From: Olivibacter jilunii
Lineage (GTDB): Bacteria; Bacteroidota; Bacteroidia; Sphingobacteriales; Sphingobacteriaceae
Direction of reading: 5' to 3'
Length of the DNA: 64,000 bases
Assembly: GCF_900607235.1 (NCBI RefSeq)
Contig: NZ_LR027848.1
Location: forward strand, 310,001-374,000
Part shown: piece by piece, positions 1 to 64,000 of the stretch
How the letters are laid out: every line of letters begins with the position of its first letter
Position numbering within the stretch: position 1 is the stretch's first letter
The notes under the pieces: generated by a model
The model's database searches: none
Told to the model about the DNA's origin: nothing
The model's input: only the letters and a program-made list of their open reading frames with translations
Program-made: the position numbers and the translations under genes

Positions 1-28
1 ATTTCTCTATTATAAATGCAGCTTCCAT
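1..28 (-). CDS. nuoH: NADH-quinone oxidoreductase subunit H, N-terminal fragment
   Basis: Only the first nine codons lie in the window (ATG at 28, reading MEAAFIIEK), after which the gene leaves the left edge. The call rests on position: it follows nuoG by 54 bases on the same strand, and nuoH is the next gene in the standard nuoA-N order. A short start followed by a hydrophobic stretch fits the first membrane helix of NuoH. Nine residues cannot prove identity. Confidence 0.55.
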
Positions 29-82
29 CAACGTTTAATTTATCTGTTTATTAACCGTGTTATTATTGTTTATATAGCTTTA

Positions 83-1093
83 TTAAAGCCGGACTGACCG
101 TTCGAACTGATGTTTGTTAGCTTCTTGAAGCTTCGGATTCTCCTTAACTACCGGTAAGGGTTTCAGGGTCTCATAATGATTCGCCGAGATAACGGATGTA
201 TGGACTACCTTTCGAGGACCTTCTATAACCCAATCGGTAGTATGTTTTTTATCGAAACGGCATGTATTGCAAATAAAATCCTCAACTTCGCCGTATTCAT
301 CCTTTCGGGCTGTAACGCGTAGCACTTCTTCCCCTTTATACCACAGGGTAACTTTACCGGAACAGTCCGGGCAATCCCGATGTGCATCTACCGGTTTGGT
401 AAACCAGACCCTGTTTTTAAACCGGAAAGTTTTATCGGTCAAAGCCCCTACGGGGCAGACATCAATCACATTGCCTGAAAAATTGTTATCGATCGCCTTT
501 TCGATATACGTTGATATTTCAGCGGCATCTCCCCTTCCCAAAATGCCATGTACTCTTTTGTCCGTTATTTGATCTGCAACAAAAACGCAACGATAACATA
601 AAATACATCGCGTCATATGTAATTGGATCTTATCTCCAATATCTATTCGTTCAAAAGTTCTTCGCTCAAATTCATAACGGGTAGCTGCAGCACCGTGTTC
701 AAAACCTAGATCCTGCAAGTGGCATTCGCCGGCCTGATCGCAGATAGGGCAATCCAATGGATGATTAATCAACAACATTTCAACGACCCCTTTCCGTGCT
801 TCCAAAACTTCATTGGAAGTAATGTTTTGAACCTCCATACCGTCCATCACCGTAGTGCGACAAGAAGCTACCAATTTAGGCATTGGTCTCGGATCCTTCT
901 CTGAGCCTTTACTTACTTTTACCAGACAGGTTCTACATTTCCCGCCGCTTCCTTGTAATTTGGAATAATAACACATAGCGGGTGGTACAATTTCTCCCCC
1001 AATCTGCCGTGCGGCATTTAATATGGTTGTTCCAGGTGCTACTTCAACGGTAATACCATCAATGCTTACTTTTATTTTTTCGTTATCAGCCAT
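83..1093 (-). CDS. nuoG: NADH-quinone oxidoreductase subunit G, short form
   Basis: This is the iron-sulfur subunit of the peripheral arm of complex I and passes electrons from NuoE/F toward the quinone site. Visible ligands are a plant-type 2Fe-2S set (C41, C53, C56, C78), the HxxxCxxCxxxxxC cluster (H111, C115, C118, C124) and a 4Fe-4S set (C163, C166, C169, C213). Two further CxxC pairs lie at 241-244 and 275-278. The 336 residues end there, so the large molybdopterin-oxidoreductase-like domain of the roughly 900-residue E. coli protein is absent. A short NuoG is usual in Bacteroidota, so this is probably not a truncation. The start is ATG at 1093. It is separated from nuoF by 64 bases that hold a heptamer repeat. 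Confidence 0.93.
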   Translation of the reverse strand: MADNEKIKVSIDGITVEVAPGTTILNAARQIGGEIVPPAMCYYSKLQGSGGKCRTCLVKVSKGSEKDPRPMPKLVASCRTTVMDGMEVQNITSNEVLEARKGVVEMLLINHPLDCPICDQAGECHLQDLGFEHGAAATRYEFERRTFERIDIGDKIQLHMTRCILCYRCVFVADQITDKRVHGILGRGDAAEISTYIEKAIDNNFSGNVIDVCPVGALTDKTFRFKNRVWFTKPVDAHRDCPDCSGKVTLWYKGEEVLRVTARKDEYGEVEDFICNTCRFDKKHTTDWVIEGPRKVVHTSVISANHYETLKPLPVVKENPKLQEANKHQFERSVRL

Positions 1094-1100
1094 ATATTTA

Positions 1101-1142
1101 GTTATTAGCTGTTAGTTATTAGTTGTTAACCAGCCATTAGCC
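1101..1142. repeat. heptanucleotide tandem repeat, nuoF-nuoG spacer
   Basis: Six consecutive 7-mers are visible: GTTATTA, GCTGTTA, GTTATTA, GTTGTTA, ACCAGCC, ATTAGCC. The first four are close copies. The array fills most of the 64-base gap between nuoG and nuoF. Comparable 7-mer arrays occur at other junctions in this window. Confidence 0.7.
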
Positions 1143-1157
1143 CCTCACTTTTTACCT

Positions 1158-2510
1158 TCACCCTTCCACCGTCAGGGGATCTGCATAATGTGCCAAGCCG
1201 AAATTTCTATGTTGTGCCTCTTCTCCATGAATGACGTGCCACTCAAATTCGTCTCTAAAATGACGAATAGCACTTGCAACGGGCCAAGCAGCTGCATCAC
1301 CAAGCGGGCAAATTGTATTCCCTTCTATTTTTTTCGAGACATCTACCAATAGGTCAATATCACTCATTTTGCCATGGCCATATTCGAGCCGGTGCAATAC
1401 TTTCTCCATCCAACCTGTTCCCTCTCTACAAGGTGAGCACTGACCGCAGCTCTCGTGATGATAAAAGCGGGCAAAATTCCAGGTATTACGCACAATGCAT
1501 TGATCTTCATCGAAGACGATAAAACCTCCCGATCCGAGCATTGTTCCGGTTGCGAAACCACCATCAGCCAACGATTCGTAAGTCATGAGCCGATTCTCTC
1601 CCTTTGCTGTTTTTAATATTAAATTAGCGGGAAGAATCGGGACAGAAGAACCGCCTGCTACAACTGCTTTTAAACGCTTTCCGTTGGTGATGCCTCCACA
1701 GTATTCATCAGAATAGATAAATTCTTCTACCGGTAGACCGAGTTCGATTTCATACACCCCCGGTTTATTAATATTGCCGGAGGCTGATATCAATTTAGTT
1801 CCGGTGCTTCGCTCGATACCTATTTTGGCGTATTCCTCTCCACCCATATTTAATATCGGGACTGTGGCGGCGATTGACTCGACATTATTGACAACCGTAG
1901 GACAGTTATACAAACCAGCCACTGCAGGGAATGGAGGTTTTATACGAGGGTTTCCTCGTTTTCCCTCAAGTGATTCCAAGAGCGCTGTTTCCTCACCACA
2001 TATATAAGCTCCGCCACCCGGTTGCACATACAGTTCTAAATTATATCCGGTACCTAAAATGTTGCTACCTAAGAATCCTGCGGCTTTAGCCTCTTCAATA
2101 GCTCTTTCGAGAATACGGATTTGGGGCATCATCTCCCCTCTCACATAGATGTAAGAAGTGTTTGCTCCCAATGCATAGCTAGCAACGATCATTCCTTCAA
2201 TTAGCGCATGGGGAATATGAGTCATTAAGTACCTATCTTTAAACGTGCCGGGCTCGGATTCGTCGGCATTGCATACCAAATAACGGGGCACTCCTTCCGG
2301 TTTGGCCAAGAAACTCCATTTCATTCCTGTGGGAAAGCCCGCTCCACCGCGCCCTCTCAGTCCCGACTTTTTCACTTCTTCCACCACTTCTTCCGGACTG
2401 AGGGTTTTCAAAGCCTTTTCAACCGCCCGATACCCACCCTTTTGGCGATAAACCTCAAATGTATTTATTCCAGGTACCTGAATATGCTCTAATAGTAATT
2501 TCCGCGCCAT
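1158..2510 (-). CDS. nuoF: NADH-quinone oxidoreductase subunit F
   Basis: NuoF carries the FMN and NADH sites of complex I. The glycine-rich nucleotide motif [10 protein letters not shown] lies at residues 53-62. The 4Fe-4S N3 ligands are C355, C358, C361 ([13 protein letters not shown]) and C401 (TICPLGD). The length of 450 residues is normal. The ATG at 2510 gives the canonical N-terminus. It lies in the nuo operon between nuoE (147-base spacer) and nuoG. Nothing unusual is visible in the protein. Confidence 0.96.
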
Positions 2511-2513
2511 TGC

Positions 2514-2590
2514 ATTTAGTCTTTAGCTATTCGTATGGTCATTCGTTGTTAGTTATTCGTTGTTGGTATAATCGGTGATTAGCGCTTAGT
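2514..2590. repeat. heptanucleotide tandem repeat, nuoE-nuoF spacer
   Basis: About ten units of 7 bases with small slips: ATTTAGT, CTTTAGC, TATTCGT, a 5-base unit, CATTCGT, TGTTAGT, TATTCGT, TGTTGGT, a 9-base unit, GATTAGC, GCTTAGT. The units share a TTAGT/TTCGT core and occupy half of the 147-base nuoE-nuoF spacer. No gene or promoter consensus was recognised in the rest of the spacer. Confidence 0.68.
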
Positions 2591-2657
2591 TTCATACAAA
2601 ACAGCTCAGTCATTCAACGCTTTTGTTCTATCCTCAAACACCTTTACCTCATTTTAC

Positions 2658-3170
2658 TTACTTGTGCTTTAATTCTTCAATTAACTGATCAACACTTTCT
2701 TCCGTTAGGTTTTCGTAATAAGTATAAGTTGGTCCAATTTGTAGAACAGGTCCCATACCGCATGCTGCAACACACTCGATACCTCTCCAACTAAATAAGC
2801 CGTCAGGTGTTACTTCATTTTCCTTTACTCCTAATCGGTTTTCGATATGTTTCATAATCCGTTCGGCACCCACCAAACAGCAAGGTCCTGTACGACAAAC
2901 CTCCAACACATATTTACCTTGAGGTTGTAAGAAAAACATAGTATAAAAAGTTGCCACTTCGTATACCTCTATAGGTTCTATCCGCAAATAGGCTGCAACT
3001 TTATCCATTGCGTCTACACTTAACCACCCGAACTCGGCTTGCACTAAATGTAGTATAGGTAGCAAAGCCGACTTTTGCCTACCTTCCGGGTATCTTTTTA
3101 CGATCTCGTCAAACTTTGCAAGGAGGTCGTCCTTTATTTCCACAGGGCTGTTGTTTTTTACACTAAGCAT
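2658..3170 (-). CDS. nuoE: NADH-quinone oxidoreductase subunit E
   Basis: This is the 24-kDa-type thioredoxin-fold 2Fe-2S subunit that works with NuoF at the NADH-oxidising tip. The ligands fit the family pattern: C92 and C97 (VCRTGPC) and C133 and C137 (ECVAAC). The length of 170 residues is typical. The start ATG at 3170 lies inside the end of nuoD with an 8-base overlap, which suggests translational coupling. Confidence 0.95.
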   Translation of the reverse strand: MLSVKNNSPVEIKDDLLAKFDEIVKRYPEGRQKSALLPILHLVQAEFGWLSVDAMDKVAAYLRIEPIEVYEVATFYTMFFLQPQGKYVLEVCRTGPCCLVGAERIMKHIENRLGVKENEVTPDGLFSWRGIECVAACGMGPVLQIGPTYTYYENLTEESVDQLIEELKHK

Positions 3171-4398
3171 CTAATTCTCCTGCTATAACGTTTAAACTAC
3201 TCATATTAATAATAGCGTCCGAAAGCAACATACCACTGCTCATAGGCGCGTACATCTGATAATTAATGAAAGACGGCCGCCTAAAGTGCAGTCGGTAAGG
3301 GGATCGCCCTCCATCGCTAATCAGGTAAAAACCCAGTTCGCCATTTGCTCCTTCAACCGCATGATATACCTCAGTTTTTGGTGTATCAATTTCTCCCATC
3401 ACAATTTTGAAGTGATAGATGAGCGCTTCCATATTATTATAGACCTGCTCTTTCGGAGGTAGATAGAATTCAGGTACATCGGCATGAAAGATACCTTTGG
3501 GTTCCTTTTCAATCTTATCCAATGCCTGTTCAATGATCCGTATACTTTGTCGCATTTCCTCATTCCGTACCATATAGCGGTCGTATACATCCCCATTTTC
3601 ACCTACGGGGATGTCAAAATCGAACTCGTCGTAGGATGAGTATGGCTCGTTGGCACGCACGTCATAATCAATGCCTGTTGCCCTCAAGAGGGGGCCACTC
3701 CAGCTATAACTTAAGGCTGTTTCAGGATCCACAGCCGCTACACCTGACGTACGGTCAATAAATATTCTATTTCGGTTAAACAGTTCCTCGAATTCCGTTA
3801 AAACCGGTGGATATCTTTTTACAAATTGCCTGATTTTGGAAAAGGCTATTTCATTAAAATCGCGCTCGAAACCTCCAATTCGTCCAATATTAGTTGTCAA
3901 TCGGGCACCACAAATCTCCTCAAATATTTCGTAGATAAATTCGCGCTCCTGCATCACATACAGAAAGCCGGAGAACGCGCCGGTATCCACTCCTAATATC
4001 CCATTGCAAATAATGTGGTCGGCTATACGGGCAAGTTCCATGATGATAACCCGCATATACTGTACGCGCTTTGGAATCTCTATGCCCAACAACTTCTCTA
4101 CCGTCATATGCCATCCCATATTGTTAATGGGAGAAGAGCAATAATTAAGACGATCGGTAAGCGGAGTAATTTGATAGTAGGGTCGATGTTCGGCTATTTT
4201 TTCGAAAGCCCGATGAATATAACCGATGGTAGAGACACCACTTACAATACGCTCTCCATCCACTTGCAACACGTTTTGAAAGACGCCGTGTGTTGCCGGG
4301 TGTGTAGGTCCAAGGTTCAAGGTAACCAAGTCGTCCTGTGGATCATTATCCTCAAACACGAGGTGGTTAGTGGTTATTTTCGGTCGCAGCTCGCTCAT
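3163..4398 (-). CDS. nuoD: NADH-quinone oxidoreductase subunit D
   Basis: This is the 49-kDa-type subunit, related to [NiFe]-hydrogenase large subunits, that forms the quinone pocket with NuoB. The signature LGPTHPATHG lies near residue 30, and the C-terminus (SDAIINMSSLNVIAGELDA) is that of complete family members. At 411 residues it is full length and separate from NuoC, unlike the fused NuoCD of enterobacteria. It begins 6 bases after nuoC and overlaps nuoE by 8. Confidence 0.96.
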   Translation of the reverse strand: MSELRPKITTNHLVFEDNDPQDDLVTLNLGPTHPATHGVFQNVLQVDGERIVSGVSTIGYIHRAFEKIAEHRPYYQITPLTDRLNYCSSPINNMGWHMTVEKLLGIEIPKRVQYMRVIIMELARIADHIICNGILGVDTGAFSGFLYVMQEREFIYEIFEEICGARLTTNIGRIGGFERDFNEIAFSKIRQFVKRYPPVLTEFEELFNRNRIFIDRTSGVAAVDPETALSYSWSGPLLRATGIDYDVRANEPYSSYDEFDFDIPVGENGDVYDRYMVRNEEMRQSIRIIEQALDKIEKEPKGIFHADVPEFYLPPKEQVYNNMEALIYHFKIVMGEIDTPKTEVYHAVEGANGELGFYLISDGGRSPYRLHFRRPSFINYQMYAPMSSGMLLSDAIINMSSLNVIAGELDA

Positions 4399-4404
4399 AA
4401 TGAA

Positions 4405-4908
4405 TTATCTACCAAAGAAAAAGTCTTTTTTATCTACTCTATTTGGGTCTTCCAACGGATATTCCTTCCGCATGGGAAAGACCTCCATTTCATCTACATT
4501 CAAGATTCTCCGTAAATCGGGATGTCCTTGAAATATCACGCCGAAGAAATCGTATGTTTCACGCTCCATCCAGTTCGCGCCGTTCCATAAAGATGTAGCA
4601 GAGGGTATTTCCGGCTTAGTACCATCCAAAAATACCTTAATTCGAATCCTGACATTGTGCACTAAGCTATGTACATGATATACAACAGCGATACTAAGCG
4701 CTTGCTCCGGGTAGTGAACCGCGGTAATATCTGTCAGGTAAATAAACTGTAAATCTTTATTGGTTTTCAAGAAGGCAAGTACCTCTAAAATTTTCTCTTT
4801 TGAGGTTGTTATGCTTAGTAAACCGAAAGGTTCTTCCACCCCGTTCACGTCACTTTCAAATGCCTGCTTTAAGTATCCTATAAGCGTTTCGTTATTTAGT
4901 TTAGTCAT
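4405..4908 (-). CDS. nuoC: NADH-quinone oxidoreductase subunit C
   Basis: This is the 30-kDa-type subunit of the peripheral arm. The family region WNGANWMERETYDFFGVIFQGHPDLRR is visible (parts at about residues 105-135), as is the C-terminal YPLEDP. The frame stays open upstream to 5055, but the ATG at 4908 was chosen because it begins a normal family N-terminus (MTKLNNETLIGYL) and overlaps the nuoB stop by only 8 bases. The longer form would read far into nuoB. The protein is 167 residues. Confidence 0.93.
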   Translation of the reverse strand: MTKLNNETLIGYLKQAFESDVNGVEEPFGLLSITTSKEKILEVLAFLKTNKDLQFIYLTDITAVHYPEQALSIAVVYHVHSLVHNVRIRIKVFLDGTKPEIPSATSLWNGANWMERETYDFFGVIFQGHPDLRRILNVDEMEVFPMRKEYPLEDPNRVDKKDFFFGR

Positions 4909-5452
4909 TTTTATGTATTCCGTAACTTTCCAAAAGCGCTTTATATTCTTCCGTCTCTCTTCGGCGAACCGATTCGTTCCTGACAATATCCTGTAGGCGC
5001 ATAACGCCGTCCAAAATGGCTTCCGGCCTTGGCGGGCATCCAGGGACATACACATCCACAGGAATCACTTCATCAATACCTTGTAAAACGGAATAGGTAT
5101 CAAATATTCCACCACTGGAAGCGCAGGCGCCAACGGCAATTACCCAGCGAGGTTCAGCCATTTGAATATAGACCTGTTTCAGTACCGGCCCCATTTTCTT
5201 TGCTATGGTTCCCATTACTAACAACATATCGGATTGGCGCGGAGAAAAGCTCGGCCGTTCTGCACCAAAACGGGCAAGGTCATAGGTAGCACCCATGGTA
5301 GCCATAAATTCTATTCCACAGCAAGAGGTGGCAAACGGTAAAGGCCATAAAGAGTTTGCGCGGGCAAGCCCAACAGCTTTATCGAGCGTAGTGGCGAAAA
5401 AACCTGACCCGGTGACTCCCGGAGGAGGGGGGGCTAATTTTATATCACTCAT
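4901..5452 (-). CDS. nuoB: NADH-quinone oxidoreductase subunit B
   Basis: NuoB carries cluster N2, the last iron-sulfur centre before quinone. The tandem cysteines C44-C45 (SCCGIEFMA), C110 (ACASSGG) and C139 (PGCPPRPEAI) are all present. The length of 183 residues is normal. It is separated from nuoA by 152 bases containing inverted repeats, an unusually long gap for this operon, and it overlaps nuoC by 8 bases. Confidence 0.96.
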   Translation of the reverse strand: MSDIKLAPPPPGVTGSGFFATTLDKAVGLARANSLWPLPFATSCCGIEFMATMGATYDLARFGAERPSFSPRQSDMLLVMGTIAKKMGPVLKQVYIQMAEPRWVIAVGACASSGGIFDTYSVLQGIDEVIPVDVYVPGCPPRPEAILDGVMRLQDIVRNESVRRRETEEYKALLESYGIHKND

Positions 5453-5468
5453 AATTCCTAGGTATTAA

Positions 5469-5524
5469 AATGCCAACTGGTCATGGCATTATCCATCACA
5501 AAATGCCACTGCTTTTAAAAGCAG
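5469..5524. repeat. competing hairpins and palindrome between nuoA and nuoB
   Basis: The 7-mer AATGCCA occurs at 5469-5475 and again at 5502-5508, and its complement TGGCATT lies between them at 5484-5490, so either copy could pair with it but not both at once. Directly after comes a perfect 16-base palindrome at 5509-5524 (CTGCTTTTAAAAGCAG). This sits inside the 152-base gap of an otherwise tight operon. It could be a processing or attenuation site; the sequence alone does not decide. Confidence 0.55.
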
Positions 5525-5604
5525 GTATGCTCAAATTTAATAATTTAATAGGTTAAGGGTGAAAATTGCAGGTATTTAGAATCGTTCTAATATATGCGCA
5601 ACTT

Positions 5605-5982
5605 TTAGTCCCATTCCAAGGCTCTCTTCTTTATCACATAGATGAAACCCAGCAATAGGAGCCCCATAAATATAAACATCTCGATGAGTCCTTCCATCCC
5701 CAGCGATCTAAAATTGACGGCCCAGGGGTACATGAAAATAACTTCGACATCAAAAATTACGAAGAGTATAGCCACCATGAAGTATTTAATCGAAACGGGT
5801 TGACGGGCATTTCCGATTACTTTTATGCCCGATTCAAAGGAACTTAGTTTGTTTTCGGTGCGAAGTTTTGGTCCGATGAGATGCGTACCAATAATGGTAG
5901 TAACGCCAAAGCCTACGGCAACAAACATTTGAAGCAAAATCGGCAAGTAATCAATGGGAGTACTGTTTGTAGCGGCTTCCAT
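5605..5982 (-). CDS. nuoA: NADH-quinone oxidoreductase subunit A
   Basis: This is a small membrane subunit of complex I (125 residues) with three predicted membrane helices at about residues 12-35, 65-88 and 95-117. The family motif FESGIKVIGNARQPVSIKYF (residues 49-68) and FVIFDVEVIFMYPWAV are clear. It is the first gene of the nuo operon, and a consensus promoter lies about 30 bases upstream. Confidence 0.95.
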   Translation of the reverse strand: MEAATNSTPIDYLPILLQMFVAVGFGVTTIIGTHLIGPKLRTENKLSSFESGIKVIGNARQPVSIKYFMVAILFVIFDVEVIFMYPWAVNFRSLGMEGLIEMFIFMGLLLLGFIYVIKKRALEWD

Positions 5983-6014
5983 AGTTTATGTTTAGTTAGT
6001 GTCTGTTAATAATG

Positions 6015-6045
6015 CAAACATAAATTTTACTTCTTACATTATCAA
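6015..6045 (-). promoter_or_regulatory. promoter of the nuo operon
   Basis: On the minus strand a TTG (6045-6043) is followed after 20 bases by TATGTTTG (6022-6015), matching the Bacteroidota -33/-7 consensus. The expected start near 6009 leaves a leader of about 27 bases before nuoA. It lies just past the terminator of the preceding operon. Confidence 0.6.
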
Positions 6046-6071
6046 CTTATCACCCAAGATTTTGCCATAAA

Positions 6072-6103
6072 AAAAGCGCCCGCTCGGATGAGTGGGCGCT
6101 TTT
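6072..6103 (-). terminator. Rho-independent terminator of the tonB operon
   Basis: An 11-bp stem (AGCGCCCGCTC with GAGTGGGCGCT, one G-T pair) and a GGAT loop, flanked by A and T runs on both sides. On the minus strand a T run follows the stem, about 20 bases after the stop of the TPR gene. It could also work from the other strand. Confidence 0.85.
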
Positions 6104-6122
6104 AAACAATAATTTAATAAGA

Positions 6123-7874
6123 TTATTTTTGTTGAGCTGATGTACCGTTATTAGCAGCAGGCTTTAATTGCTCTAATGTTTGCGTAGCGTAAGCATTTCC
6201 AGGTTCAGCTTCTAAAGCTTTTTCCAAATTCTCACGAGCCTCTTGGTATTGCTCTTTGTTTACTAAATCTGCAGCAATTACATTATAAGCTTCAGCAATA
6301 TACCGTCCCGACTTCTTCTGTGTTTCGGCATCCTTTGCTTGAATCACGCCTAGATACTCTTTATAAGCAGGTACAGCAAGCCCTTGAGGATTTTGTGGGT
6401 CTTCTTTTAGAGATAGGGCTTTTGCCTTATATAAGTATGCTTCAGGCATATCTTTAGCTACTTCATTTACTTTCGTAAAGGCGTTTACCGCATCATCTAA
6501 AATGCCCATACTTGGCTTCGGATCGTCATTCATATGCATAGCATAGTTGAAATACTGCGAAAATCCCCAGTAAAACAAATCGTAATTGTATGTTTTTGAC
6601 TTTGGTGCTTGTGCTGCTGCTTTAAACAAAGCACCGGCTAAATCAAAACGTTTTGCATCAAAAGTCTTTTTCGCTTCTGCACTCACATCCTCTGCCAATT
6701 TCCAAGTGGTGTCCATTTGAACGCCCTTGGTTAAATTAGCGATACCTTGGGCCAATAGTGTAGTATCGGTCGCTTTGGTTGTATCGCTTGCAATTCTAAT
6801 TTCAGATAAGCCTAAGAAATAGTAATCCTGAGGAATGATACGGTTTTGCTCTACTTTGGAAAGGAAATCAGTCAATGCTTTTTGGCTGGAAGGATAATTA
6901 CCATTTTCGTAAGAAGCGTAACCTAAGTAACGTAAGATACGCGGGTTTACTTTATCCAACTTAGCCATTTCATTAGCTTGTTCTTCTAAGTTCTTGTAAT
7001 CCCTTGCCTTGATCATGAAGTCGGCATAGCGCATACGTGAATCCAAGGAGTAATCCGTTAAATCCATATATTGCTTATAAGCCTTCAACGCCTCTTGGAT
7101 ACGACTGTTATAGTCTTCTGATTTTGTCGCAAATTGTGCGTAAGCATTATAGGTCTCTGCCAATTCTCTGTAAGCAGGCGCATAATCCGGATGTTCTTGA
7201 ATAATGGTATTTAAATCCTGAACAGCTTCAGGAAACGCACGTGCTTGTTTAGAGATAACGGTCATTTGTACACGGGCACGTGTAAAGGTATTATCCAAAT
7301 CGTATGCATCACGGTAGTTGGTATACGCATTACTTGCATCGCCCATGCCGAAGTAAGCATCTCCCAAAGAAGATGGGATTAAGGCATCCTTCTGATTCGC
7401 TTCTTTTGCTTTTTCCAAGTAAGGCAAGGCCTTTTTATAATCCGGTTTTTCTAAGTTAGGATTCATATAGGCACGACCTACATACAGATTCTCTAGGTAG
7501 TCCTTCTTTTTTGCTTTCTCCGTAGCTTCGGTAAATAGCTTTTCAGCTTCCGCTGTATTACCTTGTACAAGCGCTACCGCTCCTAAGCCTACTTTATTCA
7601 GGTTATCTTTTGGATCAGCTTCAAGTCCTTGTTGGAAAAAAGTTTTTGCCGAATCCGGATAATCGGTTACCAAATAGACGTCGCCCAAATAAAAATAGTT
7701 TTCGGCATCTTTCGGCTTGTTCTGCACTAAATTCTTTAGAATCGATTTAGCCTTTGCGTATTGCTCCGCGTCGATTGCTACTTGTGCATCTTTCAGACTT
7801 TGTGCATAAGAAGCCCCCGAAGCTATGAAAGCAATCGCAAGACCTACACTTGCTGCTCTTCTTATCATTTTCAT
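6123..7874 (-). CDS. secreted tetratricopeptide-repeat protein
   Basis: A 583-residue protein with an N-terminal signal peptide ending near ASYAQS (residue 25), followed by repeated TPR-like helical hairpins along its whole length. Examples are YAKAKSILKNLVQNKPKDAENYFYLG cut into helix pairs near residue 40, and EQYQEARENLEKALEAEPGNAYA near the end. TPR arrays are protein-binding scaffolds, here probably in the periplasm. It is the last gene of the exbB-exbD-exbD-tonB operon, 31 bases after the phosphate-binding-like lipoprotein, so it may serve the TonB machinery or its cargo. The exact partner cannot be read from sequence. Confidence 0.85.
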   Translation of the reverse strand: MKMIRRAASVGLAIAFIASGASYAQSLKDAQVAIDAEQYAKAKSILKNLVQNKPKDAENYFYLGDVYLVTDYPDSAKTFFQQGLEADPKDNLNKVGLGAVALVQGNTAEAEKLFTEATEKAKKKDYLENLYVGRAYMNPNLEKPDYKKALPYLEKAKEANQKDALIPSSLGDAYFGMGDASNAYTNYRDAYDLDNTFTRARVQMTVISKQARAFPEAVQDLNTIIQEHPDYAPAYRELAETYNAYAQFATKSEDYNSRIQEALKAYKQYMDLTDYSLDSRMRYADFMIKARDYKNLEEQANEMAKLDKVNPRILRYLGYASYENGNYPSSQKALTDFLSKVEQNRIIPQDYYFLGLSEIRIASDTTKATDTTLLAQGIANLTKGVQMDTTWKLAEDVSAEAKKTFDAKRFDLAGALFKAAAQAPKSKTYNYDLFYWGFSQYFNYAMHMNDDPKPSMGILDDAVNAFTKVNEVAKDMPEAYLYKAKALSLKEDPQNPQGLAVPAYKEYLGVIQAKDAETQKKSGRYIAEAYNVIAADLVNKEQYQEARENLEKALEAEPGNAYATQTLEQLKPAANNGTSAQQK

Positions 7875-7905
7875 TGTTCTTTTAATTTATTTAAAGTCTA
7901 ATATA

Positions 7906-8823
7906 CTAATTTCTTATTATTATTTCCCGTGGAGGGATACTATCAGGCAATAGGCCGGATTTCAAAATAAGTCTTTGACCTCGCTCGCCATGCAGGAAGG
8001 ATGAAAAGCCGAGGCCGATCGATTCTTTTCCTTGCACATTGATACAGTACAAAGGCCTGGTGAAAGGATACAAATTTAAAGCCAAATTTGATTGGGTTGG
8101 TTTATAATATCCGTCATCACCGGGTTTTCCTTGCTGATTCTTAACACCGAGCACTTTTATATGCTCCATATAAGGGACCAGCTCCCTCTCTGGTTGCATA
8201 ATCCAATTAATCCCCAAAACACCTACGCTTTGTGGATTTTCCTTCACATACTTCAGTATTTCACGGCTACCTTTCAGTGCATAAACGCCCTGATCAGGTA
8301 ATTTATCGACGCCCGCCAATTTCCTGAAATAAGCAACCGTACTCGAATTGGCATTATCGAATACCAACGCCTTTATCTTTGTTACCTCCTGCCCCTTCAT
8401 GATCCGGATAATGTCATCCGCCAAGATGGTCGAGTCCGGGTTGCGTTTATTCGTTATAATAGCAATGGCATCCGTAGCAAAACGTACAGTTCGGGGATAT
8501 ATTGTCTTCGATTTAAAAAATTCCGATTCTTTTTCTGTCAATTCGCGTGTAGTAATAGCTAGTTGAGCCGAATCTCGCAACAATGCACGTATCAGCTCAT
8601 TTTCAGATTTAGCAATCATGGTAAGCTCTGCATTGGTGTAGCTACTCTCAAAAATGGCGATCTGATCTTCGATAATAGGCGCTACGGTTTCGTCAACCAA
8701 TACATTCGCTCTTCCTGTAAGAATTCCCTGCGTGTCCTTTGTCGGCGCATTGCTACAGGCAACAAAGAAAAGTGCTGCAATGGACATTGATACAACACAC
8801 AGATTAAAGCGGATATTTTTCAT
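7906..8823 (-). CDS. PstS-like substrate-binding lipoprotein
   Basis: A 305-residue exported protein. The N-terminus has a hydrophobic stretch and a lipobox (FFVAC, lipidated Cys at about 23). The body resembles the PstS-like periplasmic binding-protein fold: LTEKESEFF, AIAIITNKRNPDS, TVAYFRKLAG, and a C-terminal YPFTRPLYCIN with SFLHGERGQRLILKSGLLP. No phosphate ABC transporter genes are near. Instead it lies between tonB with a small membrane gene and the TPR gene. A sensing or coupling role for phosphate or another oxyanion is inference, and pstS itself is not claimed. Confidence 0.8.
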   Translation of the reverse strand: MKNIRFNLCVVSMSIAALFFVACSNAPTKDTQGILTGRANVLVDETVAPIIEDQIAIFESSYTNAELTMIAKSENELIRALLRDSAQLAITTRELTEKESEFFKSKTIYPRTVRFATDAIAIITNKRNPDSTILADDIIRIMKGQEVTKIKALVFDNANSSTVAYFRKLAGVDKLPDQGVYALKGSREILKYVKENPQSVGVLGINWIMQPERELVPYMEHIKVLGVKNQQGKPGDDGYYKPTQSNLALNLYPFTRPLYCINVQGKESIGLGFSSFLHGERGQRLILKSGLLPDSIPPREIIIRN

Positions 8824-8877
8824 GGTTAGGCATTGATTAGGTAAATGCTAGAAGACCTGTTCCAATACGACTTTACG

Positions 8878-9123
8878 TTAGCTACCCCTCCCAATTCGTT
8901 GACTTTGCCATAATCTTGCAAATCTTAAAAAAGAGTAAACGATAAGCAATAAACCGAACAAAACACGGTAGGTTCTATCCAAGCTCAGTGGGAAATCCTT
9001 CCAGAAAATGATAACCAAACCAAGCACGAAATAGAATCCGAACATGCAAAGTCCTAAAATGGACAGAAATCGCTTTGCGGGCGATTTCTGTCTATCACTA
9101 CTTTTATTGGTACGTTCAAGCAT
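8878..9123 (-). CDS. small two-helix membrane protein of the tonB operon
   Basis: An 81-residue protein with a basic N-terminus and two hydrophobic segments at about residues 20-42 and 52-68. Homology to a named family was not recognised. It starts 3 bases after the tonB stop and is followed 54 bases later by the PstS-like gene, so co-expression with the ExbBD-TonB system is nearly certain. An accessory role in the inner-membrane complex is only a guess. Confidence 0.75.
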   Translation of the reverse strand: MLERTNKSSDRQKSPAKRFLSILGLCMFGFYFVLGLVIIFWKDFPLSLDRTYRVLFGLLLIVYSFLRFARLWQSQRIGRGS

Positions 9124-9126
9124 GAA

Positions 9127-9954
9127 TTACATTCCTTGAAGGTTCAATTTAATAGGTAAGGAGTAGGATACCCGTACCGGGCGTCCGTTCTGAATACCAG
9201 GTTTCCATTTAGGTGAAGATTTCAACAATCTCACCGCTTCTTCGCCAGTACCATATTTCAAGTCACGCAATACTTTGATATCGGTCAAAGATCCATCTCG
9301 TTCAACCACGAAAGACACATGGATAGAACCACTTACGCCTTGTTCCTTTGCCATCTGTGGGTATCTATAGTTTGCACCAACCCATTTATAGAAAGCAGGT
9401 AAACCTCCTGGAAATGATGGCTGTACTTCCACCGCATTGAAGTCCATAATACCGGAACCTTCTTCCGTTACCTGAGCATCTTTTGGTCCTTCACCTACCG
9501 GCATATCGATACGTATATCAGCCGTAGGGTCCCCAGCGATTGTTTTAGGTCCCGGATCAGCCTTTTTCAGCTGTTCAACGGTTGGCGGTTCCTCGTCACG
9601 CACCTGCTCTGCCGGTACCACCTTAGGAGGAGGCATCCGTACTTGATCCACACGTGGAGGCGGAGGTTCAACCGGTGGCGGTGGAGGCGGTGCTTCCTCG
9701 TTCACCGGAGGTGGTTCTGATAGAACCACTTCTGTTTCAATTACTTCTTCTGGTGCTTCATCCTGTTCACCCCGAATCGCCTTGATGATCATAGGCGATG
9801 TTACCAAGCCTACGAACAATATTATACCTATGAGTAATGCTCGTGAAGTATATTTAGGCGAAATGGTGCGCAAGTCATAAGCGCCATACGCTTTATTGCG
9901 TCCTGCGAAGACTACATCAAGCCATTGCGGTTTAAATATATCTAATTTAGACAT
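9127..9954 (-). CDS. tonB: TonB family energy transducer
   Basis: A 275-residue TonB-type protein that carries proton-motive energy from ExbBD to outer-membrane receptors. It has an N-terminal cytoplasmic region, one membrane helix at about 40-60, a Pro/Glu-rich periplasmic spacer at about 75-125 (runs such as EEAPPPPPPVEPPPP), and a C-terminal TonB domain at about 185-275 (PSFPGGLPAFYKWV, VSGSIHVSFVVERDGSLTDI, PVRVSYSLPIKLNL). The Bacteroidota N-terminus FAGRNKAYGAYDLR is present. It is preceded by two exbD genes and exbB, and an operon promoter is visible at 12167. Confidence 0.93.
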   Translation of the reverse strand: MSKLDIFKPQWLDVVFAGRNKAYGAYDLRTISPKYTSRALLIGIILFVGLVTSPMIIKAIRGEQDEAPEEVIETEVVLSEPPPVNEEAPPPPPPVEPPPPRVDQVRMPPPKVVPAEQVRDEEPPTVEQLKKADPGPKTIAGDPTADIRIDMPVGEGPKDAQVTEEGSGIMDFNAVEVQPSFPGGLPAFYKWVGANYRYPQMAKEQGVSGSIHVSFVVERDGSLTDIKVLRDLKYGTGEEAVRLLKSSPKWKPGIQNGRPVRVSYSLPIKLNLQGM

Positions 9955-9984
9955 TCTTATTTCATTTTTTAGGATAACCCTTTG

Positions 9985-10491
9985 TTAATAAATTCCCTCA
10001 CGTTTAAGCAATTCAACCTCCGGAGTACTAATATCGCCAATCATGTATTGTTGTGCATTAACGATTTTCATTTCATCCAGTATATCTACTAAGTTACGGT
10101 AGTTCGAATTGTCGCTTGGTCTGATAATAACAATGAGTGGTTTACCCGTTGCGGCTTGCACATCTTTCATCTTCTTGAGCAGGACGGGTCTAATTCCGTT
10201 CTTACCATAATCTACTACTGTCGGGCCATCCAGTGGTTTTTCCAATTGTCCCATATAGTATTCGATTTTGTCCTTTGCACCCAATAAGATGGTCATTGAT
10301 CTATTATCAGCCACTTCCAGATTATCATCTTTGTTTTCCTTATCCTTATCCGGCATAGCCACGTCCATTGCGTGCGGTTTAGCCAAACTGGTCGTTAACA
10401 TGAAGAAGGTAATCAGAAGGAACGCCAAGTCAACCATGGGTGTTAAATCCACCCGGGGGGTCTGTTTACCACCGGTATTTAATTCTGCCAT
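9985..10491 (-). CDS. exbD: ExbD/TolR family biopolymer transport protein (second copy)
   Basis: A 168-residue protein with a single membrane helix at about 18-36 holding the proton-carrying Asp of the family (D21 in VDLTPMVDLAFLL). The rest is periplasmic. It lies 19 bases after the other exbD gene, and the two paralogs differ in length and sequence. Both are likely parts of one ExbB-ExbD motor driving TonB. Tandem exbD genes are common in Bacteroidota. Confidence 0.92.
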   Translation of the reverse strand: MAELNTGGKQTPRVDLTPMVDLAFLLITFFMLTTSLAKPHAMDVAMPDKDKENKDDNLEVADNRSMTILLGAKDKIEYYMGQLEKPLDGPTVVDYGKNGIRPVLLKKMKDVQAATGKPLIVIIRPSDNSNYRNLVDILDEMKIVNAQQYMIGDISTPEVELLKREGIY

Positions 10492-10510
10492 TTCTTAATA
10501 TTTTTAATGA

Positions 10511-11143
10511 TTATTTACCGTAATCCTCCGTTCTAAGGTTAGTAACTAAACTAAACTTATTGATCTTCTGTCCCTGGAGAATATCTATCACCTTCTTAAT
10601 AGCAGGGTATTGTTCTTTAGCGTCTCCTTTGATAGCCACGCGCATTTCCGCATTATTAGTTTCTTTTGTAGCGTAACGGGCAGCTATAATCCATTCATGT
10701 AACTCAGAAGGGCTATTCCCTACAGAATCCGTGGGGATACCTGGCTGAAGGCCAGCTCTGTTTCGCTCTGCGTTATCCATTGCAATAATCTGCTTTAGAT
10801 TTTTGAAAGGAACACCGAAACCTTCCATCAAAGAAAATCTTTCTTTTTCCTTTTGCGAGAAACCGACGCTATATTTTTCCGACATTCTTTCCAGCATACG
10901 CATTCTTATGTTCGGACCGGCAACACCGAAAAACACCTTACCATCTCCTCCTACGGTAATTGTACCCAAATTCGCATCCGGAACCTTGATCTGTACCGTG
11001 GATGCAGGGGTATCTACCGGCAAAGGCTCTGGCTGGCGAGCAGTTGCGGTAAGAATAAAGAACGTAAGCAGCAGGAATGACACGTCACACATCGCCGTCA
11101 TATCAATGGTTGTGCTCGCTCTTTTTACTTTAATCTTTGGCAT
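10511..11143 (-). CDS. exbD: ExbD/TolR family biopolymer transport protein (first copy)
   Basis: A 210-residue ExbD paralog. The membrane helix lies at about 18-36 with the conserved Asp D20 in TIDMTAMCDVSFLLLTFF. The periplasmic part is longer than in the second copy, with an insert of about 40 residues around 85-130 (MLERMSEKYSVGFSQKEKERF). It lies 97 bases downstream of exbB. The pairing of two unequal ExbD proteins suggests a heteromeric motor, which is inference. Confidence 0.92.
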   Translation of the reverse strand: MPKIKVKRASTTIDMTAMCDVSFLLLTFFILTATARQPEPLPVDTPASTVQIKVPDANLGTITVGGDGKVFFGVAGPNIRMRMLERMSEKYSVGFSQKEKERFSLMEGFGVPFKNLKQIIAMDNAERNRAGLQPGIPTDSVGNSPSELHEWIIAARYATKETNNAEMRVAIKGDAKEQYPAIKKVIDILQGQKINKFSLVTNLRTEDYGK

Positions 11144-11240
11144 CTCTTTACGTTTATAAGTAAATAAAAACTAGTTTCTAATATAGTGATGCAAATTCCA
11201 CAGCCTTTCCATAAAAACCATGGAATTTTTTCACCTTTTT

Positions 11241-12074
11241 TTATTTATGCTTAGACGCGTAAGTTTGAACGATCGAGAAGCCAGCCTCGTCAATAGAATA
11301 GGTCAATTTATCTATTTTAGAAGTAAATACATTGTACATGATTACAGCGATGGTAGAAGTAAAGATACCGGTTGCTGTATTGATAAGCGCCTCAGAGATA
11401 CCGTTTGCCAACTGCGCTTGGTCAGGAGCACCACCGGTAGCCAAAGCCGCAAACGCCTTGATCATACCCGTTACTGTTCCTAATAGACCGGTTAATGTAC
11501 CGATAGATACTAAGGTGGCGATAACGGTTAGGTTTTTCTCTAACATTGGCATTTCCAATGCAGTCGCTTCTTCAATCTCTTTTTGAATTGCCAATACAGA
11601 ATGTTCAGTATCCAAAGTTGTATCTACAGAAGCTTCTTTGTATTTGTAAAGACCGGATTTGATTACATTAGCTACAGATCCTTGTTGTTTATCACATTCG
11701 GCGATGGCTGCATCAATGTTTCCTGCAGAAAGGAATCCTTGCACTTTAGAAACAAAAGTGTCTACATTTCCTTTTCCAGCAGCTCTGCTGATTACGAAGA
11801 AACGCTCAAACGAGAAAACAATTACCATTAATAATAAACCTAATAGTACCGGTACGATGTAACCCGCTTTGTAAACCATTGCAAAATAGTCTCCTGGCAT
11901 CGGTTCGCCATTCTCCGGATCTCCTCCTTGGAAGTGTGAAGGATCCCCCATCACGAATTTCCATACCAATGCGCCTATGACAAGGCAGATAATAATTGCC
12001 AGACTTGCAAATACGTTAGAACCTTTTGAGCTGCTCTCTTTTTTAGCCGGGGTTGGTTTTGGTGCGTTTGCCAT
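11241..12074 (-). CDS. exbB: MotA/TolQ/ExbB proton channel protein
   Basis: A 277-residue ExbB-type channel subunit that powers TonB. It has hydrophobic segments at about 24-43, 72-92, 160-185 and 205-228. The family core MLEKNLTVIATLVSIGTLTGLLGTVTGMIKAF is clear around residues 173-205. The basic Lys/Ser-rich N-terminus (PKPTPAKKESSSKG) is usual in the phylum. It is the first gene of a seven-gene operon that ends at the terminator at 6072. A promoter lies about 90 bases upstream. Confidence 0.94.
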   Translation of the reverse strand: MANAPKPTPAKKESSSKGSNVFASLAIIICLVIGALVWKFVMGDPSHFQGGDPENGEPMPGDYFAMVYKAGYIVPVLLGLLLMVIVFSFERFFVISRAAGKGNVDTFVSKVQGFLSAGNIDAAIAECDKQQGSVANVIKSGLYKYKEASVDTTLDTEHSVLAIQKEIEEATALEMPMLEKNLTVIATLVSIGTLTGLLGTVTGMIKAFAALATGGAPDQAQLANGISEALINTATGIFTSTIAVIMYNVFTSKIDKLTYSIDEAGFSIVQTYASKHK

Positions 12075-12166
12075 TTTCTTGATTTTTTAGTTTTTAGTTT
12101 TTATGGATTAATTTTTAATTGTACAAAACATTTTGCCGTTTTTTCCAGTCGTCAAAAAGGCAAAAG

Positions 12167-12196
12167 CAAATTTATAATTTTAGATTTAAAAACAAA
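12167..12196 (-). promoter_or_regulatory. promoter of the exbB-tonB operon
   Basis: On the minus strand TTTG (12196-12193), 18 bases, then TAAATTTG (12174-12167). The expected start near 12160 gives a leader of about 85 bases. No iron-regulator operator was recognised. Confidence 0.5.
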
Positions 12197-12615
12197 TTTA
12201 TGCAATATTAACTTTTAAATATCTCTCCTTCTAACGTGCAACAGCGGCATCAACGCCAAAAAAGAGCTCTATTGTGTCACTGCCCTCATTTTCGAAGACA
12301 ATATTTTACAATAAAAACTATTTTTTTTTGTAATTGCAAATAAATGACATAAAAAAAACGTCGATTCCGGCATCTATTCGTTAATATTGTGCATTTGAAT
12401 GTGTCATTATCACACCATCCCAAATCCTGTTAATTTATTCTCTTCCAACTGCCTAAACTAAGTGTAAAAAGAACACTATGCCCCCTCTTTTTTCTCGCCT
12501 TAACTCAAATGTAAAATTTAAATAGCGTTTAAGTGTTTTCAGATGCAATTGTAAACGTTGGCAGTAAGGTAATATTGTGCTTTTAGGCAAATTTATTTCC
12601 AAAAGCTTATTTGGT
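12197..12615. other. AT-rich intergenic region without recognised gene
   Basis: About 420 bases between the exbB promoter and the SUI1-like gene. It is rich in A/T with a T9 run near 12322 and a near-palindrome CCAAAAGCTTATTTGG beside the SUI1-like stop (12599-12614). No ORF with family features, tRNA or clear terminator was seen. Confidence 0.5.
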
Positions 12616-12963
12616 CTAGCCTCCTATCAATTTAATTTTATACCCTTCGGTGGTTAGGATCTCGACGATCTTTTTCCTAAAATCGCCTTGAATCATAATT
12701 TGTCCTTCTTTGGTGGCGCCCCCAACTCCACATCGCTGTTTTAATTGTTTCCCTAAAGCGGATAAATCTTCTTCCTTTCCCACAAAACCCGTAATAAGCG
12801 TTACCGCTTTTCCCGCCCGTTGTTTTTTATCCAGTTGAACACGCAATTGTTGCTTCGCCGCAGGCAAGGTGTCTGTTTCAAAAGATTCCTCTTCCCGATA
12901 GCTATAATTCTGATCAGTGGAATAGACAATACCGTCAAACTGTTGTTTTTTCTGCTTAGCCAT
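12616..12963 (-). CDS. SUI1/eIF1-like translation factor (YciH family)
   Basis: A 115-residue protein with the SUI1 fold signature: RQQLRVQLDKKQRAGKAVTLITGF is represented at about 35-60, followed by LGKQLKQRCGVGGATKEGQIMIQGDF and a C-terminal GYKIKLIGG. Bacterial YciH proteins are thought to affect start-site selection on the 30S subunit; the role here is inferred from family. It lies 24 bases downstream of the lipid kinase gene on the same strand, so the two are probably co-transcribed. Confidence 0.88.
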   Translation of the reverse strand: MAKQKKQQFDGIVYSTDQNYSYREEESFETDTLPAAKQQLRVQLDKKQRAGKAVTLITGFVGKEEDLSALGKQLKQRCGVGGATKEGQIMIQGDFRKKIVEILTTEGYKIKLIGG

Positions 12964-12987
12964 TATAAAGGTATTTAAAGCCTTTTA

Positions 12988-13863
12988 CTAACATACAACA
13001 TTTAATGAAGAGGGCAAAACTTCTATTGACAATTTTTTGTCGAGCGTAAACGGTTCCCCATCTAAATGCACCGGCCCCCTTTGTGGGCGTTCAATGGTGA
13101 TCTGTTTTCCTTTAATAATTTCCACGTAATCCGATTGATGGGCAGTTCGGCTAAACAAATGGTAGATCATTACGGGAAACTGAATTAATGGAAACTGCTT
13201 AATGATACAAACGTCAAGTAGGCCGTCGTCAACAGACGCACCGGGAGCAATGTAAGCATTATTTCCATATTGCGGGGAATTAGCTATACTGATCATAAAT
13301 GCTTCCCGTTGTATTTCATTGCCATCTATACAAATCGTATATTCCTGGGGCTTATATCGACTGATTTCCTTAAGCACGATTTTTAAATAGCCTACGGGGC
13401 CACGGGTCATATTTTCCGCAAAGCGATCGCTGATAAGGGCATCAAAACCCATCCCTGCAACATTAAAAAAAGCTTTTCCGTTAACCAGACCGCTATCGAT
13501 CGTAATGATATGGCCTTTATTGATTTTTGCGATGGCTTGCGATACATCAGAAGAAATTCCCAAATAACGCGCTAGACCATTTCCGGAGCCTTCGGGCACA
13601 ATTGCTAAAGGCGTAGGGGTATTCAATAGTTCCTTCGCGATCTCGTTGATCGTACCATCTCCTCCCACTGCTACCACTAAATCTACTTGCTCCTGTATCG
13701 CTATTTTCGTTAACTCTGACGCATGTTGAGCCCTTTCCGTAATCTTAAAACTCGCTTCGAACAGATCGTCGTTGAGGTATTTTCTCGCTAGCCTTTCAAA
13801 GCCCTTCTTGCTCTTCCCTCCGGATATTGGATTGATTAGAAATTGGATTCGTTTTTTTGTCAT
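12988..13863 (-). CDS. diacylglycerol kinase family lipid kinase (YegS/BmrU type)
   Basis: A 291-residue cytosolic lipid kinase of the DAGK catalytic superfamily. The nucleotide-binding motif VAVGGDGTINEIAKEL is at about residues 64-79 and PEGSGNGLARYLG follows at about 90-102. The N-terminal NPISGGKSKKG and C-terminal DGEPF are also present. Substrate is likely diacylglycerol or a related lipid; sequence alone cannot tell it from sphingoid-base kinases, which are plausible in sphingolipid-making Sphingobacteriaceae. It is followed by the SUI1-like gene. Confidence 0.9.
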   Translation of the reverse strand: MTKKRIQFLINPISGGKSKKGFERLARKYLNDDLFEASFKITERAQHASELTKIAIQEQVDLVVAVGGDGTINEIAKELLNTPTPLAIVPEGSGNGLARYLGISSDVSQAIAKINKGHIITIDSGLVNGKAFFNVAGMGFDALISDRFAENMTRGPVGYLKIVLKEISRYKPQEYTICIDGNEIQREAFMISIANSPQYGNNAYIAPGASVDDGLLDVCIIKQFPLIQFPVMIYHLFSRTAHQSDYVEIIKGKQITIERPQRGPVHLDGEPFTLDKKLSIEVLPSSLNVVC

Positions 13864-14070
13864 TTAACAGTCGCGCCTATTCATTTACAAATGTACTAAA
13901 CCCACTTGAATTTAATACCTACAGCAACGAAAGTATTATGGCACTCCTTTTTTAAGCCAGGGTTACGAATGCATCACACCTGTACGTATAATTGAGGTGT
14001 AAATACTCATCAATTATTACCCCGAAAAATACTTCTCTGCTCGTTCCTTTTATATTAGCAAAATGAATTG

Positions 14071-14078
14071 TACTTTTG
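14071..14078 (+). promoter_or_regulatory. -7 element of the metK promoter
   Basis: TACTTTTG matches TAnnTTTG. The expected start at about 14084-14086 falls just before the first base of the riboswitch at 14089. No good -33 TTG was found, so the promoter call rests on the -7 box and its placement. Confidence 0.5.
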
Positions 14079-14088
14079 CACGGTAAAA

Positions 14089-14156
14089 TGTGGAATGATT
14101 TGCGTGCCAATCAAATGGCGGGATTGCAACCACAGTAAAAAAGTGCTAATGATTGC
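14089..14156 (+). ncRNA. SAM-II riboswitch
   Basis: The element matches the SAM-II (metA motif) consensus: P1 strand TGTGG (14089-14093), TGATTTG (14096-14102), GGATTGCAACCAC (14121-14133, which includes the P1 partner CCACA at 14130-14134), an A-rich linker, then GTGCTAA (14143-14149). The L1 loop has an extra small hairpin GCCA/TGGC (14106-14109 with 14116-14119). A pseudoknot-type pairing CAATCA (14108-14113) with TGATTG (14150-14155) is possible. It lies 5' of metK, the gene for SAM synthesis, which fits repression by SAM. Confidence 0.82.
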
Positions 14157-14205
14157 CTTTCAAATTGACACTTCATACTTATCAAGCATTTTACAAAATA
14201 GATAA
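14149..14205 (+). CDS. possible 18-residue upstream ORF in the metK leader
   Basis: An ATG at 14149, formed within the 3' conserved GCTAATG of the riboswitch, opens an ORF (MIAFQIDTSYLSSILQNR) that stops at 14205, 31 bases before metK. Its start would be hidden or shown by the pseudoknot. It is reported because of its position; nothing else proves that it is translated. Confidence 0.3.
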   Translation: MIAFQIDTSYLSSILQNR

Positions 14206-14236
14206 TATTAGGTAAAAATCTTTGAAACAATAATTT

Positions 14237-15490
14237 ATGCCATACTTATTCACTTCAGAATCCGTTTCCGAAGGACATCCTGATAAAATAGCTGATCAAA
14301 TTTCAGATGCACTTATTGATAATTTCCTTGCCTGGGATCCCGATGCGCGCGTAGCTATTGAAACATTAGTAACTACCGGACAAGTCGTCCTAGCGGGAGA
14401 AGTTAAATCGAACACCTATTTAGATGTTCAAAAGATCACCCGATCGGTTATTGAAAAAATTGGTTATACCAAATCAGCCTATATGTTCGAGGCCAATTCA
14501 TGCGGAATTTTGTCTGCCATCCACGAGCAATCGGCTGATATCAACCAGGGAGTCGACCGTAAAGAAAGGCAAGATCAGGGAGCAGGCGATCAAGGCATTA
14601 TGTTCGGCTACGCCAACAAAGAAACGGAGAACCTGATGCCATTGGCCTTGGATCTTTCGCACAAACTTCTTCTGGCGTTAGCCGCCCTTCGAAGGGAAAA
14701 TAAAGACATCACCTATTTACGTCCGGACGCGAAAGCACAAGTGACCATTGCTTATAACGATGACCATACCCCATTGCGTATTGATACCATTGTCATCTCT
14801 ACCCAACATGACGATTTTGATGAAGAGGGCGCCATGCTCGACAAGATTAAACATGATATCATCCATATTTTAATTCCTAGAGTGAAAGCGCAGCTCAAAC
14901 CTGAGCTTCAGCAATTATTTGATGAACACATTACGTACCACATTAATCCCACGGGTAAATTTGTAATCGGCGGCCCGCATGGAGACACAGGATTAACCGG
15001 CAGGAAAATTATCGTAGACACTTATGGGGGTAAAGGTGGACACGGTGGTGGCGCATTTTCAGGTAAAGACCCCTCAAAAGTGGATCGTTCAGCAGCTTAT
15101 GCTGCCCGACATATTGCGAAGAATCTGGTAGCTGCGGGCATTGCAGACGAGATACTCGTTCAGCTTTCATATGCTATCGGCGTAAAGCACCCAATGGGTA
15201 TTTATGTAAATACCTATGGCAAAAGCAATGTGGCTTTAACCGATGGACAGATTGCAGAAAAAATAGCTGAGCTTTTTGATTTAACGCCTTATGGAATTGA
15301 AACCAGACTAAAATTGCGAAATCCTATTTATTCTGAGACCGCTGCTTACGGCCATATGGGACGCGAATCCGTTATTGTTAATAAAACCTTCGAAAACTCG
15401 ATGGGTGAAGTAAAGACCGTGGAGGTAGAACTTTTTACTTGGGAAAAACTGGACTATATTGAACCGGTAAGGAAGGCTTTTGGCTTCTAA
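14237..15490 (+). CDS. metK: S-adenosylmethionine synthetase
   Basis: It makes SAM from methionine and ATP. Family motifs are all present: [13 protein letters not shown] (residues 14-26), [12 protein letters not shown] (near 115), [19 protein letters not shown] (near 275) and [16 protein letters not shown]. The length of 417 residues is about 30 more than the E. coli enzyme and normal for the phylum. The start ATG at 14237 gives the standard [14 protein letters not shown]-terminus. A SAM-II riboswitch precedes it and a strong terminator follows 21 bases after the stop, so it is a single-gene transcript. Confidence 0.97.
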
Positions 15491-15510
15491 AGGATTTGAA
15501 ATGTTGTTTG

Positions 15511-15536
15511 AGCCCGGCATACGCCGGGCTTTTTTT
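15511..15536 (+). terminator. Rho-independent terminator of metK
   Basis: Perfect 8-bp GC-rich stem AGCCCGGC/GCCGGGCT with an ATAC loop and a run of seven T including the last stem base. Confidence 0.92.
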
Positions 15537-15666
15537 ATTCAATAGCTTTATAAAAATATTTATTTTTGCTGGCATTGCAAAAGACCTGGTTGAAAATGCA
15601 ATGGTAGAACCTTTAATACATGAAATATCATGTCTTATAGGTTACACAAAAACAGATTATTTACAT

Positions 15667-16401
15667 ATGAACAAATTTTTTGGATATATCCTGACACCAT
15701 TCCATTACCTTTACTTCGGCCTTATTCTTGTGATCTTCCACCCTATTCAGTGGATCTGTCTCAAACTAGGCGGGTATGAAGCGCACAAAAGGTCTGTCGA
15801 TATCCTTAATTGGTTTCTTACAAGCAGCTATTATCTTTTAGGAAATAGCGTACATTTTATCAATAATCAACAACTACCTGTTGCTCAACCCATCATTTTC
15901 ATTGCAAATCATCAAAGCATGTATGATATCCCGCCGTTGATTTACTTCCTAAGAAAGCATCATGCCAAATTCGTGTCTAAAATTGAGCTGGCAAGCGGTA
16001 TTCCAAGTATATCGTTCAATCTTAAATATGGTGGTGCAGCCAATATTGATCGAAGTGACCCAAAGCAGTCGATCGCGGAAATATTGAAGTTGGCGAAGAA
16101 CATGAAAGATAAAAACTGGTCAACGGTTATTTTTCCGGAAGGGACACGATCCAAAACAGGCGTTATGAAACCCTTTGCGGTTGGCGGCATCGCCACCATT
16201 CTAAAAAAAGTACCTCATGCAATCATTGTACCCGTAGTCATTAACAACTCTTGGAAAATGGTTCAATATGGTTCTTTTCCGCTTCGTGCTTTCACAGCGA
16301 TGAGCTGGGAAGTGCTTGCTCCTATCTCTTCGGAAGGACGCACAGCAGAAGACGTAGTAAAAGCGGCAGAAGAAGCGATTCGGGAGAAAGTGGTTCCCTA
16401 G
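15667..16401 (+). CDS. 1-acyl-sn-glycerol-3-phosphate acyltransferase family protein
   Basis: A PlsC-type membrane acyltransferase of 244 residues for phospholipid synthesis. It shows the catalytic NHQSMYD (HxxxxD motif, near residue 78) and FPEGTRSKTG (near 155). The N-terminus is hydrophobic. The frame stays open to 15496, but that start would read through the metK terminator. The ATG at 15667 gives a normal family N-terminus (MNKFFGYILTPF). ATG 15601 is also possible, since TATTTTTG at 15561-15568 looks like a -7 box. Confidence 0.87.
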   Translation: MNKFFGYILTPFHYLYFGLILVIFHPIQWICLKLGGYEAHKRSVDILNWFLTSSYYLLGNSVHFINNQQLPVAQPIIFIANHQSMYDIPPLIYFLRKHHAKFVSKIELASGIPSISFNLKYGGAANIDRSDPKQSIAEILKLAKNMKDKNWSTVIFPEGTRSKTGVMKPFAVGGIATILKKVPHAIIVPVVINNSWKMVQYGSFPLRAFTAMSWEVLAPISSEGRTAEDVVKAAEEAIREKVVP

Positions 16402-16420
16402 TATAAAATACTCATCACCA

Positions 16421-17578
16421 TTATCTCACCTTTCTTCCCTTCCAATAATACTTACCGGTATTACCGGCGATCCCAATGTAAACGATGTAAAAAAGATGCA
16501 TAACGCTGAGTAAAGGCAAATTGATCAGCAGGGCACTTCGGGAAGCAAATTTTGTAATCGGCATTAAAAATAAAAGCTCTATCCCAATTTTAGCCAACAG
16601 AATGATGCCGAACCCTAAAAGCATGGGAGGAAAAAAAACGCCCAGTAAGGCATTCAGTAAAACCGCCAGATTGAATATCCAAATTGCTATTCCTAATAGC
16701 ACGATGTTTTTATTCTTGTATTTAGTGCTTTTAGAGGCCCAGCGCTTCCGTTGCCGGATAAATTCTTTCAGGTTTTCTTTAGCTTCTGTATAGACAATAG
16801 CCTCCTCCGACTTACAAAACCCGATACCGAGGGGATACTTCTGCGCCACTTTATGCAGAAAAAGCTCATCATCTCCACTTGCTAAATCGTCAATTCCGTT
16901 AAATCCACCTAATTCATAAAATACGTCTCGCCGATAGGCGAGATTGGCACCATTGCATGTTGATGGCCTACGCAGGCCAATAGAAGCAGCACCCAAACCT
17001 ATAAGGTATAAAAATTCTAAGGTCTGTAATTTCTCGAAGTAACTCTTCTCTTGGTGATAAACAACGGGAGAAGAAATTAACTTATAGTTCTTCTCTTCAT
17101 ACAGGCTCACAATGGTGCGTAACCAATTTGGGCCCATAACACAATCGGCATCCGTTGCGACCATTAACTCACCCTTTGCACTAGCAATTCCCTCACTGAT
17201 GGCTTTCTTTTTATACGAATTTAGTTTTTCATGCTCATTCAACTCAATCAATTTAACCCCCCGATCACTGTACGATGCAATAATTTCAGCTGTTCTATCC
17301 GTCGAATGATCATTTATAATAATCAATTCCATTAACTCACTCGGATAATGTTGCTTCAAGATGCACTCTATTGTTTTTGCAATATTACCTTCTTCATTGC
17401 GAGCTGCGATGAGCACGCTGACCGATGTTTTAAAAGTGTGCGTGTTCTTAGCTACATGATCCGGCAGCTGCTTCCACCCTCTTCGGAGCGTAAACACCAT
17501 ATATCCGTAATATAAACACAGTATCGTAGTGATCCCACTAATGATTTGAATTGCCAAAGAAATTAATTTTAAAAACAA
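16421..17578 (-). CDS. family 2 glycosyltransferase, membrane-bound
   Basis: A 385-residue GT2 enzyme. A membrane helix at about 8-28 precedes a GT-A domain with SVLIAARNEEGNI, ELIIINDHSTDRTAEI, VATDADC (metal-binding DxD, near 140) and the acceptor-region RQRKRWASKS (QxxRW type, near 280). Two or three C-terminal helices follow. This layout is that of processive or polyprenol-linked transferases; donor and acceptor are unknown. No ATG fits: the likely start is TTG at 17578 or TTG at 17557, overlapping the flippase-like gene by 41 or 20 bases. The overlap suggests that the two work together on a surface glycolipid. Confidence 0.85.
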   Translation of the reverse strand: MFLKLISLAIQIISGITTILCLYYGYMVFTLRRGWKQLPDHVAKNTHTFKTSVSVLIAARNEEGNIAKTIECILKQHYPSELMELIIINDHSTDRTAEIIASYSDRGVKLIELNEHEKLNSYKKKAISEGIASAKGELMVATDADCVMGPNWLRTIVSLYEEKNYKLISSPVVYHQEKSYFEKLQTLEFLYLIGLGAASIGLRRPSTCNGANLAYRRDVFYELGGFNGIDDLASGDDELFLHKVAQKYPLGIGFCKSEEAIVYTEAKENLKEFIRQRKRWASKSTKYKNKNIVLLGIAIWIFNLAVLLNALLGVFFPPMLLGFGIILLAKIGIELLFLMPITKFASRSALLINLPLLSVMHLFYIVYIGIAGNTGKYYWKGRKVR

Positions 17579-18578
17579 ATACCGAACCTATGATGGCCGG
17601 AATAATCAGATTAATAAACCAAATGGATGCCGCAGAGGCCATAACCGCCAACTCTTGCGTTGTTATAAAAGCAAAAAGATATCCCGCCGTTAAGCTTCTT
17701 ACACCCACATCCAACAAATCTAATGAAGGCATTGCAGATTGAATAAAAAACAATAAAAAAACCATCAAAACCATTGGCCCTGTGGGTATCGAAGGGATAA
17801 GTATGTGCATTACCAACATATATTGAGACGTAAACACGGCATATCGGAATAACGACATGGAAAAAACATACCATAACTGTTTTGTATCATATCGTTCTAA
17901 TAGGAAAAAGAAGCGTTGCACTTTAGTGAGCCATTTGATCCTCCGGATGAAACGATTAAGCCATTTGATTCTAAAGTATAAAAGCAACATGAGGAGAATA
18001 AAGCCTAGGGCCAACAAGCAGAGTGCGAGATATAACCAAAACGAAGGGTACTTGTAGTTGCCAATAAACCATACCAACGCAATGGCTCCCATCATGTTGG
18101 TAATGACTAACTGAGCGAAAGCTCCGACGGCCATAGCCAGTACACCGAACATGCGTTTACGAGGGTTTAAAAACAATACCCGTCCACCATATTCGCCTAT
18201 CCTATTAGGCGTAAAAATAGCCCAGCTTAACCCGCAAAAAACCGATTCAAACGCTTTTACGAAGGAAATTTTTTGAATGGGACGACAAAGGTATTGCCAT
18301 TTAATGCATTCTAAACACCAGTTTATAAGCATTAAAGTGAAAAGCGAAAAAATGGTTAAGCTTAGTAACTCTGTATCCAACCGTCCGATTAAGCGTTTAA
18401 ACTCATATAGGTTTTTATTGTCACTTAATTTCCTATGTATGAACCATATCGTCAGTAAGAGTACGGTAATTTTAATACTTACACTTATTATTTTTTTTCC
18501 CCTCGTGCTCAATGGTGTTTTTTTTGCAATGTTAAGAAAACTTAAATAAATTATAACATAGCAAGGCCGAAAGAACAT
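17538..18578 (-). CDS. lysylphosphatidylglycerol synthase transmembrane/flippase-like protein (UPF0104)
   Basis: A 346-residue polytopic membrane protein with about eight hydrophobic segments. It carries the family features CLECIKWQYLCRPI, FESVFCGLSWAIFTPNRIGEYGGRVLFL and SLDLLDVGVRSLTAGYLF. Members of this family without a synthase domain are thought to move lipids or lipid-linked sugars; that is family inference. It overlaps the downstream glycosyltransferase and is divergent from ruvC with 41 bases between the starts. Confidence 0.83.
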   Translation of the reverse strand: MFFRPCYVIIYLSFLNIAKKTPLSTRGKKIISVSIKITVLLLTIWFIHRKLSDNKNLYEFKRLIGRLDTELLSLTIFSLFTLMLINWCLECIKWQYLCRPIQKISFVKAFESVFCGLSWAIFTPNRIGEYGGRVLFLNPRKRMFGVLAMAVGAFAQLVITNMMGAIALVWFIGNYKYPSFWLYLALCLLALGFILLMLLLYFRIKWLNRFIRRIKWLTKVQRFFFLLERYDTKQLWYVFSMSLFRYAVFTSQYMLVMHILIPSIPTGPMVLMVFLLFFIQSAMPSLDLLDVGVRSLTAGYLFAFITTQELAVMASAASIWFINLIIPAIIGSVFVFKINFFGNSNH

Positions 18579-18619
18579 TCTTAACCCTGTTTATGCTAAT
18601 AAAATCGTAATATTGTGAC

Positions 18620-19186
18620 ATGTTGCAAAGCGATTTAAAAGAGCGGGTTATCTTGGGGATCGATCCCGGAACCAAAGTGATGGGCTACGGTTTAATTCAG
18701 GAAAAGGGGAAACAACTGAGCTTAATAAGCTTAGGAATCATTAAACTGGATCATTTGGAAAATCAGGCGCTTAAGTTGCAACGTATATTTGAGAAGACCA
18801 CCTCACTAATCGATCAGTACCACCCTGATTGCATGGCTTTAGAAGATCCATTTTATGGCAAAAACATCCAGGTCATTCTGAAGTTAGGACGAGCTCAGGG
18901 AGTAGCCATGGCAGCCGCTTTAGCCAAAAAAATTGAAATAGCGGAATACGCGCCCAGGAAAATAAAGCAATCCGTAACAGGTAACGGCAGTGCATCGAAA
19001 GAACAAGTTGCCTCCATGTTAAAGAATTTATTAAACTTCAAGGAGAGCCCACAATTTCTTGATGCAACAGACGGCCTCGCAGTGGCGGTTTGCCATGCAT
19101 TTCAAGGACGCGGCACAAGCGGTGGTAAGAAGAGCTATACTGGCTGGGAATCTTTTATAAAAGAAAATTCCCATCGATTAAAATAA
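18620..19186 (+). CDS. ruvC: Holliday junction resolvase RuvC
   Basis: It cuts Holliday junctions during recombination, working with RuvAB. The acidic catalytic residues are visible as D15 (GIDPGTKVMGYG), E75 (ALEDPF), and D148 and D151 (DATDGLAVAVCHA). The length of 188 residues is normal. The ATG at 18620 is preceded at 4 bases by TAATATTG, a one-mismatch -7 element, so the transcript may be leaderless. No other ruv gene is in the window. Confidence 0.95.
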   Translation: MLQSDLKERVILGIDPGTKVMGYGLIQEKGKQLSLISLGIIKLDHLENQALKLQRIFEKTTSLIDQYHPDCMALEDPFYGKNIQVILKLGRAQGVAMAAALAKKIEIAEYAPRKIKQSVTGNGSASKEQVASMLKNLLNFKESPQFLDATDGLAVAVCHAFQGRGTSGGKKSYTGWESFIKENSHRLK

Positions 19187-19223
19187 GAAGGACCGATCTA
19201 TACCTCATTGCGGTACGAAAACA

Positions 19224-19637
19224 CTACGAATTACTCGTTAATCTCGCCAGCTCTTGTCTGATACGTTCAGCATGTTCGCTAAGTTGCTCACTGCTAAGCT
19301 TCAGTTTTTCTTTCGAGAAGTTGATATCACCTACATGGTTGATAGGTACTAAATGGATATGCGCATGCGGCACTTCCAGTCCAATCACAGCAACGCCCAC
19401 CTTTTCGCATGGAAAAGCTATTTTGATCGCTGATGCAACAATTTTGGCAAACATCCAGATTCCAATGTACTCATCATCTTCCATATCAAAGATATAATCC
19501 GTTTCTTTTTTGGGAATCACGAGTACATGTCCTTCCGCTAAGGGATTGATGTCTAAGAAAGCCAAGAAATCATTTGACTCAGCCACTTTATGCGCTGGAA
19601 TTTCACCTGATACAATTTTTGAAAATAGAGAAGACAT
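19224..19637 (-). CDS. HIT family nucleotide-binding protein
   Basis: A 137-residue histidine-triad protein. The triad HAHIHLVPI lies near residues 90-98, and the N-terminal SLFSKIVSGEIPAHKVAE and HVLVIPKKE are typical of bacterial Hint/HinT-like nucleoside phosphoramidases. It acts on small nucleotide substrates; the physiological one is not known. It follows greA by 113 bases on the same strand, with a hairpin between. The preceding spacer holds A-rich 7- to 8-mers. Confidence 0.92.
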   Translation of the reverse strand: MSSLFSKIVSGEIPAHKVAESNDFLAFLDINPLAEGHVLVIPKKETDYIFDMEDDEYIGIWMFAKIVASAIKIAFPCEKVGVAVIGLEVPHAHIHLVPINHVGDINFSKEKLKLSSEQLSEHAERIRQELARLTSNS

Positions 19638-19711
19638 AATACAAGGAAGTAAAAATTAAAAAATTAAAAAAGCATAAATCTAACAACTTAACCCACCGTT
19701 AGCGTCATGTA

Positions 19712-19743
19712 AGCGGTTATGGCAGCAACCGCACATAACCGCT
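19712..19743 (-). terminator. hairpin downstream of greA
   Basis: A 10-bp perfect stem AGCGGTTATG/CATAACCGCT with a 12-base loop, starting 8 bases after the greA stop. No T run follows on the minus strand, so it may be an RNA-stabilising or processing hairpin instead of an intrinsic terminator. Confidence 0.5.
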
Positions 19744-19750
19744 ATACAAG

Positions 19751-20224
19751 CTATCGTGAGATCTCCAATATTTCCAGTTCGATTTTCCCTGCAGGTACCT
19801 CTATTTCAGCTTTATCACCTACGGATTTACCTAACAGGCCTTGCGCTATCGGTGATTTTACCGATATTTTACCGGATTTAAGATCTGCCTCTGTTTCGGA
19901 AACCAATTGATAGGTCATGATCGCTCCATTCTTTGTGTTTTTTAATTTTACAATGGATAGAGCCAACACTTTGGTAACGTCCAATTTAGATTCATCGATC
20001 AATCTAGCATTTGCTAAAACCTCCTCCAACTTTGCGATCTTTGCTTCGTGAAGGCCTTGCGCCTCTTTGGCTGCGTCGTATTCCGCATTCTCGGACAAGT
20101 CACCCTTGTCCCTTGCTTCAGCAATAGCTCTTGCTATGGCGGCCCTTCCTTCCGTCTTCAGATACTGAAGTTCCTCCTTCAACTTTTCCAATCCTTCTTT
20201 GCTATAATATGTTACGTCTGCCAT
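19751..20224 (-). CDS. greA: transcription elongation factor GreA
   Basis: GreA rescues backtracked RNA polymerase by stimulating transcript cleavage. The N-terminal coiled coil (about residues 8-75) includes the acidic tip region ARDKGDLSENAEYDAAKE, and the C-terminal FKBP-like domain shows SPIAQGLLGKSVGDKAEIEVPAGK. The length of 157 residues is typical. It stands alone between the terminator of the upstream response regulator gene and a hairpin. Confidence 0.96.
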   Translation of the reverse strand: MADVTYYSKEGLEKLKEELQYLKTEGRAAIARAIAEARDKGDLSENAEYDAAKEAQGLHEAKIAKLEEVLANARLIDESKLDVTKVLALSIVKLKNTKNGAIMTYQLVSETEADLKSGKISVKSPIAQGLLGKSVGDKAEIEVPAGKIELEILEISR

Positions 20225-20257
20225 AAAAATAATACTTTAAGGTTCCATTATAAAAAA

Positions 20258-20296
20258 CAAGCAAGACCACGCCTTATTACCAAGCGTGGTCTTGCT
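20258..20296 (-). terminator. Rho-independent terminator of the S9 peptidase/two-component operon
   Basis: Perfect 12-bp stem GCAAGACCACGC (20261-20272) with GCGTGGTCTTGC (20284-20295), an 11-base loop, and TTGTTTTTT following on the minus strand. It ends the transcript of the response regulator gene before greA. Confidence 0.88.
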
Positions 20297-20368
20297 GAGT
20301 TAACAACGAAGTTAACTCCTTTTTCTTAAAAAAACAAATCCACTAATGTGTTTAACAGATATTAACAA

Positions 20369-21061
20369 CTAGGTTCTATCTGCAACAAATTTATACCCCA
20401 TTCCCCGTACTGTTTGTAAATGATACGGCTTATCGGGATTAATTTCAATCTTCTTCCGCAAGCGCACGATATGCATATCGAGGGTGCGGGTATTCACATT
20501 GGAACTGTATCCCCAAACCACTTGCATAAGTTCGTCTCTACTGATAACCCTATTCACATTCTGCAAGAAATAAAGTAGAATCCGATTTTCAAGAATAGTC
20601 AGCTCTATTTTTTTCCCATCTCTGATTAACGAATGCGTGTTTGGATGGTGTTCCGTGTTACCAAAGTATAAAGTGTCATTTGCGTTGTTAACAAAAAACT
20701 TCACTTTATTTTCGATCATTGCTACTAAAACATCCATATTGAAGGGTTTAGTTATATAATCCGAAACACCGAAGCTATATGCGTCTATCTTATCCACGTC
20801 CTGCGACTTGGCGGTCATCATAATAACCAGATTATTAAAACCTGCTTTGCGCAAATTTGCACAGACCTCTGACCCTTGCTTTCCGGGTAACATCCAGTCT
20901 AACAATACAATATCCGGCTTTTCAGTTAATATTAACGTCTCCGCATCCTTCCCATTCGAGGCCTGTATCACTTGGTAATGTTCCGATTCTAATCGATGAA
21001 CAACCAAAAATCGAAGGTTTTCATCATCTTCTATTACAGCAATTTTAGTGTTTTTTTGCAT
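20369..21061 (-). CDS. OmpR/PhoB family response regulator
   Basis: A 230-residue transcription regulator. The receiver domain (about 5-120) has the acidic pocket EDDE, the phosphorylation site D55 (VLLDWMLPG), T/A at TAKSQ and Lys in YITKPFN. A winged-helix domain (about 130-228) ends with RTLDMHIVRLRKKI and VRGMGYKFV. It lies 27 bases after the histidine kinase gene and surely pairs with it. Target genes are unknown. Confidence 0.94.
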   Translation of the reverse strand: MQKNTKIAVIEDDENLRFLVVHRLESEHYQVIQASNGKDAETLILTEKPDIVLLDWMLPGKQGSEVCANLRKAGFNNLVIMMTAKSQDVDKIDAYSFGVSDYITKPFNMDVLVAMIENKVKFFVNNANDTLYFGNTEHHPNTHSLIRDGKKIELTILENRILLYFLQNVNRVISRDELMQVVWGYSSNVNTRTLDMHIVRLRKKIEINPDKPYHLQTVRGMGYKFVADRT

Positions 21062-21088
21062 AGTTTTACTTCTGTGCTGTTCGTCTAA

Positions 21089-22732
21089 TTAATGTACATA
21101 TGGCAGTGTTACTAGAAAAGTTGACCCTTTTCCCAAGGTGCTCTTTACTTGGATATCGCCGTCCATAAAATTCAACAATTCTTTACAAAATGCCAAACCT
21201 AAACCTACACTGCCTTGTTGGTTATACTGACTTTTTACTCTATAAAATTTTTTAAATATATTTATAAGTTCGCTCCTTGGAATTCCTATTCCCTTATCGA
21301 CAAACTTAAACATTATTTGCTTTTTTTGCTTAAAAATAGTGATTTTTAACGATTTACTGCCTTCCTCGGAATACTTATAAGCGTTATCTATTAAATTTTG
21401 AAACACACTACCGAGTAAGACCTGGTCTGTATGCAAGGTTGACACATCTTTAAGCTCATATTGTAAATCAAAACCGGGGTATTTTAGTTGATACCGATTT
21501 ACAATTTTTTCGCAAAAGTCTTTTAAATTAACCTTTTCATATTTCAATTTAATGGACTTATTCTCAATTTGTGTAAAAGATAATAAGGTATTCAATAGAT
21601 TATTAAGCTTATCTGCCTCCTCATCCAGTATCTTACCGTATAGCTTTCTGGCGTCCTCTTTTAACTCTTTGGCACTTTGAATATTATTGCCCGCAATTTT
21701 AATAACACTTACAGGCGTTTTAAATTCATGGGTAAGGTTATTGACAAAATCATATTGCAGCTTAAACATCTTATTATTAAAACTAATATTTCGATAGATC
21801 AGGTACCCAATTACAAACAATACCAAGTAGCCTAAGGAAATCATTAGCGCTAGTGGCATAAACCGTCTATTAACCTCCTTTATCAAGAAATTTCTATTAG
21901 CGCTAAAGTATATTTTATACGAAGCAAGCGCACCGGGTAAGGGACTCTCCGTAGTCAGCAAGTCGGGATCGGTATCAAGCGTTGCATAGAACAGTGGTTT
22001 TATTTCGATCTTTTCATAAAGTTCCGGATGATTATTCACTAATTTTAGGTCCTGCGGATCTATATAATAGCTCAAGATATCCTGTTCATAAATCGAGTTA
22101 TTATCAATCTCGCTTTCTACGAATTGCTTGTATGCTTTGATATCCTCTTTCCGAGGAATATTCATGTACGTTATTTTCTCAGGAATAACAGCATAAAAGA
22201 ACTTATTTATCTCATCGTTATTAACACTCCGTGAAGTATCAGCGATATCAATGAAGCTGGCAAGCCTTGCGGCCATACTATTAAAATCATCGGCAATACG
22301 AATATCGAATTTTTCACCGGAGTTAGCTCGATAAATTACCTGGCTCTTCGGACAATCTCTTCTAAATTGATACACGGCACGGGGCGTTATCCCTAATCCT
22401 GTAGGTGTGTGGCTTACATAAGCATCAAAGAATAAAATGCGCTTTACAAAAGCATACTTTTTTAACACGGAGTCTGCATAAATGAAGGCAGAATTGGAAT
22501 CGAGATATCCCTGATAAAAGGATACTTCCGGTATTTTATTAAAAAAAAGGTCGTTATAAGACTCTATATTCTTATCTAAAACATCGATTTTTTTTCCGAC
22601 AAATTCATTTTCAACAAGCTTCCGCGCATATTTCTTTGCAAAGCCCAAGGCTATAATAAATAATAGTGATGCCAGGACAGCAAATGTGATAATAAGCCAG
22701 TAATTTTTTCGATAATGGTTATGATTTGGCAT
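21089..22732 (-). CDS. sensor histidine kinase
   Basis: A 547-residue membrane kinase with helices at about 12-31 and 292-313 bounding a sensor region of about 260 residues outside the cytoplasm. The phosphoacceptor is H335 (NNLTHEFKTPVSV); N (FQNLIDNAYKYSEEG) and G boxes (DKGIGIP, GLGLAFCKELL, GKGSTFLVTLP) follow. The large sensor domain has no family that was recognised. The upstream gene encodes a secreted S9 peptidase 20 bases away. Confidence 0.94.
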   Translation of the reverse strand: MPNHNHYRKNYWLIITFAVLASLLFIIALGFAKKYARKLVENEFVGKKIDVLDKNIESYNDLFFNKIPEVSFYQGYLDSNSAFIYADSVLKKYAFVKRILFFDAYVSHTPTGLGITPRAVYQFRRDCPKSQVIYRANSGEKFDIRIADDFNSMAARLASFIDIADTSRSVNNDEINKFFYAVIPEKITYMNIPRKEDIKAYKQFVESEIDNNSIYEQDILSYYIDPQDLKLVNNHPELYEKIEIKPLFYATLDTDPDLLTTESPLPGALASYKIYFSANRNFLIKEVNRRFMPLALMISLGYLVLFVIGYLIYRNISFNNKMFKLQYDFVNNLTHEFKTPVSVIKIAGNNIQSAKELKEDARKLYGKILDEEADKLNNLLNTLLSFTQIENKSIKLKYEKVNLKDFCEKIVNRYQLKYPGFDLQYELKDVSTLHTDQVLLGSVFQNLIDNAYKYSEEGSKSLKITIFKQKKQIMFKFVDKGIGIPRSELINIFKKFYRVKSQYNQQGSVGLGLAFCKELLNFMDGDIQVKSTLGKGSTFLVTLPYVH

Positions 22733-22752
22733 ATATGATACCGATAAACCGA

Positions 22753-24639
22753 TTAATTAGCGCCCAAATTGTTGGCAAAAAACACTTCAAGTTGCTGATA
22801 AAACGCCAAGCGAGCCTGTTCATCTTTAAAGTAATGTCCCTCTTTCTCTTTCAAAAAATAAGTTATATTAATGTTTTTGCCCTTCAGGTCTCGTACCATT
22901 TGATTGGTCTCGTTTACATTGCCACGTTCGTCCTTACCGCCTTGTGCAATAAAAATAGGCCCCTTTATCTTATCCGTATGAAAGACAGGTGATACTGCGC
23001 GAAAATAGTCTGCCTGTTTTTCGGGATTACCAATGATTTCATAATACATCTGCAAATAAGGTTTATAATAAGGAGGAATTTCTTTTAAATAAGTAAACAA
23101 ATTGGTTATTCCCGAATAGGATGCGGCACATTTATACAAATCGTTATGAAAACAGGCACCGTATAGCGCGCAAAATCCGCCGAAACTATATCCAAAAATG
23201 CCAATTCGTTTAGGATCCGCGACCTTCTTATCGATCAGATATCTTACGCCATCAGCAATATCTTCCTGTATCTTTCCGCCCCACTCACCGAAACCGGCTG
23301 ACCAAAACTCTTTTCCGTAGCCCGTTGAGCCCCTATAGTTTGGTTGAAAAACAGCATATCCACGATTAGCAAGAAACTGAACTTCGCTATTATATTCCCA
23401 TACATTTCTTGCAGAAGGACCATTATGAGGTATAACAATAAGCGGTAAATTTTGCTTTTTTAGCTGATTGGGCAATGTTAAATATCCACTAATCGTCATA
23501 CCATCTCGCGCGTCGTAACGAATAGAGTCCATCTTACATAATGCTGTTCTGTTCAAAGCGGGGTTAACATCGGCTAATTTCGTTAAATGATCGTCTTGGA
23601 TGCTATATAGGTAAATTGCCCCCGGATCGTCATCAGCGTAAGTACGAATGATGAACCTCGTTTCAGCGTCGTTCTTATCGATCACCCGCATCCAGTATCC
23701 GTTTAGTCTTCGCGTTAGATCTTCATGAACCTCTTTAATCTTCTTATTAAAATAATGTCTTTCGGGTTTCCAAGTATCGTATTCCGCATAAGCAAGCCCT
23801 TTCGCAACGGTCGAAAAACGGATATTGTCGATGTCGACTTCCGGATGTACGTAAATGGTCTTAATTTCTTCTCCTTTCTCCAAGTCGATGATGACCAAGG
23901 CTTGCTTATCTCTGTTGATATTCGACAAGGCATATATGTGATTTGCTTTCCCCTCAATAAATCGCAGAGGCTTCACCGTTGTTTTGAAATTATTCTCGAA
24001 AACATGCTTAAATTCGCTCGTCTCATTATCCCGATAAAGTAATGTCTCATTTACGCCGTCGCTCGCTACCGCCAAACGCACTTTTCCATCCAGATCTGCA
24101 AACCAATTACTGATATTACCCGGATTCTTTGCCACCATCTTTAAATGACAATTATGAAGATTTAACCGATATACGTCAAAAGCAGAAGAATCACGTTTAT
24201 TTAGCGAAATCAACAACTCATCATTATTCACCTGCTGGCTTACCCACCGAAATCGCATTGGCTCCGGGGTAATGAGGTTACGGACGGACAACGAGGTTCT
24301 ATTGACAGCATATATATTCAGATTATCATCCTTCGACCGTTCTTTCCAAAACACCAGTTCGTCGTCATCTGCCCAAAAATAGTTTGCTATATTCTTATCC
24401 GTTTCTGTTGTGATCCTTTTGGTTTCTGTGTTATTCCAAGTCGTTAGATAGATATTTTGAATCCCCTTGTATGACTGCAAAAAGGCAATATACTTTCCGC
24501 TGGGAGAAATCTGAAAGTTTCCTTTCGGCGATTTCATAAAAAAACTTTCCACCGGTATTTCTTCCCTTTTTGCGAAATTCGAGCAAGCGGAAAGGCATAA
24601 AAGAAAAAATACGACGATGATAGGAGTAAAAATCCGCAT
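22753..24639 (-). CDS. S9 family (prolyl-oligopeptidase-like) secreted peptidase, lipoprotein
   Basis: A 628-residue exported hydrolase. The N-terminus has a signal with lipobox (LCLSAC). An N-terminal beta-propeller-like region is followed by an alpha/beta-hydrolase domain with the catalytic triad Ser 485 (GYSFGGF), Asp 570 (GGKDERGNV) and His 602 (KEGHYF). It likely removes dipeptides or oligopeptides at the envelope. An upstream TTG (24666) exists, but ATG 24639 gives a normal lipoprotein signal. It is the first gene of an operon with a two-component system, which suggests that the peptidase and the sensor respond to the same peptide cue. Confidence 0.9.
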   Translation of the reverse strand: MRIFTPIIVVFFLLCLSACSNFAKREEIPVESFFMKSPKGNFQISPSGKYIAFLQSYKGIQNIYLTTWNNTETKRITTETDKNIANYFWADDDELVFWKERSKDDNLNIYAVNRTSLSVRNLITPEPMRFRWVSQQVNNDELLISLNKRDSSAFDVYRLNLHNCHLKMVAKNPGNISNWFADLDGKVRLAVASDGVNETLLYRDNETSEFKHVFENNFKTTVKPLRFIEGKANHIYALSNINRDKQALVIIDLEKGEEIKTIYVHPEVDIDNIRFSTVAKGLAYAEYDTWKPERHYFNKKIKEVHEDLTRRLNGYWMRVIDKNDAETRFIIRTYADDDPGAIYLYSIQDDHLTKLADVNPALNRTALCKMDSIRYDARDGMTISGYLTLPNQLKKQNLPLIVIPHNGPSARNVWEYNSEVQFLANRGYAVFQPNYRGSTGYGKEFWSAGFGEWGGKIQEDIADGVRYLIDKKVADPKRIGIFGYSFGGFCALYGACFHNDLYKCAASYSGITNLFTYLKEIPPYYKPYLQMYYEIIGNPEKQADYFRAVSPVFHTDKIKGPIFIAQGGKDERGNVNETNQMVRDLKGKNINITYFLKEKEGHYFKDEQARLAFYQQLEVFFANNLGAN

Positions 24640-24974
24640 GTATACCCACCTCTTTTTTGTACCCAATTTGTTGATTTCTTTCAGACATACAGCCAGATTT
24701 GTATGCCCTTATATTTATGGTTAAGTTAGCAAAAGAAGCTTTTTTTTTCAAACCTCACTCGTAACATTTAAAGTACACTTCTTTTGGCTCCGGTATACCT
24801 GCCTTTAATATTCAATAAGCATTTATAATAAAACACCTTTTTCTCGGTCATCTTCTATTAATATTGCTCTTTTGCTTAATTCAAACCGATACAGAATCGA
24901 TTAAGAAGACATGCGATTGCGCTGATTTAGCGTGGCAAGTACTATTAATGCCAGAGGATTGCTATCTTAGCCGA
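24640..24974. other. divergent intergenic region, S9 peptidase / DUF4286 gene
   Basis: About 335 bases with runs of T and A (T9 near 24743). TATCTTAG at 24963-24970 lies 4 bases before the DUF4286 start and resembles a -7 box with one mismatch. No promoter matching consensus was found for the peptidase. No RNA gene was seen. Confidence 0.4.
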
Positions 24975-25277
24975 ATGATTTTATTTAATATTACACATAT
25001 TATTTCTGATCAAAAAGTTTTAGCGTACACCGAATGGCTTAAAACAGAATATATCCCCTTGGTGAAAGCTCATTCTTTATTTGAGGAAATAAGACTTTTA
25101 AAAATATTAGACTCTCCCAATGAGGGGCACTCGTTCAGCCTTCAATTGCTAGCAAATAATAGAGAGGACATACTAAAGTTCAAAGAATCACTGTTTACTA
25201 TTTTACAACAGAAGATGCAGGGAGATTTTTATGGACATCTCTTCTTATTCGATACCCTTATGGAGTACATCGATTAA
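24975..25277 (+). CDS. DUF4286 family protein
   Basis: A 100-residue protein with the order of a DUF4286 member: MILFNITHIISDQ, then WLKTEYIPLV, then HSFSLQLLANN and FYGHLFLFDTLMEYID. The fold is probably ferredoxin-like (dimeric alpha/beta barrel type), but function is unknown. The frame is open upstream to 24864, but ATG 24975 gives the family N-terminus. It lies 40 bases before rfbC and is probably co-transcribed with it. Confidence 0.8.
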   Translation: MILFNITHIISDQKVLAYTEWLKTEYIPLVKAHSLFEEIRLLKILDSPNEGHSFSLQLLANNREDILKFKESLFTILQQKMQGDFYGHLFLFDTLMEYID

Positions 25278-25317
25278 GAACATAACAAAAACGATATAAG
25301 CTACACACTAATAAAAT

Positions 25318-25866
25318 ATGAATTTTGTAAAAACACCTATCGAAGGAGTCGTTATTATTGAACCAAAAATATGGGAAGATAACCGAGGACAATTTTTTGA
25401 AACTTATAACGAAGCATTATTTAGGGAAAATGGCATTGACGAAAAATTCGTCCAAGATAATCAGTCGGTTTCCTGTAAAGGCGCGCTTCGTGGTTTACAT
25501 GCACAAGCAGGTCCTCATGCCCAGGGAAAACTTGTCCGAGTAATTAAGGGAAGTGTGATCGATGTCGCTGTGGATATTAGAAAAAACTCACCTACCTTTG
25601 GCCAAACCTTCCACATTGAACTTAGTGAGGCAAATGCCAAAATGCTATGGATACCTGTAGGCTTTTTACATGGTTTTGTTGCTCTGGAAGAGAACACTAT
25701 TTTCTGTTACAAAGTAACCGGTAAATATGATAAGGCAAATGAAATCGGCGTTCGTTACAATGATCCTACCTTTAACATCCAATGGCCTTTACCACAAGAG
25801 GAGCTGATTTTATCAGACAAGGATCTTCAATTACCGTTGCTTGCCGATATCAATAATCCTTTTTAG
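25318..25866 (+). CDS. rfbC: dTDP-4-dehydrorhamnose 3,5-epimerase
   Basis: This cupin-fold enzyme turns dTDP-4-dehydro-6-deoxyglucose into the rhamnose-configured intermediate for cell-surface polysaccharides. Motifs are IIEPKIWEDNRGQFFETY (cut at residues 14-31), FVQDNQSVS, GALRGLHAQ with the catalytic His near 61, and WIPVGFLHGF. The length of 182 residues is normal. The other dTDP-rhamnose genes are not adjacent. A long hairpin follows the stop. Confidence 0.94.
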   Translation: MNFVKTPIEGVVIIEPKIWEDNRGQFFETYNEALFRENGIDEKFVQDNQSVSCKGALRGLHAQAGPHAQGKLVRVIKGSVIDVAVDIRKNSPTFGQTFHIELSEANAKMLWIPVGFLHGFVALEENTIFCYKVTGKYDKANEIGVRYNDPTFNIQWPLPQEELILSDKDLQLPLLADINNPF

Positions 25867-25870
25867 TTCG

Positions 25871-25947
25871 TAGTTGAATAGTTGAGTGGTTAAGTTGTTA
25901 AATAGCACTCGACCATTCAACCACTCAACTATCCCGCTATTCAACTA
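25871..25947. terminator. octamer-repeat hairpin between convergent rfbC and OmpA genes
   Basis: Left arm 25871-25891 and right arm 25919-25947 are inverted: 14 bp pair perfectly (ATAGTTGAGTGGTT with AACCACTCAACTAT) and TAGTTGAATA pairs with TATTCAACTA across a CCCGC bulge. Each arm is itself built from 8-mers (TAGTTGAA, TAGTTGAG, TGGTTAAG; and ATTCAACC, ACTCAACT, ATTCAACT). It sits 5 bases after rfbC and 5 bases before the OmpA stop, so it can act as a two-way terminator. Confidence 0.65.
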
Positions 25948-25951
25948 CCTA

Positions 25952-26761
25952 CTATTTTATCAATTCATAAAGCTCATCCAGCTTTGGAGAAAGAACAATT
26001 TCTATTCTTCTGTTAGCACTCCTAGCCTCGGGTGTGTCTGCGGTATCTACAGGGGTAAACTCGCCCTTTCCCGTTGCTATTAGCCTCTTTGGATCGATTC
26101 CCTCTTCCTCTGTTAGATACCTGACAACCGAAGTTGACCTCAAAACGCTGAGATCCCAATTATCCTTTATTTGTCCCAAGCTTCTCACCTTCTGATTATC
26201 TGTATGACCTTCAACGGCCATATTGATTTCGGGCTGCGTATTCAAAACTTTGGCTAACTCGGCCAAAGCTTGTTTCCCACGCTGATCAATTATGATACTT
26301 CCCGAAGAAAAGAGTAATTTATCAGCAAGTAGGACATATACTTTACCCTCCCGCATATCAACGGTCAACCCGCTTTCCTTAAATCCCAACAGCGCACGTT
26401 GCAACTTATCTTTTAATTGATTACCTGCTTCCTCTCGTTTCCGCAGTACATCTTCTACCTCTTTCAGGCGTTCCTCGCGTTCAGCTAAATTTGCGGCCAG
26501 TTTTTTCGCCTCACTTGAGCTTGAGCTCAAATTCTCTTCCAATGAAGCAAGCCTTCTTCCCAATGATGCTGTGTCGGCCCTTAGCTTCGCCAGTTCATCT
26601 TCTAAGTTGTCATTTTTGATTTGAGCTGTCCGCCAACCTTGATTTAATGAATCCTGCACATTTAGCATAGCTTGGTAGGCTTTCGGGGACATCACTTTGC
26701 AACTACTTATAAGTAAAGCAATAAATAGAAACAAGCAAAAAGCCTTATTAAAAAGTATCAT
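25952..26761 (-). CDS. OmpA family lipoprotein
   Basis: A 269-residue outer-membrane-anchored protein. Lipobox ISSC gives a lipidated Cys at 21. A coiled-coil segment spans about 35-120 (Glu/Lys/Leu-rich heptads), followed by an OmpA peptidoglycan-binding domain at about 140-262 (AVEGHTDNQKV, LRSTSVVRYLTEEEGIDPKRL, NRRIEIVLSP). It probably ties the outer membrane to the cell wall. It lies 27 bases after the DUF983 gene and may be the last gene of the long oxidase operon. Confidence 0.92.
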   Translation of the reverse strand: MILFNKAFCLFLFIALLISSCKVMSPKAYQAMLNVQDSLNQGWRTAQIKNDNLEDELAKLRADTASLGRRLASLEENLSSSSSEAKKLAANLAEREERLKEVEDVLRKREEAGNQLKDKLQRALLGFKESGLTVDMREGKVYVLLADKLLFSSGSIIIDQRGKQALAELAKVLNTQPEINMAVEGHTDNQKVRSLGQIKDNWDLSVLRSTSVVRYLTEEEGIDPKRLIATGKGEFTPVDTADTPEARSANRRIEIVLSPKLDELYELIK

Positions 26762-26788
26762 AGCGTTTAAATAAAAGGAAAACTGATC

Positions 26789-27178
26789 TCAATCATCCAA
26801 CTGATATTTTGGATTGTATTTAATCTTGGGCGTCAGAAAATACAGCAAAATCAGTCGCGAATATCGATAATTAAATGGGGCCAAAAGCAATACTGCTATA
26901 AACAACACAATCGAATAGAGCCAAGGAGACTCACTTCCGGTAATTAAGTAGGTTGTCAAGCCGATGGTGATTACTTCCAAAACTGCCATGGCATAACTTA
27001 CATACATAGCAGCATAAAAGTAGCCGGGTTCAATTTCAAATTCCAAGCCGCAGTATGGACAAATATCATTAGTTCGTTGTTTACGAAAGCCATATGTACC
27101 ACCAATGAACATTTTTCCCGTTCTGCATTGAGGGCATCGGGCTTCTATTAACGCACGTATCTTGCTCCTACCCGCCAT
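26789..27178 (-). CDS. DUF983 domain membrane protein
   Basis: A 129-residue protein with an N-terminal zinc-ribbon-like pair (CPQCRTGKMF and CPYCG) and two or three membrane helices at about 60-115. DUF983 genes are often found with cytochrome oxidase genes, as here. The function is unknown, with assembly or metal handling a guess. ATG 27178 is preferred to an upstream ATG at 27232 because that one would run into the neighbouring gene end (27192). Confidence 0.85.
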   Translation of the reverse strand: MAGRSKIRALIEARCPQCRTGKMFIGGTYGFRKQRTNDICPYCGLEFEIEPGYFYAAMYVSYAMAVLEVITIGLTTYLITGSESPWLYSIVLFIAVLLLAPFNYRYSRLILLYFLTPKIKYNPKYQLDD

Positions 27179-27191
27179 GCCTCCATGAAAA

Positions 27192-27473
27192 CTAGTTGAG
27201 ATTGATCGGGTCGTGTTTGAAATTAACATCAACCTGCTTCCTTCGATATTTTTTATACCACATATATCCTACGGCGCCTACCGCCAAATAAGGCATAGCT
27301 AATAAAAACAATATCCCTTTGTTTAAGCCTTTGCCTTGACTGTTGCCATCTTTCACCGATTGCTCAGCATTTAAAGTACACATCGCGCATTGTGCATACA
27401 CCGGTTTGACATAGCTGACAGCAGCAATTGTCAAAAAAAACAGCAATCCAGCTATTCTGAGAATCTTTTTCAT
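27192..27473 (-). CDS. small exported membrane protein with CxxC motif
   Basis: A 93-residue protein. A signal peptide ends at about VYAQ (residue 27), followed at once by CAMCTLNAEQS with a CxxC at 29-32, then one membrane helix at about 52-72 and a basic cytoplasmic tail. No named family was recognised. It lies among oxidase assembly genes, 13 bases before the DUF983 gene. The exposed CxxC would suit thiol or copper chemistry on the periplasmic side, which is inference. Confidence 0.75.
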   Translation of the reverse strand: MKKILRIAGLLFFLTIAAVSYVKPVYAQCAMCTLNAEQSVKDGNSQGKGLNKGILFLLAMPYLAVGAVGYMWYKKYRRKQVDVNFKHDPINLN

Positions 27474-27591
27474 TTGCTTATTTTTAAATGATAAAGCTAA
27501 TCTGTTTAGTATAGCGCAACTTTTTATTGATCCTTATTATAGAAAACGAAATTACGCAATAAAAATTACTTACACGAAGCTAGTTTATCGA

Positions 27592-28116
27592 CTAATTGTA
27601 GTAAGGAGCCATCATTAAGTACACGATTACGCCTGTAATGGTGACGTATAACCAAATAGGAAAACTCCAACGTACTAATTTACGATGCTTTTCAACTTGC
27701 ATCTTCATCCCTCTGTAAAAACTGAACAGAACAAGGGGCAGTACAATGGCCGAGAGCACAATATGCGTTATCAATATAAAGAAATAAATGGGACGAATAA
27801 TTCCTTGCCCCCCAAACTTTGCCTCATTACCGGTGGAGTGATAGATTATATAAAGCACCAGGAAAAGCGAAGAAAGTATAAAGGTAATGATATTCAGCCT
27901 TTTGTGCATTGTAATATTTCCTTTCCGAATATAAAAGAAAGAGATGATGAGCAAGACGGTGCAAGTTCCATTAATCATGGCATTCGCCTTAGGCAAATAG
28001 AAAACCCAATCCGGTATAACTTTCCAGGCGATCAGTCCACTTTGCAATAGTGCAACCACGACAAAAACAAAAACCGATACGCCCCAAACCAATCTAAAGA
28101 TAGCCTTATCACTCAT
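27592..28116 (-). CDS. DUF420 domain membrane protein
   Basis: A 174-residue protein with about five membrane helices and conserved His residues in the membrane segments (NITMHKRLNIITF, ILITHIVLSAIVLP, EKHRKLVRWSFPIWLY). DUF420 proteins (CtaM-like) act in assembly of heme-copper oxidases in some bacteria; here the position next to SCO and oxidase subunits supports that. It starts on the last base of the SCO stop codon (TAATG overlap), so translation is probably coupled. Confidence 0.86.
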   Translation of the reverse strand: MSDKAIFRLVWGVSVFVFVVVALLQSGLIAWKVIPDWVFYLPKANAMINGTCTVLLIISFFYIRKGNITMHKRLNIITFILSSLFLVLYIIYHSTGNEAKFGGQGIIRPIYFFILITHIVLSAIVLPLVLFSFYRGMKMQVEKHRKLVRWSFPIWLYVTITGVIVYLMMAPYYN

Positions 28117-28826
28117 TATTGTCTTATGCTTATATTTCTAAATTCTTCCGTTAATAACAACTTAATTTCGTCAATCAGTTTATCAACATCCGTTTTAACC
28201 AAGGCGTCGTAGTACCCTCTTATTCTTCGTTTTGAATCCAATAGAACGATTGATGAACTATGCGTAACAGGGGTATGCGCTTTTGGGTCATAAACAACAT
28301 CTAACAGCAAGCCATCTTTGGCCAACGTTATAACTTCTTCGTAGTTCGCCGGTGATAGCATATACCAATTTCTAAACTTACCCCACCCTTCCTTATATTG
28401 TTTCAAAACGGAGGGTGTGTCACTATAAGGATCAATGCTAACCGAATAAAGCTCAACCATGGCGTTTTTTTCGAAACGTTTGGCAATCTGTTGCATCACT
28501 TGGTTAATAGGCTTCGCTAGCTTCTCTTTCTTTGTAAAGAAGAAATTAATAACTGCCACACTGCTATCCGGTTTAAAGGTTACCGTAGAGCTATCGCTGT
28601 TTAACATGCTGAAAGGTTGCACGGCATGATAAAGTGTATCGGGAATCTGTTTACCGCGCTTGGTATGAAAAGTTCCCGTTAATTTCTTTTCGCCATAAAA
28701 GGGTAACGATTTATAACGATTCTCGCCCTTTTCCTGAAGTAGATAATAACAAAATCCCGGTAAAGCCAATATGGTTACCAGGATTGCAATCTTCTTTATT
28801 GAAAAGGACTTTGTTTGATCTTTCAT
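28116..28826 (-). CDS. SCO family protein lacking the CxxxC copper motif
   Basis: A 236-residue membrane-anchored thioredoxin-fold protein (helix at about 10-28). The SCO frame is clear: SSVAVINFFFT, LYSVSIDPYSDTPSVLKQY, VTHSSSIVLLDSKRRIRGYYD. The family normally has CPxxC right after FFFT, to bind copper with a distal His, for maturing the CuA site of oxidase subunit II. Here the segment reads FFFTKKEKLAKP and has no Cys, while the distal His (VTHSS) is kept. Copper transfer by the usual mechanism is therefore unlikely. Its place in the oxidase operon suggests a retained structural or redox-independent role. Confidence 0.88.
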   Translation of the reverse strand: MKDQTKSFSIKKIAILVTILALPGFCYYLLQEKGENRYKSLPFYGEKKLTGTFHTKRGKQIPDTLYHAVQPFSMLNSDSSTVTFKPDSSVAVINFFFTKKEKLAKPINQVMQQIAKRFEKNAMVELYSVSIDPYSDTPSVLKQYKEGWGKFRNWYMLSPANYEEVITLAKDGLLLDVVYDPKAHTPVTHSSSIVLLDSKRRIRGYYDALVKTDVDKLIDEIKLLLTEEFRNISIRQ

Positions 28827-28882
28827 TCTGCGTAATATACCACTCTAATCAATCTATCGAGAAAGACGCTACAAAGAAAATA

Positions 28883-29245
28883 CTATCCGAATACATGATT
28901 CAAATGTATACTCAGATAGGATCCTTCCGTTAATAACAGAATAATGAAATATATAATAAAGACAAACACAATGAGTGTCGACACTATAAATCCCATTTTC
29001 TCAAACTTTAAGTGCATAAAATAGGCCACAATATAATAAGCCTTCACCAGTGTAAGCACTATATAGATGAAATTAACTAAAGGTCCTTTTTCAAGAGGCC
29101 CATGATAAACTAATGCCAATGCAATGAAAAACTCTAGGCAGGTAATCGCTAATAAATAAAAGAAAACCTTCCAGATCAACTTTTTAGACATATCAGCATG
29201 ATGCTCTTCATGTGTATGTTCCATATGTGAATTATGTTCGCTCAT
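28883..29245 (-). CDS. cytochrome c oxidase subunit IV family protein
   Basis: A 120-residue protein with a His-rich N-terminus (HNSHMEHTHEEHH, residues 4-16) and three membrane helices at about 26-48, 55-77 and 85-108. This matches the small prokaryotic subunit IV (CyoD/CaaD-like) of heme-copper oxidases. It follows two subunit III genes. The His-rich tail could bind metal but might be a family trait only. Confidence 0.85.
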   Translation of the reverse strand: MSEHNSHMEHTHEEHHADMSKKLIWKVFFYLLAITCLEFFIALALVYHGPLEKGPLVNFIYIVLTLVKAYYIVAYFMHLKFEKMGFIVSTLIVFVFIIYFIILLLTEGSYLSIHLNHVFG

Positions 29246-29269
29246 TTGTATATCGTAAGGAATGAAAAA

Positions 29270-29959
29270 TTAAACCAAGTAAAAGAAAGTGAATACAAAC
29301 ACCCAAACCAAGTCAACGAAGTGCCAGTACAACCCTACTTTCTCGATCATCAAATAGGTTCCTCTTTTTTCAAATACATTTGCCATCGTCATAAAGAGAA
29401 TGATGATATTGATGATTACACCGGTGGTTACGTGAAACCCATGGAAGCCTGTAATGGTAAAAAATAGATTAGCGAATTGTTGGGCTCCTAATTTATCAAT
29501 ACCTTCATAATGCGTAGGTATACTGCCCCACCAATATCCTTCGTGATGCAAATGCGACCATTCTAAAGCCTGACAGCCTAAAAACATCAAACCGCCGATA
29601 ATGGTAGCAATCATCCATCCTACTACTTCTTTTTTAGCATTGCGATGTCCTGCTTCTACTGCTAACACCATGGTAACCGAGCTCATGATCAGTATAAAAG
29701 TCATGATCCCCACAAAGACCAACGGATAACCATGATCGGCAATTCCGGGAATGGATTGAAAAACATCATCCGGATTAGGCCAGGTTACCTGGGCAAAACG
29801 CTGTGCACCATAATAAATCAAAAAGGCGGAGAAAGTAAAGGCATCTGATACCAGGAAAAACCACATCATAATTTTGCCATACTCCATGGCAAAAGGAGAT
29901 CTACCACCATTCCATGGTCCAGATTTCACTTGATCTAATTGCGATACAGTAGTACTCAT
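29270..29959 (-). CDS. cytochrome c oxidase subunit III
   Basis: A 229-residue polytopic protein, with about six or seven helices, of the aa3 oxidase. Typical sequence includes GKIMMWFFLVSDAFTFSAFLIYY, ITGFHGFHVTTGVIINI and GLYWHFVDLVWVFVFTFFYLV (each part of a longer conserved segment). It is the larger of two adjacent subunit III-type proteins, 10 bases after the shorter one. Confidence 0.93.
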   Translation of the reverse strand: MSTTVSQLDQVKSGPWNGGRSPFAMEYGKIMMWFFLVSDAFTFSAFLIYYGAQRFAQVTWPNPDDVFQSIPGIADHGYPLVFVGIMTFILIMSSVTMVLAVEAGHRNAKKEVVGWMIATIIGGLMFLGCQALEWSHLHHEGYWWGSIPTHYEGIDKLGAQQFANLFFTITGFHGFHVTTGVIINIIILFMTMANVFEKRGTYLMIEKVGLYWHFVDLVWVFVFTFFYLV

Positions 29960-29969
29960 TTAATTAGTT

Positions 29970-30557
29970 TTATTGATTCAAAAGTAAGAAAACATATATA
30001 TATATCCATAGAATATCCAGAAAATGCCAGAAAATAGTGGCAAGTTCCATTCTAAAACGATTTTTAATTAAAGGGTTCCCATTATTAGCTTTAAAAAAAG
30101 CATTTAACAGTACAATGATACCAGCCAAGATATGCGCTTGATGCGCCCATACAAAGACGTAGATGAAAGACTGGGATGCATTATTATTAATGAACATCAC
30201 GCCATTTCTAGCCAGCTCCATCCAGGCACTATATTGCAGGAAGAAAAACAAGCAGCCTAGCAGAATGGTCAGCCCTAACCATAAACGTTGTTTTACGACA
30301 TTGCCGATTTTAGCCGATGCATAAGCTAAATGCATACAAAAACTGCTTAGCACAATACTGATCGTACTGTAAATAAAAGTATTAGGTAATAACGTTTTTA
30401 AGCCCTTATCTTCCCCTCCCGCCGAATAAACAATAAAACCACTGGACCAAGCGGCGAAGAGCATGAATGATACCACTAAAAAAACGTATAAAGAGAATTT
30501 CTTCGCCTTTAAAGACGTTAGATAATTATTATTATCCGTTTGTTGAACCATTATCAT
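29970..30557 (-). CDS. cytochrome c oxidase subunit III-like protein (second copy)
   Basis: A 195-residue, five-helix member of the subunit III family. It keeps AHQAHILAGIIVLLNAF and ATIFWHFLDILWIYIYVFLLL near the C-terminus but lacks the N-terminal pair of helices of its neighbour. Two unequal subunit III genes are common in Bacteroidota oxidase operons. Start ATG 30557 overlaps the cyoE stop by 4 bases; a second ATG lies two codons later. Confidence 0.88.
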   Translation of the reverse strand: MIMVQQTDNNNYLTSLKAKKFSLYVFLVVSFMLFAAWSSGFIVYSAGGEDKGLKTLLPNTFIYSTISIVLSSFCMHLAYASAKIGNVVKQRLWLGLTILLGCLFFFLQYSAWMELARNGVMFINNNASQSFIYVFVWAHQAHILAGIIVLLNAFFKANNGNPLIKNRFRMELATIFWHFLDILWIYIYVFLLLNQ

Positions 30558-31432
30558 ATCTTAATAAAATCAAACAACAACACTAATTGCATTAACGGTA
30601 ATATGAAAAAAGATGTAAACATTACTTTCCTTGCCGAAGCCAAGTCCCTTTTCAAAAATAGCTGCAATGCAAAATAAGCAAATACTAACCCCGCCAAAAG
30701 CGACACAACTGCGAGCGTATATCCTGCAAAACCATACCAAGTAGGTAACAAAGAGACAGGTATGAGTAGTGCTGCAGATAAAAAGACCATAAAGGCACTT
30801 ATCGTATCCTTCCTCGTGGTGGGTAGCAACCTAAATCCTGCTCGCTTATAATCTTCATCAAGTACCCAAGCGATACTCCAAAAATGGGGAAACTGCCAAA
30901 CGAATTGAATTCCAAATAAAATTAGTGGTATCTCGTCAATGAACGGTTCCTTAAAAGCTGCAAAATACCCAATAAGCGGCGGCAAGGCTCCCGGAAATGC
31001 ACCAACAAAAACGGCAATGGGCGACTTTTGCTTTAAGGGTGTATAAAAGAACGCATACATCAAAATTGAAAATACCGACAGTACTCCTGTAAGGAAATTT
31101 AATCGAACCAATAAAAGTGTGCCGATTAACCCCATCAACAAACTTAAAACCAGTGCTTGTCCCGACGTCATTCTGCCCGATGGTAAAGGTCTATCCGCTG
31201 TCCGCTTCATTAATTTGTCGAGATCGCGTTCAATAATCTCATTAAAACCATTAGCAGAACCCGTCACCAGTAATCCACCTATCGTTAGAATAGCCCAATT
31301 TAACCAATTGATATCTCCTTGTGCCCTACTCCCGACAAGAAAAGCAATTGATGCAGAAAATACGACTGTAAAAGAAAGTCGAACTTTTATTAACTGCTTT
31401 AAATCACTTATAAAATCCTTCACTTTAATCAA
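30554..31432 (-). CDS. cyoE: protoheme IX farnesyltransferase (heme O synthase)
   Basis: It adds a farnesyl group to heme b to give heme O, the precursor of heme A for the adjacent oxidase. The UbiA-family Asp motif NGFNEIIERDLDKLMKRT (near 65-82) and the later YKRAGFRLLPT are present, within about nine membrane helices. The length of 292 residues is normal. No ATG is in place: the start is probably TTG at 31432, one base after the ctaA stop, with GTG 31423 as an alternative. Confidence 0.94.
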   Translation of the reverse strand: MIKVKDFISDLKQLIKVRLSFTVVFSASIAFLVGSRAQGDINWLNWAILTIGGLLVTGSANGFNEIIERDLDKLMKRTADRPLPSGRMTSGQALVLSLLMGLIGTLLLVRLNFLTGVLSVFSILMYAFFYTPLKQKSPIAVFVGAFPGALPPLIGYFAAFKEPFIDEIPLILFGIQFVWQFPHFWSIAWVLDEDYKRAGFRLLPTTRKDTISAFMVFLSAALLIPVSLLPTWYGFAGYTLAVVSLLAGLVFAYFALQLFLKRDLASARKVMFTSFFILPLMQLVLLFDFIKI

Positions 31433-31433
31433 T

Positions 31434-32495
31434 TTACTGACCTATGTATTCGCTCGTCTTTCCCAGTAAGAGCATGAGGTAATATTGAGCTCCAAACAAC
31501 AAGCTAGCCAACACCAAGTGTGTGGTTTGAGCATAAGCCGGAACTCCCAAATACGAAAGAATAAAGCCTGTGGCGAGCTGCAAAATAACGAGTAGAACAA
31601 TCAGATTAACAATTCCGCTCTGTACACTTTTATGCGCATATCTCGTTCGAACCAAAAAGAATAATAATAGGCACAGAACAAAGACTCCTATAGCTATATC
31701 ACGATGGTAGTTAAAGTAGTTACTTAGCTTCGATACCCATTCAGCGCGATTGTCAGATGACGACGCAATGAAATCGATTTCCTCTCGCACCGTTGTCCCC
31801 AGTATTACCTGCACAACAATAAGCACCAAAACCACTAGAGCAAGCAATTTTGCTGATTTATTCCCTCTGTTGATCAACAGGCTACTGTCTCTTAGCACTT
31901 TAGCTTGGAAATAGGTGTAAATACTAATTGCCAATATAACCAATGCCAACAACATATGTACGGTAATTACCCATGCCAATAAATTGGTGGAAACAACAAT
32001 GGAACCAAGCCAAGCCTGTAGAAATACAACAAATAAATTGAGTACGCTGAAATAGAAAATACGCTTTTTACTTTTCAGGAACGCAGTGGAAAAAACAGCA
32101 CACAATAAAAGGAAAAACCCTGTAACTGCACCAACTAACCTATTGATATACTCCGTCCATGTTTTAGCCGCATTAAACTCCTCATGTTGAAGAATGCTCT
32201 TATCATTTCTCAACTCCTCAGCTAACTCGGCGAATCCGAATAGATCCAATGTCTTCGCAAAGCGTTCGTTCTTTCTTGCCCGATTGTCAATGTACTTTTG
32301 CTCGTACCCTTCAGGTAACTGAGACTCGTTTGTTGGCGGTACGTACTGGTCAAAACACTTTGGCCAATCCGGACAGCCCATTCCCGAACCGGTACTTCTC
32401 ACCACTCCACCGGCCAGGATAAGCAAAAAGAGCGATAGAATAGTAATTTTATTTACTACTACAAATCTCCTCTCGCCAGGTAAATAGACACTCAT
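31434..32495 (-). CDS. ctaA: heme A synthase (COX15/CtaA family)
   Basis: It oxidises heme O to heme A. The 353-residue protein has about eight helices and the conserved segments ILAGGVVRSTGSGMGCPDWP, WTEYINRLVGAVTG with heme-ligand His at later sites (ITVHMLLALV, YHRDIAIG, TTHLVLASLLF). The frame is open to a GTG at 32501; ATG 32495 was chosen. It sits between coxA and cyoE, matching the order of heme A synthesis and insertion. Confidence 0.93.
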   Translation of the reverse strand: MSVYLPGERRFVVVNKITILSLFLLILAGGVVRSTGSGMGCPDWPKCFDQYVPPTNESQLPEGYEQKYIDNRARKNERFAKTLDLFGFAELAEELRNDKSILQHEEFNAAKTWTEYINRLVGAVTGFFLLLCAVFSTAFLKSKKRIFYFSVLNLFVVFLQAWLGSIVVSTNLLAWVITVHMLLALVILAISIYTYFQAKVLRDSSLLINRGNKSAKLLALVVLVLIVVQVILGTTVREEIDFIASSSDNRAEWVSKLSNYFNYHRDIAIGVFVLCLLLFFLVRTRYAHKSVQSGIVNLIVLLVILQLATGFILSYLGVPAYAQTTHLVLASLLFGAQYYLMLLLGKTSEYIGQ

Positions 32496-32566
32496 TAGCA
32501 CAAAAATGGGGCACCCGATTAGCTTATAAGCTTAGGCAGATACCCCAAGTTCTTTATTCAAAACTA

Positions 32567-34450
32567 TTAATGATGTAATTCTCTTTCGACACCATGCTCC
32601 TTATCCCACTCGCGTTGAATTTGCTCAGCAACAGCATCCCCTTCAAAATCGTGTGGCAAGTTAGAACTCATCGTTTCTGAGAAAGGAACCGTTTGTGGAA
32701 TAAAATCATCATCATGTCCCGGTTTACTATAATCGTAAGGCCAACGATAAACTGTTGGGATCTCGCCCGGCCAGTTTCCGTGTAAATGCTCTACCGGTGT
32801 TGTCCACTCCAAGGTATTAGATTTCCATGGGTTCTGTGTTGCCTTCTTACCAAACCAAATTGAATAGAAGAAGTTAAACAAGAATGCTACTTGTCCAAAC
32901 CCAGCGATAATAGCCGCCCATGTTACAAAGACGTTGACCGTCAACCATTCTTGCATGAATGGGAAATTAGTGAACGAATAATAACGGCGGGGAACACCAT
33001 CTATTCCCATAAAGTGCATCGGGAAAAATACCAAATATGCCCCAATAAACGTCATCCAGAAATGGAGATAACCCAATTTATCGTTCATCATTCGTCCAAA
33101 CATCTTTGGATACCAATGGTAAACACCACAAAGCATTCCACAAATAGATGCAGAACCCATTACCAAGTGGAAATGCGCGACAACAAAATAGGTATCGTGT
33201 AAGTTAATATCTAAGGCGGAGTTACCCAAAAAGATACCAGTCAATCCACCCGATATAAAGAATGAAACCAAACCAATAGCAAATAACATGGCCGGTGTAA
33301 ATTTGATATTTCCTCTCCATAAGGTCGCTAGGTAGTTAAACGTTTTTACCGCTGATGGTACCGCGATGATTAAGGTAGTAATCATAAATACACCACCTAA
33401 GAACGGATTCATTCCGGTAACGAACATATGGTGACCCCATACAATAAATGACAGTACGGTAATACCAATCAGTGAATATACCATCGCATGGTAACCAAAT
33501 ATCGGCTTACGTGAGTTAGTCGCAATTACTTCCGACGTTAAGCCTAAAGCAGGCATTAATACGATATATACCTCAGGGTGGCCTAAGAACCAGAAAAGGT
33601 GTTGGAATAAAATAGGACTACCACCCTCATTTGGTAAGATCTGTCCACCTATAATGATATCCGATAAATAGAAACTGGTACCCATACTTCTATCGAAGAT
33701 CAATAAAACCACGGCTGAAACCAAAACAGGGAACGATAACAAACCAACAATGGCCGTCAAAAACACCGCCCAGATAGTCAAAGGCATTCTCCAAAGGCTC
33801 ATTCCTTTCGTGCGCATATTCAATACGGTACTGATGTAGTTAATACCCCCCATTACCTGTGAAGCAATAAACAGCACCATACTTGCCAACCAAAGTGTCA
33901 TCCCTGTTCCTGATCCCGGAATAGCCTGCGGCAAAGCCGATAAAGGAGGATAGATGGTCCATCCGGCACTTGCAGGTCCACTTTCAACAAAGAAGGAGGA
34001 AATCATCACTACGCAAGCCGAAAAGAAAAACCAATAGGATAACATATTCATAAACGGCGATGCCATATCCCGCGCTCCCAGCTGCAATGGAATCAGTAAG
34101 TTACTAAAAGTACCACTCAAACCAGCAGTTAACACGAAGAAGACCATGATCGTTCCGTGGATAGTGACCAAAGAAAGGAAAAAATCGGGCCTTATCCTAC
34201 CGCCCTCTGCCCACTTGCCTAGGAAAACTTCCAATATGGGAAAATCCTTTTCAGGCCAGGCTAACTGAATTCTAAATAAGATGGATAAAAACATAGCAAA
34301 AAAAGCCATGATGATACCCGTAATTAAAAACTGCTTAGCAATCATCTTATGATCCTGACTAAAAATATATTTCGTCAGAAACGTTTCATGATGATGCCCG
34401 TGAGCATCATGGCCATGATCGCCTGCATGTGGAATTGCTATACTTGACAT
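32567..34450 (-). CDS. coxA: cytochrome c oxidase subunit I
   Basis: This catalytic subunit reduces O2 at a heme a3-CuB centre. The 627-residue protein has twelve core helices with metal-ligand segments WFLGHPEVYIVLMP (CuB His and cross-linked Tyr), VWGHHMFVTGM (two CuB His) and HDTYFVVAHFHLVMG (heme ligands). The proton-channel region and the long hydrophilic ends are those of A-type oxidases. It begins 20 bases after coxB. A His-rich N-terminus (HAGDHGHDAHGHHHE) is present. Confidence 0.96.
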   Translation of the reverse strand: MSSIAIPHAGDHGHDAHGHHHETFLTKYIFSQDHKMIAKQFLITGIIMAFFAMFLSILFRIQLAWPEKDFPILEVFLGKWAEGGRIRPDFFLSLVTIHGTIMVFFVLTAGLSGTFSNLLIPLQLGARDMASPFMNMLSYWFFFSACVVMISSFFVESGPASAGWTIYPPLSALPQAIPGSGTGMTLWLASMVLFIASQVMGGINYISTVLNMRTKGMSLWRMPLTIWAVFLTAIVGLLSFPVLVSAVVLLIFDRSMGTSFYLSDIIIGGQILPNEGGSPILFQHLFWFLGHPEVYIVLMPALGLTSEVIATNSRKPIFGYHAMVYSLIGITVLSFIVWGHHMFVTGMNPFLGGVFMITTLIIAVPSAVKTFNYLATLWRGNIKFTPAMLFAIGLVSFFISGGLTGIFLGNSALDINLHDTYFVVAHFHLVMGSASICGMLCGVYHWYPKMFGRMMNDKLGYLHFWMTFIGAYLVFFPMHFMGIDGVPRRYYSFTNFPFMQEWLTVNVFVTWAAIIAGFGQVAFLFNFFYSIWFGKKATQNPWKSNTLEWTTPVEHLHGNWPGEIPTVYRWPYDYSKPGHDDDFIPQTVPFSETMSSNLPHDFEGDAVAEQIQREWDKEHGVERELHH

Positions 34451-34470
34451 AAGCTCTTATCCTCTATATA

Positions 34471-35826
34471 TTAATAATTTAACGCCAATTGTTTATTATC
34501 CTTCGCCTGCCCCTCTTGATTTGCTGTTTGCGAAGCTTTGAATTCTTTCTTCACGTCATCGCTAAAGAAATAAGTTTGCGATGCCAACCACTCTTTGTAT
34601 TCCGCTTCGGATACGATACGTACCGTCTTCTGCATATTGTAGTGTCCTTGTCCACAGATCTTAGCACAAAGCATTACATAATCAAATTCAGGATTGTTCA
34701 ACTTTTCGCGCATCTCCTCCGTTGTGAAACGTGGAGTCATTTGGAAATGCGTAGCCATACCCGGTACTGCGTTCATTTGAACTCTGAAATCCGGCATATA
34801 GAAACTATGTAGGATGTCTTTAGAGTTTATGGTAAATCTAACAGGTTTACCTACCGGCAATACTATTTCAGATCCCATTATATCATCCCAGGCATTTTTA
34901 TCATTATAGTCGATCCCCAAGCCGTTCAAAGGGGTTGTCAACTTAATACTTCTTTTACCAATTTTATTATCTCTTCCACCATAACGAACCGTCCAAGCGA
35001 ATTGCTCGCCCGTAATTTCCACTTGCAGCGCATTTTTAGCTACATCATCCGGTACATTCGTTATACTTCTCCAGGTAAAAAACCCAAACAATACAAGAAT
35101 TGTCAATACAATGGCCGGAACAATGGTCCATATTTTTTCTATCAGGTTATTATGTGGATAGAAATAAGCTTTGCGCTTTCCACTGCTTTTATATATGAAT
35201 GAGAATCCAAAGAGTAAGATATGCGTTAGCACAAAGACAATGGTTGTAATCACTGTAGTTGTGATAAACATACTATCAATTTTTGCTCCGTGCTCGGATG
35301 CCGCTTCGTGCCAAGCTAGGCTACCGTGGTGTACGTATGACCAATAAGCACCGTACAATCCTACAAAAAGGCTTATTAAGAAAAGAATGCCGTTGAACTT
35401 ATTCCAGTTCACGCGTTTTCCTTTTCCTTGCATTTCGCGTGTTAATTCGTAAACGTGGATAATCTTACCAACAATACCAACCACGATACACACGAGGAAA
35501 AACAACAACACATAATAAAAGAAGTTTTTATATACCTGAGGGTCTATTGACTTTTCTTCTTCTTGTGCTGCTTGTGCAGCGTTGCTGGTTGCACTTGTCC
35601 CGGCGGGCGTCTTTGCAGCAACGGCATTACCGGTGGTATCCGCCGCATTTGTCCCGGCTGAATCCGCTTTAGCCTGCAACTCTGAACTTGAAACAGTAGC
35701 ACTGGTATCGTTCTTGGCGGCAGTACTATCTCCTGACTGAGCAAAAGCTGGACTTTGCAATGATAGCATAACAGCCATTACCAAGCCGAAGATCGTTCTA
35801 AAATTGATGTACTTTCTATATCTCAT
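34471..35826 (-). CDS. coxB: cytochrome c oxidase subunit II
   Basis: It holds the CuA centre that takes electrons from cytochrome c or ACIII. The 451 residues are longer than the usual 250-350: a signal peptide (cut near AFAQ, residue 30), an Ala/Thr/Ser-rich stretch (about 32-92), an extra helix pair (about 105-125 and 148-165), then the normal two helices (about 190-212, 235-255) and the CuA domain. CuA ligands are in LHSFYMPDFR (His) and LCAKICGQGHYNM (two Cys, His, Met). The Lys in CAKIC replaces the common Glu. Confidence 0.94.
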   Translation of the reverse strand: MRYRKYINFRTIFGLVMAVMLSLQSPAFAQSGDSTAAKNDTSATVSSSELQAKADSAGTNAADTTGNAVAAKTPAGTSATSNAAQAAQEEEKSIDPQVYKNFFYYVLLFFLVCIVVGIVGKIIHVYELTREMQGKGKRVNWNKFNGILFLISLFVGLYGAYWSYVHHGSLAWHEAASEHGAKIDSMFITTTVITTIVFVLTHILLFGFSFIYKSSGKRKAYFYPHNNLIEKIWTIVPAIVLTILVLFGFFTWRSITNVPDDVAKNALQVEITGEQFAWTVRYGGRDNKIGKRSIKLTTPLNGLGIDYNDKNAWDDIMGSEIVLPVGKPVRFTINSKDILHSFYMPDFRVQMNAVPGMATHFQMTPRFTTEEMREKLNNPEFDYVMLCAKICGQGHYNMQKTVRIVSEAEYKEWLASQTYFFSDDVKKEFKASQTANQEGQAKDNKQLALNY

Positions 35827-35876
35827 TTCAATATTAACGGTTATTCGTATTTCAATTCGCTTTCTAATCGAAGAAA

Positions 35877-37100
35877 CTAAATTTGATGATGAAGACTTTC
35901 TTCCAAAAATGGATGGTTCTTTGGGGCCAGCGGTTGCTTACTCAATTTACCTAAGGTTAAATAGGTAAATAAACCAACGAAACCTAATATCGAACCGATC
36001 TCACTTAGACCAAAACCTCTGTGGTTTTCAACCGTTCCGGGCATAATCATGATATAATAATCTAACCAATGTCCAGCTAACAGCAGGATACATACAAAAA
36101 GCATGATATTTTCTTTCCTTTTAGCATCACGATCCATCAAAATCAGAACAGGAGCTACAAAGTTAATGATTATTGACAACCAAAACCAAGGTTTGTACTC
36201 GGGTTCCCATCTTTTATAGAAATATACCGTTTCTTCCGGTATGTTTGCGTACCAAATCAACATAAACTGTGCAAACCATACGTATGTCCAAAAGATAGAG
36301 AAACCGAAGATCAGTTTACCCATGTCGTGTAAATGGTTTTCATTCACCCAAGCTAAGTATCCAGCGCGTTTCAACAAAATAATTATTAAGGTGATCGCAC
36401 ATAAACCACTTACCCACATTGCAGCGAAGTTATACCAACCGAACATCGTTGAGAACCAATGTGCCTCCAAAGACATCACGGTATCGAAAGACCATATAGG
36501 TGTTGTAAAACCAAATATCACAAGAAATATTGCAGAAAATTTGAAGCTCTTCTTATAAGAATTCAAACTTCCTTCCAAGTCCTCTCTATAAGATAGTTTA
36601 GACAAGGCTGCACCTAAAATGCTGTAGCAGCCTAAAAATATAATCTGTCTGGCAAAAAAACCGGGTACATTTAGAAAAGCAGACTTTCCTGCTACTAAAG
36701 CATCGTAGTGAGGACTATTCGGATCCGTTATTCCATCGGCGTGCCAATGATGGTATAGATTATGTGTAAATAAGCCCGCAGCGGTGATTACGATCAAAAT
36801 AATCGATGCGATCGGTAATACACTGGCAAATGCTTGCGGAATACGTAAAAGGCCTGTTGACCATCCGGCTTGGGATACAAACTGGATAGCTAAGAAACAA
36901 GCTCCTGCTGCACACACACAGGTAAAATAATATCCCATTAACAATAAATTGGCGAACATGCGGTGGCTACCGTCCACATAAAAGCCCGCAACAATCGCAA
37001 TAACACCAATTATTATTGCTGCCAAGCTCCATGTTTTCGCCTTTCCAACGAATTCAAAGCGCTCGTCAAAATTATATGTAGTGTGACTATGAGTTCCCAT
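35877..37100 (-). CDS. actF: alternative complex III subunit F, quinol:cytochrome c oxidoreductase membrane protein
   Basis: A 407-residue integral membrane protein with about ten helices, related to ActC/NrfD. In ACIII it forms part of the membrane arm that may handle protons. Typical segments are YFTCVCAAGACFLAIQFVSQAGWSTG (cut at about 57-82) and HWFSTMFGWYNFAAMWVSG. It comes after actE (23 bases) and directly before coxB, linking ACIII with the oxidase. Confidence 0.9.
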   Translation of the reverse strand: MGTHSHTTYNFDERFEFVGKAKTWSLAAIIIGVIAIVAGFYVDGSHRMFANLLLMGYYFTCVCAAGACFLAIQFVSQAGWSTGLLRIPQAFASVLPIASIILIVITAAGLFTHNLYHHWHADGITDPNSPHYDALVAGKSAFLNVPGFFARQIIFLGCYSILGAALSKLSYREDLEGSLNSYKKSFKFSAIFLVIFGFTTPIWSFDTVMSLEAHWFSTMFGWYNFAAMWVSGLCAITLIIILLKRAGYLAWVNENHLHDMGKLIFGFSIFWTYVWFAQFMLIWYANIPEETVYFYKRWEPEYKPWFWLSIIINFVAPVLILMDRDAKRKENIMLFVCILLLAGHWLDYYIMIMPGTVENHRGFGLSEIGSILGFVGLFTYLTLGKLSKQPLAPKNHPFLEESLHHQI

Positions 37101-37123
37101 TTGATATATAACTGTTTATAATA

Positions 37124-37708
37124 CTATTTTTTTTGCAATTCATGAACATACATCACCACTTTCCATCGTTCTTCAGGTGATAATTGTGAAGCATGCGAGC
37201 CCATTAGATTTAATCCGTAGGTAATCGTATGGTAGATTTTACCATCGGTCAAATCCTTCATTAATCCTCCACGGGAAGAGTTGCCCGTAGCATATGAAGG
37301 TGGCGGTGGAAACTTCTCCATGTTCACAATGGTTCCATCCCCATGCCCTTCAGGCCCATGGCAAGGCGAGCAAAAGGCCTGAAATAAATGAGCCCCTTCC
37401 TTTAGGTTCTTTTCGTTTCGTTCCAAAGGATTGTGCACATTTACACTTGCTGCTTCGTAGCCCTCTAACGTATTTGGATAATCAAAACGTTCAAAACCTA
37501 CGGGAGTAGTTCCCTCCGGTGGAGTCTGAGCCGTTTGCCCATTGGCAAAATTCTTATTGGGTTGGTCTGGATTATATCCTATTGGATCGTACATGTTTCT
37601 TGAGAATTCCCATCCTGTACTCCGCGTTGTTTTATCTCCACAAGAAGATACTATCGCCGCGAAAGCTATTGCAAAACATGCGGTTCCAAACAGTCTAGTC
37701 TTATTCAT
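37124..37708 (-). CDS. actE: alternative complex III subunit E, monoheme cytochrome c lipoprotein
   Basis: A 194-residue lipoprotein with lipobox IVSSC near residue 23 and one heme c site, CSPCHGPEGHGDG (CxxCH, near 115), with a distal Met candidate in GLNLMGSH. In ACIII this subunit passes electrons out toward the oxidase. The frame allows ATG at 37729, 37717 or 37708. The last was chosen because it gives a clean lipoprotein signal (MNKTRLFGTACF) and an 8-base overlap with actD. Confidence 0.9.
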   Translation of the reverse strand: MNKTRLFGTACFAIAFAAIVSSCGDKTTRSTGWEFSRNMYDPIGYNPDQPNKNFANGQTAQTPPEGTTPVGFERFDYPNTLEGYEAASVNVHNPLERNEKNLKEGAHLFQAFCSPCHGPEGHGDGTIVNMEKFPPPPSYATGNSSRGGLMKDLTDGKIYHTITYGLNLMGSHASQLSPEERWKVVMYVHELQKK

Positions 37709-38237
37709 AGCTAACATATTTCCTTTCATTGTACAGTACTTCTACCGCACCTGCGTCTTTTAATAAGCTGTCAATTTTTTCGTGATCGGTGTTCGATCTA
37801 GCATCAATTGCAATTACAAAGCGATCGTCCGTTGCGCGCAAATCCATTACTCGTGGAGCTCTTCCCGGAAAAAGATGGCTTCTGAAGTAAAATGCAGCCA
37901 CCATACCCAACGCACAAAACAGGATAGTTAGCTCGAATGTTACGGGAACAAAATCGGGCATTGGCAACGTCGGTTTACCACCGATAATCATAGGCCAGTC
38001 TTTATGCAGTGTATAATATAGCAAACTGATACCAGAGATGGTTCCGGTAATACCACATATGAAAGCTACGATTGGCAAACGAGATGGCGGAACACCTAAT
38101 TTTGCCTCAATACCGTGTATTGGCATGGGTGTATATACATCGTAAATAGAAATGTTACTCTTTTGCAACTTATCTATTCCATCCATCAAATCGTCCGGAT
38201 GTTCAAAATGTCCTAAAATATATTTTGTGTCGCTCAT
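37701..38237 (-). CDS. actD: alternative complex III subunit D (DUF3341)
   Basis: A 178-residue DUF3341 protein with two membrane helices at about 57-80 and 98-118 and a cytoplasmic N-terminal domain (GHFEHPDDLMDGIDKLQKS). It is a structural membrane subunit of ACIII without cofactor ligands. It lies 4 bases after actC and overlaps actE. Confidence 0.92.
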   Translation of the reverse strand: MSDTKYILGHFEHPDDLMDGIDKLQKSNISIYDVYTPMPIHGIEAKLGVPPSRLPIVAFICGITGTISGISLLYYTLHKDWPMIIGGKPTLPMPDFVPVTFELTILFCALGMVAAFYFRSHLFPGRAPRVMDLRATDDRFVIAIDARSNTDHEKIDSLLKDAGAVEVLYNERKYVSYE

Positions 38238-38241
38238 CTTT

Positions 38242-39720
38242 TTATTTTGCTAATTCTTTAATTTCCTCTTCGCTGACACTATCATACTTGTCAAGCGATT
38301 CTTTGTAGAATTCAACCTGCTCGGATTTCAAGTGACCTTCCTTAACAAGTTTAAGCTTTTGCTGGTGACTAGCGGAATGCAATAATAATTTAACCTCTGC
38401 CATTGCTATACCCGGTAATACACGTAAGAACAATAAGAATAAGGTAAAGAATAAACCGATTGATCCAACAAATATACCAACGTCAGTCCAAGTTGGATAG
38501 AACATTGCCCAGCTCGAAGGTATATAGTCGCGATGCAGTGAGGTCACGATAATTACAAAACGCTCGAACCACATACCAATATTTACCACGATAGACAATA
38601 CCCATGAAATCGGAATGCTTGTCCGTATTTTCTTAAACCAGAATAACTGAGGAGAAATTACGTTACAGGTCATCATCGACCAATATGCCCACCAATACGG
38701 CCCTGCAACACGATTGGCGAAAGCATACATTTCATATTCTGAACCTGAGTACCAAGCGATAAACAACTCGGTAAGATAAGCAACCCCTACAATAGACCCG
38801 GTAACCATGATGATCTTGTTCATTGACTCGATGTGGAACATGGTTATGTAGTTTTCGAAATTCAAAACTTTCCGGGTAATCAAGAGTAAGGTTTGAACCA
38901 TGGCAAAACCCGAGAAAATCGCACCCGCCACAAAGTAAGGAGGGAAAATGGTTGTATGCCATCCCGGGATAACCGAGGTTGCAAAGTCCATTGATACGAT
39001 GGTGTGCACTGAAAGTACCAGCGGTGTAGAAATACCGGCTAATATCAATGATACGATTTCAAAGCGTTGCCAAGTCTTCACATTACCCGTCCAGCCGAAC
39101 GACAAGATCGAATATATTCTTCTTCTTAAGCCAGTAGCGCGGTCGCGAACCGTTGCAATATCCGGTAATAAACCTGTATACCAGAACACTAAGGATACTG
39201 TAAAATAGGTAGAGATCGCAAAAGCATCCCATACAAGGGGGGAGTTGAAGTTCACCCATAATGAACCGAATTGGTTCGGTAGCGGGAAAATCCAGTACGC
39301 CAACCAAGGACGCCCCATGTGGGCAACGACATAAGTTGCGGCACAGATTACGGCGAAGATTGTCATCGCCTCTGCTGAGCGGTTGATGGAGTTACGCCAG
39401 TTTTGACGGAAAAGAAGCAATACCGCAGAAATCAACGTTCCTGCGTGACCGATACCCACCCACCATACGAAGTCGGTAATATCCCATGCCCAGCCTACCG
39501 TTTTGTTTAGGCCCCAAGCGCCGATACCCGTCCAAAATGTATAACTTACGCTAAAAACCCATAGTAGCGCACCCAAGGCAGCTACAGTGAAACCAATCCA
39601 CCAAGCCGCATTTGGTTTATTCTCTACAGGTACGAGAATATCATTCGTTACCTTGGCATAAGTAATATTCTTACCGGTAACTAATGGTTCTCTAAGTATT
39701 GATTCGTTATGCGATGACAT
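38242..39720 (-). CDS. actC: alternative complex III subunit C (NrfD/PsrC family)
   Basis: A 492-residue polytopic protein with about ten helices, the probable site of menaquinol oxidation in ACIII. NrfD-type segments are [19 protein letters not shown] (near 90-108), [22 protein letters not shown] (near 245) and [12 protein letters not shown]. It is encoded 30 bases after actB, the iron-sulfur subunit that takes its electrons. Confidence 0.93.
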
Positions 39721-39750
39721 ATTCTTATTTTTTCAGATCAATTAAACCGA

Positions 39751-42700
39751 TTAAGCTTCAAAAGTATTTCTAACTTTAGTCATATAACCAATGTTAGGTT
39801 GTACGTTAATTTCTTCCAGTACATAATAAACACGCTCATTTCTCAACGCCTTTGATACCTCTGAATTAGGATCATTGATATCGCCGAAGATAATGGCATT
39901 AGCAGAACATGCTGCTGCGCAAGCCGTATTTATATCACCGTCTCTCAACTTACGTTTTTCCAATTTCGCTTTCAATTTTCCACCTTGGATGCGTTGTAAA
40001 CACATGGTACATTTTTCCATCACACCACGTGATCTAGATGTAACATCCGGGTTCAACACTAATTGAGTGAACTCATTGTTCAGGTAATTATCAAAGCGCG
40101 AATCATTCCAATAGTTGAACCAGTTAAAACGACGTACTTTATATGGACAGTTGTTCGCACAGTAACGTGTACCAAAACATCTGTTATAAGCCATATGGTT
40201 CAAGCCTTCTGAAGAGTGAACGGTAGCCAATACCGGACACACGGTTTCGCAAGGGGCATGATCGCAATGTTGGCACAGCATGGGTTGGAAAACAACCGAT
40301 ACATTATCCAGATTAGCATTTTCTCTGCTTAGTCTGTCTAATTCCTTTTCCTCTGTTACTTGTTCGCCATCATGCTCGAAGCTATAATAGCGGTCAATTC
40401 TTAACCAGTGCATTTCGCGGCGGCGACGTACTTCATCCCGTCCGACAACCGGCACATTGTTTTCCACATTACAAGCCACCACACAGGCACCACATCCCGT
40501 ACAAGCATTCAGGTCGATCGCCATAACCCATTTATGCCCTGGCGACTCAAACTTATCCCACAAGTCGTAAGTCTTATGCTTTTCGCCATGATTACCACTT
40601 CCGTGCGCAGGGTCCTTCACGTAATCTTTAAAAGTAGTTTCCCTAATTACATTGCGTCCTTCAATGGTATGGTGTGTTTGTGTTTGTGCTAATTCATAGG
40701 TTCTTGAAACCTTTTCTAACTTAGCGGTTGTATTAAATTGGAGTGTACCATTCACGAACTTAGCAAATGGATACGCATTTTGTCCAACCTCGTTCCCTGC
40801 TTTACCAGCCTTCGTTCTACCGTATCCAATAGCAATAGAAACTGTACCTTGAGCTTGTCCCGGTTGCAACAGCACCGGCAGTTCCACTGAATAGCCGTTC
40901 TCTCCTGTAACCTTTACTACGCTATTCTCACCAAGCCCTAAGCTCTCTGCAAATTTAGGCGCAATGGCGACGTAGTTGTCCCAAGTCACCTTTGAAATAG
41001 GATCCGGTAACTCGTGCAAGTACGCGTTATTTCCCTGTTTACCATCTCTTATGGCCACACTTTGATATAATTGTACTTCCACATCTTTAGCCAAGGCTTT
41101 GCTAGCGCTCACTGCAGCCGCAGCAGCTGCGTTTACATCTCCTGCAAAGCTATAAGCTTGTGCGGGTTTGTCGCCTTTATATTCAAAGCCAGCTTGCAGC
41201 ACATTTTCCCAGGTTGTACCGGTGCCGGCTAGTATATTCTTTTCCCAGTTTTCTTTTACAAAATCATGGTAAGCAAGCGCATTGTCTGACCATATAAGTA
41301 AGCTTTGCTCGGCTTGACGGGTATTAAATACCGGATTGATTGTAGGTTGAACGACTGTAAAGTACCCTTCTCTTGCGTTACTATCTCCCCAAGACTCTAA
41401 ATAGTTATGATTAGGCGCTAAAATATCTACCAATTCCGCCGTTTCATCCTCACGATCAGCAAAAGATACTTTGAGCTTAACTTTGGCTAAAGCGCCTTTG
41501 ACTTTTTCGCTGTCAAAATAATCGTATGCCGGATTCACATTTAAGAAAAAGGCTACGTCTACTTGACCAGCAGCAGCTTCATTCAAGAAAGTTGTAAAGT
41601 CAGAATCATTTCCTTTATACTGATAAGATACATTATCTAAATCGATCGTGCTTCCGTAATTGTTTAAGGCTGCATTGATGGCATTGGCAAGTGTTTGCAA
41701 AGCAACGTCATTACTTCCTGCTACCACCACTGATCTGCCTTTTGCATTCAGAAGTTCTTTTGATACAAGACCAACTACCTTTTGTGCCTTTTCATTAGCC
41801 GAAAGACCTCCTGCCAAAGAAGCTCCTGTAATTGCGTTATACAATGAGACAAGCACCGCAGCTTCCTCGGAAGGCTTAACCGCAACGCGCGCATCTGCAT
41901 TTGCGCCAGTCATACTTAATCCACTTTCGAATTGAATATGACGCGACATTTTTTTGTTTTCAAGCGACTTATATCCGCGATTATCGGCATATTGTTGTGT
42001 ATGCTCTTCTCCCGCTAACCAAGTTCCTAAGAAATCCGCACCCACACTCACGATCACATCCGCCTTATCAAAACGATAGTGAGGAATAGCGGCCTTACCG
42101 AAACTTGCTTGATTTGCTTTTATAATACCCGCATAGGACACGGCATCTACCTCAACCAGCTTAGCAGTTGGGTATTTGGCGATGAAACCTGCTATTGCAG
42201 CTAATGCTGAAGGGCTATTGATGGAAGACGAGATGATTCGTATTTGTTTACCGGCGCTGTTAGCTGCATTTAAGGCTGCTTTAACTTGTGCGTCAACCGA
42301 CTCCCAATCCGCTTCATTACCTTTGATCTTCGGTCCTTTCAACTTGGACATATCATAAAGGTCTAAAACGGATGCCTGCGTTGCTGCATCGGTTCCCCGA
42401 TTTACACCGATTGATTTAGGATTCGGTTCGATCAATATAGGTCTACCCTCTCTCGTTTTAACCAAGATACTCTGACCGTTGTAACTAGACGCGTAATAAT
42501 TTGGAATACCCGGAGTCACTTCCTCCGGTTTTATTAAATAGGGTATAGATTTATGTACCGGGGTGCTTTGGCAAGCCGCTAGCGAAACTGCTCCCAATCC
42601 AAAACCTAACGCTTTCAAAAAGTCGCGACGAGGTGTTTTTGTACTTAAACCGGCCTCGTTTAATACGTTCTCTATAGGAAGGGATTCTGCGAACTCACCT

Positions 42701-42774
42701 TTGCTGTTTTTTACAAAAGCAGGTGTTTGTTCCAGTTCTTCTAAGCCTTTCCAATATTTCTTGTTGCTATCCAT
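39751..42774 (-). CDS. actB: alternative complex III subunit B, iron-sulfur protein
   Basis: A 1007-residue periplasmic subunit. A Tat-type signal (RRDFLKALGFGLGAVSLAAC, near 44-63) is followed by a molybdopterin-oxidoreductase-like region (to about 720) that in ACIII holds no molybdenum cofactor. A ferredoxin-like part follows with clusters at CTGCGACVVAC, CQHCDHAPCETVCP, CFGTRYCANNCPYK and CTMCLQRIQ...CAAAC. It carries electrons from the quinol site to the hemes of ActA. The fused size is normal for Bacteroidota ActB. Confidence 0.94.
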   Translation of the reverse strand: MDSNKKYWKGLEELEQTPAFVKNSKGEFAESLPIENVLNEAGLSTKTPRRDFLKALGFGLGAVSLAACQSTPVHKSIPYLIKPEEVTPGIPNYYASSYNGQSILVKTREGRPILIEPNPKSIGVNRGTDAATQASVLDLYDMSKLKGPKIKGNEADWESVDAQVKAALNAANSAGKQIRIISSSINSPSALAAIAGFIAKYPTAKLVEVDAVSYAGIIKANQASFGKAAIPHYRFDKADVIVSVGADFLGTWLAGEEHTQQYADNRGYKSLENKKMSRHIQFESGLSMTGANADARVAVKPSEEAAVLVSLYNAITGASLAGGLSANEKAQKVVGLVSKELLNAKGRSVVVAGSNDVALQTLANAINAALNNYGSTIDLDNVSYQYKGNDSDFTTFLNEAAAGQVDVAFFLNVNPAYDYFDSEKVKGALAKVKLKVSFADREDETAELVDILAPNHNYLESWGDSNAREGYFTVVQPTINPVFNTRQAEQSLLIWSDNALAYHDFVKENWEKNILAGTGTTWENVLQAGFEYKGDKPAQAYSFAGDVNAAAAAAVSASKALAKDVEVQLYQSVAIRDGKQGNNAYLHELPDPISKVTWDNYVAIAPKFAESLGLGENSVVKVTGENGYSVELPVLLQPGQAQGTVSIAIGYGRTKAGKAGNEVGQNAYPFAKFVNGTLQFNTTAKLEKVSRTYELAQTQTHHTIEGRNVIRETTFKDYVKDPAHGSGNHGEKHKTYDLWDKFESPGHKWVMAIDLNACTGCGACVVACNVENNVPVVGRDEVRRRREMHWLRIDRYYSFEHDGEQVTEEKELDRLSRENANLDNVSVVFQPMLCQHCDHAPCETVCPVLATVHSSEGLNHMAYNRCFGTRYCANNCPYKVRRFNWFNYWNDSRFDNYLNNEFTQLVLNPDVTSRSRGVMEKCTMCLQRIQGGKLKAKLEKRKLRDGDINTACAAACSANAIIFGDINDPNSEVSKALRNERVYYVLEEINVQPNIGYMTKVRNTFEA

Positions 42775-42812
42775 TTAAGCTATATATATTAAAGATGCGT
42801 ATTCTCAATTTA

Positions 42813-44084
42813 TTAATAATGACATTTACCACATTCAAGGCCACCAAGTGATGCAGCTGTAATCTTGTCGCCCTCTTTTAGTTTCTCATGAGCAGCGATC
42901 AGCTGATCGTAGTATGCATTGTCTTTGTGATTAACTTCTGTTTCACGGTGGCAATTCACACACCATTTCATGGTTAAAGGAGAGTATTGATAAACTTCTT
43001 CCATGGTCTCAATCGGTCCATGACAACGCTGACATTCGATTCCTGCAACTGAAACGTGTTGCGAGTGATTAAAGTAAGCGAAGTCGGGCAAGTTATGGAT
43101 TCTAACCCATTGAATTGGACGTTGATTAGGTCCATATTTTTGACCATCCCAATCCAATGCATTGTAGATTTTTTGGATTTCAGGTGAAGTTTCTCCATTA
43201 TACTTCTCACTGGCTGTAACGTATTTATGGCAGTTCATACAAACGTTCGCAGAAGGAATGGAAGCATTTTTTGATTTAAATGCGCCCGAATGGCAGTATT
43301 GGCATTCGATCTGATTAACGCCCGCATGCAATTGGTGAGAGAACTTAATCGGTTGAACCGGTTTATAACCTTGGTGAACACCGACATTCCACAATGTTTT
43401 CCAACCTGCCGAACCAAGGAAAGCTACCAAGCCAAGTACAAAGAAGAAAACCAATTTTTTATTCTTAGCTAACTTTTTAAGGGTCCCTAAGTAGTCTTTA
43501 CCTTCTGTTTCTTCCTCTTCTTCCTCAATAAGCACCTTTTTGTTAAGAATGATTCGTTCCAAGGTTTTGATAACACGGTTCAGCACAACAATCACAATGA
43601 ACGCGATTACAATTACCGCAATCAATCCGTACAGCATAAAATCACTCACGTCATCGCTCTTGGCAGCTGCAGCATCACCTCCCGCAGTTTTACCATCTCC
43701 ACCGGCAGGAGCCTGTGAAGCATCGTCGATGTAGGCTAATATGTTTTTGATATTGTCATCGGACAAATCAGGGAAAGGAGTCATCACGACCTTGTTGTGC
43801 CCTTCAAAAAGCGCAACCGCTTGTTCGTCTCCCGCAGCAACTAAAGCCTGTGAATTTCTAATCCACTTAATCAACCATTCTTCCTCATGTCTTTTGCTTA
43901 CATCTTTCAATGCAGGGCCAACCAGATCCTTATCGATGGCGTGACACGAGGTACATTTCTGTTTAAACAGAGACGCCCCTTCTTTAACGTCCTGCGCACG
44001 GGCAGACACAGCTGCCATACTTAGTACTGAAACTAAGATCAAGGACTTTACAACACTTCTAAAAAGTAACGAGATGTTTCTCAT
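42813..44084 (-). CDS. actA: alternative complex III subunit A, multiheme cytochrome c with extra N-terminal heme domain
   Basis: A 423-residue exported cytochrome. A signal peptide (cut near SARAQ) is followed by a class-I-like cytochrome c domain with one CTSCH (near 42) and a Met candidate at VVMTPFPDL. A membrane helix lies at about 148-168, another at about 210-226, then a pentaheme domain with CQYCH, CMNCH, CQRCH, CVNCH and CGKCH. That makes six CxxCH motifs. The C-terminal half is ActA proper; the N-terminal domain looks like a fused electron carrier. First gene of the ACIII-oxidase operon. Confidence 0.92.
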   Translation of the reverse strand: MRNISLLFRSVVKSLILVSVLSMAAVSARAQDVKEGASLFKQKCTSCHAIDKDLVGPALKDVSKRHEEEWLIKWIRNSQALVAAGDEQAVALFEGHNKVVMTPFPDLSDDNIKNILAYIDDASQAPAGGDGKTAGGDAAAAKSDDVSDFMLYGLIAVIVIAFIVIVVLNRVIKTLERIILNKKVLIEEEEEETEGKDYLGTLKKLAKNKKLVFFFVLGLVAFLGSAGWKTLWNVGVHQGYKPVQPIKFSHQLHAGVNQIECQYCHSGAFKSKNASIPSANVCMNCHKYVTASEKYNGETSPEIQKIYNALDWDGQKYGPNQRPIQWVRIHNLPDFAYFNHSQHVSVAGIECQRCHGPIETMEEVYQYSPLTMKWCVNCHRETEVNHKDNAYYDQLIAAHEKLKEGDKITAASLGGLECGKCHY

Positions 44085-44167
44085 ATTGAGAGCTTTATAC
44101 TATTTTATATGAATGTAACCTAACAGATTCAAAGATGCACTGGGCATACCTCTTTAAAACCTGAGCA

Positions 44168-44200
44168 CAAAAGTATAACTAATTAAGATATCAGTGACAA
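44168..44200 (-). promoter_or_regulatory. candidate promoter of the ACIII-oxidase operon
   Basis: On the minus strand TTG (44200-44198), 22 bases, then TACTTTTG (44175-44168). It would start transcription near 44161 and give a 77-base leader before actA. The spacer is longer than the usual 19-20. Confidence 0.4.
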
Positions 44201-44460
44201 TTTCGTGACTTTAATTATCAATTTATAATGATTCTAAATTGTTTTAAATCGCCTCTATTTAGTTTTCTAAGCCCTTTTTTAAAGGCCCGCCAAAAATCAT
44301 CCGAAAAAATACGGGAAGGGAATTTGAAATATTAAAAAAATATTATTACTCTATTTAAGAGGGCGGCTATAAGCTCCGGCCATGGTAGAAATCTAGGTCG
44401 TAGTATGACATCCTACGGGCTGAAAAACAAGAAAGGAGCTCAAGAGCTCCTTATAAAATA
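44201..44460. other. AT-rich intergenic region upstream of actA
   Basis: About 260 bases with A/T runs, a short inverted repeat around AATATT (44327-44344) and the deoxyhypusine-synthase-like gene terminator at its right end. No gene or RNA was recognised. Confidence 0.4.
44433..44452 (-). terminator. terminator after the deoxyhypusine-synthase-like gene
   Basis: Stem AAGGAGCTC/GAGCTCCTT with a 2-base AA centre, 8 bases past the stop, followed on the minus strand by TCTTGTTTTTC. Confidence 0.72.
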
Positions 44461-45441
44461 TTACTGTTTTAATATCCAAGCAAAAATTAATGGTGCAACG
44501 ATAGTGGCATCTGATTCAACAATGAATTTAGGTGTTTCTATGCCTAGCTTTCCCCACGTAATTTTTTCATTGGGTACCGCGCCTGAGTAAGAGCCATAAG
44601 ATGTAGTTGAATCTGATATCTGACAGAAATAACTCCAGAACGGAATATTCTCCATTTCCATGTCTTGATAAAGCATGGGCACAACACAAATCGGAAAGTC
44701 GCCCGCTATACCTCCCCCAATCTGAAAAAAGCCAATGCCTTTACCATCACTATTTTTTACGTACCAATCTGCCAGGTAAGCCATATATTCAATTCCGCTT
44801 TTCATGGTGGAAGCTTTCAACTCGCCTTTAATCACATAGGAAGCGAAGATATTTCCCATCGTGCTGTCTTCCCATCCAGGTACCACAATCGGAAGATTCT
44901 TTTCTGCGGCAGCCAACATCCACGAGTTCTTTGGATCGATTTCGTAATATTGTTCTAACACACCGCTTTTCAGCATTTTGTACATATACTCGTGCGGAAA
45001 ATAACGTTCTCCTGCCTGTTCAGCATCCTTCCATATTTTGTGGATATGTTGCTGTAATCTCCTGAAAGCTTCTTCCTCCGGAATACAGGTGTCTGTTACG
45101 CGGTTATAGTGATTTTCTAATAGATCCCATTCGTCTTGTGGACTCAAATCTCGGTAATGAGGCACTCTTTTATAATGAGAGTGTGCTACCAGATTCATGA
45201 TATCTTCTTCTAGGTTAGCCCCGGTACAGCTAATAATGGAAACCTTATCTTGACGGATCATTTCGGCTAGGGAAATTCCCAGTTCGGCCGTACTCATTGC
45301 TCCTGCCAACGTAATCATCATTTTGCCCCCCGCATCCAAATGGGCTTCATAGCCTTTGGCAGCATCTACCAACGATGCGGCATTAAAATGCAGGTAATTT
45401 TTCTCTATAAATTGTGATATTGGACCTCTTTCAACACTCAT
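44461..45441 (-). CDS. deoxyhypusine synthase family protein
   Basis: A 326-residue cytosolic member of the deoxyhypusine/homospermidine synthase family. NAD-binding features (LAGAMSTAELGISLAEMI; ISCTGANLEEDI) and the active-site segment SGAVPNEKITWGKLG with the Lys of the family are present. Eukaryotic enzymes modify eIF5A, which bacteria lack, so the bacterial substrate is unknown; a polyamine role is likely. It begins 26 bases after a TATCTTTG -7-like box (45474-45467). Confidence 0.9.
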   Translation of the reverse strand: MSVERGPISQFIEKNYLHFNAASLVDAAKGYEAHLDAGGKMMITLAGAMSTAELGISLAEMIRQDKVSIISCTGANLEEDIMNLVAHSHYKRVPHYRDLSPQDEWDLLENHYNRVTDTCIPEEEAFRRLQQHIHKIWKDAEQAGERYFPHEYMYKMLKSGVLEQYYEIDPKNSWMLAAAEKNLPIVVPGWEDSTMGNIFASYVIKGELKASTMKSGIEYMAYLADWYVKNSDGKGIGFFQIGGGIAGDFPICVVPMLYQDMEMENIPFWSYFCQISDSTTSYGSYSGAVPNEKITWGKLGIETPKFIVESDATIVAPLIFAWILKQ

Positions 45442-45539
45442 GATATATGTGTTTTGTTTTAGTTGACAAAGATAGGATTTTTATGGAGATCAGCGATCGG
45501 ATATCAACCAATAAAAACGGAAATAAAACAGCAAACGGA

Positions 45540-45572
45540 TTGCTAATGGCTGATGGCTTTTGACTAACTTTG
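45540..45572 (+). promoter_or_regulatory. promoter of the S1/P1 nuclease gene, leaderless type
   Basis: TTG (45540-45542), 22 bases, TAACTTTG (45565-45572), then 4 bases before ATG 45577. Transcription would begin at or next to the start codon. Confidence 0.5.
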
Positions 45573-45576
45573 CACT

Positions 45577-46371
45577 ATGAAGAAAGTTGCCATACTCTAT
45601 GTCATAGTTATCCTGTTTCTTTTTTCTTACCATTCTGCCTTCGCTTGGGGGCTTACCGGTCATCGTGTGGTAGGTGCGCTTGCCGATCAACATTTAAGCA
45701 AGCGGGCAAGAAAAAATATTCAGGAAATTCTGGGTAATGAATCTTTAGCAATGGCTGCGAATTGGCCCGACTTTATAAAATCTGACCCAGCTTTCAATTA
45801 TTTAGGCAGTTGGCATTATGTAAATTTCAAAAGCGGCCTGACTTACGAACAGCTAAGCCAACAACTACATAGCGACACGACCGCTAATGCTTACAACAAG
45901 CTCCTTATGTTGATTCAGCAGCTTAAAAATCGACATTCTTTAGATAAAGCCACTCAGGTAATGTACCTTCGTCTTATTATACATATTGTGGGCGACATCC
46001 ATCAACCGATGCATACGGGCCGCTTTGAAGATCTAGGAGGTAATAAGATCAAACTCTATTGGTTCAATATCCCCACGAATCTCCATCGAATTTGGGATGA
46101 GCAATTGATAGATTTTCAGCAGCTAAGTTTTACGGAATATACCCAAGCGATTAATTTCAGCACAAAGGAACAGCGCGCTATGTGGCAGAACAGCTCATTG
46201 GAAAACTGGCTGTATGAATCTTACCAGATTAGTGAATCTTTGTATAAAGATGTCCAACCTGAAGAGAAGCTCAGCTATCGCTATAACTTCGATCATATCA
46301 ACACGCTGAATCAACAACTACTAAAGGGTGGAATCCGACTGGCTAAAATACTTAACGATTTGTTTGGTTAG
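45577..46371 (+). CDS. S1/P1 family zinc nuclease, secreted
   Basis: A 264-residue exported single-strand nuclease. The signal peptide is cut after A23, leaving Trp 24 as residue 1, which binds zinc through its backbone in this family. Other zinc-ligand segments are GHRVVG, HYVNF, HIVGDIHQPMHTGRFEDLGGN (parts near 125-145) and LHRIWDEQL. It probably degrades DNA or RNA outside the cytoplasm for phosphate and nucleosides. It is divergent from the deoxyhypusine-synthase-like gene. A heptamer repeat follows the stop. Confidence 0.93.
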   Translation: MKKVAILYVIVILFLFSYHSAFAWGLTGHRVVGALADQHLSKRARKNIQEILGNESLAMAANWPDFIKSDPAFNYLGSWHYVNFKSGLTYEQLSQQLHSDTTANAYNKLLMLIQQLKNRHSLDKATQVMYLRLIIHIVGDIHQPMHTGRFEDLGGNKIKLYWFNIPTNLHRIWDEQLIDFQQLSFTEYTQAINFSTKEQRAMWQNSSLENWLYESYQISESLYKDVQPEEKLSYRYNFDHINTLNQQLLKGGIRLAKILNDLFG

Positions 46372-46406
46372 CACTTAGGTGTTAAGTATTCGCATTTAGC
46401 GCTGCC
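46372..46406. repeat. heptamer repeat after the nuclease gene
   Basis: Five 7-mers, CACTTAG, GTGTTAA, GTATTCG, CATTTAG, CGCTGCC, run directly from the nuclease stop codon and fill nearly the whole gap to the convergent cyclo-ligase gene. Confidence 0.5.
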
Positions 46407-46408
46407 GC

Positions 46409-46987
46409 CTATTTAGAAAAAACCCATATTTTTTCAGGTGTTACGCAGCTATCCAAAGGAATGTCATGTGCTTCACAATCAATAATCTTATCAACGGGAT
46501 CAAATAGCGACAAACCAATTTTACGAATATCCGGACGGCATTCGCTTAAAAAGCGATCATAATAGCCCTTGCCATAACCTACCCGGTTCCCCTCCATGTC
46601 GAAACTTAGCAAAGGTAAGAGCACAGCATCTATCAATCCTACCGCTACTTGGTTGGTCGATCCTTCGGGCTCTACGATGCCCCACTTGTTTTTCATTAAT
46701 GCTTGTTCGCCCAACACGTAATGGGTCATTATGTTCTTCTGCAAATCGCTTTTTGGCACCACAATTTTTGTATTGGGATAATTCGCCTTTATATAGTCAA
46801 TGAGGAGAAATGTATTAGGCTCTCTTTTTTCCAATATAGGCAGAAAGGTATGGAGGTACGCAATTCTGTCCATTGGCAAGGACTGAAAGTTTCTCAGCAA
46901 ACTTGCATTGAGCTGATGGTACTGCGTATCCGACAATTGATCGCGCATAAACTTAAACCGCAATCTGCTAGCTTGTTTTGTATACAT
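46409..46987 (-). CDS. 5-formyltetrahydrofolate cyclo-ligase
   Basis: A 192-residue ATP-dependent enzyme that returns 5-formyl-THF to the active folate pool as methenyl-THF. The family motif GYGKGYYDRFLSECRP (near 137-152) and an N-terminal KFMRDQLSD are visible. The length is typical. It is transcribed after the EF-P terminator, so it has its own promoter, which was not identified. Confidence 0.92.
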   Translation of the reverse strand: MYTKQASRLRFKFMRDQLSDTQYHQLNASLLRNFQSLPMDRIAYLHTFLPILEKREPNTFLLIDYIKANYPNTKIVVPKSDLQKNIMTHYVLGEQALMKNKWGIVEPEGSTNQVAVGLIDAVLLPLLSFDMEGNRVGYGKGYYDRFLSECRPDIRKIGLSLFDPVDKIIDCEAHDIPLDSCVTPEKIWVFSK

Positions 46988-47013
46988 TCCGTCTCTACTA
47001 TATTAAAAGGCAA

Positions 47014-47050
47014 ATAAAAAACGGCCTTAGAGAAGAGCTCTCAAAGACCG
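47014..47050 (-). terminator. Rho-independent terminator of efp
   Basis: An imperfect stem (CGGCCTTAGAG with CTCTCAAAGACCG) at 47022-47050, with TTTTTTATT following on the minus strand, 33 bases past the efp stop. Confidence 0.7.
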
Positions 47051-47083
47051 CCTAATCAACCTAAACCTAAAAACTTAATCAAA

Positions 47084-47644
47084 TTATTTCACCCGTTCGA
47101 TATAATCCCCGGTTCTGGTATCAACCTTAACTTTATCACCTTGGTTGATGAACAAGGGAACACGAATTTCAACGCCCGTTTCCACGGTAGCGCTTTTCAG
47201 GGCGTTTGTAGAGGTATCGCCTTTCACAGCAGGTTCCGTATAAGTAATCTCAAGCTCTACCGTAGTAGGTGTTTGAGCCATAATCGGTTCCTCACTTTCA
47301 AAGGCCACCAATACATTCATACCCTCTTTCAAGAACCGTGCCGAATCACCAAAAAGCGATTTGGGGATATTATATTGCTCAAAAGAGACATTATCCATTA
47401 CAACGAAAAAGTCTCCTTCATCATAAAGGTATTGATAATCGTTCGTCTCAACACGCGCAATCTCAACCTCCTCATCGGTACGGAAGCGATACTCCACCAA
47501 CTTACCCGTTCTAACGTTGCGCATCTTCGCTTGATAAAAAGCACGTAGGTTTCCCGGAGTTCTATGAATATACTCATCTACAGATACCAATTCGCCGTTA
47601 AAACGCAATATATTGCCCGTCTTGACATCAGAAGCTTTAGCCAT
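47084..47644 (-). CDS. efp: elongation factor P
   Basis: EF-P binds the ribosome between P and E sites and relieves stalling at proline runs. The three-domain, 186-residue length and SVDEYIHRTPGNLRAFYQAK, GDFFVVMDN, TGDYIERVK are normal. In E. coli the loop reads PGKGQAF with Lys 34 beta-lysylated; here it is PGNLRAF, with Asn 32 at that site. This protein therefore cannot be lysylated or hypusinated there and may work unmodified. It has its own promoter and terminator. Confidence 0.96.
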   Translation of the reverse strand: MAKASDVKTGNILRFNGELVSVDEYIHRTPGNLRAFYQAKMRNVRTGKLVEYRFRTDEEVEIARVETNDYQYLYDEGDFFVVMDNVSFEQYNIPKSLFGDSARFLKEGMNVLVAFESEEPIMAQTPTTVELEITYTEPAVKGDTSTNALKSATVETGVEIRVPLFINQGDKVKVDTRTGDYIERVK

Positions 47645-47683
47645 ATCTATAAGTTATTATGTAAAAACATTTTTTCGGTGGTG

Positions 47684-47713
47684 CAAAGGTAACCTTAAAA
47701 TTTGGATTCCCAA
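47684..47713 (-). promoter_or_regulatory. promoter of efp
   Basis: On the minus strand TTG (47713-47711), 19 bases, TACCTTTG (47691-47684); expected leader about 34 bases. Spacing and both boxes match the Bacteroidota consensus. Confidence 0.62.
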
Positions 47714-47725
47714 AAATTTAGTCGC

Positions 47726-48349
47726 CTAGTAGTTTTTATACTGCTCAATATGAATTTGATGCCGACAAAAGCTATATTCATGTTCTTGATTGGAACAAAT
47801 AATCAGCAATTTGTTCTTGGCGAATCGCTCAATTAGATTAAGATACCAAGCGATCCCCTGTGTATCCAAATTGGATGTGGGTTCATCTAAAAATAAGGTA
47901 GGGGTTTGCGAACAGCAAGCCAAGGCCAATTTCGTGCGCTGTCTCATTCCGGACGAAAAGTAGCGTAGTTCTTTGTCCGCAGCGCGTTCGAGATCCAATA
48001 ATTCAACTAGCAATTGTGCGTTCAGGCCTTCTTCCATTCGTTTAAAAGAAAAGTGAAAATCGATTAATTCACGTAGCGTAAACTCTTCGATCAGCTCTTG
48101 GTAGGGCGCCGCTAAAGCACTCGAGGAAAAAAACATATCCGCATCCAGTTTCTGATCTTCATCGAGGTATCGAATGGTGCCTTCGGATGCTGTAAGACTA
48201 CCGATCAACACCTGAAGTAAGGTCGATTTACCGGACCCGTTAGGGCCTAAAATCGCATAACTATTTCCATGCAAAAAATGGTAATTGACCGATTTAAAAA
48301 TCCACTCTCGATTGAAACGCCGACCGATATTTTCGAGTATGATATCCAA
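47726..48349 (-). CDS. ABC transporter ATP-binding protein
   Basis: A 207-residue ATPase with Walker A GPNGSGKST (35-43), signature YFSSGMRQRTKLA and Walker B PTLFLDEPTSNLD. It resembles CcmA-like or Bacteroidota single-domain ABC proteins. No permease gene is adjacent, so the transported substrate, or whether it transports at all, is unknown. No ATG exists near the N-terminus: the start is TTG at 48349, because an in-frame TAG stands two codons upstream. It comes 60 bases after lpxA behind a terminator-like hairpin. Confidence 0.88.
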   Translation of the reverse strand: MDIILENIGRRFNREWIFKSVNYHFLHGNSYAILGPNGSGKSTLLQVLIGSLTASEGTIRYLDEDQKLDADMFFSSSALAAPYQELIEEFTLRELIDFHFSFKRMEEGLNAQLLVELLDLERAADKELRYFSSGMRQRTKLALACCSQTPTLFLDEPTSNLDTQGIAWYLNLIERFAKNKLLIICSNQEHEYSFCRHQIHIEQYKNY

Positions 48350-48378
48350 GTGCTAATCCTCCAGCAGTAAAAACACCA

Positions 48379-48399
48379 TAAGCAGCTTAATGCTGCTTA
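48379..48399 (-). terminator. terminator-like hairpin after lpxA
   Basis: Perfect 8-bp stem TAAGCAGC/GCTGCTTA with a 5-base loop, 10 bases past the lpxA stop; on the minus strand GTTTTTA follows after 4 bases. Confidence 0.6.
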
Positions 48400-48409
48400 G
48401 GTTAAAATC

Positions 48410-49204
48410 TTACAGCGCAACCTTTCCTTGGCCAAAGCCTTTCATAATCCCGCGATTAGAGCTTCGCACAAAGTCCAGGATCTCGTCGCGAATCTCCGTC
48501 GGTTGGCATTCCGTTTCAATGATATCCAAGGCTTTCGTTAAATTGTTGTTTTTCACAAACATGGTACGATAGATATCTTGGATTTCGTTGATTTGCTCAG
48601 ATGAAAAGCCCCTGCGCCTTAAGCCGACAGAATTAATCCCCACATAAGAAAGTGGCTCTCTCGCTGCTTTAACAAAGGGCGGAACATCTTTACGAACCAA
48701 AGAACCTCCTGCAACAAACGCATGAGACCCAATATGGCAAAACTGATGAACAGCAACCATGCCCGCCAACACCACATAATCGCCAACTGTAATATGCCCC
48801 GCTAACGTGCTGCTATTTGAAAAAATACAATTATTACCAACAAAACAATCGTGGGCGATATGACTATATGCTTGGATAAGGCAATTATTTCCAACTACCG
48901 TACGCCATCTATCTTTTGTGCCTCTATTAATGGTCACACATTCGCGGATGGTGGTATTATCACCAATTTCAGCGGTAGTGTCTTCACCCGCAAATTTGAG
49001 ATCCTGCGGGATGCCACTTATTACCGCCCCAGGGAAAATACGACAATTTTTCCCGATACGCGCGCCATCCATGATAACAACATTCGAGCCTATCCATGTT
49101 CCTTCGCCTATTTCTACGTTTTTATGAATAGTTACAAAAGGTTCGATCACTACATTTTCCGCGATTTTGGCTTGCGGATGTATATATGCCAATGGTTGGA
49201 TCAT
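48410..49204 (-). CDS. lpxA: acyl-ACP:UDP-N-acetylglucosamine O-acyltransferase
   Basis: First enzyme of lipid A synthesis. The 264-residue protein is a left-handed parallel beta-helix of hexapeptide repeats (IAENVV, IGEGTW, IGDNTT) with the catalytic His region in YSHIAHDCFVGN and AGMVAVHQFCHIG, and a helical C-terminus. It lies one base after the lpxC-fabZ stop, in the order lpxD, lpxC-fabZ, lpxA. Confidence 0.96.
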   Translation of the reverse strand: MIQPLAYIHPQAKIAENVVIEPFVTIHKNVEIGEGTWIGSNVVIMDGARIGKNCRIFPGAVISGIPQDLKFAGEDTTAEIGDNTTIRECVTINRGTKDRWRTVVGNNCLIQAYSHIAHDCFVGNNCIFSNSSTLAGHITVGDYVVLAGMVAVHQFCHIGSHAFVAGGSLVRKDVPPFVKAAREPLSYVGINSVGLRRRGFSSEQINEIQDIYRTMFVKNNNLTKALDIIETECQPTEIRDEILDFVRSSNRGIMKGFGQGKVAL

Positions 49205-49205
49205 C

Positions 49206-50618
49206 TTATTGCTCTTTAATTTCTTCTTTTATCTTAACTATCTGTGCCATCAATTCTGCTTCTACCACAATCTTTTCGCCAACCATGCCAACACCTTTCA
49301 TTTGAGCGATACCTCTTCTTATCGGTTGCAATAAACTACAGTGAAAAATAATGGTATCTCCCGGCTTCACCTGTGCTTTAAACCGAGCGTTCTCAATTTT
49401 CAAAAATAAGGTGATATAATTCTCTGGGTCGGGTACGGTATTTAACACCAATATGCCTCCTGTTTGCGCCATGGCCTCAATTTGAAGAACTCCGGGGAAT
49501 AGCGGCTCATTTGGAAAATGCCCCATGAAAATGTCTTCATTCATTGTCACATTCTTCAAACCCACCACATGAGTTTTTGTAAGTTCCAGAATCTTATCCA
49601 CCATCAGCATCGGCTGCCTATGGGGTAAAATCTTCATAATCTGCGCCGTATCATAAACGGGGGTCATATTCGGATCGTAAACCCGCACATACTTCTTGTT
49701 CTTTTCCCTACTAATCTGCGCTTTGATCTTTTTGGCAAATGCCACATTGGCAGCATGCCCGGGACGTGCAGCCATGATATGTCCCTTCAACGGCCGCCCT
49801 ACTAAGGCCAAATCGCCAATCATATCCAACAACTTATGCCGTGCCGGCTCATTCTGATGGCGAAGCTTAATATTATTCAGGATACCTTCCCTTGCCACAT
49901 CGATATCTTCCCGATTAAAGAGTTTCGCTAAATGCTTCAGCTCATCTTTACTCACATCTTTATCGACTACTACAATCGCGTTATTTAAATCACCTCCTTT
50001 AATCAGATTATGTTCAAGCAACATTTCTAATTCATGCAAGAAACAAAACGTTCTGGACGAGGCAATTTCCTTTTTAAATTCACTGATGCTAGTAATAGCA
50101 GAGTGTTGACTTCCCAATACGGGTGAATTATAATCAATCATACAGGTAAATCGATACCCATCTAAAGGCATCGCAACCATCTCTACTTTTCTATCAGCTT
50201 CGGTATAATGTATATTATGAGGTATTTCGTAATATTCCCGATCTGCTTCCTGATCTTTATACCCTGCCTTCTCAATGGCTTCTACGTAAATTAAAGCACT
50301 CCCATCCATAATCGGAACTTCAGGGCCATCAATTTCTATCAGCACATTATCAATCTCCATTCCTACTAAGGATGCCAGTAAGTGTTCTACCGTGCTTACG
50401 CTTGCGCCATTTTGTGTAATCGTGGTTCCTCTCGAAGTGTCTGAAACGTTATCCACGTCAGCATCGATGATGGGCTGACCTTCTAAATCTATTCGTTTAA
50501 ATTTATATCCATGATTTACAGGTGCCGGCTTAAAAACTAATGTAGCATGTTTACCAGTGTGGAGGCCAACCCCTGAAATCGTAATTTCTGAATTAAGTGT
50601 TCTTTGTTTAACGTTCAT
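49206..50618 (-). CDS. lpxC-fabZ: bifunctional UDP-3-O-acyl-N-acetylglucosamine deacetylase / 3-hydroxyacyl-ACP dehydratase
   Basis: A 470-residue fusion typical of Bacteroidota. Residues 1-305 are LpxC, the zinc deacetylase that commits lipid A synthesis (SGVGLHTGKHA, VEHLLASLVGMEIDNV, zinc ligands in the later HLAKLFN, KLLDMIGDLAL and RPLKGHIMAARPGH segments). Residues 320-470 are FabZ (LPHRQPMLMVDKIL, GHFPNEPLFPGVLQIEAMAQ with His and Glu). Fusion may balance flux between lipid A and fatty acid chain synthesis. Confidence 0.96.
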   Translation of the reverse strand: MNVKQRTLNSEITISGVGLHTGKHATLVFKPAPVNHGYKFKRIDLEGQPIIDADVDNVSDTSRGTTITQNGASVSTVEHLLASLVGMEIDNVLIEIDGPEVPIMDGSALIYVEAIEKAGYKDQEADREYYEIPHNIHYTEADRKVEMVAMPLDGYRFTCMIDYNSPVLGSQHSAITSISEFKKEIASSRTFCFLHELEMLLEHNLIKGGDLNNAIVVVDKDVSKDELKHLAKLFNREDIDVAREGILNNIKLRHQNEPARHKLLDMIGDLALVGRPLKGHIMAARPGHAANVAFAKKIKAQISREKNKKYVRVYDPNMTPVYDTAQIMKILPHRQPMLMVDKILELTKTHVVGLKNVTMNEDIFMGHFPNEPLFPGVLQIEAMAQTGGILVLNTVPDPENYITLFLKIENARFKAQVKPGDTIIFHCSLLQPIRRGIAQMKGVGMVGEKIVVEAELMAQIVKIKEEIKEQ

Positions 50619-50668
50619 CTCTTCCTAATAATTTAAGGCTAGCATACGCTGTCGCTGCTAGTACTCAT

Positions 50669-51706
50669 TTATTCTTCGTCAAGTTTTTTAATTAGTTTTT
50701 CAATTTGATCCAAGCGGCGTTCCAAATCCGGTAATCGCTGCAATACTACTTGTGCTCGCATCTGATTCTGGAACTGACTTGCCGGTGTTCCCGCCCATTT
50801 CAACCCGGGGGTATCTATAGAACGGTTGATACCGGATTGCGCCTGCACTTGTGTACCATCAGCTATCGTGATATGTCCTACGGCACCTACTTGTCCTCCT
50901 AAAACTACATTCTTACCGATTTTTGTACTTCCTGAGATACCTGTTTGAGCAGCTATAACTGAATTTTCTCCAACCTCCACATTATGCGCCAACTGAATTA
51001 AATTATCCAGTTTTACACCTTTTCGAATGATTGTATGTCCCATCGTTGCACGATCGATTGTGGAATTAGAGCCGATTTCAACATCATCTTCTATAACAAC
51101 GTTTCCGATTTGACTTATTTTACGATAGGTACCATCCTCTTGTGGAGCGAAGCCAAAACCATCGCTTCCTATAACAGTGCCTGAATGGATCACCACATTT
51201 TTTCCTAAAACACAATCGTGATATATTTTTACACCGGGGAATAAAATACTCCCCGCGCCTATCTTAACATTATCGCCAATGTACACCTGCGGATAAATGC
51301 TTACATTATCCTCTAGTACAACATTGTCTCCGATATAAGAAAAAGCCCCTACATATACATCCTCCCCTAGCTTAGCGGAGGGATGGATATAGGAAGGCGT
51401 TTCTACTCCCGTTTTATGAAAACGGAATTTATTATATTGCTCTAATAGCAAGGTAATTGCCGTATAGGCATTCTTCACTCGAATAAGCGTGGCACTTATC
51501 GGCTCCTCAACCGTTAAGTCATTATTGACAATAACAATGGATGCTTCTGTCGTGTAAAGGTAGTTTTCATATTTAGGGTTAGCTAAAAAAGTAAGCCCCC
51601 CTTGGCTAGCTTCTTCGATTTTTTCAACCCTCGATACCACAACATCTTCGTTTCCCTCTATAGAACCATCAATGATTTCGCTAATTTGTTTGGCAGTAAA
51701 TTGCAT
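50669..51706 (-). CDS. lpxD: UDP-3-O-acylglucosamine N-acyltransferase
   Basis: Third lipid A enzyme. The 345-residue protein has an N-terminal uridine-binding domain (1-100), a hexapeptide-repeat beta-helix (about 105-295, with HNVEVGENSVIAAQTGISGS cut near 235-254 containing the catalytic His) and a C-terminal helix (VVLQRLPDLERRLDQIEKLI). ATG 51706 follows a perfect promoter by 4 bases, which predicts a leaderless mRNA. It heads lpxD-lpxC/fabZ-lpxA. Confidence 0.95.
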   Translation of the reverse strand: MQFTAKQISEIIDGSIEGNEDVVVSRVEKIEEASQGGLTFLANPKYENYLYTTEASIVIVNNDLTVEEPISATLIRVKNAYTAITLLLEQYNKFRFHKTGVETPSYIHPSAKLGEDVYVGAFSYIGDNVVLEDNVSIYPQVYIGDNVKIGAGSILFPGVKIYHDCVLGKNVVIHSGTVIGSDGFGFAPQEDGTYRKISQIGNVVIEDDVEIGSNSTIDRATMGHTIIRKGVKLDNLIQLAHNVEVGENSVIAAQTGISGSTKIGKNVVLGGQVGAVGHITIADGTQVQAQSGINRSIDTPGLKWAGTPASQFQNQMRAQVVLQRLPDLERRLDQIEKLIKKLDEE

Positions 51707-51710
51707 CGCG

Positions 51711-51741
51711 CAAATTTATGTGTTAAATTTTTATGAACAAA
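51711..51741 (-). promoter_or_regulatory. promoter of lpxD, leaderless type
   Basis: On the minus strand TTTG (51741-51738), exactly 19 bases, TAAATTTG (51718-51711), then 4 bases before ATG 51706. This is the best promoter match in the window. Confidence 0.65.
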
Positions 51742-51785
51742 TTTTAAATTCCTTTGTATATCAATACTTTGCGAACTTCTGACAA

Positions 51786-53012
51786 CTACCGCAATTCTTT
51801 TGGGTAAGCAATCATAAATTTCTTGACCTTTTTTGCCAGCACTTCCAAGTTCGATAAATCGGAGGCTGTCGTAATATCTTGGATGGTACCATCCTTCATC
51901 AAAATGTTAATATTTCCCTCACCGGCATCGTAAGCACTGTTTTCTACCGACTGCGTGAATACGAAATAATGCACTTCATCCTCCCCAACCTTGAACAGGT
52001 TCATAGCTGCGCGACGTAATGCTTCTATTCGTTCCTTGGTAGGCATAAAATTACTTAATTCGACATGATAGAGCCTCCTTGTCATAAATTGCTCACACAA
52101 CTTAGATAAGACAGTATCCTCATGCTTTACCCCCATTTTCACAGTTGCCAAAATGTCTGTATCATCCAGCATGGTAAAAAATTCGAGATGGGCGCGATCT
52201 TGTAAAAAATCCTCCTTTGTGACTCTGTTATCAATAAAATGTTTCAACGCCTCTGTTGCAAATACGTTGTTTCCTTTATCGGTAAGCTCCTTTGCACGCT
52301 GTAAGATTTTAATCAACATCTGTTCAGCACTTAATACCGTTTTATGCAGGTATACTTGCCAGTACATTAGTCTACGGGCAATTAAAAACTTCTCAACCGA
52401 ATAAATTCCCTTTTGTTCAATCACCAAGCCGTTATTAGCAACGTTCAGCATTTTAATAATCCGATCAAAGCTGATCACCCCTTCGGAAACACCGGTAAAA
52501 AAGCTGTCTCTGTTGAGATAGTCCATTCGGTCCGTATCAAGCTGACTCGACACTAATTGATGCAAAAATCGCTTTGGATATTTGTCTTTAAAGATATCAA
52601 TCGCCATAGACAAGCTACCATTGAATTTCCGGTTCATTTCATTCATTATTAACGACGAAATATGCTCATGTGATACTCCCTGTACCAGGGTGTGTTCCAA
52701 CGAGTGCGAAAATGGTCCATGACCTATGTCATGTAGTAATATGGCTATAATGGCGGCCTCTTCTTCCTCCGCTGTTATATCGATATCTTTACCTTTCAGG
52801 GTCTCTAAAGCTAAGCCCATCAAATGCATAGCGCCGAGTGCATGTTGAAAACGCGTATGTAGTGCCCCTGGATAAACTAAATGTGTTAGGCTTACCTGTT
52901 TAATATACCGAAGGCGTTGAAAATAACGATGCTGTATCAGATCAAATATCAAATCTGATGGTATGGAAACAAAACCATAAACAGGATCATTAATAATTTT
53001 TTTCTTATTCAA
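51786..53012 (-). CDS. HD domain phosphohydrolase
   Basis: A 408-residue dGTPase/SAMHD1-like HD protein. Metal-binding residues are visible in HTRFQHALGAMHLMG (H..., near 50-65), HDIGHGPFSHSLEH (HD, near 92-105) and LDTDRMDYLNRDSFF (D, near 160). It may hydrolyse dNTPs or another nucleotide. No ATG is available: an in-frame stop lies five codons upstream of a TTG at 53012, the chosen start. It lies 79 bases before lpxD and divergent from porX. Confidence 0.9.
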   Translation of the reverse strand: MNKKKIINDPVYGFVSIPSDLIFDLIQHRYFQRLRYIKQVSLTHLVYPGALHTRFQHALGAMHLMGLALETLKGKDIDITAEEEEAAIIAILLHDIGHGPFSHSLEHTLVQGVSHEHISSLIMNEMNRKFNGSLSMAIDIFKDKYPKRFLHQLVSSQLDTDRMDYLNRDSFFTGVSEGVISFDRIIKMLNVANNGLVIEQKGIYSVEKFLIARRLMYWQVYLHKTVLSAEQMLIKILQRAKELTDKGNNVFATEALKHFIDNRVTKEDFLQDRAHLEFFTMLDDTDILATVKMGVKHEDTVLSKLCEQFMTRRLYHVELSNFMPTKERIEALRRAAMNLFKVGEDEVHYFVFTQSVENSAYDAGEGNINILMKDGTIQDITTASDLSNLEVLAKKVKKFMIAYPKELR

Positions 53013-53156
53013 AAGCCAAAAAATTTAAGCACAAAGGTGCTATTTTTTAATGAAATGTCCATGATGCAGCTTCTCTTTCTACATCGAAATCAAATCTAAA
53101 TTGAATTTATTTACGTCGCTGTTAATTTTTGTTAAAAAAGCGGAAAGGCTCCAAAC

Positions 53157-53176
53157 AATTACGTAAGTTCGTAATT
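53157..53176 (+). promoter_or_regulatory. inverted repeat upstream of porX
   Basis: AATTACG and CGTAATT (7 bp each) around TAAGTT, about 50 bases before the porX start. It could be an operator or a hairpin; no regulator can be named. Confidence 0.35.
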
Positions 53177-53183
53177 CTATATT

Positions 53184-53225
53184 GAGATAGGACATAGGAC
53201 TTAGAACGTAAAACTTATAACGTAA
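53184..53225. repeat. heptamer repeat directly upstream of porX
   Basis: Six 7-mers in a row: GAGATAG, GACATAG, GACTTAG, AACGTAA, AACTTAT, AACGTAA. The array ends 2 bases before the porX ATG, so it would form the mRNA leader or lie in the promoter. Confidence 0.65.
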
Positions 53226-53227
53226 CG

Positions 53228-54778
53228 ATGCAAGAAACAAATATATTATGGGCAGATGATGAGATCGATTTATTAAAGCCTCACATTATGCTGCTCAATG
53301 AAAAGGGATATGGTGTAAAAACAGTCACCAATGGACATGATGCCGTTGAAGCTTTCAAAAATTCCTTTTATGATTTAGTATTCTTGGATGAAAATATGCC
53401 GGGACTTACAGGTCTGGAAACCTTAGGGATTTTAAAGGGCATTAATCCGACCGTCCCCATGGTAATGATCACGAAGAATGAAGAAGAGTTTCTGATGGAA
53501 GATGCAATAGGTTCGCAAATCGATGATTACCTGATTAAACCGGTAAATCCGAAACAAGTTCTATTGACCATCAAAAAGTTCACTGAGAATAAACGCTTAG
53601 TAAGCGAAAGAACATCGATGGCTTACCAGCAGGAGTTTAGAACGCTTGGCATGACCCTGAATGATAATCTGGACTTTAATGAATGGGTTGATGTTTATAA
53701 AAAATTAGTTTATTGGGAGCTTTCACTCGAAAAATTGGAAGATGAAGGCATGCACGAAATCTTGACCATGCAAAAGGCGGAAGCCAATGCCCAGTTTTCG
53801 AAATTTGTTGAAAAGAATTACCTGCATTGGGTCAAAGATCCGGAGAGCGGGCCGGTTTCATCGCCTCAACTATTTAAGAAAAAAGTATTCCCGGTACTGG
53901 ATAACAAGCCTACCTTTTTCTTTTTAATAGACAATTTACGATATGATCAATGGAAAGTGATACATGAAATCATCGGCAATTACTATCGTATGGATGCGGA
54001 GGAGACTTATTACAGTATTTTGCCTACGGCGACCCAATATGCCCGGAATGCTATTTTCAGCGGGATGATGCCGCTTGATATGGAGAAGAACTTTCCGCAT
54101 ATTTGGCAAAACGATGAAGACGAGGGGGGCAAAAATCTACACGAGGAAGAGTTTTTAGCGGCACAAATAAAAAATACGTTTCGGAAAGAATGCAAATTCA
54201 GCTACCATAAAATTCTTACACTGGAACAGGGAAGAGACATCACGGACAATCTATCCAATTTGATGGGAAACGACCTTAATGTGCTGGTTTATAATTTCGT
54301 CGATATGCTGTCCCATGCCCGGACTGACATGGCCATGATCCGGGAGCTTGCCAGCGATGAAGCAGCCTATCGCTCGCTCACGCTGTCATGGTTCAAACAT
54401 TCACCACTTTTAGATACCCTAAAATGGCTCGCGCAAAAAAATGTACGTGTCATTCTTACGACTGACCATGGCACGATTCGCGTAAAACATGCAAGTAAGG
54501 TAATCGGCGATCGGAACACGAATAGTAATCTTCGTTACAAACAGGGTAAAAATCTAAACTTTATTGATAAGGATGTACTACACATCAAGAACCCACATGA
54601 AGCAAAATTGCCGAAACTTCACGTAAGTTCAAGTTTTATATTTGCCAAGGAAGACACCTATTTCGTTTATCCTAACAACTATAACCAGTTTGTCAATTAC
54701 TTCAACGAAACTTTTCAACACGGTGGTATTTCTCTTGAAGAGATGATCATTCCGTATATTACGTATACACCGAAATGA
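53228..54778 (+). CDS. porX: PorX-type response regulator with PglZ/alkaline-phosphatase-like domain
   Basis: A 516-residue two-domain regulator. The receiver (1-120) has ADDE, phosphorylation site D54 (VFLDENMPG) and Lys in YLIKPVNP. The PglZ domain (about 200-515) has the alkaline-phosphatase-like metal and substrate segments FFLIDNLRYDQW, PTATQYARNAIFSG, VDMLSHARTD and LTTDHGTIRV. In relatives PorX controls the type IX secretion system and cleaves nucleotide second messengers. No T9SS structural gene is in the window. It precedes tsaE and ald, a gene order I recall from other Bacteroidota. Confidence 0.93.
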   Translation: MQETNILWADDEIDLLKPHIMLLNEKGYGVKTVTNGHDAVEAFKNSFYDLVFLDENMPGLTGLETLGILKGINPTVPMVMITKNEEEFLMEDAIGSQIDDYLIKPVNPKQVLLTIKKFTENKRLVSERTSMAYQQEFRTLGMTLNDNLDFNEWVDVYKKLVYWELSLEKLEDEGMHEILTMQKAEANAQFSKFVEKNYLHWVKDPESGPVSSPQLFKKKVFPVLDNKPTFFFLIDNLRYDQWKVIHEIIGNYYRMDAEETYYSILPTATQYARNAIFSGMMPLDMEKNFPHIWQNDEDEGGKNLHEEEFLAAQIKNTFRKECKFSYHKILTLEQGRDITDNLSNLMGNDLNVLVYNFVDMLSHARTDMAMIRELASDEAAYRSLTLSWFKHSPLLDTLKWLAQKNVRVILTTDHGTIRVKHASKVIGDRNTNSNLRYKQGKNLNFIDKDVLHIKNPHEAKLPKLHVSSSFIFAKEDTYFVYPNNYNQFVNYFNETFQHGGISLEEMIIPYITYTPK

Positions 54779-54835
54779 TGAAGGATCGTAATCGGTTTCA
54801 CCGGTGAGTATTACGAAAAGACTTTAGAAAGCACG

Positions 54836-54866
54836 TTGCATATCCATGCCGGTTTCTCTAAGTTTG
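54836..54866 (+). promoter_or_regulatory. promoter of tsaE, leaderless type
   Basis: TTG (54836-54838), 20 bases, TAAGTTTG (54859-54866), then 4 bases before ATG 54871. Transcription would begin at the start codon. Confidence 0.58.
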
Positions 54867-54870
54867 CTTC

Positions 54871-55317
54871 ATGATTCTTACCGTTAACGACATAAGCGAA
54901 CTACCTGATGTGGCAAAAAAAATACTCCTTTTTGTAGCCGATGATCGGGTAGTTTTGTTTTTCGCTCCAATGGGAGCGGGAAAAACTACACTTATTAAAG
55001 AGCTTTGCAAGCAACTACAGGTTACCGACCAAGCAGCCAGTCCAACTTTTTCAATCGTTAACGAGTACCATAGTCCTCAGGGAAACGTTTATCATTTTGA
55101 TTTTTACCGGTTGAAAGAGGAACAGGAAGCTTTAGATCTGGGTTATGAGGAATACTTCTTCTCAGGAAACTATTGTTTTATTGAATGGCCTGAAAAAATC
55201 CCTAATCTCCTACCCGAAGAGGTAGTGAGTGTTACAATTGAGCTCGGAGAAAAAAATGAACGTAAAATTAGGATACAAAAAGGGATTCCATCTTCCCATT
55301 TGTCTGAACTTTATTAG
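54871..55317 (+). CDS. tsaE: tRNA threonylcarbamoyladenosine biosynthesis ATPase TsaE
   Basis: TsaE is the P-loop ATPase that supports TsaB/TsaD in making t6A37 of ANN-reading tRNAs. Walker A is APMGAGKTTLIKELC (near 30-44); Thr/Ser-rich QAASPTFSIVNEY and HFDFYRL and FIEWPEKI follow as usual. The length of 148 residues is normal. Its promoter lies between porX and tsaE. Confidence 0.95.
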   Translation: MILTVNDISELPDVAKKILLFVADDRVVLFFAPMGAGKTTLIKELCKQLQVTDQAASPTFSIVNEYHSPQGNVYHFDFYRLKEEQEALDLGYEEYFFSGNYCFIEWPEKIPNLLPEEVVSVTIELGEKNERKIRIQKGIPSSHLSELY

Positions 55318-55497
55318 CATGCTCCCATTTCTTCATTTATCCTGCTATTTATCTTTTTTTCTGTGTACCGATTAAAATGCTTTCGATCAAAATCGAGCAA
55401 GTTTTGCATCCGAATGGCAGACGCAATTATAAAACATGAACGAACTGTAGATACTTTTTCGTAAATTAACCCGATTTTTTGTGTAATTGAGCTCTGT

Positions 55498-56709
55498 ATG
55501 ACAGAATTATCTAACTTGGCGCGTCAAGCGATGATGCAGCCACAGGAGGCCATGCTAGAAACCGGCAAAAAGAAGAACAGTTTATTAATCGGAATCCCTA
55601 AGGAAGTGAGCTTTCAGGAGAACCGTATTGCGCTTACGCCTTTGTCTGTTGCTTTACTTGTAGAGAATGGTCATCAAATTATGTTAGAGTCCGGCGCAGG
55701 AAACGGTGCCAACTTTCTGGATCATCACTACAGCGAGCAGGGCGCTATCATTGTTCATGAAAAGGAACGCATTTACACCTGCGACATTATCGTCAAGATT
55801 GGGGCTCCCACCTTGGAAGAAATTGATTTAATGAAAACCGGCCAGGTCCTGTTTTCCAGCCAACAACCCTCTTTATTGGGCTTTGAGCATTTAAAAGCCA
55901 TGATGAAGAAGAAGGTTACGGCGCTATCTTATGAGTATTTGCGGGACGAGGATAACCGGTTAACGGTTGTACGTGCAATGAGCGAAATTGTAGGCGCTAC
56001 CTCTATTCTAATTGCCGGCGAATATTTAAGTAACGTGTTCCAAGGCAAGGGCCTGATGCTGGGGGGGATTACCGGCGTTCCTCCTACTGAAATAGTCATT
56101 ATCGGTGCCGGAACGGTTGGAGAGTATGCGACCCGTGCCGCACTCGCCTTAGGTGCACAGGTAAAAGTCTTTGACAGTTCATTATATCGTCTTCGACGCT
56201 TACAAAACAATCTAGGGAATAAAGTATTCACCTCGGTTATTCAACCCATTGTACTCCAAAAAGCGGTCCTATCCTGTGACATCGTAATAGGTGCGATGCG
56301 CGCCACCAATGGCAGAAGTCCGTGTATTATTACCGAAGAAACCGTTTCTAAAATGAAACCCAACTCTGTGCTGGTTGATGTCAGTATTGACCAAGGCGGT
56401 TGTTTCGAGACCTCTCATATAACCAATCACGATTCCCCTGTTTTCAGAAAGTATGATGTTATTCATTACTGTGTTCCCAATATAGCATCTCGTGTTGCCA
56501 GAACAGCCACCTATGCGCTGACAAACATTTTCGCACCGATTTTGTTGGATATTGGGGAACAGGGCGGGCTATTGAAAGTTATCTGGAACAAACCGGGTAT
56601 TCGAAATGCCATTTATCTTTACCAAGGACAGTTAACGAATAAAGATATAGCCAATAAATTTAATTTAACCCCGAAAGATCTCGAATTACTGATTGTATCC
56701 CATCGATGA
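55498..56709 (+). CDS. ald: alanine dehydrogenase
   Basis: A 403-residue NAD-dependent enzyme of the AlaDH/PNT family, which turns L-alanine into pyruvate and ammonia. The N-terminal domain shows IGIPKEVSFQENRIALTP and the NAD domain VIIGAGTVGEYATRAALALGA with FDSS; VDVSIDQGGCFETS and VPNIASRVARTATYAL are active-site and hinge segments. It is about 30 residues longer at the N-terminus than the usual 370. Follows tsaE by 180 bases with no recognised promoter. Confidence 0.93.
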   Translation: MTELSNLARQAMMQPQEAMLETGKKKNSLLIGIPKEVSFQENRIALTPLSVALLVENGHQIMLESGAGNGANFLDHHYSEQGAIIVHEKERIYTCDIIVKIGAPTLEEIDLMKTGQVLFSSQQPSLLGFEHLKAMMKKKVTALSYEYLRDEDNRLTVVRAMSEIVGATSILIAGEYLSNVFQGKGLMLGGITGVPPTEIVIIGAGTVGEYATRAALALGAQVKVFDSSLYRLRRLQNNLGNKVFTSVIQPIVLQKAVLSCDIVIGAMRATNGRSPCIITEETVSKMKPNSVLVDVSIDQGGCFETSHITNHDSPVFRKYDVIHYCVPNIASRVARTATYALTNIFAPILLDIGEQGGLLKVIWNKPGIRNAIYLYQGQLTNKDIANKFNLTPKDLELLIVSHR

Positions 56710-56737
56710 TCACTTTAGGTGTTAAATCAAGGCATAT

Positions 56738-57700
56738 ATGAAGGTTTTAAGAAAACAGTTTTATAAAGACGCTTTCACTCTACTTAAGGCAACGGTCATT
56801 GGCTTCGGTGACGACAAAGTATCGAAAATGAGTGCAGCATTATCTTACTATACCATATTTGCGTTGGCTCCTCTCCTGATCATTATATTGGCTGTTGTTA
56901 GCTTTGTTTTGGGTGATGATGCACAACAGGGAAGAATCTTTCAGCAAATAAACGAATATGTCGGGGCTGATGCCGCCGCACTTATACAATCACTTATAAA
57001 AGGCTTATCGGTCGGAAAAGGATCCATTATTGCAACCATTATTGGTGTGGGCACATTGATTTACGCATCGACAAAAGTTTTTGTAGAAATGCAGGATTCG
57101 CTCAACATGATCTTTAACGTGAAGCCCAAACCAAAAAGAGGTTGGGTAAAACTACTTGTTGATCGTGCGCTGTCTTTTTCCATTGTGCTTATTCTGGGCT
57201 TTTTGTTAGTTGTTTCTTTACTCTTGAATGTTGTCATTTCTGTTATTAGCACTACGCTCATCAAGTATCTTCCCGATTTTCAGGTTTTTGGTTTAGACCT
57301 TTTCGACGAAACAACCAACATCGCCTTATATCTTGCCAATACCCTTATAACCTTTATTGTTTTATCCGTTCTTTTTGGCTGTATTTTTAAATTCCTTCCA
57401 GACGTAAAAATCAAGTGGAAAGACGTACGGTCGGGTGCTTTCTTCACCGCCATCTTATTTATGATCGGCAAGTGGGCGATAGGCTTGTATATGCAGCATG
57501 CGGCACCTGCATCCGGATATGGTGCCGCCGGTTCCATAGTAATTATCTTGCTTTGGATAAACTACACATCCTCCATTCTATTTTTCGGCGCTGAGTTTAC
57601 GGAAAAAAATGCAGAGATGTTCGGAGACGGTATCAAACCCTCCTCCATTGCCGTTCGCATCAATCAGCAGGAGATAACAGGTAATAGTTTCAAGCATTGA
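56738..57700 (+). CDS. YihY/virulence factor BrkB family membrane protein
   Basis: A 320-residue polytopic inner-membrane protein with about six helices. The family N-terminus KMSAALSYYTIFALAPLLII and C-terminal GSIVIILLWINYTSSILFFGAEFTE are clear. Function in bacteria is not settled; transport or envelope roles are proposed. It lies 28 bases after ald and ends one base before the convergent oxyR stop. Confidence 0.92.
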   Translation: MKVLRKQFYKDAFTLLKATVIGFGDDKVSKMSAALSYYTIFALAPLLIIILAVVSFVLGDDAQQGRIFQQINEYVGADAAALIQSLIKGLSVGKGSIIATIIGVGTLIYASTKVFVEMQDSLNMIFNVKPKPKRGWVKLLVDRALSFSIVLILGFLLVVSLLLNVVISVISTTLIKYLPDFQVFGLDLFDETTNIALYLANTLITFIVLSVLFGCIFKFLPDVKIKWKDVRSGAFFTAILFMIGKWAIGLYMQHAAPASGYGAAGSIVIILLWINYTSSILFFGAEFTEKNAEMFGDGIKPSSIAVRINQQEITGNSFKH

Positions 57701-57701
57701 T

Positions 57702-58640
57702 TTAACCAATATCCATCACCTCCTTTTTCTTCTTATTTCTAAAACGCTTCGGTAGAATCTGTAGAATTTCACTTTTCAAAGCTTCAATGGCTCTTTTCTT
57801 TAGGTAGTTCTGTTGCGTGATTAAACTAATTTCGCGAACCGGTTCGGGCGATTTAAAATAACGCACCTGATCAAGTTCCTTTACAGAAAACTCAGCAATA
57901 CTCAATTCAGGCATAATCGTTACGCCCGCATTCGTATCCACCATCCGTTTTAGGGTTTCTACACTGCCGGTGTTATATTCGAAGGAATCGTCCGGGTTCA
58001 TCGTTTTCCTCCTATTGCAGATATTCAGTACCTGATTCCGCATACAGTGCCCTTCGTTCAGTAACCAAAGTTTTTCATTCAATATATCACTTGCAGTAAC
58101 GGCTTTTTTCTTTGACAAACTGCTTTCTTTAGCTATATAAGCAACAAACGTTTCATAGAACAAGGGGTGTTCCTGCAAATTGGGCTCGTGGATCGGTGTC
58201 GACAAAATACCGCAATCTAATACCCCTGTTTTTAACTCCCTGACTATCTTTTCTGTTGTATACTCCCATACATGCAAATGCAATTTCGGATATTTCTCCA
58301 TGAAATTGCCTAATACCTTTGGTAATAGATACGGGGCAACCGTCGGAATCACACCGATTTTTAATTCACCTTCCACCTCGCCTTTCTTATAAGCGACAAT
58401 CTCTTTAATTTTCTGGCTCTCTAAAACCGCCACTCTCGCTTGTCGGATGATTTCTTCTCCGATTTCGGTAGGCACAATAGGCTGCCGGGTCCTATCAAAA
58501 ATCCGAACACCTAAAGATTCTTCTAATTTTTGAATCTGCATACTCAATGTAGGCTGCGTTACAAAACACTTATCTGCAGCGGCCACAAAACTTCTATATG
58601 TATCAACAGCTATAATATATTCTAATTGAACAAGCGTCAT
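57702..58640 (-). CDS. oxyR: hydrogen-peroxide-sensing LysR regulator OxyR
   Basis: A 312-residue LysR-type activator. The HTH lies at about 1-60 (EYIIAVDTYRSFVAAADKCFVTQPTLSMQIQKLEE in two parts). The redox pair is kept: EGHCMRNQVLNIC has two Cys nine residues apart, as C199 and C208 of E. coli OxyR. It is divergent from katA with 104 bases between the starts, the likely site of control. A -7-like TATGTTTG lies at 58667-58660. Confidence 0.93.
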   Translation of the reverse strand: MTLVQLEYIIAVDTYRSFVAAADKCFVTQPTLSMQIQKLEESLGVRIFDRTRQPIVPTEIGEEIIRQARVAVLESQKIKEIVAYKKGEVEGELKIGVIPTVAPYLLPKVLGNFMEKYPKLHLHVWEYTTEKIVRELKTGVLDCGILSTPIHEPNLQEHPLFYETFVAYIAKESSLSKKKAVTASDILNEKLWLLNEGHCMRNQVLNICNRRKTMNPDDSFEYNTGSVETLKRMVDTNAGVTIMPELSIAEFSVKELDQVRYFKSPEPVREISLITQQNYLKKRAIEALKSEILQILPKRFRNKKKKEVMDIG

Positions 58641-58744
58641 AATATAAATTTTGATTATACAAACATAGCAAAATTCGATGTAAGATGTTCATACCGAAGC
58701 ACTACCTTTGGTCGACAGAGGAATCATACTAAACAATTTTACAC
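58641..58744. promoter_or_regulatory. oxyR-katA divergent control region
   Basis: It holds a minus-strand -7 box TATGTTTG (58667-58660) for oxyR and a plus-strand -7 box TACCTTTG (58703-58710) for katA. Neither has a good -33 TTG, as expected if katA needs an activator. OxyR probably binds between them. Confidence 0.55.
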
Positions 58745-60241
58745 ATGGAAGAGAAAAAGAAGTTAACAACTGCCTCGGGTATTCCCGTCACTAACAATGA
58801 AGACTCGATGACCGTTGGGCCACGCGGCCCTATATTATTGCAGGATTTTCACCTGCATGAAAAAATGGCCCATTTTAATCGCGAACGAATTCCCGAACGC
58901 GTGGTGCACGCTAAAGGTTCGGGTGCTTATGGCACATTTACCGTAACCCAGGACATCACCACCTACACAAAAGCTAAAATTTTTAATGAGATAGGCAAAA
59001 AAACGCGTTTGTTTTTACGCTTTTCAACGGTTGGAGGGGAAAAAGGTTCAGCTGATACAGAAAGAGATCCACGCGGCTTTGCCGTTAAGTTCTATACGGA
59101 AGACGGCAATTGGGATCTCGTCGGCAATAATACACCGGTTTTCTTTGTAAAAGATCCAAAAAAATTCAGCGACTTTATCCATACACAGAAGCGTGATCCG
59201 CAAACCAATATGAAAAGCGCAACGATGTTGTGGGATTTCTGGTCGTTAAACCCGGAGAGTCTGCATCAGGTGCTTATACTGATGTCAGACCGGGGCACAC
59301 CTGTAGGATATCGTCACATGCACGGTTTTAGCAGTCACACATTCTCTTTCATCAATAGCAATAATGAGCGTGTATGGACCAAGTTCCATTTCAAAACGGA
59401 ACAGGGCATTAAAAATTTCACCAATGACGAAGCGATGCGCATGCGGGGAGAAGATCCTGATTTTGCACAGCGCGATTTATTTGAAGCGATTGAACGCGGC
59501 GATTTCCCTCGCTGGAAACTATATATACAGATAATGACGGAGGAACAGGCGAAGGCCTTTCGCTGGAATCCCTTTGACTTAACCAAAATTTGGCCTCAGA
59601 GAGAGTATCCTTTACAAGAAGTGGGCGTTTTAGAACTGAATGAAAATCCATCCAATTATTTTGCCGAAGTAGAACAGGCGGCCTTCGCACCGGCACATGT
59701 TATTGACGGTATTAGCTATTCGCCCGACAAGATGTTGCAGGGGCGGATTTTGTCTTATCCGGATGCCCATCGTTATCGATTAGGTGTAAATTATGAGCAA
59801 ATTCCGGTAAACAGGTGCCCTTTTATGGTAGCCAATTATCAACGGGATGGCTATATGCGCGTAGACGGAAATGGAGGCTCCACGCCAAACTATTTCCCCA
59901 ACAGCTTTGATAGCATCTATGAAGATGAAAGCTACAAACAGCCTGCATGGAATTTAGAAAGCGATATTGCCGATTGGTATAACCGCAACGCGCCGGGCGA
60001 GGATGATCACTATACGCAACCTGGAAATCTTTTCAGATTGATGACACCGGAAGCCAAACAAAACACCATTCATAATATCGTGACCTCAATGAAGGGTATC
60101 ACCGGCTCCAAGAAGGAGCTCATTATTAACCGACAGCTGTGTCACTGGTTTAGAGCCGATGTGCAGCTCGGCATGGCCATTGCGCAGGGATTGGGGCTAA
60201 GTATGGAATCACTCAGTCAACATATGCCACAAGCTCAATAA
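58745..60241 (+). CDS. katA: catalase, small-subunit heme type
   Basis: A 498-residue monofunctional heme catalase that removes H2O2. The distal His lies in [14 protein letters not shown] (near residue 54), the Asn in [10 protein letters not shown] (near 127), and the proximal heme Tyr in [14 protein letters not shown] (near 337). The size is that of clade-3 small-subunit enzymes. It is divergent from oxyR and followed by a 10-bp hairpin at 60257. Confidence 0.96.
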
Positions 60242-60256
60242 ACAAAACCAACCATC

Positions 60257-60283
60257 CAGGGGAGAGACAGGTCCTCTCCCCTG
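60257..60283 (+). terminator. hairpin after katA
   Basis: Perfect 10-bp stem CAGGGGAGAG/CTCTCCCCTG with a 7-base loop, 15 bases past the stop. No T run follows, so termination is less sure than hairpin formation. Confidence 0.6.
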
Positions 60284-60412
60284 ATTATGTAAACCTATAT
60301 TTCAGGTACCATAAGGTTTTTAAACGCCTTTATAGGATTCGTCTAAAAAGCAATGGTGACAGGAAGGTTGAGTGCATTTAAAAAGAACCTTTTTCTTAGT
60401 CAAATTTATCGT

Positions 60413-60780
60413 GTTCTTTTTGTCTTAACACAAAAAGAACCAAAAAAGTCAAGGCGTGTGTAGGCTACCTTGCAACCGATGGCAAAGCATCGCTGGCGCG
60501 TATTGGAGCCGTTTCACTTCCTCAATCCGCTTGGATATTGCCGTATGAACAGACGTGCAAATGCTTTGCGGCTCGTTGCGTCGGTATCCTCCAAGGCCGA
60601 TCTTCCAGCGCACAGGGCTATATTTAGGGCTGAAGAAATAATACGTCCGGTTAAAAGTAAAAGCCCTACGTTCTGCTAAAATATCACCTAGGAAATTTGC
60701 GGTTTGCACGTTGAGGCACTATCGTTGTAGCAAAGTTCCAAGTGATGGGTTTTTGGTTACTTTTTGCGGAAAAAAGTGAC
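60413..60780. repeat. structured repeat-like element with hairpin ends, probably non-coding
   Basis: The left end is an 11-bp perfect hairpin GTTCTTTTTGT/ACAAAAAGAAC (60413-60440) followed by CAAAAAAGTC. The right end is a hairpin GTTACTTTTT/AAAAAGTGAC (60756-60780) preceded by TTTTTG. The two ends resemble each other in inverted orientation. Inside, GCAAAGCAT (60482-60490) is inverted at 60561-60569. Local base composition is more GC-rich than the flanks. Short ORFs on both strands have no family features. It fills most of the 648 bases between katA and the next gene. I recall similar ends from other Bacteroidota genomes, so it may be a dispersed repeat; copies elsewhere cannot be checked here. 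Confidence 0.5.
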
Positions 60781-60889
60781 AAAAATAATCGTTCTTTTAA
60801 TTTAAACATCCTATTGAATACGAGTGTGGTAACCTCGGTAGAGAAGCAACTCATAACACACAAATCACAACTTATTTTTATCTTTGTAT

Positions 60890-61744
60890 ATGCTTAATAA
60901 CAAAGAGATAAATTCCTTGATACATCTATTAGACGATCCGGATGAAGAGGTATTTCGGCACGTTGAGGAGAAGTTGTTAACACTAGGGACAGCGGTTATT
61001 GCTCCGTTGGAAGCTGCTTGGGAAAAATCATTTGATTCTTTTCTTCAGTCGAGGATAGAGAACCTAATTCATAAAATCCAGTTTGAACAGGTTTTTAATG
61101 AATTGGAACTTTGGTATATGGGCGGGGGGTTTGATTTATTGCAGGGCTTGATTATTGTCAATAAATATCAATATCCCGATCTGGAAGATCAAACCATCAT
61201 CAATCAAGTAGAAGAAATTAAGCGCGATGCTTGGCTGGAAATGATGTATAACATGAGCGCTGTGGAGAAAGTACGTTTATTAAATAACGTATTTTACAAT
61301 ATGCATGGCTTCAAAGGTAATACCAAAAATTACCACGATCCGCAAAATTCATACATCGGTAAAGTGCTGGAAACGAGGAGAGGAAACCCGATTTTATTAG
61401 CAGCACTATATAGTATTGTAGCGCAGCGTTTGGATATCCCAATTTATGGTGTCAATTTGCCACGCCACTTTATATTGGCTTATATGGACGAACAAATTAA
61501 GGCCGACGAAGCAGGAGTTCTTTTTTATATCAATGCTTTTAATAGGGGCCAGATATTTGGAAGACATGATGTCTTATCGTTTTTAAAGCAACTTAATTTG
61601 CCTAATGATGAACAATTCTTTTTGCCGTGTGATAACTTGGCGATCGTCAGCCGTGTCTTGCGTAATCTATTAGCTTCCTATAATCAAGCAGGCAGCTTAG
61701 AAAAAGCCGCTGAAATACAACGTTTATTGGGTATTTTCGGGTAA
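60890..61744 (+). CDS. transglutaminase-like (SirB1-type) protein
   Basis: A 284-residue protein with an N-terminal helical region (1-95, HEAT-like: DDPDEEVFRHVEEKLLTLG) and a transglutaminase-like core: NPILLAALYSIVAQRLDIPIYG and NLPRHFILAY with the His. The SirB1 family often lacks the catalytic Cys, as here (RGNPILLA in place of G-x-C), so activity is doubtful. Start is ATG 60890; the -7-like TATCTTTG ends 3 bases earlier. Function is unknown. Confidence 0.85.
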   Translation: MLNNKEINSLIHLLDDPDEEVFRHVEEKLLTLGTAVIAPLEAAWEKSFDSFLQSRIENLIHKIQFEQVFNELELWYMGGGFDLLQGLIIVNKYQYPDLEDQTIINQVEEIKRDAWLEMMYNMSAVEKVRLLNNVFYNMHGFKGNTKNYHDPQNSYIGKVLETRRGNPILLAALYSIVAQRLDIPIYGVNLPRHFILAYMDEQIKADEAGVLFYINAFNRGQIFGRHDVLSFLKQLNLPNDEQFFLPCDNLAIVSRVLRNLLASYNQAGSLEKAAEIQRLLGIFG

Positions 61745-61746
61745 AG

Positions 61747-61775
61747 GCAAGGAGCCGAATTCGCCGGCCCCTTGC
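61747..61775. terminator. hairpin between convergent genes
   Basis: GCAAGG-A-GCCG pairs with CGGC-C-CCTTGC (10 bp, one mismatch, 7-base loop), between the transglutaminase-like gene and the FN3 gene. No T run on either side. Confidence 0.5.
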
Positions 61776-61781
61776 TCGGTA

Positions 61782-62411
61782 TTATCTCGCCATTAAGCTA
61801 ACGGCTTCACTCCAATCACTTACACCTTTTCCATTACGGGCACGCACGCGTACGCGGCAAACAACACCGGGAATCAGCGGAGCGATAATGTTGTTACGAG
61901 ACGAAGTAGTAGATAAGATGTCGCCCCATAATATGTTTCCATTATCGTCTACTTCGGTAGCATAGCAGTATTCGTACTCCCAGGCTTTTTTAACCGGGTT
62001 AAAATCGAAGCGAATTTGTCCGCTCTGTGCGGTATCGCTCAGACGAAGACGCTCTGGTATAGCAGGAGCAATCAACGAGGACCGAAGCGGCTTTACGGGA
62101 AAGCCCGAACTTAAAATAATATGTAAGGCCCCGTCTGCAACGGCATCCACATAAAACGCTAATTGCCTAAGTCCTTTCTCGAGTGCCTGGCGACTCACAT
62201 TTTTTTCACTGGTGTTCAAAGGACTACCCTTCCGGGTAGCCGCCAGTTTGAGCCGATAATCATCAAGGAGTAACTGTATATCTGTCAACGCCGGAACGGG
62301 CGTTTCGAAATTTGGATTGTCCGTCATGGCGGTAATGACGGTTGTTCCTAAAGTTGCCATGGCGTCGTCTGCGATATTACTAAATCCTATAGCGATGTAT
62401 CTATTTTGCAT
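61782..62411 (-). CDS. fibronectin type III domain-containing protein
   Basis: A 209-residue protein without a signal peptide. The N-terminal half (about 1-115) is of unrecognised family (DDAMATLGTTVITAMTDNP, LEKGLRQLAFYVDAVADGAL). The C-terminal half (about 125-207) is FN3-like: IRFDFNPVKKAWEYEYCYAT, VCRVRVRARNGKGVSDWSEAV. Its lack of a secretion signal is odd for FN3 domains. It lies next to a 21-bp repeat array and A-rich heptamers, in the accessory end of the window. Confidence 0.8.
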   Translation of the reverse strand: MQNRYIAIGFSNIADDAMATLGTTVITAMTDNPNFETPVPALTDIQLLLDDYRLKLAATRKGSPLNTSEKNVSRQALEKGLRQLAFYVDAVADGALHIILSSGFPVKPLRSSLIAPAIPERLRLSDTAQSGQIRFDFNPVKKAWEYEYCYATEVDDNGNILWGDILSTTSSRNNIIAPLIPGVVCRVRVRARNGKGVSDWSEAVSLMAR

Positions 62412-62414
62412 ATT

Positions 62415-62450
62415 TAAAAAATTAAAAATTAAAAAATAAAAAGTAAAAAG
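62415..62450. repeat. A-rich heptamer repeat upstream of the FN3 gene
   Basis: TAAAAAAT, TAAAAAT, TAAAAAA, TAAAAAG, TAAAAAG in a row (one 8-mer, four 7-mers), starting 4 bases before the FN3 start codon. A shorter relative occurs upstream of the HIT gene near 19650-19673. Confidence 0.65.
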
Positions 62451-62469
62451 CTTGTCTCCCGAAGGGATG

Positions 62470-62504
62470 GCCTATTACTTAAAGCCTATCGCCTATTGCA
62501 CATT
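62470..62504. repeat. heptamer repeat upstream of the FN3 gene
   Basis: GCCTATT, ACTTAAA, GCCTATC, GCCTATT, GCACATT: five 7-mers, three of them near-identical, in the same leader region as the A-rich array. Confidence 0.55.
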
Positions 62505-62682
62505 TACGTTGGCTTGGACGGATGTTTTCTCTTTGTTATCATCTACTTATATTTGTATAAGTCCATCAACCGCTGATGAACAAAACAAAATTGAGTAGAA
62601 TCAAAAAAAGCCATGTCCGAAAATGACGCATATGGCGTTTTTGTCGTTTTTTGACGCTTTTGTCCGATAAAAGAGGAGGAAA

Positions 62683-63207
62683 AGTACGTTTAAGGATGAC
62701 CAAATCGAACGCTCTATTGACTAAATTTATTCCAAATCCATATAGATTTAATACAATCTTGATCGTTGTTAATATAAACTTAGAAAGGTCTGACAGAACG
62801 TTATAGAACTTTGTCACAACTGTGAACAACGTTAGAACAATTTTAACCAATTATGGGGTAATCTTGTTTGTGTTTAATTCAAACTTGATTAAGATTACGA
62901 CAAACTTGGTCTAGTTTATAACAACATTGTTCATTGTTATTGCAAACGTAAACAAGTTTGCTATTTCTTTAGTTAAGTTTATAGCAGAGATGAGCAAGGT
63001 TAAAGCAAGCTTGATCAAAAGTGTCTCAACTTATCTTAAAATTACCTTCATATTGTTTGTATTTACTTCAAACGCTTCTACCTTCATAACAAACTAATAC
63101 GTGTTAAGGATAAACTTAAGCATGTTTATCTCAAACTTATTTGCGTTTGTCTTAAACTTAATTGTGTTTATCCCAGTCTTACTGACATTTATTAAGGCTT
63201 TCTAGAC
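62683..63207. repeat. degenerate 21-bp tandem array, about 25 units
   Basis: Consecutive 21-base units can be laid out without a gap from 62683 to 63207. The common core is GTTTAT near the unit start and CAAACTT in the middle. Clear units begin at 62872, 62914, 62977, 62998, 63124, 63145 and 63166. Three-base periodicity is kept, so each unit equals 7 codons. On the plus strand one frame gives heptads like FNSNLIK, FITTLFI, FAISLVK, FIAEMSK; on the minus strand xxKFEIN. Each of these frames is broken by at least three stops. It is either a decayed heptad-repeat gene or a non-coding array. No spacers as in CRISPR. Confidence 0.72.
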
Positions 63208-63230
63208 CTTAGGTGTGCCGCAAACAAAAA

Positions 63231-63255
63231 AAGCCGCGGGCAATTGCCGCGGCTT
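63231..63255 (-). terminator. Rho-independent terminator of the small minus-strand gene
   Basis: Perfect 9-bp stem AAGCCGCGG/CCGCGGCTT with a 7-base loop; on the minus strand a T7 run follows. Lies 49 bases past the stop at 63305 and borders the 21-bp array. Confidence 0.85.
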
Positions 63256-63304
63256 ACCAAGAAATTTTTTTACATCGGAGCAATCCCATTGCTCATCTAT
63301 CCAC

Positions 63305-63526
63305 TCAATTCCGGTTAATCTTCAGAAAGGCAGCTATTTTTGATACAGGCGTATCGAGGTATTCTGCAACATGATATACCGTAACGGGCTGCTGCTTTTC
63401 CAAAGCATACATGTCGCGGATCAACTGCATATGGCGTTGGCATGTACGCATGCTCTTGCCCAAGATCAGCTGTAGATCCGCGGTAAAAACAGATAATCGA
63501 CGTAAATTTACTTCCATATCCTCCAT
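63305..63526 (-). CDS. small uncharacterised helical protein, possibly HTH
   Basis: A 73-residue protein starting at ATG 63526 (or ATG 63517, giving MEVNLRR). Predicted helices are ADLQLILGKSMRTCQRHMQLI and VYHVAEYLDTPVSKIAAFL in parts; the spacing would suit a helix-turn-helix, but no named family was recognised. The frame is open to 63580, yet the promoter at 63538 would start transcription downstream of that, so the short form was chosen. It has its own promoter and terminator, arguing that it is a real gene. Confidence 0.65.
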   Translation of the reverse strand: MEDMEVNLRRLSVFTADLQLILGKSMRTCQRHMQLIRDMYALEKQQPVTVYHVAEYLDTPVSKIAAFLKINRN

Positions 63527-63537
63527 TTTTGCTATCA

Positions 63538-63568
63538 CAAATTTAGCAGCTACCATAAGCAAAAGCAA
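63538..63568 (-). promoter_or_regulatory. promoter of the small helical protein gene
   Basis: On the minus strand TTG (63568-63566), 20 bases, TAAATTTG (63545-63538). Start expected near 63532, a few bases before ATG 63526. Confidence 0.55.
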
Positions 63569-63768
63569 GCATAAGCGCAATAAAACACGGCTTTTATTGA
63601 ATTTTTATCAAATTTTAAATACCTGTCGTACAAGCTTTTCAATTTTCGTAATGCTTGATCAAATACTCATTATGAAAATGTTAAGGTTTTTGTAACAAAG
63701 AGGGCATTGAAACATAGAAAAATAGATAAATCACACAGTTCGGGTCAAAGCCTTTTAAACTAGCCGTA

Positions 63769-63798
63769 ATGTGTATAAATTTTATTATCTTTACACAT
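63769..63798 (+). promoter_or_regulatory. putative operator of the vapB gene
   Basis: Inverted repeat ATGTGTA (63769-63775) and TACACAT (63792-63798) around a TATCTTTA box, 17 bases before the antitoxin start. VapB-type antitoxins usually bind such repeats to repress their own operon. Confidence 0.45.
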
Positions 63799-63814
63799 AG
63801 TAAAAATTACAGAA

Positions 63815-64000
63815 ATGAGAACTAATATAGAGCTAGACGAAAACCTCATTCAACAGGCGCTTCAAATAAGTAAACTAAGGACAAAGAAAGAAGTCGTTCA
63901 TGAAGCATTAAAGCAATATATTGCCTCTCTGAAACGAAAAAGCATTATAGCGTTGAGAAAGAAGGGCACTTGGGAAGGAGATCTCGACCAGATGCGTAGC
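63815..64000 (+). CDS. vapB: VapB-type antitoxin (type II toxin-antitoxin), runs off the window
   Basis: The first 62 codons are visible from ATG 63815: MRTNIELDENLIQQALQIS, then KTKKEVVHEALKQYI-like sequence and GTWEGDLDQMR. This is the ribbon-helix-helix N-terminus and toxin-binding tail of VapB antitoxins (DUF2191 type). No stop occurs before 64000. A VapC PIN-domain RNase gene should follow to the right. A putative operator lies upstream. Confidence 0.82.
   Translation, partial: MRTNIELDENLIQQALQISKLRTKKEVVHEALKQYIASLKRKSIIALRKKGTWEGDLDQMRS

Follow-up and report, generated by a model that had tools for sequence, protein, structure and literature searches.

A degenerate 21-bp tandem array upstream of a small FN3 protein gene in Olivibacter jilunii and its counterparts in Bacteroidia

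The 64,000-nucleotide stretch of Olivibacter jilunii DNA that was analysed here (the window) contains, between a gene for a small FN3 protein and a gene for a 73-aa protein, a tandem array of units that keep their length much better than their letters. A sequence-only reading had described about 25 units of 21 bp with heptad coding potential on both strands and had left three options: a decayed heptad-repeat gene, a DNA or RNA element with two-turn phasing, or a mutating minisatellite. We asked which of these the array is, whether it has counterparts in other genomes, and how it relates to the genes beside it.

The array and its neighbours in the window

Positions 62683-63207 had a lag-21 identity of 0.492 (z 9.2), whereas 500 first-order Markov sequences gave 0.291. 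Further peaks were present at lags 42 (z 7.4) and 63 (z 7.8), together with weak rises at lags 10, 11, 31 and 52 (z 2.7-3.0). The signal started at about 62680 and ended at about 63207, and the top 15 lag-21 segments of 300 bp in the 64 kb were all located inside the array. Cutting in phase yielded 24-25 units. Adjacent units were about 49% alike, and one phase was held over the 24-25 copies without lasting drift. When the units were aligned to a profile, shift 0 was the best fit for 15 of the 18 units in the scored stretch (about 62831-63252), and two of the three misfit units sit at the upstream edge of this stretch, outside the array. The degenerate tandem array proposed from the letters was confirmed by these values, and the core noted there, GTTTAT..CAAACTT, is the consensus of the window array. 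On the FN3 gene strand this consensus resembles AAACTTGATTAAGTTTG and is palindromic (dyad z 4.8 and 4.1 in two tests). The array had a folding z of -4.5 relative to dinucleotide shuffles. Tandem Repeats Finder reported only 63124-63172, corresponding to 2.3 of about 24 units; standard repeat finding misses such arrays because the units are too degenerate.

In the own genome the consensus gave 59 matches and the reversed control pattern 77; this lack of enrichment speaks against dispersed target sites there. A search of 62000-64000 with Rfam 15 gave no match to the array at E ≤ 1, and the same search on 20 loci from the collection gave only two tRNAs at threshold and no array match. Known RNA families are disfavoured for the window array and for these 20 loci.

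Table 1. Features of the window locus (positions within the window)
Feature	Position	Strand	Basis
FN3 partner gene, 209 aa	61782..62411	-	weak Pfam fn3, AlphaFold2, Foldseek
Tandem CGNCA(AAA) element, 9-11 bp spacing, between array and FN3 gene	62614..62664 (ends approximate)	-	chain count
Degenerate 21-bp array, 24-25 units	62683..63207	.	lag 21/42/63 peaks, dyad, phase
Intrinsic-terminator-like site between small gene and array	63231..63255	-	stem scan
Small 73-aa protein gene (family A4), upstream of array	63305..63526	-	AlphaFold2 pLDDT 88.7

The features of the locus are listed in Table 1. The terminator-like stem has nine pairs, seven of them G-C, and is followed by TTTTT. The scan, which covered the window only, found no terminator on the gene strand between the array and the FN3 gene. 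Since a terminator lies before the array and an operator-like element between array and gene, co-transcription of the two is not evident at the window. A VapB-type antitoxin gene (Pfam E 6.8e-19) starts at the window edge (63815-64000, plus strand).

The match of the FN3 protein to Pfam fn3 was weak (E 0.0041; 17.7 bits, under the Pfam cut-off of 25), and neither Pfam nor NCBIfam gave a full-length model for the small FN3 protein family. The AlphaFold2 model (mean pLDDT 87.5, pTM 0.51) consists of N-terminal helices (H15-29, H42-61, H64-92) and a C-terminal FN3 domain. Among the 50 Foldseek matches listed, FN3-containing structures were found throughout, and the BFVD matches listed were largely FN3 and phage tail proteins. 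A ToxN/AbiQ-type endoribonuclease was absent from the protein as judged by Pfam (fn3 only), Foldseek (FN3 folds) and PADLOC (no match at E ≤ 0.01). The PADLOC defence families did not match the FN3 protein, the A4 protein or a CHAP-type protein found at related loci. A defence-family identity was discarded, as the only PADLOC match was a weak one of an HTH_17-type protein to mad1 (E 2.2e-4). A phage or plasmid origin was also discarded: no match was found in phages, plasmids or IMG/VR, the last being scanned by peptide patterns that reach close relatives only.

The A4 family had some match in 41 of 151 genomes, and the 73-aa A4 protein had no PDB match below E 1. It is probably a DNA-binding regulator; at other loci an HTH_17-like protein replaces it upstream. 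Before the FN3 gene, the CGNCA chain had 4 members in the own genome, 5 in Olivibacter sp. XZL3 and 4 in genome G002, while shuffles gave at most 2. Chains of 5-6 members precede four HU-HIG genes, which are themselves preceded by an A4 gene, and the spacing was 8-11 bp across the three Olivibacter-type FN3 and the four HU-HIG genes. In the other 14 A4-type FN3 loci tested the chain was absent (0-1 members). The CGNCA(AAA) element is likely the operator of the A4 small protein. Besides the window, the CGNCAAA element was noted at L158, L163, L164, L167 and L185. A4 genes also precede a gene for a protein of about 186 aa with an NDLxxGSSGxxG-like start (L171, L173, L175, L178), and no 21-bp array was detected between the two genes at these four loci.

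Association of arrays with the FN3 gene family

A search with the window FN3 protein found relatives in 14 of 60 sampled genomes, the own genome included, with 28 matches in genome G022. With a 23-row profile, some match was found in 90 of 151 genomes of the GTDB family, many of these being FN3 domains of large proteins, and a match at E of about 1e-20 or better in 24 of the 151. This profile gave at least 20 matches each in G022 and G115 and 16 in G134. The collection comprised 110 loci with 109 gene hits, representing 84 distinct genes.

We counted arrays for the 80 family genes with at least 700 bp of upstream sequence. A 21-family array was present within 2.5 kb upstream of 55 of them (69%), and 25 had no detectable upstream array. 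Downstream (≤1.5 kb), such arrays were found at 8 of 82 genes. When periods from 10 to 65 were compared upstream, the best period (n=56) was 21 in 20 cases, 42 in 22, 63 in 8, 43 in 2 and 44 in 1, and another value in 3, so that 53 of 56 belonged to the series 21, 42, 43, 44 and 63. Arrays similar to that of the window were present before family genes in its GTDB family and also in five other GTDB families of Bacteroidia. Neither of the two outcomes named beforehand as refuting the observation, a missing lag-21 peak or a lack of similar arrays in relatives, was seen.

Control sequences from the own genome held no 21-family array: none of 27 control loci (81.5 kb) had one, the 64-kb window had none besides 62683-63207, and none was found in a further 381 kb. 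In 381 kb of G134, two arrays without a family gene were seen besides the FN3-linked one. In G132, 381 kb contained the linked array and four more that lack a full family gene; one of these four precedes a lipoprotein gene with a weak family match (5e-8). In genome G011, where the family is absent, 7 of 29 periodic regions in 381 kb had lags of 21, 42 or 43, and three of the seven fall inside open frames of at least 200 codons. From these counts, made at a slightly stricter cut-off (z 6 versus 5.5), we expect an array in about 2-5% of random 2.5-kb stretches, as compared to the 69% observed. Many intergenic repeats were noticed in G011 (L291-L310), several of them built from 7-bp AAACTTT-like words (lags 14, 28, 42); these repeats are of another type but can imitate a lag-42 signal.

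We hold the association itself with high confidence and regard the array as a partner that evolution has retained beside the FN3 gene. Among the titles and opening lines of abstracts searched in the open-access literature, no paper was recognised as describing such arrays.

At four G022 loci (L064, L068, L073, L074) genes for a small membrane protein and a CHAP-type hydrolase (25.1 bits, cut-off 26) intervene, which places the array 0.9-1.7 kb away from the FN3 gene on its upstream side. The membrane protein resembles a holin by eye, and the same two genes stand upstream of FN3 at L069, L070, L071 and L077 of this genome; in L064, L068 and L074 the FN3 gene is followed by one for a small lipoprotein-like product. 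The membrane protein/CHAP/FN3 neighbourhood of G022 looks like a lysis cassette. L109, L110, L114 and L115 have a small protein gene downstream of the FN3 gene; the one such protein tested matched phrog_1501 (function not known; E 3.9e-11), a family named DUF5675.

Anatomy, turnover and coding potential

In the detection set of 54 arrays the best lag was 42 in 27 arrays, 21 in 24, 43 in two and 44 in one. The median array length was 360 bp and the median distance to the gene 173.5 bp. Phase was kept well: shift 0 was best for 625 of 755 scored units over all arrays, and only three phase-shifted runs of at least three units occurred. Of 51 arrays, 24 had a palindromic unit consensus (dyad z of at least 3), whereas 20 null repeats gave 0.5 such arrays on average and 2 at most; some arrays, such as L118, L128 and L130, had no dyad. 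A weak profile was common to the arrays (score 0.176, permuted maximum 0.135). The harmonics showed A/T content at period 7 (z 9.4) and purines at period 21 (z 7.0); period 3 was not raised across arrays, and period 10.5 stayed at z ≤ 1.9. Curvature, predicted with wedge parameters, was ordinary (mean z 0.20, above 2 in 6 of 51 arrays), and intrinsic DNA curvature was, therefore, rejected as an explanation.

Comparison with Olivibacter sp. XZL3 shows how the units change. The 73-aa A4 protein is identical over 73 residues in both strains, the FN3 protein is 92% identical, and the flanking DNA is 89.9% (454 bp) and 84.4% (173 bp) identical. The 586 bp (own) and 617 bp (XZL3) between the flank blocks gave chance-like blastn matches only, the best of which was 27 bp on the reverse strand (E 0.033). 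No array register stood out between the two (0.43 versus 0.35 same-phase, z 1.6, 32 registers); 13 array pairs were compared in this way, and values were obtained from 11. The unit profiles of both strains were still similar (0.66, null 99th percentile 0.467), and over the family profile similarity tracked FN3 identity (Mantel r 0.298, reached in 0 of 2000 permutations). Wholesale replacement of the array between the two strains is softened as an explanation by these two values. Related profiles without unit-by-unit homology imply that the letters drift or homogenise quickly while the pitch is kept. For co-variation of the unit with the FN3 protein, partial r was 0.05 for the N-domain and 0.14 for the C-domain. 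A and T consensus columns were equally conserved (0.73 each); mutagenic reverse transcription was rejected, as no strand bias of that kind was seen.

The heptad coding potential claimed for both strands was not supported. In the scored stretch of the window each of the six frames has at least three stops, and no codon-position signal was present across arrays: column entropy by codon position had a mean z of -0.36, and none of 63 arrays exceeded 2. In 36 of 51 arrays every one of the six frames contained stops. An open gene-strand frame was present in 11 of 63 arrays, as compared to 6.9 expected from column-order permutations and 4.7 (maximum 9) from column shuffles; for antisense frames it was 10 of 63, with 7.2 and 3.6 expected. 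Since the excess is alike for both, any open-frame excess is not strand-specific. Stops in the best frame numbered 134 over the 63 arrays, as compared to 180.8 in column shuffles. In the L342 array two of three gene-strand frames are open, one of them as a 14-residue repeat of about 127 codons. This array is nearly homogeneous, so its openness says little for or against coding.

A living or decayed heptad-repeat protein gene would agree with 21, 42 and 63 all being multiples of 3, with the open gene-strand frames and the lower number of best-frame stops, and with the long L342 repeat. We nevertheless regard it as extremely improbable, because codon periodicity and the codon-position entropy pattern are both absent, most arrays are stopped in all six frames, pitches of 43 and 44 occur, the antisense frames exceed the column-shuffle control equally, and the second frame of L342 is open too, as is often the case in homogeneous repeats. 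For the window itself a decayed heptad gene was not supported, given the same lack of period 3 and of an entropy pattern and the pitches of 43 and 44, and it is very unlikely that the window array is a gene remnant.

Signals at the array start and possible roles

We compared folding of the arrays with column-shuffled copies. The gain had a mean z of -1.9 on the gene strand (below -2 in 26 of 54 arrays) and of -1.8 on the opposite strand, with no strand difference (p 0.77). G-T mismatches in the arms were not raised (266 seen, 287 expected; A-C 328 seen, 336 expected), and covariation within units was weak (1388 complementary arm pairs, 1322 expected). A folding gain on both strands without an excess of G-T fits symmetry at the DNA level as well as RNA.

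A motif at the array start bears on transcription. Of 71 flank rows, in which four loci were entered twice, 8 had exact KYTCTTTRACA on the gene strand between -51 and +11 relative to the array start; the eight rows represent 6 distinct loci. On the reverse strand of the 71 rows there were 0 matches at ≤1 mismatch. The shuffle expectation was 2.4 rows at ≤1 mismatch, a looser count than that of the exact matches, and on the array-to-gene side a match at ≤1 mismatch was found in 3 of 54 stretches. The same motif was seen in the 16S-23S interval of G115, of G132 and, with one mismatch, of G000; in G134, where a contig ends, it precedes 23S. Because of this occurrence in rRNA operons, the array-start motif is, judged by its letters, the rRNA antitermination boxA. 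An eLife paper reportedly deals with boxA at CRISPR arrays. In another source, boxA upstream of 16S rRNA and CRISPR arrays is treated as a processivity element (PMC7862264).

The loci with boxA are L311, L312, L313, L324, L325 and L342 in G039 and L143 in G115, i.e., the 6 distinct loci of the flank rows and L342; most arrays are without it, and at the window array the best match has 3 mismatches. Genome-wide, all 5 exact matches to the 16-base boxA in G039 precede an array and a family gene. Four of them belong to FN3 arrays already known. The fifth, L342, was found from boxA alone and is followed by a 42-bp array (0.98 identity) and a family gene (E 5.9e-19). L324, the sixth boxA array of G039, has the 11-base core and is two letters off the 16-base form. 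As the L342 array ends only about 60 bases before the ATG, it probably lies within the mRNA leader. The gene-strand folding z of the G039 boxA arrays was -1.6, -1.0, -2.7, -3.8, -0.8 and 0.1, i.e., below -2 in 2 of 6. Thirteen one-mismatch matches in G039 have the form GTTCTTTGAAATATTG, and for at least 9 of these a contig ends no more than about 100 bases away; L350, a site of this type, had no Rfam match.

These results point to the array as the non-coding half of a conserved and previously unrecognised two-part locus of Bacteroidia, consisting of a repeat array and, downstream of it, the gene for an FN3 protein of ~210 residues with a helical N-domain. Of the three options, the DNA or RNA element phased at two helical turns was supported in outline, by the recurrent pitch, the frequent palindromes, the constant partner gene, and boxA in one genome. 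Our preferred reading, to which we give a probability of roughly 0.45, is a transcribed and mostly untranslated repeat RNA that acts together with the FN3 protein. The array would be transcribed on the FN3 strand, giving a long RNA with about 15-25 short units, most of it untranslated, and boxA, or elsewhere another signal, would let RNA polymerase pass through the array. The RNA may act by the shape and spacing of its units and not by their letters, serving either to scaffold the FN3 protein or, as a structured leader, to control FN3 synthesis. As the window has no boxA, transcription at this locus is an inference. A more specific version, which we put forward as speculative, is a new type of chromosomal ribonucleoprotein element: each locus would make a private self-complementary repeat RNA of 21-nt units, and the FN3 protein would assemble on it or read its spacing alone, so that the letters could be rewritten freely. 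Such an element would be the bacterial equivalent of satellites that evolve fast at a fixed repeat length. If the preferred reading is true, standard repeat finding largely overlooks the non-coding half of a locus type of Bacteroidia that is present in several copies in some genomes, the arrays are a test case for selection on spacing and symmetry instead of sequence, and the small FN3 protein family gains a candidate molecular partner.

The main rival, which we consider less likely, is a platform at the DNA level. Here the palindromes, spaced by two helical turns and facing the same side of the DNA, would be bound by dimers, as on iterons or centromere arrays, and the bound array would control the FN3 operon or organise DNA. 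It is in line with the pitch (21 bp are two turns of B-DNA), with dyads that have no strand preference, with the position of the window array between a terminator and an operator-like element, and with the palindromes of 21-22 bp pitch just downstream of genes for HU-HIG, an HU-type DNA-binding protein. Against it, the units differ between the own strain and XZL3 beside near-identical proteins, which makes a sequence-specific local binder unlikely; predicted curvature is ordinary, the own genome shows no enrichment of the consensus, the boxA of G039 would act on RNA, and the array is independent of an HTH gene. This independence also bears on the array as an operator for the upstream HTH or A4 protein. 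Among 80 genes with at least 1.2 kb upstream, an A4 or HTH_17 gene, as detected by these two profiles, was located within 2.5 kb upstream of 26 of the 54 with an array and of 10 of the 26 without (Fisher p 0.48), i.e., array presence does not depend on it. Although about half of the arrays thus have such a gene, 28 of 54 do not, identical A4 proteins face different units, and the CGNCA element before the Olivibacter FN3 and the four HU-HIG genes is the better candidate operator. The operator reading of the array was rejected as highly improbable.

A neutral or selfish minisatellite with fast turnover and a chance intergenic position is quite unlikely. Of the minisatellite option, the fast turnover stood: unit homology to XZL3 is not detectable between flanks that are 83-90% identical, similar arrays occur elsewhere in some genomes, and substitutions are without strand bias. 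The neutral origin did not, since one pitch recurs with unrelated units linked to one gene family (55/80), units about 49% alike stay phased over 24 copies, dyads are far above chance, and boxA is positioned at the array start. A pair of the type III toxin-antitoxin kind, in which a repeat RNA neutralises the downstream protein, shares with our loci the order of tandem repeats and then one protein gene, the private repeats per locus and often the multiple copies. We think it hardly probable, because the protein shows fn3 and FN3-fold matches only and no ToxN-like nuclease, is without a PADLOC match, and follows many repeats (about 15-25) of 21 nt with no array-gene terminator found at the window.

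Other known systems share single features with the arrays. Iterons and plasmid centromere arrays are direct repeats two helical turns apart and often palindromic. The arrays resemble them in two-turn spacing and frequent palindromes; they differ in being chromosomal, in having no constant DNA-binding partner (A4/HTH_17 in 26/54, p 0.48), and in units that are rewritten beside nearly identical neighbour proteins. The seven boxA loci resemble CRISPR arrays and rRNA leaders (PMC7862264) in a candidate long repetitive or structured untranslated RNA after boxA. Unlike CRISPR arrays, in which near-identical repeats alternate with unique spacers, they consist of contiguous, degenerate, locus-private 21-bp units, and they have an FN3 protein as partner. 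Among the neighbouring ORFs within about 2.5 kb no cas gene was recognised by eye.

HU-HIG is reportedly treated in a paper on HU/IHF clades. The HU-HIG cassettes of Bacteroidetes (PF18291), some of which have A4 upstream and CGNCA, carry 21-22 bp palindromes in most of 20 loci. Just downstream of the HU-HIG genes the mean z was 2.56 at lag 22 and 1.75 at lag 21 (controls -0.31 and 0.18), and the best lag was 21, 22, 43 or 44 in 18 of 20 loci (E ≤ 1e-20). Their array differs in being short (3-8 units) and downstream of the gene, and their partner is an HU-type DNA-binding protein. At L185-L188 and L215-L230, 3-8 palindromes with a pitch of 21-22 bp lie about 40-260 bp past the HU-HIG stop codon. 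A 22-bp palindrome array was also seen at L242 (G134:C33:217559-217819), which adjoins an XRE-like regulator (by eye) and not an HU-HIG gene; its GAGTACTC core is the same as in L217. The HU-HIG palindromes vary between many loci, e.g., GAGTACTC, GGTTAACC and GCATATGC.
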